From assembly GCA_040755755.1 (NCBI GenBank), contig JBFLZW010000080.1, positions 1 through 20,855 on the forward strand: 20,855 nt of DNA, read 5' to 3'. The position numbers and the translations under genes are program-made. The notes beneath the pieces are model-generated. The model searched no databases and was not told the origin of the DNA. It saw only the letters and a list, made by a program, of their open reading frames with translations. Positions 1 through 20,855 of this stretch are shown piece after piece. This DNA comes from a bacterium. GTDB taxonomy: Bacteria; SZUA-182; DTGQ01. The number at the start of each line of letters is the position of its first letter. The first letter of the stretch is position 1.

Positions 1-1
1 T

Positions 2-79
2 GAGCCAGCTTCAATTCTCCTTTTCAGTTTGGGCCTCTTAGGTTTGGGAGTCACTATTGTTTCAAAGAAAAGAGGTTAA
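2..79 (+). CDS. C-terminal end of a PEP-CTERM surface protein (partial)
   Basis: Only the last 25 codons and the TAA stop are inside the window. Read from base 2, they begin Glu-Pro-Ala-Ser, continue with a hydrophobic helix rich in Leu, Gly and Ile, and end in a basic cluster (SKKRG). This is the layout of a PEP-CTERM sorting tag (Pro-Glu-Pro, membrane helix, positive C terminus), which exosortases recognise and process as exported proteins reach the surface. The first Pro of the motif would lie just outside the window. The reading is supported by a good intrinsic terminator about 60 bases downstream and by a second PEP-CTERM gene and the prsK/prsR pair nearby. The rest of the protein is not visible, so its subfamily cannot be named. 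Confidence 0.8.
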   Translation, partial: EPASILLFSLGLLGLGVTIVSKKRG

Positions 80-140
80 AGTAAATAATTAATATCATGA
101 AAACAGTTCAGTTTTAATCTTTTCTGTAATTTCGTGATGC

Positions 141-188
141 GTTGCATTCATTCTCGACAAAATGTTGGGGATGAATGCAACATTTTTT
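141..188 (+). terminator. Intrinsic terminator of the upstream PEP-CTERM gene
   Basis: Two perfectly complementary 11-base arms (141-151 and 171-181) flank a 19-base loop. Six T residues follow almost at once (183-188). It lies about 60 bases after the PEP-CTERM stop codon, on the same strand. Confidence 0.75.
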
Positions 189-308
189 GATTCTCTCTAT
201 GCTTATATTTGCTCCTCGGCTTAATTAGATGCAATTGCCCTATATTGGGATCCAGGGTAGTACATACAATTGCAAACCGCTAATAGAGTGCTCGACAGCA
301 GAAATATG

Positions 309-344
309 ATACGGGCTTTTACTCCACTAAGTAAAAGCCCGTAT
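309..344 (-). terminator. Strong hairpin after the 1392-aa gene, possible terminator
   Basis: Arms of 14 bases (309-322 and 331-344) are perfect inverted copies around an 8-base loop. The hairpin lies 15 bases beyond the stop codon of the minus-strand gene ending at 360. The bases after the stem in that direction are only moderately T-rich (CATATTTCT), so it may end transcription weakly or act as a 3'-protecting hairpin. Bases 189-308 hold no gene that I can support. Confidence 0.55.
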
Positions 345-359
345 GTTGTGCTCAAAGCG

Positions 360-3300
360 TCAATGTTTCCTCATACCCCTGCCCCTCCCCCTGTCAGGAT
401 CAAAAACCCGCCTGAATCCCCTGAGCGAATTGATAAAGCATCCAGTCTTCCCCACATCAGGAGTTTCGCCCTCATTACCATCAGGTGATGCCTTCTCCTC
501 CTCCCCATCCCCCGGCAGCAAATTATTCGGACTCGCTGCCGACTCTTTCCCCGCCTGAAGACCGGAGAAGTGGTAGACTTTGATCTCGATCGCAGGGGGA
601 ACAGTGTCATTGTGGTTCACCCGTGAACCTGGGACCATCCAGGCTTCGCCGTCTGGCTGGACGTTGCCCTCGGCATCACAGCCTAGTACCCATCCCGCGT
701 CGGTATGGAGGAAGATACTGAGTTTGCTCACGTCCGTCTGCTCCGGACAGGGAATAAAGACTTTGACCGGGGTCGAGAACACCGTCGGCGGGTCGAAGTT
801 CAGGGCCGTGCCTACGGCCTCCATCCCATCCACAGTCAGAGATGGAAGCTCATCCACAGGTCCGAACGCCGGCGCTACCGGCTCGGAGCTGTTGTAGCAG
901 ATTTTGGCTCCAATCAGGTCGCTGGAGCCAGCCTGAATACCGGTATTATATTCTCCTTCGAGGGCAGGATCGTTCTCTTCCAACGCCCTGGTGTCAGGCA
1001 TGCTGGCCTGAGCGTCGGCATGCTCCTGCTCGGTTTCAATAGTGATAGTAAAGCTGGCCTGGGTCATCCAGTCTTGCCTTCTATCCTTGGCATCAACCAG
1101 GAAGGTGATATCCTGGCCATAGGGGAAATTCCCCAGTTCTTTCTCCTGGGATCTGTCATACACTACCCAGAGTCTGGTTACCCGGGTATCGTCCTTCAGG
1201 GAATTGAGCTTTACTGTCCTTACAACATCGGTACTGCTCAGGTCCCGTTCATAGGGCGCACCATCACCAGCAATTATCGTAAACTTGACGCTGGTTGTAT
1301 CCGTGAGGTCTATTCCATCCTGATCTTCAAGGAGAACGCAGAAGGAGGTATTATCGGGAATGCGTGCATTTTCACTATCCCCTGCCTTGGAGCGTTTGAG
1401 ACTTTTCTTTCCCTCAGGAATATTTTTCTTCACCTTCGGGGGAGTAGGTAGTGGAGATGTATCATCATTAAGAGTAGTTCCATTGAGGTATTCCTCACGG
1501 TTACTCCAGCCGTCATGGTCAAGGTCGCCATCCGGCCCGTCGATTCCTGCTGCGCTGAGAGGGCTTAATGCATATGCAACTTCCCACCCATCGGAAAAGC
1601 CGTCAGAATCCGTGTCGGAAGAGCCAGGCTCGGTGCCCAGGGCAAACTCCTGAAGATTGCTCAGCCCGTCATTGTCTGCATCCTCGGTGGGGTTGCTCAC
1701 TCCCTTGGCAATTTCCCAATCATCGGCCATCTGATCGGCATCATTATCGTTAATCACCACCGAGGCCGGGCTCAGCGGGTTACCTGCCGCATCGGTGATG
1801 CCGCTTATAGTCAGGGTATAGATTTTCCCGGCTGGGATGGAAGACAGGGACAGGCGGTAGGTGCTGCCGCTGAGGCAGGCAATATCATTCGATTCACCAG
1901 AGCTGGCAAAGCTTAAAGAAGGACTGAAGCTATAGCGGGCTTCATTCGTAACTCCTGCTAAGCTTGCCTCGCTGTAGGTGATATCGATTGTCTTATTGCT
2001 GAAATCAACCACAGGATGCCCCTGGATAGAGGGTGCAGTATTATCCACACTGAACAGGTATCCGGCATGAGATTCCACCATGTTGCCAGCCCGGTCCGAT
2101 CCCATGAACAGAATCGAGGGTGCTCCCTCATATCCTGAAGGTATGGTAATAGAGTGAACCCATACCTTGCTATCCCCTGTGGCAGTCATATTTGCGGTTA
2201 CCACATCCGCTGCTGCGTAGGTGACCGTCAATTGGGGCGTATCCGATATCTCCTCGCTCAGGGTTGCAGTTATTTCAACCTCATCCTGAGGCCGGTATGG
2301 GCCGGGCTTACTCAACGACAGGGCCACTTCGGGTGCTGTGGTATCAACAGTAATATGCAGCTCTGGAGAAGGATCCGAGACATTGCCTGCTGCATCGATC
2401 TGTCTTGCGGTAATCACATGGGCTCCGGCAGACAGGGCTATATCCAGCGAAAACCCGATGCTTGATACCATGCCGGTAGCCCCGCTCATGGCAATGCCAT
2501 TATCATACAGTCGTACCATTGCCAGGTCCTCGCCGGAACCCGTAATAGTCAGTCCGGATGTATTTCGGGTTACATTATCACTATCGCTGATTCCAGAGTC
2601 ATCGTCTGCTGCCAGATCCATATCTGCTGGTGCAGAAGGAGCTGTGGTATCAAGAATAATAGATGAACTATCATTGGGATTAGTCCCGGCAAGGTATTCC
2701 TCACGGTTACTCCAGCCGTCATGGTCAAGGTCGCCATCCGGGCCATCGATTCCTGCTGCGCTGAGAGGGCTTAATGCATATGCAACTTCCCACCCATCGG
2801 AAAAGCCGTCAGAATCCGTGTCGGAAGAGCCAGGCTCGGTGCCCAGGGTAAACTCCTGAAGATTGGTCAGCCCGTCATTGTCTGCATCCTCGGTGGGGTT
2901 GCTCACTCCCTTGGCAATTTCCCAATCATCGGCCATCTGATCGGCATCATTATCGTTAATCACCACCGAGGCCGGGCTCAGCGGGTTACCTGCCGCATCG
3001 GTGATGCCGCTTATAGTCAGGGTATAGATTTTCCCGGCTGGGATGGAAGACAGGGACAGGCGGTAGGTGCTGCCGCTGAGGCAGGCAATATCATTCGATT
3101 CACCAGAGCTGGCAAAGCTTAAAGAAGGACTGAAGCTATAGCGGGCTTCATTCGTAACTCCTGCTAAGCTTGCCTCGCTGTAGGTGATATCGATTGTCTT
3201 ATTGCTGAAATCAACCACAGGATGCCCCTGGATAGAGGGTGCAGTATTATCCACACTGAACAGGTATCCGGCATGAGATTCCACCATGTTGCCAGCCCGG

Positions 3301-4538
3301 TCCGATCCCATGAACAGAATCGAGGGTGCTCCCTCATATCCTGAAGGTATGGTAATAGAGTGAACCCATACCTTGCTATCCCCTGTGGCAGTCATATTTG
3401 CGGTTACCACATCCGCTGCTGCGTAGGTGACCGTCAATTGGGGCGTATCCGATATCTCCTCGCTCAGGGTTGCAGTTATTTCAACCTCATCCTGAGGCCG
3501 GTATGGGCCGGGCTTACTCAACGACAGGGCCACTTCGGGTGCTGTGGTATCAACAGTAATATGCAGCTCTGGAGAAGGATCCGAGACATTGCCTGCTGCA
3601 TCGATCTGTCTTGCGGTAATCACATGGGCTCCGGCAGACAGGGCTATATCCAGCGAAAACCCGATGCTTGATACCATGCCGGTAGCCCCGCTCATGGCAA
3701 TGCCATTATCATACAGTCGTACCATTGCCAGGTCCTCGCCGGAACCCGTAATAGTCAGTCCGGATGTATTTCGGGTTACATTATCACTATCGCTGATTCC
3801 AGAGTCATCGTCTGCTGCCAGATCCATATCTGCTGGTGCAGAAGGAGCTGTGGTATCAAGAATAATATCTGTATTATCGGCAAGGTTATTATTGGATGGC
3901 AGTAACAAATAGCAGATACTTCCACTGTCATTACCCAGTGTCGCACCAATGGAAAGCGTAAGAGAGGTTACGTTGAGATCATTGGTCGTATCGCCTGTCT
4001 GAATTACATAATTTACATTTTTACTGGTCAGGGAGGTGAAGGGTGTTATTTCGGCTATATGGCCAGTATTCAGGGTAACAATCAGGTTGCCGTTTGCCAG
4101 CGTCACTGGTTCTGAAAAATTTATGGTAATGGGAATATCTTCCCCGACCGTAAAGAGGCCATTATATGGTGAAGTAATACCTGTTATTTTGATAGGTCTT
4201 ACCTCATTGGAATATTCACTCTCAAGCCCCTGGGTATCATAAGCGGTAACAGCAAAGCGGTAACTTTGCGTATCGCTTAAACCGGTAAGTGTGTAACTGG
4301 TGACTTTACCTGCATCGATTGGCGAATTGCCTTCCACCGCTCCTGTTCCATCATACGGGCTGCCAGCAGAACCAGTGGAATAATAAATCTTATAACCGGC
4401 AATGTCCGGTTCGGAGTTTTCGCTCCACTCAAGGGTAACATCCATCGTGTAGGCCAATGGTATATGGCAGAAGAGGAAGATAACAGTAGCAACCAGAATC
4501 ATCATCCAGGGCAGTTTGAAATTCAGCGCGCTTCTCAT
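360..4538 (-). CDS. Large exported FN3/Ig-like protein with Ca-loop repeats and a long internal duplication
   Basis: A 1392-residue protein that is probably extracellular. Residues 1-30 are a signal peptide (basic start, then a long hydrophobic stretch). Residues about 32-115 form a fibronectin type III-like domain (EPDIAGYKIYYS, then a SYRFAVTAYD strand). About 118-222 is an Ig-like domain. Residues about 225-616 and 627-1018 are two almost identical 392-residue blocks. Each holds Ig-like modules introduced by DTTAP, then aspartate-rich loops such as DADNDGLTN, DTDSDGFSD and DLDHDGWSN, typical of thrombospondin type 3 calcium sites. After 1018 comes a Pro/Lys linker, more beta-rich sequence, and a Cys-Phe-Ile motif close to the C terminus. 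The start is supported by AGGAGA eight bases upstream. No PEP-CTERM tag is present. A role as adhesin or matrix protein is inference; no enzymatic motif was seen. Confidence 0.85.
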   Translation of the reverse strand: MRSALNFKLPWMMILVATVIFLFCHIPLAYTMDVTLEWSENSEPDIAGYKIYYSTGSAGSPYDGTGAVEGNSPIDAGKVTSYTLTGLSDTQSYRFAVTAYDTQGLESEYSNEVRPIKITGITSPYNGLFTVGEDIPITINFSEPVTLANGNLIVTLNTGHIAEITPFTSLTSKNVNYVIQTGDTTNDLNVTSLTLSIGATLGNDSGSICYLLLPSNNNLADNTDIILDTTAPSAPADMDLAADDDSGISDSDNVTRNTSGLTITGSGEDLAMVRLYDNGIAMSGATGMVSSIGFSLDIALSAGAHVITARQIDAAGNVSDPSPELHITVDTTAPEVALSLSKPGPYRPQDEVEITATLSEEISDTPQLTVTYAAADVVTANMTATGDSKVWVHSITIPSGYEGAPSILFMGSDRAGNMVESHAGYLFSVDNTAPSIQGHPVVDFSNKTIDITYSEASLAGVTNEARYSFSPSLSFASSGESNDIACLSGSTYRLSLSSIPAGKIYTLTISGITDAAGNPLSPASVVINDNDADQMADDWEIAKGVSNPTEDADNDGLTNLQEFTLGTEPGSSDTDSDGFSDGWEVAYALSPLSAAGIDGPDGDLDHDGWSNREEYLAGTNPNDSSSIILDTTAPSAPADMDLAADDDSGISDSDNVTRNTSGLTITGSGEDLAMVRLYDNGIAMSGATGMVSSIGFSLDIALSAGAHVITARQIDAAGNVSDPSPELHITVDTTAPEVALSLSKPGPYRPQDEVEITATLSEEISDTPQLTVTYAAADVVTANMTATGDSKVWVHSITIPSGYEGAPSILFMGSDRAGNMVESHAGYLFSVDNTAPSIQGHPVVDFSNKTIDITYSEASLAGVTNEARYSFSPSLSFASSGESNDIACLSGSTYRLSLSSIPAGKIYTLTISGITDAAGNPLSPASVVINDNDADQMADDWEIAKGVSNPTEDADNDGLSNLQEFALGTEPGSSDTDSDGFSDGWEVAYALSPLSAAGIDGPDGDLDHDGWSNREEYLNGTTLNDDTSPLPTPPKVKKNIPEGKKSLKRSKAGDSENARIPDNTSFCVLLEDQDGIDLTDTTSVKFTIIAGDGAPYERDLSSTDVVRTVKLNSLKDDTRVTRLWVVYDRSQEKELGNFPYGQDITFLVDAKDRRQDWMTQASFTITIETEQEHADAQASMPDTRALEENDPALEGEYNTGIQAGSSDLIGAKICYNSSEPVAPAFGPVDELPSLTVDGMEAVGTALNFDPPTVFSTPVKVFIPCPEQTDVSKLSIFLHTDAGWVLGCDAEGNVQPDGEAWMVPGSRVNHNDTVPPAIEIKVYHFSGLQAGKESAASPNNLLPGDGEEEKASPDGNEGETPDVGKTGCFINSLRGFRRVFDPDRGRGRGMRKH
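1486..2661 (-). repeat. Internal tandem duplication, second copy in the protein
   Basis: This 1176-base block is copied at 2692-3867, offset by exactly 1206 bases (402 codons), so the reading frame is kept. By eye I find four base differences between copies, all between about 1535 and 1665. The other roughly 1000 bases appear identical. Confidence 0.9.
2692..3867 (-). repeat. Internal tandem duplication, first copy in the protein
   Basis: Partner of the block at 1486-2661, covering residues about 225-616. Thirty bases separate the two copies (2662-2691). They encode a short linker (AGTNPNDSSS) that has a diverged counterpart after the other copy (NGTTLNDDTS). Confidence 0.9.
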
Positions 4539-5173
4539 GACAGGTCTCTCCTAGTAGGGACATTTAATTTTTTTTTGCACTTCTTAACTAAGAGTCAATT
4601 GGATGCCTCCTCCATGTCTAAAATTTTTCTGTTAGCTATAAGAGCAAAAGTTATACCAAACGATTTAATTTGAAATTTATTTGGCATTAAGCAAATTTCC
4701 TATTCGATTTCATTTTCATTATTTTCTGGAGCATGCTGTTACAATCCAGGCTGCGGAAATTATCCGACTACTCAATGGCTTTGCAGCATCCAAGGAAAGC
4801 AGCATCCCGCCGCCGTACTCTAAAGCGGCTTCCCCAAGGCTATGGGGTTTTGCTGCATAAGGCAAGCAATGATCGATCGCATAATTATTTGACTCGCAGG
4901 TTACTCAGATGTCTCAGCTAGCAGGAGAAATATTTCAAAATTGGTATTGCCTCGCAAACATATTTGTAATCCGGTGACAAAAGTGTAATTTTCCAGAATA
5001 CCAACTTGCTTTATTCACTCCATATTACGGGTGACACAGAACATTAATCGCTAAAGCGCCTGGTAGCGAAGGCAGCTTATACCATATTGATCGGGCAGTT
5101 TGATTTGTAAATCGGTCCTTTTTTCGCCCGCAGATTTTACCGCTCTAGTAAAAAGGTCCAGGGGTTATTATTT
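4539..5173. other. Intergenic region between the divergent 1392-aa gene and prsK
   Basis: These 635 bases carry no convincing gene. The left third is AT-rich and should hold the promoter of the minus-strand gene. GAAATTT/AAATTTC arms flank TTGGCATT near 4680. The middle holds a cluster of stems (4783-4862). Further right are TTGGTATT (4941-4948) with its inverted copy AATACCAA (4997-5004), and CCTTTTT (5117-5123) pairing with AAAAAGG (5150-5156) just before the prsK ribosome binding site. I could not identify a sigma-54 or clear sigma-70 promoter. Confidence 0.6.
4783..4862 (+). other. Candidate structured RNA or leader element upstream of prsK
   Basis: Three stems fit together. An outer GCAGCA (4799-4804, or the second copy at 4783-4788) pairs with TGCTGC (4851-4856). 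GCCGC (4809-4813) pairs with GCGGC (4825-4829). CCCCA (4832-4836) pairs with TGGGG (4843-4847) around a 6-base loop. Together they make a small three-way junction about 310 bases upstream of prsK. No T-tract follows, so it is not a plain terminator. It does not match the GEMM (cyclic di-GMP) consensus or another riboswitch I know. It could be chance. Confidence 0.3.
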
Positions 5174-7273
5174 ATGAACATATACTCCATTCCAACATTA
5201 GTGAATTGCATATCCATTCCTCTCTTTGCTTCTCTTGTCCTGTACCAGGGGCGGCGACATTTTGCCAATAAGGTCTTTTTCCTGGCTATGCTCAGTGTCG
5301 GTGTCATGGAATTTGGTAACTTTATGGTTCTGAATTCTCAATGTGCAACGGGAATACTGTATTGGAGTCGAATCAGTCTGGTGGGCTGCTGCCTTATCCC
5401 TGCAAACTGGTCCTTGTTCAGCACGGTTTTTGCCAGAAGCAGTTATGAGATAATACCGAAAAGATCAATAATTATTATTTCTTTTGTCTATATCTTCTCA
5501 TTTTGTTTTCTCTTTTTCATCCCCTCCGACCTTTTCATTTACCTGCCATCCACCTCTTTGAAGGAAAATATTATCCTTTTAGGAACCGTAGGACGAATCT
5601 TCACCGCTTTTCTTCTCCTGACTATTGCCTTTATCCTGACCAATCTGGAAATGGTTTACCGGGATTCGGGGAACAAGAAGTGGAAGATAAAATACAGCAT
5701 CATAGGGTTATTCACCGCCTTTACCTATTACGTTTATCTTGTCAGCCGGATAGCCCTTTTCCAGTTTATGGATCTGACCTATCTTCCGGTTGGCTCGATA
5801 GTTATTTTTATCTGCCTGTCACTTTTAGCCTTCAGTTTTATCAGACATCGATTGATGAATGTCGAAATATTCGTTTCCCGGCAGGTGTTTTACGGATCTT
5901 TTACCCTTTTAGCGATCAGTGTTTATCTTATTCTGGTAGGTTTTACCGGCGAATTGATGAAAATTATCGGGATAAATTTTAACCTGGTATTTTACCCGGT
6001 TCTTGTTCTGGTAAGCCTCGTGGCCTTATCGGTCTTTTGTTTATCGGAAAAAAACAGGAACACGGCCAAGAGGTTCATTGACCGGCATTTTTACCGGAAC
6101 AAGTTTGACTACCGGTTCGAGTGGATTGAGCTAACCAACAGAATCAGCTCCGTTACCGATCTGAATGATTTATTGGTAAAGTTTATGGAACTGATAGCTG
6201 AAACAATGTGTGTGAGTGAAATCATGGTTTGGCTGTATGATGACGATGATAAAAAATTCCACGTATCGGGTTCCCGGCATCTGCCGAAATCCGAAATGGT
6301 GATTGACAAAGATAGCCCTTTAATCAAGTACCTGGAGGAGAAAGCCGGGCCCTTTTCCATTTCCCTGAGTCGCGGAGTGTCTGACAGCAAATTGGCACAC
6401 GTGTACAGCAGGTATAAGGAGGAAATCTGGAACAGATACAGAGTCTCCACTATCAGTCCCCTGATAGTCAAAGATGAGCTTATCGGTTTTCTTACTTTAG
6501 GGGAGGAAGTAACCGGAGCAGTTTATAACTATGAAGACTACGATATGCTCAAGACCATGTGTCATCAGGCAGCAAGCGCCATTATGAATATCAAACTGTC
6601 CGAACGCATTGCCTATGCCAAGGGAATGGCTGTAATGAATAAAGTTTCAGCTTTTGTCATCCACGATTTGAAAAATTTCGTTTCAATGCTCTCCCTGATA
6701 GTTCAAAACGCCTCACATAATATGGATAACGTTGAATTTCAAAAAGATGTTTTGGAAACAATTTCAAAGACAATAGGAAATATGAATAAACTCATGGTCA
6801 GGATTTCCAGCCCCATCGAGGAAATAGTGCTCAATAAGACAAAAGTCAGTCTTACCGCATTGGTGAAGGATGCTATCCAAAGTACCGGTTTAGGCATGGA
6901 CGGGATTGAGGTAGCCGAGGATTATGCAGATTTGCCGCAAGTATATCTGGACCATGAAAAAATCCAAAGTGTAATCCGTAATATCATTATTAACGCCCAG
7001 GAGTCGCTGAAAGGAAGCGGAAAAGTTTCAATTTCGACCTTTTCCAGGGACAGGAATGCAATCATTGAAGTAAAAGACAATGGGCCTGGAATACCGCGGG
7101 AATTTTTGAACAATAAGCTCTTTAAACCTTTCCAGACAACGAAAAGGAAGGGACTGGGAATCGGCCTCTATCAATGCAGGCAAATTATTGCAGCCCATAA
7201 CGGCAGGATAGAGGTGGAAAGCGAAGAAGGAATGGGCGCCAGTTTCCGGATATATTTACCTGCTGAGAATTAA
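5174..7273 (+). CDS. prsK: PEP-CTERM system sensor histidine kinase PrsK
   Basis: A 699-residue membrane sensor kinase, expected to autophosphorylate on His and pass phosphate to PrsR. Residues 1-300 contain about eight hydrophobic segments, the multi-helix N terminus of the PrsK family. A GAF-like domain follows (about 320-480, ending before AYAKGMAVMNKVSAF). The dimerisation/phosphoacceptor box is FVIHDLKNFVSML with His497. The ATPase domain has the N box NIIINAQES, the G1 box VKDNGPGIP (Asp635) and the G2 box KGLGIGLYQCRQI (from Gly660). HDLKN and the many N-terminal helices are characteristic of PrsK. GGGG at 5161-5164, nine bases before the ATG, is the likely ribosome binding site. It is first in a same-strand run with a PEP-CTERM gene and prsR. 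The signal it senses is unknown. Confidence 0.9.
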   Translation: MNIYSIPTLVNCISIPLFASLVLYQGRRHFANKVFFLAMLSVGVMEFGNFMVLNSQCATGILYWSRISLVGCCLIPANWSLFSTVFARSSYEIIPKRSIIIISFVYIFSFCFLFFIPSDLFIYLPSTSLKENIILLGTVGRIFTAFLLLTIAFILTNLEMVYRDSGNKKWKIKYSIIGLFTAFTYYVYLVSRIALFQFMDLTYLPVGSIVIFICLSLLAFSFIRHRLMNVEIFVSRQVFYGSFTLLAISVYLILVGFTGELMKIIGINFNLVFYPVLVLVSLVALSVFCLSEKNRNTAKRFIDRHFYRNKFDYRFEWIELTNRISSVTDLNDLLVKFMELIAETMCVSEIMVWLYDDDDKKFHVSGSRHLPKSEMVIDKDSPLIKYLEEKAGPFSISLSRGVSDSKLAHVYSRYKEEIWNRYRVSTISPLIVKDELIGFLTLGEEVTGAVYNYEDYDMLKTMCHQAASAIMNIKLSERIAYAKGMAVMNKVSAFVIHDLKNFVSMLSLIVQNASHNMDNVEFQKDVLETISKTIGNMNKLMVRISSPIEEIVLNKTKVSLTALVKDAIQSTGLGMDGIEVAEDYADLPQVYLDHEKIQSVIRNIIINAQESLKGSGKVSISTFSRDRNAIIEVKDNGPGIPREFLNNKLFKPFQTTKRKGLGIGLYQCRQIIAAHNGRIEVESEEGMGASFRIYLPAEN

Positions 7274-7309
7274 AACGTTTCACCTTTTTCCAGTAATCCA
7301 AAGGTAATC

Positions 7310-8083
7310 ATGAAAGGAGAAAAAGCAGTGGAAACCACAAAAGTATGTCTATCGTATGGCATTATTGGTATGATTATGCTGTTTGTCAGTGTAGTCCAGG
7401 TAGGAGCAGTTCCAACTCTCCAACTCTATATGCCGGATGGTATCTATGCACAATCAAGGAAGATCAATGGAGTAGAGATTACCGATAGCTGGCTGACTTT
7501 CCAGGATCCTTTCAGCCTTGTGGTTGCCGGAGCAACTCAACCTGCCAGGGTCGATGTAATCAGGGATGTAACTCTCTGGATTGCCATTCAGGAGCAGGAT
7601 TATCTCAATAATCCATCTGGTTCTGTTATCGTTCGAAATTCCTCCGGAAGTATCATGAACCCGAGTGGTCCATTTCAATTTGGGACTCCTGATCCCTTAT
7701 CGCCACATGGCATCTATGATGCCTATTATCTGGAATATCGATTACCTGACCTCGAGGTTGCCAGTGCTGGCGAGTCTGTCTACGATTATAACACCAATTT
7801 CGATCCCGATAATCCAGGTACCGCTGACACGGGGGATCTTCAATTTTATACGGTTTCTTATTCAGGCTTCTTCTGGCTGCATCTGGACCTGAGCGGAGTC
7901 GCGTGGGACTTGGACGGAAGGGGGAGAAGTTGGGAGAGAGTTTCTCCGTATTCACACGATGCTGATGGACCTGGTCCAGGAGGTCCCGCTGTTCCTGAGC
8001 CTTCCACGTGCTGGCTTTTTATCTTTGGTGCAATCTGTTTGGCAGGAAAAGGAATATTGAGTGCAAAAAAATTTTTGGCCTGA
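7310..8083 (+). CDS. PEP-CTERM sorted exported protein, choice-of-anchor N-like
   Basis: A 257-residue exported protein. Residues 1-34 form a signal peptide (hydrophobic GIIGMIMLFVSVVQVGA). The mature part begins VPTLQLYMPDG, is beta-rich, and has a PHGIYDAYYLEY motif. Both recall the choice-of-anchor N family of PEP-CTERM proteins, but I could not confirm that assignment. Residues 228-257 are a sorting tag: VPEPST, a helix (CWLFIFGAICLAG), then a basic end (KKFLA). An exosortase would process this tag at the envelope. The gene starts 36 bases after prsK and ends 70 bases before prsR, so co-transcription is likely. The start is uncertain: the ATG at 7310 has AAAGG upstream, but GTG at 7328 is in frame and has AAAGGAG at a good distance. 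Its position between the kinase and regulator genes is notable. Confidence 0.85.
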   Translation: MKGEKAVETTKVCLSYGIIGMIMLFVSVVQVGAVPTLQLYMPDGIYAQSRKINGVEITDSWLTFQDPFSLVVAGATQPARVDVIRDVTLWIAIQEQDYLNNPSGSVIVRNSSGSIMNPSGPFQFGTPDPLSPHGIYDAYYLEYRLPDLEVASAGESVYDYNTNFDPDNPGTADTGDLQFYTVSYSGFFWLHLDLSGVAWDLDGRGRSWERVSPYSHDADGPGPGGPAVPEPSTCWLFIFGAICLAGKGILSAKKFLA

Positions 8084-8153
8084 TGAATTGAGAGAGATTA
8101 AAGAATATCAAAATGGATCCCTGTTTTTCAGGTAAGCTCTCAGGAGGGAGAGA

Positions 8154-9524
8154 ATGAGTAAGCCTAAATTACTTGTTGTTGACGATGAAGAATATATTTG
8201 CAAACAGCTCAAGTGGGGGCTTAATAGCGAATATGAAGTTATTATAGCTTATGAGAGTAAAGATGCTCTGACAAAGTTCAGTGAGTGTAAACCGGATATC
8301 GTAGCGCTTGACTTGAATTTATCTCCTGCGGATGATCATGAGCAGGGTTTTAAGGTGCTCGAAGAAATCATCCTGGGTGACCCCCACGCAAAAGTTATCA
8401 TGATAACCGGTCACAATGGCAAAGAGAGTGCCATAAATTCCTTACGGCTCGGTGCCTATGATTATTATGTCAAACCTATAGACCTGAACGAATTGAAAGT
8501 CATTCTCAAGCGTGCCCTCTATATCAGGATGTTGGAGATGGAAAACGAGCACCTGCAAACCCGAACCATTGAAGATGGGGAGTCGTTTGGCATCCTGGGT
8601 AATTGCAGGAAGATCAGAGAAGTCAACAAGGTGATACGGAAAGTGGCGAAAACGGATATAGCGGTCCTTATTCATGGAGAAAGTGGAACGGGAAAAGAAC
8701 TGGTAGCTCGTGCTATTCACCGGCAGAGCAACAGGTCAAATGAAGCATTTATCCCGATCGACTCCGGGGCAATCCCGGAAACGCTCCTGGAAAGTGAATT
8801 ATTCGGCCATGAGAAAGGGGCATTTACCGATGCTTATGGCAAAAAAATTGGGAAAATCGAGCTTGCTCATAAGGGGACCCTGTTCTTTGATGAGATAGCG
8901 GAATTGCCACTTAATTTACAGGTCAAGTTATTGAGATTTTTACAGGAGAAAAAGATACAGCGGGTTGGCGGGATTGAATTCATACCCATAGATGTGAGAG
9001 TTATCGCCGCCAGTAACAAGAACCTGGAGCAGGAAATACAAAAATCAAATTTCCGCGAAGATATTTTTTACCGGCTCAATGGAATAACAATTGAATTGCC
9101 TCCGTTGCGGGAAAGAGAGGATGACGTTATCGTAATAGCTGACGCTTTGCTGGAACAATTTTGTAAAGAGATGGGAATAGCTGGAAAAAAGTTGAGCCCC
9201 CAATCGGTTAAGTCTATCAAGGGATATGGATGGCCAGGAAATGTAAGGGAATTGGAAAACAGGTTAAGAAGGGCACTCGCTCTATCGACCGGCAAGTACA
9301 TCATGCCTGAAGATTTAGGCATTGGTCATGGCCGGAGCGCGAGGGAAGTAAAATTGACCCTTAAGGATGCCCGTGAGAGGATGGAGAAAGAGATGCTCCT
9401 CAGCAACCTGAAAAAATATCATGGCAATCTCTCGAAAGTGTCAAAGAGCCTCGGTGTGGCACGATCTACCGTGTATGATCTTATGGATAAATACGGCATT
9501 GATTATAATATAACCGATCGTTAA
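8154..9524 (+). CDS. prsR: PEP-CTERM-box response regulator PrsR, sigma-54 activator
   Basis: A 456-residue NtrC-type regulator, the partner of PrsK. The receiver domain (about 1-125) has acidic residues Asp10/Asp11, phosphoacceptor Asp53 (IVALDLNLS), a conserved Thr (MITG) and Lys (YVKPID). The AAA+ domain (about 145-380) has Walker A GESGTGKE (175-182), a sigma-54 contact loop GAFTDA (222-227), Walker B LFFDE (Asp246-Glu247) and FREDIFYRLN. The C-terminal Fis-type helix-turn-helix (about 423-452) includes NLSKVSKSLGVARSTVYDLM. The loop differs from the usual GAFTGA by Asp226 in place of Gly. AGGAGG six bases before the ATG fixes the start. Known PrsR proteins act with RpoN on genes of the PEP-CTERM and exopolysaccharide system; the targets here are inferred. 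Confidence 0.9.
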   Translation: MSKPKLLVVDDEEYICKQLKWGLNSEYEVIIAYESKDALTKFSECKPDIVALDLNLSPADDHEQGFKVLEEIILGDPHAKVIMITGHNGKESAINSLRLGAYDYYVKPIDLNELKVILKRALYIRMLEMENEHLQTRTIEDGESFGILGNCRKIREVNKVIRKVAKTDIAVLIHGESGTGKELVARAIHRQSNRSNEAFIPIDSGAIPETLLESELFGHEKGAFTDAYGKKIGKIELAHKGTLFFDEIAELPLNLQVKLLRFLQEKKIQRVGGIEFIPIDVRVIAASNKNLEQEIQKSNFREDIFYRLNGITIELPPLREREDDVIVIADALLEQFCKEMGIAGKKLSPQSVKSIKGYGWPGNVRELENRLRRALALSTGKYIMPEDLGIGHGRSAREVKLTLKDARERMEKEMLLSNLKKYHGNLSKVSKSLGVARSTVYDLMDKYGIDYNITDR

Positions 9525-9619
9525 TCTGCTCCTCATCCTCAATTGGCAGTTTTCTCTCCACCAGTAAAGATTTCGTCTACCCTGGATTATCCCCGCCAAA
9601 CAGTCCCTGTATGGCCTGC

Positions 9620-11788
9620 TCACCCTTTACCCTGCCGCCGGGAAAATACCCGAAAGTCCATATCCTTGGAAAAGATATTATGAGCATACTCCAGGGTTGC
9701 CAGAAGCCTCTCATCAATGGAATTGTCCTCAACCTGCCGCAGGAGCATGTCTGCCCAATGGATATGCCGCATAATGCGCATTTGTGAATAGTGGGCAGCC
9801 TGGCCGGTTTCAATGAGAAATCCCCAGTCACTGCTCTGGGCCAGCATCAGCTCGCGGGCAGCCTGGTTCAGTGCCCGCTCCTCGGTGCCCCTGGCCATGC
9901 GTCGTTCCCCGGCCAGCCTGGTCATCAGATCGATGAGCCTGAACAGGTGCCGGTATATCCAGGCATTCGACTTATCAGACCGCCCGTTCAACCAGGTGGC
10001 AAAGAAATCTCCCTCTCCCCAGCTCGATATCCCCGGAGTGAGACGCTGGTGGTGGTGCTGTTCGGACAGGTACTCTGAGGGTGTTACCGGACGCACCTCA
10101 GTCTGGTCATAGAGCATTTTTTTGAGGACCAGCTCCAGCCAGTAAGGACCTTCCTCCCACCAATGGCCGAACAATTCTCCATCGTAAGCGGAGAAAAAGA
10201 CGGGCTTGCGGCGGTTTTTCTGCCAGAATTCGATGGTCTGCGCTTGCCGGTCGCGGACAAACTGACCTGCATGGTCCGCCGCAGCCTGGGCCGCCCAATC
10301 CGGCCGGTAATAATCCTTTTTATCCAGCGGCACATCTTTACCAGTCACCCGGTAATACTTCAATCCGCTGTTCCTTCGAACCCCGGCGACCTTGAAATAT
10401 TCGGGAATATAATCCCAGTCAGCATCCCAGACCACATCCCGGTACCATTCCTTGTATCGCGGATCACCGGGAAAACCATGCCGCCTTGACCAGACCTGCC
10501 CTTTGGTCTTGTCATCAATACCGAAGATGCACAGCCCGGAATTTGTAACTACCGGGGCATTGATATCATAAAAGCAGCGGGTATCCCCCTGGCGAAGACC
10601 ATGAGTATTAACCACGGTCCAGCGAATCCCTTCGGAAAGTAAAAAATCGTCCAGAGCGGGGTGGTAGGCATTTTCCGGCAGCCACATTCCCTGGGGCATC
10701 CGGCCAAAGACCCGCTCATATTGCCGTATGGCTGTATGGACCTGTGCCTGCACCGCTTCAGGATAGTGAAGGTAGAAGGGAAGAATGGCGTGGGTAGCTG
10801 CACAGGTAATAACCTCCAGTTTCCCCTGATTCTGAAAATCCCGAAAGCCGCGGGTGATATCTCCGCCATAGGCCTCGAAAACCCTTCTGGCCTGAAAAAG
10901 CCGGTGAAGGGTCTGCTCCACAGTCTGGCGGAAGGGTTTATCCCAGGAGTTGGCATATTCTTTTTCGGTGAAAGCGATCAATTCACGAAGATGTACCCGG
11001 TAGCGCTTCTGCAGCAGGGTATCCTGCAGCATGCTGATCAGAGGAGGGCTGAGACTGATGGTCACCCGAAAATCCATCCCCCCCTTTTCCATACTCCAGA
11101 AGACTAAAAGAAGCTGGGTATAGACCGAGGTTATTGCTTCAAACAGCCATTGCTCTTCAAGGAAAATCTCATGCTCGGGATGCCTGACAAAGGGAAGATG
11201 GTTGTGCAGGAGAAGAATCCAGTACCCCTTTTCTTCCTCCGTATGGAGAACCTGGCCATGCTTTCGATACCAATAATAATTGTATCGCCACTTTTCCTGC
11301 GGCATGTTCACCTCATGGGAGGGGTCGGCGAGACGGATTTCCCTCCAGTCCGCATACCGCTGCTCCTTTTGCTCCTGTCCCCGCGGCATCCGGATGCGGT
11401 TCGATCTGGCCACCATCTCGAAGTTCGTGGTATTGCGGGTCTTATAACCAAGCTCAGCCACGTACTCGTGATCAGGAGCCAGGTTCAGCCAATAGCTGGT
11501 TTTATCTCCCAGAAAATCGTCAACCTCGAATTTGTTATTATAATTGAAGCCGTTGAATTCTCCCTGCCCATCCACCTGATAGACCCGCATTACCAGATAA
11601 TTCCGGTCAAAAAAAAGGTCTCCGAATTTCTGCCTGAGGCTTTCTTTGGTATTTTCCCCGACTTCGTATATGGCGCACGCTGAACGATGATCTTTGGGCA
11701 GGATCCACAGGTAGGTCTCGTTATAATTTTCCTTCAATACAGGTTCATCCTGTAATATTGAAAGGTCTATTGCCTCGAACACTCTCAT
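9620..11788 (-). CDS. DUF4912-GH57 protein, probable 1,4-alpha-glucan branching enzyme
   Basis: A 722-residue cytoplasmic protein. Residues about 18-140 match the DUF4912 type (YNETYLWILPKDHRSACAIYEV). The rest is a glycoside hydrolase family 57 barrel. Motif 1 is LHNHLPFVRHP (His195, His197). WLPENAY (369-375) carries the likely nucleophile Glu372. AYDGELFGHWW carries the likely acid/base Asp536. The FGHWW and WLPE signatures suggest the branching enzyme branch of GH57, which transfers alpha-1,4 segments to make alpha-1,6 branches in glycogen. Asn373 stands where these enzymes usually have Cys. I chose the ATG at 11788 because GAGGAG lies ten bases upstream; an ATG at 11806 is in frame but overlaps that site and lacks its own. 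It is convergent with prsR and is not part of that operon. No glycogen synthase gene is adjacent. Confidence 0.85.
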   Translation of the reverse strand: MRVFEAIDLSILQDEPVLKENYNETYLWILPKDHRSACAIYEVGENTKESLRQKFGDLFFDRNYLVMRVYQVDGQGEFNGFNYNNKFEVDDFLGDKTSYWLNLAPDHEYVAELGYKTRNTTNFEMVARSNRIRMPRGQEQKEQRYADWREIRLADPSHEVNMPQEKWRYNYYWYRKHGQVLHTEEEKGYWILLLHNHLPFVRHPEHEIFLEEQWLFEAITSVYTQLLLVFWSMEKGGMDFRVTISLSPPLISMLQDTLLQKRYRVHLRELIAFTEKEYANSWDKPFRQTVEQTLHRLFQARRVFEAYGGDITRGFRDFQNQGKLEVITCAATHAILPFYLHYPEAVQAQVHTAIRQYERVFGRMPQGMWLPENAYHPALDDFLLSEGIRWTVVNTHGLRQGDTRCFYDINAPVVTNSGLCIFGIDDKTKGQVWSRRHGFPGDPRYKEWYRDVVWDADWDYIPEYFKVAGVRRNSGLKYYRVTGKDVPLDKKDYYRPDWAAQAAADHAGQFVRDRQAQTIEFWQKNRRKPVFFSAYDGELFGHWWEEGPYWLELVLKKMLYDQTEVRPVTPSEYLSEQHHHQRLTPGISSWGEGDFFATWLNGRSDKSNAWIYRHLFRLIDLMTRLAGERRMARGTEERALNQAARELMLAQSSDWGFLIETGQAAHYSQMRIMRHIHWADMLLRQVEDNSIDERLLATLEYAHNIFSKDMDFRVFSRRQGKG

Positions 11789-11965
11789 AACCCCCACACT
11801 CCTCATCTAATTTCAAAATAACCAAGATTATTTTTAAATTCATATGGAATATGCAAAAAGAATATGCTTAGGCTAATATTTCTTTTCGGTAGAATTCATG
11901 AATAATCTCGGAAAAAATCTCAGCGTGGTGAATATTTTTTGTGCCTGAACTGACAAGGAGAGAAG

Positions 11966-12027
11966 GGACAGACATTTTCTGTCCTTGATTACAAAATGGT
12001 AATCGAGTGAATGACCATTTTGTTATC
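11966..12027. promoter_or_regulatory. Two adjacent inverted repeats, possible activator binding region
   Basis: GGACAGA and TCTGTCC (11966-11972, 11978-11984) flank five bases. Immediately after, 14-base arms (11987-12000 and 12014-12027) match with one mismatch and include perfect ACAAAATGGT/ACCATTTTGT cores. They lie about 140-200 bases upstream of the start predicted from the possible sigma-54 promoter at 12141, the usual place for enhancer-binding protein sites. They could instead be RNA hairpins or an operator for the divergent GH57 gene. The rest of 11789-12253 shows no other gene. Confidence 0.35.
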
Positions 12028-12140
12028 TGAGGATTGCACCTTGGTCAGATGGAGATCAGCAGACCGAACGGGTAGCGAAAAAACCAGCAAAATTCAGATG
12101 TTAGCTGCTGAAAAAATTCTTTTATGCTCTTGTCGCCACA

Positions 12141-12156
12141 AGGCATGCTTTATGCG
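12141..12156 (+). promoter_or_regulatory. Possible sigma-54 (-24/-12) promoter of the 99-aa membrane protein gene
   Basis: The sequence aGGCAtGctttaTGCg has GG (12142-12143) and GC (12154-12155) separated by exactly ten bases, as sigma-54 needs. It matches five of six bases at GGCACG and TGC at the -12 element. The predicted start near 12167 gives a leader of about 87 bases to the ATG at 12254. A single site with mismatches can arise by chance. Confidence 0.35.
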
Positions 12157-12253
12157 ATATAAAGAAACCAAAAGGCAGTGATTAAAGAAAATAAACGGCT
12201 GGATTCAATAAACCAATGTTCATCAAGTCTCACAAGAATAAGGAGGTAATCAG

Positions 12254-12553
12254 ATGGAAAGCCTATGGTATAATCTGATCGATGCATTCGGTGATCTGGT
12301 TATTACTGTTCCCATGAAGCAAGTTGTTCTCCTGATTGCCATAAGTGTTTTCTTCATCCTGATAGGCAGGTTCAAGTCCGCTTTGATAGCTAACCTGACT
12401 TTTATCTTCCTGTGGACGTGCATTGCCAGTAAAGCCCTTTCGGGCAAGTACACCATTGCCACTATTGCTCCTTTTGCCACCAGCTATGCGGTAATCGGCA
12501 GTGCAATCTTTTTCGGTGTTGCCTTGATGATCTTCTATGCCATATCTGAGTAG
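12254..12553 (+). CDS. Small three-helix membrane protein, function unknown
   Basis: A 99-residue protein that I do not recognise. It has an amphipathic start (MESLWYNLIDAFGDLVITVP) followed by three hydrophobic segments: about 23-39 (VVLLIAISVFFILIG), 44-60 (LIANLTFIFLWTCIAS) and 69-97 (a long Ala/Ile/Phe-rich stretch with YAVIGSAIFFGVALMIFYAI). The first loop carries RFKS and the second SKALSGKY, so both are basic. AAGGAGG seven bases before the ATG is an excellent ribosome binding site. A strong terminator follows. It therefore stands alone as its own transcription unit, preceded by a possible sigma-54 promoter and paired inverted repeats. No cleavable signal peptide is evident. A link to PrsR control is inference only. 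Confidence 0.8.
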   Translation: MESLWYNLIDAFGDLVITVPMKQVVLLIAISVFFILIGRFKSALIANLTFIFLWTCIASKALSGKYTIATIAPFATSYAVIGSAIFFGVALMIFYAISE

Positions 12554-12562
12554 AAGTTGTTA

Positions 12563-12586
12563 GTGGCCAGTGGTCAGTGATCAGCA
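12563..12586 (+). repeat. Copy of a TGGCCAGTGATCAG-type dispersed repeat
   Basis: The bases read GTGGCCAGTGGTCAGTGATC followed by AGCAG. A related block lies inverted at 15187-15208. Both sit just after gene ends. It is built from the short palindromes TGGCCA and TGATCA. Confidence 0.55.
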
Positions 12587-12629
12587 GGGAGAAGAGAGGG
12601 GTCGGGAGTCATAAGACAGAAGTCTGGTG

Positions 12630-12701
12630 CCAGGAGTTAGAAGTCAGAATAGAAGCCTTTGGCTGCATTCTGATTCCGGGAATCTAACTCCTGGTTTTTT
12701 T
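12630..12701 (+). terminator. Long intrinsic terminator of the 99-aa gene, overlapping the end of the MFS gene
   Basis: Three stem blocks nest: an 11-base perfect arm pair (12630-12640 with 12684-12694), TCAGAAT/ATTCTGA (12644-12650 with 12667-12673) and AGCC/GGCT (12654-12657 with 12661-12664). Seven T residues follow at 12695-12701. The right arm contains the TAG stop of the opposite-strand transporter gene. For that gene the hairpin lacks a T-tract. Confidence 0.7.
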
Positions 12702-13973
12702 ATCCGGATGAACCTGTATCAGTAAAAATCCTCCCAGAAGGAAAAATATTACCAGAGATACAATTCCGTACCGGCTCGATCCCGAAATCTGACCGACCAG
12801 TCCGAAGAGGGCAGGTCCGACAATACCGGCAAATTTGGCGCTGATATCGTAAAAGGCGAAAAACTCCGCTGACTGGCCCGCAGGAATCATCTGGCCAAAG
12901 AACGACCGGCTCAGGGCCTGACATCCTCCCTGGACCAGAGCTACCAGGACGGCCAGCATCCAGAAGTGGAATGGTGTCCGCATGAAATACCCTCCGATGG
13001 CTGCCAGAGTGTAAACGGACAAACCCAGCAGGATGCAGGTTTTTGTCTCCAGGAATCGCGTTGCCCAGCCGAAAATCAGGGTGAAGGGAATCCCCAGGAA
13101 CTGGACCAGCAGGATAGCACCGATGAGATGCTTTTGAGCGATTCCGATCTCTGCGCCGAATATGGTGGCCATGATGATGATTGTTCCGATCCCGTCATTA
13201 TACAGCCAGTAGGCAAGCAGGAACTTCCATACCTCCCGGTACTGCCTGACCTTATGAAACGTCATGGAAAGGCGGTGCAATCCGGCCAGAAACGGACTTT
13301 GACCATGCTTGACCCCATCCCGCCGGGGCTCGGAAACCCGGATAAAGATAGGGATGGAGAAGATGGCCCACCAGAGCGATACGGTCAGGAAAGAAATCCT
13401 TGAGCCCCACTGGGGTGTAGCCAGACCAAACCACAAGGGCTTGAGGATCATGGCCAGGTTCAGGGCCAGCAGCAGCCCTCCTCCGAGATAGCCAAGGGCA
13501 TAGCCAAGACAGGATATCCGGTCGAAATCCTCTTTCTCAGCTACAAACGGCAGCAGGGAATCGTAGAATACATTTCCGCCGCAAAAGCCTATTCTTCCCA
13601 GAATATAGAGGAACGATGCCAGCGGCCAGTCTCCCCTGCCTACGCCTGCCAGCAGGCCGGTAGCCAGGACGCCGAGCAGGGCAAAGCGAAAAAGGTAACT
13701 CTTTCGCTTTCCCGTCGCATCGCCCATGGCCCCGAGAATGGGAGACAGGAAGGCGATGATCAGCATGGCGACTGTATTCGTGTATCCCCAGTAACTGCTG
13801 GCCCGGTTGCCGGGCAGAGTCGCGGCAGCCACGGTACTGTAGTAGACCGGCAGCACGGCAGCCATGATCGTGGTGGCAAAAGCCGAGTTTGCCCAGTCAT
13901 ACAGGCACCAGCTTACCGCGGAGAGCCTATCCGTATTCAGAGCTTTCGAATGGCCTTGCAATTCATCAGTCAT
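12684..13973 (-). CDS. MFS transporter, UMF1 / Atg22-like family
   Basis: A 429-residue integral membrane protein with about twelve hydrophobic segments. The N-terminal signature SWCLYDWANSAFATTIMAAV, followed by a region with GAMGDATGKRKSYL between helices 2 and 3, is typical of the UMF1 group related to vacuolar effluxer Atg22. Members are secondary transporters of mostly unknown substrate. Near the C terminus, QALSRSFFGQMIPAGQSAEFFAFYD is also typical of the group. The ATG lies seven bases after the stop of the upstream TIM-barrel gene, and I see no good ribosome binding site of its own, so translation is probably coupled to that gene. The C-terminal codons (DKKTRS, stop) overlap a terminator arm shared with the convergent gene. 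Confidence in the family is high; the substrate is unknown. Confidence 0.87.
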   Translation of the reverse strand: MTDELQGHSKALNTDRLSAVSWCLYDWANSAFATTIMAAVLPVYYSTVAAATLPGNRASSYWGYTNTVAMLIIAFLSPILGAMGDATGKRKSYLFRFALLGVLATGLLAGVGRGDWPLASFLYILGRIGFCGGNVFYDSLLPFVAEKEDFDRISCLGYALGYLGGGLLLALNLAMILKPLWFGLATPQWGSRISFLTVSLWWAIFSIPIFIRVSEPRRDGVKHGQSPFLAGLHRLSMTFHKVRQYREVWKFLLAYWLYNDGIGTIIIMATIFGAEIGIAQKHLIGAILLVQFLGIPFTLIFGWATRFLETKTCILLGLSVYTLAAIGGYFMRTPFHFWMLAVLVALVQGGCQALSRSFFGQMIPAGQSAEFFAFYDISAKFAGIVGPALFGLVGQISGSSRYGIVSLVIFFLLGGFLLIQVHPDKKTRS

Positions 13974-13980
13974 CTATCGG

Positions 13981-14697
13981 TCAGCCCAGAAAGGATTCCA
14001 GCCGCAGGGCACGCCTGCTTTCCAAGATATCATTGGCTGTGTCCACTTCAAGAATTACCTTGAGATCGGGTTTAAGCTCAGCCAGCTTCCGAAGCGTTTT
14101 CAGTTCCCGGCATCCCTGGACGATCGGCCAGTGGTCGATCAGGCCGTTGGGTTTCATGCCGTTGGACCGATGCAGATGAATAAAATTGATTTTCTCGATA
14201 AGCTCCGGGCTTAAGGTGCTGACAAGCTCGAAGGAGTCAATGCCCTGGGACTCAAAATGGCCGACATCGAAGGTGATATGCCGGGCAAAAGTCTGCCAGA
14301 ACCAGGGAGCATTCTGTGAATCTCTGGAATTCTCAAGAGAAACGGGGCAGATTTTTTCCAGCTCGGCCAGCCCGCTCCGGTAGTTTTCCTGCCATTCTCC
14401 CTGCAGCTTCTGCCGGTCAGGCAACAGCTCATCATGGATAATCAAGCCCAGATCCGCCATTTCGGCAAACCGTTTCACCTGGGTCAGATTGCGTTCGCGG
14501 ACTACCTGCTGCGTATCGGAAAGGTTCACATCCATAGGATGAATCACAAAGCGTTTACCCGCTGATCTGATGATATCCGCCAGGATTTTTACCCGCTGAA
14601 TATCCGCCTCTGAAGTCCGAAAAACCGAGATTTGGACCAGCGGCAGATCAACCTGGCTGATCAGTTGGGAATCAAAGATCCGGTACCCGAATTCCAT
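13981..14697 (-). CDS. Xylose isomerase-like TIM-barrel (AP endonuclease family 2) protein
   Basis: A 238-residue probable soluble metal-dependent TIM-barrel protein. Ordered strands end in polar residues as in the sugar phosphate isomerase/epimerase and endonuclease IV superfamily: FVIHPMDVN (about 55-63), LGLIIHDEL, VSLENSRDS (metal-type Glu), ITFDVGHFE (Asp and His), INFIHLHRSNG (His) and a late ILEVD (Glu). Such Glu/Asp/His/Glu sets usually bind two or three metal ions. The substrate cannot be read from sequence. I prefer the ATG at 14697, which has AAGGAG about seven bases upstream, over the in-frame ATG at 14739. The longer reading would run into the intergenic repeat region. It is followed after seven bases by the UMF1-type transporter, so the two form a small operon. 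Confidence 0.75.
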   Translation of the reverse strand: MEFGYRIFDSQLISQVDLPLVQISVFRTSEADIQRVKILADIIRSAGKRFVIHPMDVNLSDTQQVVRERNLTQVKRFAEMADLGLIIHDELLPDRQKLQGEWQENYRSGLAELEKICPVSLENSRDSQNAPWFWQTFARHITFDVGHFESQGIDSFELVSTLSPELIEKINFIHLHRSNGMKPNGLIDHWPIVQGCRELKTLRKLAELKPDLKVILEVDTANDILESRRALRLESFLG

Positions 14698-15197
14698 TCT
14701 TTTCTCCTTATACAAAGGCAAAGATAAAGATAAATACAAAAGGACACCACAGAGACACAGAGAAATACATAGGGTGAAAAACCTCTGGGTTGCCTTTATT
14801 TTTATTGATAATTATGAGGGATTAGCTGCTGCACGCCGAATTACTATAGCAGCTTTGACTTGATCATACTACAAAAATCGCTCATATGGGGATAGATGGC
14901 ACACATCCGATGGCACGAAGAATGATCTCCCGCAGAGACGCAGAGGCGCAGAGAATGACCGAAAATGATATCCTCTGCGTCTCAGCGTCTCTGCGGGAGA
15001 AATACAACACTGCCGTGTCGTCTTTCCCATAAGAGCGACGAAAATTAACCATAGAGGTTTTTACTCTCTGCTTTTCTCTGTATCCCTCTGTGCCTCTGTG
15101 TCTCTGTGGTGTCCTTTGCCTTTAGTCTTTGTTTTTTTATAGTATACACAATTGAGAACCGCTATAATCACTGGCAATTGTCTTTGCTGGCCACTGA
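14698..15197. other. Non-coding region dominated by repeats
   Basis: No gene could be supported in these 500 bases. The content is the ribosome binding site of the TIM-barrel gene (14704-14709), nested inverted repeats (14739-15117) and the start of a dispersed repeat at 15187. It separates two minus-strand transcription units. I saw no clear promoter for the TIM-barrel gene in it. Confidence 0.7.
14739..15117. repeat. Nested inverted-repeat element of CACAGAGACACAGAG type
   Basis: The outer arms are 24-base perfect inverted copies (14739-14762 and 15094-15117), and a shared AAAAACCTCT block lies just inside (near 14779 and inverted near 15053). The inner arms (14926-14955 and 14971-15000) match in about 27 of 30 positions around a 15-base centre. 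All arms are built from the related units CACAGAGACACAGAG and CGCAGAGACGCAGAG. There is no open reading frame inside, so it is not an autonomous element. Similar units are common between genes in several bacterial groups, but their function is not settled. Confidence 0.8.
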
Positions 15198-15208
15198 TCA
15201 CTGGCCAC
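15187..15208 (-). repeat. Second copy of the TGGCCA/TGATCA dispersed repeat
   Basis: On the minus strand it begins GTGGCCAGTGATCAGTGGCC, related to the block at 12563-12586. It supplies the last codons (Ser-Gly-Gln) and the TGA stop of the metallopeptidase gene. Confidence 0.55.
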
Positions 15209-18200
15209 TTCTTTTCCCCCGCAAATCCACCAGGCACCCCTGGCCTTTCTTTATTTTCGCACTATTTCCCGACATTTGTCCAAAGAAACCGTAGCAACTC
15301 TCCCATCTCCCCTTGCTGGGTTGATAAACGTGGATACTAGAGACGGGTTCTCCCCTTATGATAAGATCGTGGAAGAAATCCCGGCTGCTCTCATTCCCGG
15401 ACAGAAGGGGGATGCCCGCCATATTTCTGCCAGTGCAAAGTGAAACGGGATGGTTCTGGATAGGTCCGCTCAGCATCAGTTTACCGGCCTCCTGCCGGTA
15501 AATCAGATAGCCGCTGTCCTGGATAATGGGAAAGATGCTTCCTCCGATTTCTCCCTCCCTCCGGCAGGTGGTTTCATAGACCAGAGTCGTTGGCTGATAC
15601 TGATGCAGACTTCTGGCCGCAGAGCCCTGCTCCGTCAGCCACAAGTCGCTGGTGTAGCCGGAGGGCGGCTCGACCGGATAGCTTATCAGGTTGAGGCCGG
15701 CATCGAGCGACACTTCCACTCCGATTCCCACACTGGCCGGATTCGAGGGCAGGCTCTCGTTGCCAGCCTGATCCACGGCAGTCAGAGTCAGGGTATAAAC
15801 ACCCGGTCCTGCATTTGACCACAGGTAAGAGGGGCGGTTCGGATCGCCGAATCCTTCCTGGGGGATCCAGACAGGAGCAGTATCCGGAGATGTCCCGTAG
15901 AGCCGGTATCCTGCTATGTCAGGCTCGACATTCCTGCTCCAGCTTATTTCAACCGTCGAGGATATGAAGCAGGTTATCTGACTGGCAACCGGCTGAGGAG
16001 CCTGGGTGTCTATGAAGAAGGAGAACCGCTCGTCTTTGTCCATCAATTCCTGCCAGAAGTTTTTGCCTCCTGAAATGACGAGTCTTGCCAGACCATCCCA
16101 CTGCCTGCTCAAGCCCTGGGGGACCATGAGCATCCCTGTCCAGGTATCATCCGGATAGACGGTTTTGGACCAGGGATTTGGAGCAGCAGGCTGGACAACT
16201 GCCGGTTTGCTGCCTGCATCGGTTCCTCCAGGAAGCAGGCAGGAGACAAGTCCTCCACTCGTTTCCGCTTCACGTATCCCGCTCATGGATTGGTCAAACT
16301 GAATAATTACCTGAACCTGGCCTGCCCTGATCAGGGAGGCTGCTGCATTTGCCATACCCCGTGCGGCAGCAGCTTGGGCTGCCAGGGTTCCCGCAGCAGC
16401 AGGACCGTCAAGCGTCCACTCCTGTCGGTCCTGGACAAGCCTGACCTGAAGGACCCTGGGCTTTCTGGTCCGGTAAGCTCTGCACTCATAGGAGCTTGCA
16501 TAGTTGCTGTCCTGGTACCTGGCCAGATTGGTCACGATGAGACAGCTCTCGAGAATCGTCCTGCTGTCCTCGGCAAAGCTGAATGTGCCTGCACCGGAGG
16601 CCGCATCGTTCAGGGGACTGGAAAGGGGAATACCGGCTACCTCATGCACTTGAATATCCGCCGGATCCGTTTTATCCAGGATGGCCAGGTGACAGACATT
16701 CTCTTTGGCGTTGATATTCCTGATCTCCCAATGCACACGGTCGTCGGGCAGGCTATTTGACCGCAGCAGGACATAGTCAGCGGAAAGGTCTCTCAACGAT
16801 CTTACTGTCCATGCCGGTTCCTGCTGCGGGCTTCTGATCCAGTCTGCCAGGAGCATAGCCGTTGGAATTACCGATTGAGTTTCAATCAGTTCCTTCCCGC
16901 CGGGGAACTGTGCCGTGTAGTGGTAGCGAATATCCTGGGAGCTGGCATAGGGATTGAGGTAGTTGGCTATGGTCCAGTTGATAAAGGCCTGCCGGAAATC
17001 CAGGCCGATGTGATTCTGGACCGAAACCAGCCCCTGATTGGGGTCTTCGACCAGGGATGCCAGGGGAGTGACGGGTGAGCAGTTGTACTCCATATAATGG
17101 GCAAAGAGACTCACCTGCTCGTAGTGGGCGATTACCCGGTAGAGGGCGTTGCGGTTTTGCCGCTGGCCGTTGTTCCAATGGATCGGGCAGCCGCCGAAGC
17201 GGTCGTGGACATCGGCATACCCGAACCTGGTCAGGCTGATCTCATTCGGCAGCATCTGGAAGAAGTATATTCCGAGGGAATACAGGTTGTTGATTTCCTC
17301 GGCAAATCCGGAGCAGGCTTCATCCAGCCACAATTCCTCCCACTCCGCTCCCCGTCTGACATTGGCTTCGAGGTGCTGCATGTGCTGAAATTCGTGAGCC
17401 AGAGTCGCCTTGATCGACAAGAGCGGAGAACCGGAAGAGACATACAGCATGTCAGCACAGTTGCTTACCCGGTTCTGATACTGAAAGTCCAGGATCTTGT
17501 CTTCGGCATTGAAGTAGCCGTCAACCGCACCTCCCAGCTCAGTCAGCAGGATAATGAGGTGGCCGTTGCCGTCAATATCGGATAATTCGCTCTTCTCGTC
17601 CCGGCCAAAACAGGCCAGATTGGCAGGATAAATTTCGTTCTCAAAGCAGTCGGCTATGGCTTCGAGATCAGGCGGGCGGTCCCAGTCCCGGTCCACATAG
17701 TACCAGGCATAGTCCCGCTTGAGAGCAACATCGGCCCTGGCCAGGCGGTAATAGGTCTTGTTGCTCTCGGAGCAGAAGGGGCACTTCTGACTTTCCTGTA
17801 AAAACGAGTCGCTGCGCTCATCATCCTCAACATAGAAGCTGATGAAGTTGGGATCACTGCGGCCATTGATCCAGGGAAGATCCACAACTACCGATTCGGC
17901 ATCGAGATTGCCGGATTCATCCCCGTTCTTCACCGCCCGGACCAGAAACCAGAACCTCTTCCCCTCATCCTCATCTTCCGGCAAGTAACGAAAAAAACAA
18001 TACTGAGCAGGAAGATCACTCTGCCAGGGAGTAGCTGCCAGCACTTTGCCTGCCGTAGAAAAAGGATTTTGTGTCCCTTCACCCCGGTAAATACGGTAGG
18101 AATCAGGAGGCTCAACCGCTTCCTCCCTCCACTGAATATGAATCATACCTGATGCGGTTGACATGACTTTCTTTTCCCAGGCAATCCCCCGGTCGTTGAC

Positions 18201-18335
18201 CGGATTGGCCGGAGCTGCCACGGACAGGGCGAAAGCCACTGCGTGCGGGTACAGAAGAATGGCGCTGATCAGGCACCACCGGAGAGTCATCGCCAGGAGA
18301 GTCATCGTCCGGCTGATGGGCATGGCTCTTTTCAT
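15198..18335 (-). CDS. Large secreted HExxH metallopeptidase with FN3-like domains
   Basis: A 1045-residue exported protein. Residues 1-36 are a signal peptide (basic start, hydrophobic CLISAILLYPHAVAFA). An FN3-like domain follows (about 50-130, IHIQWREEAVEPPDSYRIYRG). The central domain has the zinc site LAHEFQHMQH (His314, Glu315, His318), followed about 25 residues later by WLDEACSGFAEE, which could give the third ligand. This order resembles M30-like gluzincins. A second FN3-like domain lies about 780-875 (EISWSRNVEPDIAGYRLYG), then a beta-rich C-terminal region (DAGLNLISYPVEPPSGY). No PEP-CTERM tag is present. The ATG at 18335 overlaps the TGA of the upstream gene (ATGA) and has GAGGAGGA nine bases before it; a longer in-frame start at 18368 is less likely. 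The stop lies in a dispersed repeat. The substrate is unknown. Confidence 0.8.
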   Translation of the reverse strand: MKRAMPISRTMTLLAMTLRWCLISAILLYPHAVAFALSVAAPANPVNDRGIAWEKKVMSTASGMIHIQWREEAVEPPDSYRIYRGEGTQNPFSTAGKVLAATPWQSDLPAQYCFFRYLPEDEDEGKRFWFLVRAVKNGDESGNLDAESVVVDLPWINGRSDPNFISFYVEDDERSDSFLQESQKCPFCSESNKTYYRLARADVALKRDYAWYYVDRDWDRPPDLEAIADCFENEIYPANLACFGRDEKSELSDIDGNGHLIILLTELGGAVDGYFNAEDKILDFQYQNRVSNCADMLYVSSGSPLLSIKATLAHEFQHMQHLEANVRRGAEWEELWLDEACSGFAEEINNLYSLGIYFFQMLPNEISLTRFGYADVHDRFGGCPIHWNNGQRQNRNALYRVIAHYEQVSLFAHYMEYNCSPVTPLASLVEDPNQGLVSVQNHIGLDFRQAFINWTIANYLNPYASSQDIRYHYTAQFPGGKELIETQSVIPTAMLLADWIRSPQQEPAWTVRSLRDLSADYVLLRSNSLPDDRVHWEIRNINAKENVCHLAILDKTDPADIQVHEVAGIPLSSPLNDAASGAGTFSFAEDSRTILESCLIVTNLARYQDSNYASSYECRAYRTRKPRVLQVRLVQDRQEWTLDGPAAAGTLAAQAAAARGMANAAASLIRAGQVQVIIQFDQSMSGIREAETSGGLVSCLLPGGTDAGSKPAVVQPAAPNPWSKTVYPDDTWTGMLMVPQGLSRQWDGLARLVISGGKNFWQELMDKDERFSFFIDTQAPQPVASQITCFISSTVEISWSRNVEPDIAGYRLYGTSPDTAPVWIPQEGFGDPNRPSYLWSNAGPGVYTLTLTAVDQAGNESLPSNPASVGIGVEVSLDAGLNLISYPVEPPSGYTSDLWLTEQGSAARSLHQYQPTTLVYETTCRREGEIGGSIFPIIQDSGYLIYRQEAGKLMLSGPIQNHPVSLCTGRNMAGIPLLSGNESSRDFFHDLIIRGEPVSSIHVYQPSKGRWESCYGFFGQMSGNSAKIKKGQGCLVDLRGKRSGQ

Positions 18336-19432
18336 GGCTCGTTGTCCTCCTCGTCCCCGCGCTCCCATTGCTTGTGCCGCTCGTCATACCATATCTGCCG
18401 GTTCGATCGGGTAGTAAAGGCAACCCTGCCGGTTTTTTCATCAGGCACAATGGCCACAACTTCCTGGGGAAACCTCACCGAGGGCAAAAAGTGCGGCAGG
18501 TGCGCTGATTCCGCCTTGACGGGTGTGCAGATCAATGCATCGGGCAGCCCGTTTTTATCAGTAAACCGCGCCCACTCTCCGGTATTTTTATCGATTCTCA
18601 GGATCCCTCCCTGGATCGGCTGGAGAGGAGATTCCCGGAAATGCCGCTCCGACTGAAAACCGTCCGGCTGGTGGAGTCTGGCCAGGGATTCCGGCGAACG
18701 GGGAATGGAGCGGATGGCCACCCAGACGAAATCCCTGGTTGCCGCCAGGGCAGTAAACTGCCAGAAGTCCGGCTGGTATTTTTGCCGGTACCGGTTTCTC
18801 AGACGGGTGAGGTCAGGCTCTGGCATCGATGCTCCAGTCTCTCTGCTCTTGAGTCCCTCCCCCTTGAGGGGGGATGTTAGGTGGGGGTGGATCGGGGAAT
18901 CATCTTCCCGCCAGGAGCGCCCGGCTTTAAAGTCTGCCGGTGGTTCATGACTCACGCAGAGGGTGAATCCAGGATCTCCCACCAGGGTCTTACTGCCCAC
19001 GGAAAATCCTGAGCCCGGTTGGGTATATTTGTGCGCATCGTCAGCCGAAATCCGGTTCCCATCCAGGAAGTAAACCGCTTCCCGTGATCGGGAATCCCAT
19101 TTCACTTCCAGACGGGAATAAACCACAGGTGCCCGGTAATATGTCCAGGTGCCGCTTGCCTTATGATACCGCCGGATGATCTCGGCGTTCCAGTACCAGA
19201 TGTCCGATGCATCCTCAACTGTCTGCTGTGAATTCGGAGCAGGGGAGGGGGAGGCTGAATCCGGCAGGGCAGCGGATGTCGCGGGGGGACTGGCAGCAGT
19301 ATCGCGGCCTGAAATATAAGCGGAAGAGCCGCTGGAAAGGGCAGGGGAGCAAAGGAGCAGTGTCAGGGAAGCCATGCCGATCAAGAGGGGCAGGCGGATT
19401 GATGAGTCAATCTGCTTCTTGAGCGCCGACAT
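18332..19432 (-). CDS. Exported protein of unknown function, coupled to the metallopeptidase
   Basis: A 366-residue protein that I do not recognise. Residues 1-33 are a signal peptide (basic start, LLIGMASLTLLLCSPALS). A Ser/Pro/Ala-rich linker follows (about 40-68). Residues 75-170 hold beta-rich sequence with many Trp and Tyr (DIWYWNAEIIRRYHK, GTWTYYRAPVVYS). About 178-194 is a segment that appears to come from a palindromic intergenic repeat. The C-terminal third has GGILRIDKNTGEWARFTDKNGLPD and a later VAFTTRSNRQIWYDERHKQWE, recalling blades of two-component-regulator-type propellers, but too few blades are present to be sure. GGGAGA about nine bases before the ATG supports the start. Its stop overlaps the peptidase start by four bases, so the two proteins are made together. 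Partner, inhibitor or sensor roles are speculation. Confidence 0.75.
   Translation of the reverse strand: MSALKKQIDSSIRLPLLIGMASLTLLLCSPALSSGSSAYISGRDTAASPPATSAALPDSASPSPAPNSQQTVEDASDIWYWNAEIIRRYHKASGTWTYYRAPVVYSRLEVKWDSRSREAVYFLDGNRISADDAHKYTQPGSGFSVGSKTLVGDPGFTLCVSHEPPADFKAGRSWREDDSPIHPHLTSPLKGEGLKSRETGASMPEPDLTRLRNRYRQKYQPDFWQFTALAATRDFVWVAIRSIPRSPESLARLHQPDGFQSERHFRESPLQPIQGGILRIDKNTGEWARFTDKNGLPDALICTPVKAESAHLPHFLPSVRFPQEVVAIVPDEKTGRVAFTTRSNRQIWYDERHKQWERGDEEDNEP
18851..18900 (-). repeat. Palindromic intergenic-type repeat embedded in a coding sequence
   Basis: The block contains CCCCCTTGAGGGGG next to GTGGGGGTGGAT. In the minus-strand frame it reads HPHLTSPLKGEG, the well-known translation of a GC-rich palindromic repeat often seen between genes. 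Here it is in frame within the 366-aa exported protein (residues about 178-194), with no stop introduced. Confidence 0.55.
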
Positions 19433-19551
19433 GCGATTCTTCTCCCCCTGTATCCTTTCTTAATCATGTTTTACCTTGCGCGGTTTTCCCAGGGTTAACA
19501 ACATGAAAAAGGTATTGATATACGCTATAAGTTTAAACCTGTTGCTAATAG

Positions 19552-19612
19552 ATTATAACAGTTTTTCCGCCTGATTGGAAATTTGTATGCTCATAATGTG
19601 ATAGCCATCACA
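19552..19612 (-). promoter_or_regulatory. Promoter of the exported-protein operon with a CRP/FNR-type operator
   Basis: TGTGATAGCCATCACA at 19597-19612 fits the CRP pattern TGTGA-N6-TCACA exactly, with 7-base perfect arms when flanks are included. On the minus strand a perfect TATAAT (19557 to 19552) follows, with only a weak -35 (TTTCCA). The start predicted near 19545 puts the operator centre at about -60, close to the class I CRP position. The leader to the ATG at 19432 is about 112 bases. Confidence 0.55.
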
Positions 19613-19663
19613 TCATCGCTCATGGCTGGATTCCGTGTTTTGTCGGAAAATAAAACTATTTTT

Positions 19664-20140
19664 CTACTCTGTGGCTATATCCTTTTTGAGTTTATTTATA
19701 AAGCTATCCAAATCATCATGGAGTCTTGCCTGCAATCCAATTGCTTTTTCGACCAGCCTTTTTACTCTCTCGTTATCCATGGGGATTCCATAGGCATGTC
19801 TGAAAAAGTGCCTGAAAGCCCTTAATTCATCAAGGATAATGAAAGACCCCTCAGAAATCAGCCTTGGCCTTATCCCCTCAACCTCCAGGGTCATCTTTAC
19901 CAGAAGCTCCCGGTGCCACCGTTCAGGCTCAGCTAGAGAATTTTCAAAGATTCGGGATACCTCTTTGAAAATATCCTCAATAGCACAATAGAGATTGTGT
20001 AATCCATAGGCAGTAAAAATGAGAGCATCACTCGATTTATCAAGCAGATTAACTCGTTCTTCTATCTGCCTCACTATGTCCATTATAATCTCTTCCTGCC
20101 TTTTTATAAGAGCGATAAGCGATTGGATCTCCGCCTTCAT
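19664..20140 (-). CDS. HEPN-domain protein, HepT-like toxin
   Basis: A 158-residue, mostly helical protein. Residues 108-118 (AFRHFFRHAYG) contain the RX4HXY ribonuclease motif of HEPN toxins: Arg110, His115, Tyr117. In studied HepT proteins the Tyr is the residue AMPylated by the partner MntA to neutralise the RNase. The helical N terminus with SLIALIKRQEEIIMDIVRQI fits the four-helix bundle. The ATG overlaps the stop of the upstream nucleotidyltransferase gene by four bases, so antitoxin is made first and the pair is translationally coupled. The length is near the family norm. Family and motif are seen directly; toxin activity is inferred from the family. Confidence 0.82.
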   Translation of the reverse strand: MKAEIQSLIALIKRQEEIIMDIVRQIEERVNLLDKSSDALIFTAYGLHNLYCAIEDIFKEVSRIFENSLAEPERWHRELLVKMTLEVEGIRPRLISEGSFIILDELRAFRHFFRHAYGIPMDNERVKRLVEKAIGLQARLHDDLDSFINKLKKDIATE

Positions 20141-20475
20141 AGTATCTTTATTCCCTCCTTTCTTATCCTTTCCTCAAAACCACATCCTTCCAGGAGAACG
20201 AGATGAATGTCTCGGCCAAGGAGCCCCTCTATTTCAGAGATCATCCTGAAGTAATCCCCATCAGGTAAAGAGATGGCAATATCCACATCCGACCAGTCAT
20301 AAAACCCCTCCTCCCTGGTGATGGAGCCAAAAAGGTAGACCTCCCTCGCATTCTTATCCTGAAAGTAATGAGTGAGCTTTTCTTTGGCATCTTGGAGCAA
20401 GGCCCTTCTTGACTCCTCACGACCTGCCCTTTTTTCTTCCTTTATCTTCTTAAGCAGCCACAAACCTTTTCCCAT
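20137..20475 (-). CDS. Minimal nucleotidyltransferase, MntA-like antitoxin
   Basis: A 112-residue protein of the pol-beta-type minimal nucleotidyltransferases. After a basic helical N terminus, YLFGSITREEGFYDWSDVDI holds the active site: Gly50-Ser51, then Asp63 and Asp65, with Asp89 (GRDIHLVLLE) as the likely third acidic residue. The spacing from GS to DXD is eleven residues, one more than the GSX10DXD usually quoted for MntA. Members paired with HEPN toxins add AMP to the toxin and so act as antitoxin. The start is not marked by a strong ribosome binding site (GTGAG some distance upstream). It is the first gene of the pair and overlaps the HEPN gene by four bases. Confidence 0.82.
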   Translation of the reverse strand: MGKGLWLLKKIKEEKRAGREESRRALLQDAKEKLTHYFQDKNAREVYLFGSITREEGFYDWSDVDIAISLPDGDYFRMISEIEGLLGRDIHLVLLEGCGFEERIRKEGIKIL

Positions 20476-20734
20476 GGCTTATTTCTCACTTGTGTTTATT
20501 TTATCCTTTTGAAGTGAACCGGTATATCCTCCACTGGTAATATCCTCTATAATGCCATGATTTCAACGAGCTTCCTGGCTTCCAGAGTAACAGCCCGGAG
20601 ACACCGATTCAAAGACTTAAAGGAAGAAATGAAGTTTCAGTATATAAAACAATTATACTCTCAAATTTCAGGGATTTGAAGAACCATTTTCTCAAAAACC
20701 ACCTACTACAGGTGCAGAATGGTGGCATTCTGAT
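20476..20734. other. Intergenic region upstream of the HEPN/MNT pair
   Basis: I see no gene here. It should contain the promoter of the minus-strand toxin-antitoxin pair, but I could not pick out a convincing one. The non-coding stretch continues to the probable insertion sequence end at 20735. Confidence 0.5.
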
Positions 20735-20791
20735 TGTGATAATCTAAAATTCCCCCATTTTAGGGGTTTGTGACAACGCAAAATTCCCCCA
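20735..20791 (+). mobile_element. Possible left end of an IS21-type insertion sequence
   Basis: Two 23-base direct repeats (20735-20757 and 20769-20791) start 34 bases apart and match at about 19 positions. Each begins TGTGA and ends AAAATTCCCCCA. A TG terminus followed by several tandem copies of an end repeat is characteristic of IS21-family elements, where they bind transposase. The element would continue beyond the right edge. Without its genes this remains tentative. Confidence 0.4.
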
Positions 20792-20817
20792 CCCCTGACT
20801 GAAGTTTCCGGTATTAT

Positions 20818-20855
20818 ATGGGCAGAAAAAAACTAAAGACCATGATACCGGAGGC
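20818..20855 (+). CDS. Possible start of a transposase gene (partial)
   Basis: ATG at 20818 opens a frame that reads MGRKKLKTMIPEA up to the window edge. It follows the tandem end repeats by 26 bases, as an istA-type gene might. There is no good ribosome binding site before it, and GGAGG at 20850-20854 could instead serve a start beyond the window. A 7-base inverted repeat (CCGGTAT at 20808, ATACCGG at 20845) brackets the start region. Thirteen codons are too few to identify a family. Confidence 0.25.
   Translation, partial: MGRKKLKTMIPE

Follow-up and report, generated by a model that had tools for sequence, protein, structure and literature searches.

The window, that is, the whole stretch of 20,855 nucleotides analyzed here, carries a gene for a secreted multidomain protein of 1392 amino acids (360–4538, minus strand), in which a block of 402 residues has, we consider it likely, genuinely been doubled head to tail and in frame at a PEP-CTERM locus; the identity of the repeat core and the count of two are not established. 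Below, we describe the protein and the layout of its repeat, its genomic neighborhood and relatives, and the signature left by the assembly, which determines how the near-identity of the two copies is to be read.

Domain Architecture of the Repeat-Bearing Protein

The gene was delineated from its open reading frame, from Pfam and NCBIfam matches and from a signal-like leader, MRSALNFKLPWMMILVATVIFLFCHIPLAYTMD, read from the sequence. From the N- to the C-terminus, the protein comprises this leader, an fn3 domain (Pfam: PF00041; residues 33–113; 4200–4442, minus strand), a linking region, two successive Big_13/Ig-like/Big_5-like/TSP3 arrays and a C-terminal domain without a family name (423–1451, minus strand), the reading frame being open through all 1392 residues across both units. 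In unit 1, Big_13 was detected in two stretches (Pfam: PF19077; residues 237–331; 3546–3830), followed by a Big_5-like domain (Pfam: PF13205; residues 444–522; 2973–3209), whose match passes the cut-off only with the whole protein as query, and by TSP3-type acidic repeats (Pfam: PF18884; about residues 530–623; 2670–2951); all three lie on the minus strand and are found again in unit 2. Judging from these domain families, the block is probably a rod-like spacer or stalk that sets the fn3 end apart from the C-terminal domain, and its doubling would yield a longer protein. No surface anchor of known type was found in the protein by Pfam or NCBIfam, and a PDB search returned nothing at E <= 0.001. 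Structure predictions for the unit (mean pLDDT 33.7) and for the C-terminal domain (pLDDT 39.8) were too poor for use.

The C-terminal domain ends in GCFINSL, which is followed by 20 further residues at the protein's C-terminus. A short Cys motif of this kind ends several fn3-bearing secreted proteins of the family (GCFINSL, SCFIMSLP, and ICFITAIRRR), the sites being 423–443 in the window and the C-termini of the proteins at L018:9387–10718, L019:10166–13069, and L021:2200–5268. No family model matched this motif; it is possibly a truncated sorting signal.

Layout of the Tandem Repeat

Pairwise comparison placed two copies of 1176 bp at 1486–2661 and 2692–3867, offset by 1206 bp with zero indels and identical at 1172/1176 positions as assembled. 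The period of 1206 equals 3 x 402, so that the repeat stays in frame as a 402-codon unit, and the near-identical in-frame tandem duplication of 1176 bases described in the original prediction is thus borne out. The alignment, which had been proposed as a check on the mismatch positions, located exactly four, at 1536 (C/G), 1539 (G/A), 1643 (C/T), and 1660 (C/G). They lie near the 3' end in gene sense, within a TSP3-coding part (1536–1660, minus strand), just where about four differences in some 130 bases had been anticipated; two are synonymous (G and D) and two change the residue (A/T and S/T). The stretch of about 1000 identical bases likewise proved to be a core of 1001 bp (1661–2661, identical to 2867–3867; minus strand).

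The two 1176-bp copies are separated by a spacer of 30 bp (2662–2691), which matches 1456–1485 at 19/30 bases, and each of these stretches codes for a TSP3 end (LAGTNPNDSSS and LNGTTLNDDTS). By this resemblance, the true layout is one of two head-to-tail units of 1206 bp on the minus strand, namely unit 1, upstream in gene sense (2662–3867), whose last 30 bp are the spacer, and unit 2, downstream (1456–2661), the spacer being the unit's diverged end. At the junction between them, EEYLAGTNPNDSS runs directly into SIILDTTAPSAP, that is, a TSP3 end into a Big_13 start. The 1206-bp units differ at 15 positions: the final 30 bp hold 11 of these, the adjoining 175 bp hold 4 and the other 1001 bp none. 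The drop from 11/30 to 4/175 is real irrespective of the assembler. In the assembled sequence, the clustering of the four mismatches of the 1176-bp match exceeds chance (P about 0.004 for four random mismatches in a span this short, and P about 0.001 for all four at <=175 bp from one end), its cause being a separate question. At the other end of the core, 126 bp hold no mismatch (0/126 vs 4/175, Fisher P = 0.14).

No further copy or donor paralog of the 1206-bp unit was found in the genome at the DNA level, and the genome's own TSP3 proteins have <50% of residues in common with the unit. Viral contigs scanned for the exact unit sequence held none, and the search of GTDB contigs for named relatives of the unit returned only distant matches, mainly across the TSP3 end.

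The PEP-CTERM Regulatory Locus

The upstream, divergent neighbor of the repeat-bearing gene encodes PrsK, the histidine kinase of the XrtA/PEP-CTERM system (5174–7273, plus strand; TIGR02916, 454.6 bits vs a cut-off of 300). One gene further, for a choice-of-anchor N protein with a PEP-CTERM tail (7310–8083, plus strand; NF038141 and TIGR02595), separates it from that of PrsR, the PEP-CTERM sigma-54 response regulator (8154–9524, plus strand; TIGR02915, 548.8 bits vs 502.6), and both members of the pair thus exceed their curated cut-offs. PrsK and PrsR have been proposed to regulate PEP-CTERM sorting (PMC1569441). The genome encodes two exosortases, and its PEP-CTERM matches above the cut-off number about eleven. 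The repeat-bearing gene is connected with the XrtA/PEP-CTERM (exosortase) system by its place, divergent to PrsK both in the window and in genome G003. Unlike PEP-CTERM proteins, its product is without the PEP-CTERM tail (PEP motif, transmembrane segment, and basic tail): TIGR02595 gave no match in it, and its matches on the contig were confined to 2–73 and 7991–8068. The former (plus strand) is a C-terminal tail whose gene is cut by the contig start. Matches to the sigma-54 promoter consensus were no more than expected by chance, so that control of the repeat-bearing gene by PrsR is unsupported, and an Rfam search of the window returned nothing.

Relatives without the Block

The family comparison set consisted of three other genomes (G001, G002, and G003), with one genome per species. 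The homolog in G002, only 443 aa long, has its fn3 domain joined directly to the C-terminal domain, which is 56% identical to that of the window protein and ends in GCFINSL as well, and it is devoid of the block; its cluster includes an exosortase, EpsI and an XrtA-type chain-length protein. A protein of 967 aa in G003 matches residues 17–229, again without the repeat block, and adjoins its own PrsK divergently, as the window gene does. The same-genus genome G001 is without a close PrsK. Since both G002 and G003, relatives of the same family, are without the block, the sequences are most simply read as an insertion of the block in the window lineage, which would have been doubled afterwards.

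This bears on the recency claimed in the original prediction. The in-frame doubling, in a secreted surface-type protein and absent in relatives, points to an event that is recent on the scale of the family, but the stronger wording, in which the duplication is very recent or conversion still continues, cannot be secured in a k = 127 assembly of the kind described below.

Assembly Signature and Other Tandem Pairs

On contig C22, two gaps of 100 N are directly flanked by exact direct repeats of 127 bp, and an exact 127-bp repeat starts right after a third gap. The right end of the window contig matches the end of C40 along exactly 127 bp, and several other contig ends along 125. Given these repeats at gaps and contig ends, the genome appears to have been assembled from short reads by a de Bruijn method with k = 127, the assembler being judged from k and gap style alone, not by name. 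The last bases of the window (20729–20855) belong to a multicopy element, 105–128 bp of which are common to about ten other contigs, mostly at their ends.

In a repeat census covering 2.01 of the 5.26 Mb of the genome, the longest dispersed exact repeat measured 338 bp, and the five exact repeats of at least 800 bp were all tandem pairs (1001, 960, 876, 863, and 800 bp); mid-core probes for four of these five pairs occurred twice each in the contig stretch. The five cores thus span the narrow range of 800–1001 bp, with none between 338 and 800. The pair of 960 bp lies on C49 (30919–33483, minus strand), in a lipoprotein-like protein of 854 aa that contains a 371-aa unit twice and begins, by eye, with a Big_2-like part; the identical core of this pair is bordered by strongly diverged homologous stretches. 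On C22 (107191–114033, minus strand), a protein of ~2280 aa whose start resembles TolB by eye, and which has numerous Cys/Trp-rich repeats (WCRPCP...WCCPVA), contains the exact pair of 876 bp, with a period of 891. The pair of 863 bp belongs to tandem genes of 366 and 360 aa on C30 (52714–54934, minus strand), in which an indel of 27 bp comes after the identical stretch, together with substitutions that gather toward one end. The exact head-to-tail copy of 800 bp on C18 (9429–11028) extends over chemoreceptor-tail and STAS-like genes and represents either a real duplication or an assembly loop.

Evidently, contigs break at long dispersed repeats, and the assembler writes out a simple loop a single time, so that a read pair linking both copies across the 1001-bp core is unlikely. 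A graph edge traversed twice is identical by construction, and the identity of the core is therefore untrustworthy without long reads. The mismatches that survive such a walk are those chained to unique flanking sequence by identical runs of <127 bp, and the observed runs are of this length: 50, 103, and 16 in the window repeat before the run of 1001, 23, 124, and 43 around the core of 863 on C30, and 116 and 39 beside that of 876 on C22.

Alternative Explanations for the Near-Identity

Most likely, the assembler saw the core as a shared edge, the tail of unit 1 (2662–2866) as a loop and the tail of unit 2 as the exit, and the assembly signature suggests that it wrote the loop out once. In such a graph, the tails and the junction should be supported by reads, and it is the graph walk that would account for a core without any difference and for the count of two, the assembly giving a lower bound of at least two copies in some molecules. 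That a core longer than a read pair is rendered identical, and that survivors must then cluster at the flank, means that the clustered mismatches alone neither demonstrate nor rule out a recent duplication or conversion. With a true divergence of 0.5–1.3%, a model of this collapse left two or more survivors, all of them at a single end, in 24–29% of trials.

Whether the 1001 identical bases are genuine, through a very recent duplication or through conversion of the core by its neighbor that ended ~200 bp before the unit's 3' end, is a question to which we give a little less than an even chance of a positive answer. The mismatch clustering lies far beyond chance, the gradient runs from 0/1001 through 4/175 to 11/30, and the pairs on C49 and C30 also combine identical cores with diverged homologous ends, those on C49 being too diverged for uniform divergence and bubble collapse to yield a core of 960 bp; the sequence there makes real homogenization, or a young core, likely at least in that protein. 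Against genuineness, a de Bruijn walk forces identity upon any core longer than a read pair, and the four mismatches survive exactly where such a walk leaves them. Copies that are older, with scattered differences of ~0.5–1.5% whose bubbles were popped to one consensus except near the unique tail, are a tentative possibility, appreciably short of even. The k = 127 signature, the chaining of the mismatches by runs of <127 and the collapse simulation agree with this history, and metaSPAdes, for instance, is documented to collapse bulges aggressively, with metagenome read pairs spanning <1 kb (PMC8021871); the collapse would nevertheless be a deduction from the assembly signature, and 0/126 at the other end of the core makes a high uniform divergence unlikely.

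A chimera or strain mixture that created a false tandem copy, with no duplication in the genome, is improbable. The exact 800-bp copy on C18, whose length is no multiple of three, interrupts genes, and gaps in C22 have short repeats at their sides, as such an error would have it, but the junction in the window is in frame, and tandem repeats are usually collapsed by assembly, not invented (PMC6868369). As the junction is also a natural domain boundary, with a sequence unlike both flanks, a single-copy artifact seems less likely than an uncertain copy number. The genuine doubling of the block thus remains our preferred reading. Direct repeats with a truly near-identical core would be expected to recombine and thereby to gain or lose units of 402 residues in frame. 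It is doubtful, though a bolder version of this can be entertained, that in this little-known lineage continuing conversion homogenizes neighboring repeats inside genes of secreted proteins over ~0.8–1 kb and that the large secreted proteins on C80 (the window contig), C49, and C22 vary by steps of ~300–400 residues within a population.

Comparison with Known Systems and Implications

The Periscope Proteins, among them SasG, Rib, Sgo_0707, CdrA, and CshA, are defined by an observed variation in repeat number (PMC8201768, PMC9704523). Like them, the window protein would be of surface type, with long tandem repeats in frame whose predicted folded domains are nearly identical as assembled, Big_13 being among the named repeat families. 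Its unit is a multidomain composite of 402 aa, whereas theirs is a single domain of about 50–165 aa; it offers two copies only, from one short-read assembly, and it is not known to be attached to the cell. As for repeats of >50 residues with high DNA identity, the 402-aa unit agrees at 1172/1176 positions as assembled, with a core identity that is untrustworthy; as for a surface stalk, a signal-like leader and Ig-like domains are present, with no known anchor and with the poor structural model noted above. By this comparison, the window protein can be counted as a candidate Periscope Protein, ordinary in kind. The combination of Big_13, Big_5, and TSP3_bac also likens it to the TSP3/Big multidomain secreted proteins of environmental bacteria, as do distant TSP3-type matches in many genomes, but its whole block is near-exactly doubled, and its fn3 and C-terminal domains are those of its own family.

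The case shows how to tell when full identity, broken by differences at only one end, is what the graph of a short-read assembly would give in any event, and the same caution holds for every finding of this type in the genome. The length variation of such proteins has been little studied in uncultured environmental lineages, and if the near-identity is real, the window protein would be a candidate for a matrix or surface protein of variable length, linked to the exosortase system, in a lineage of this kind.
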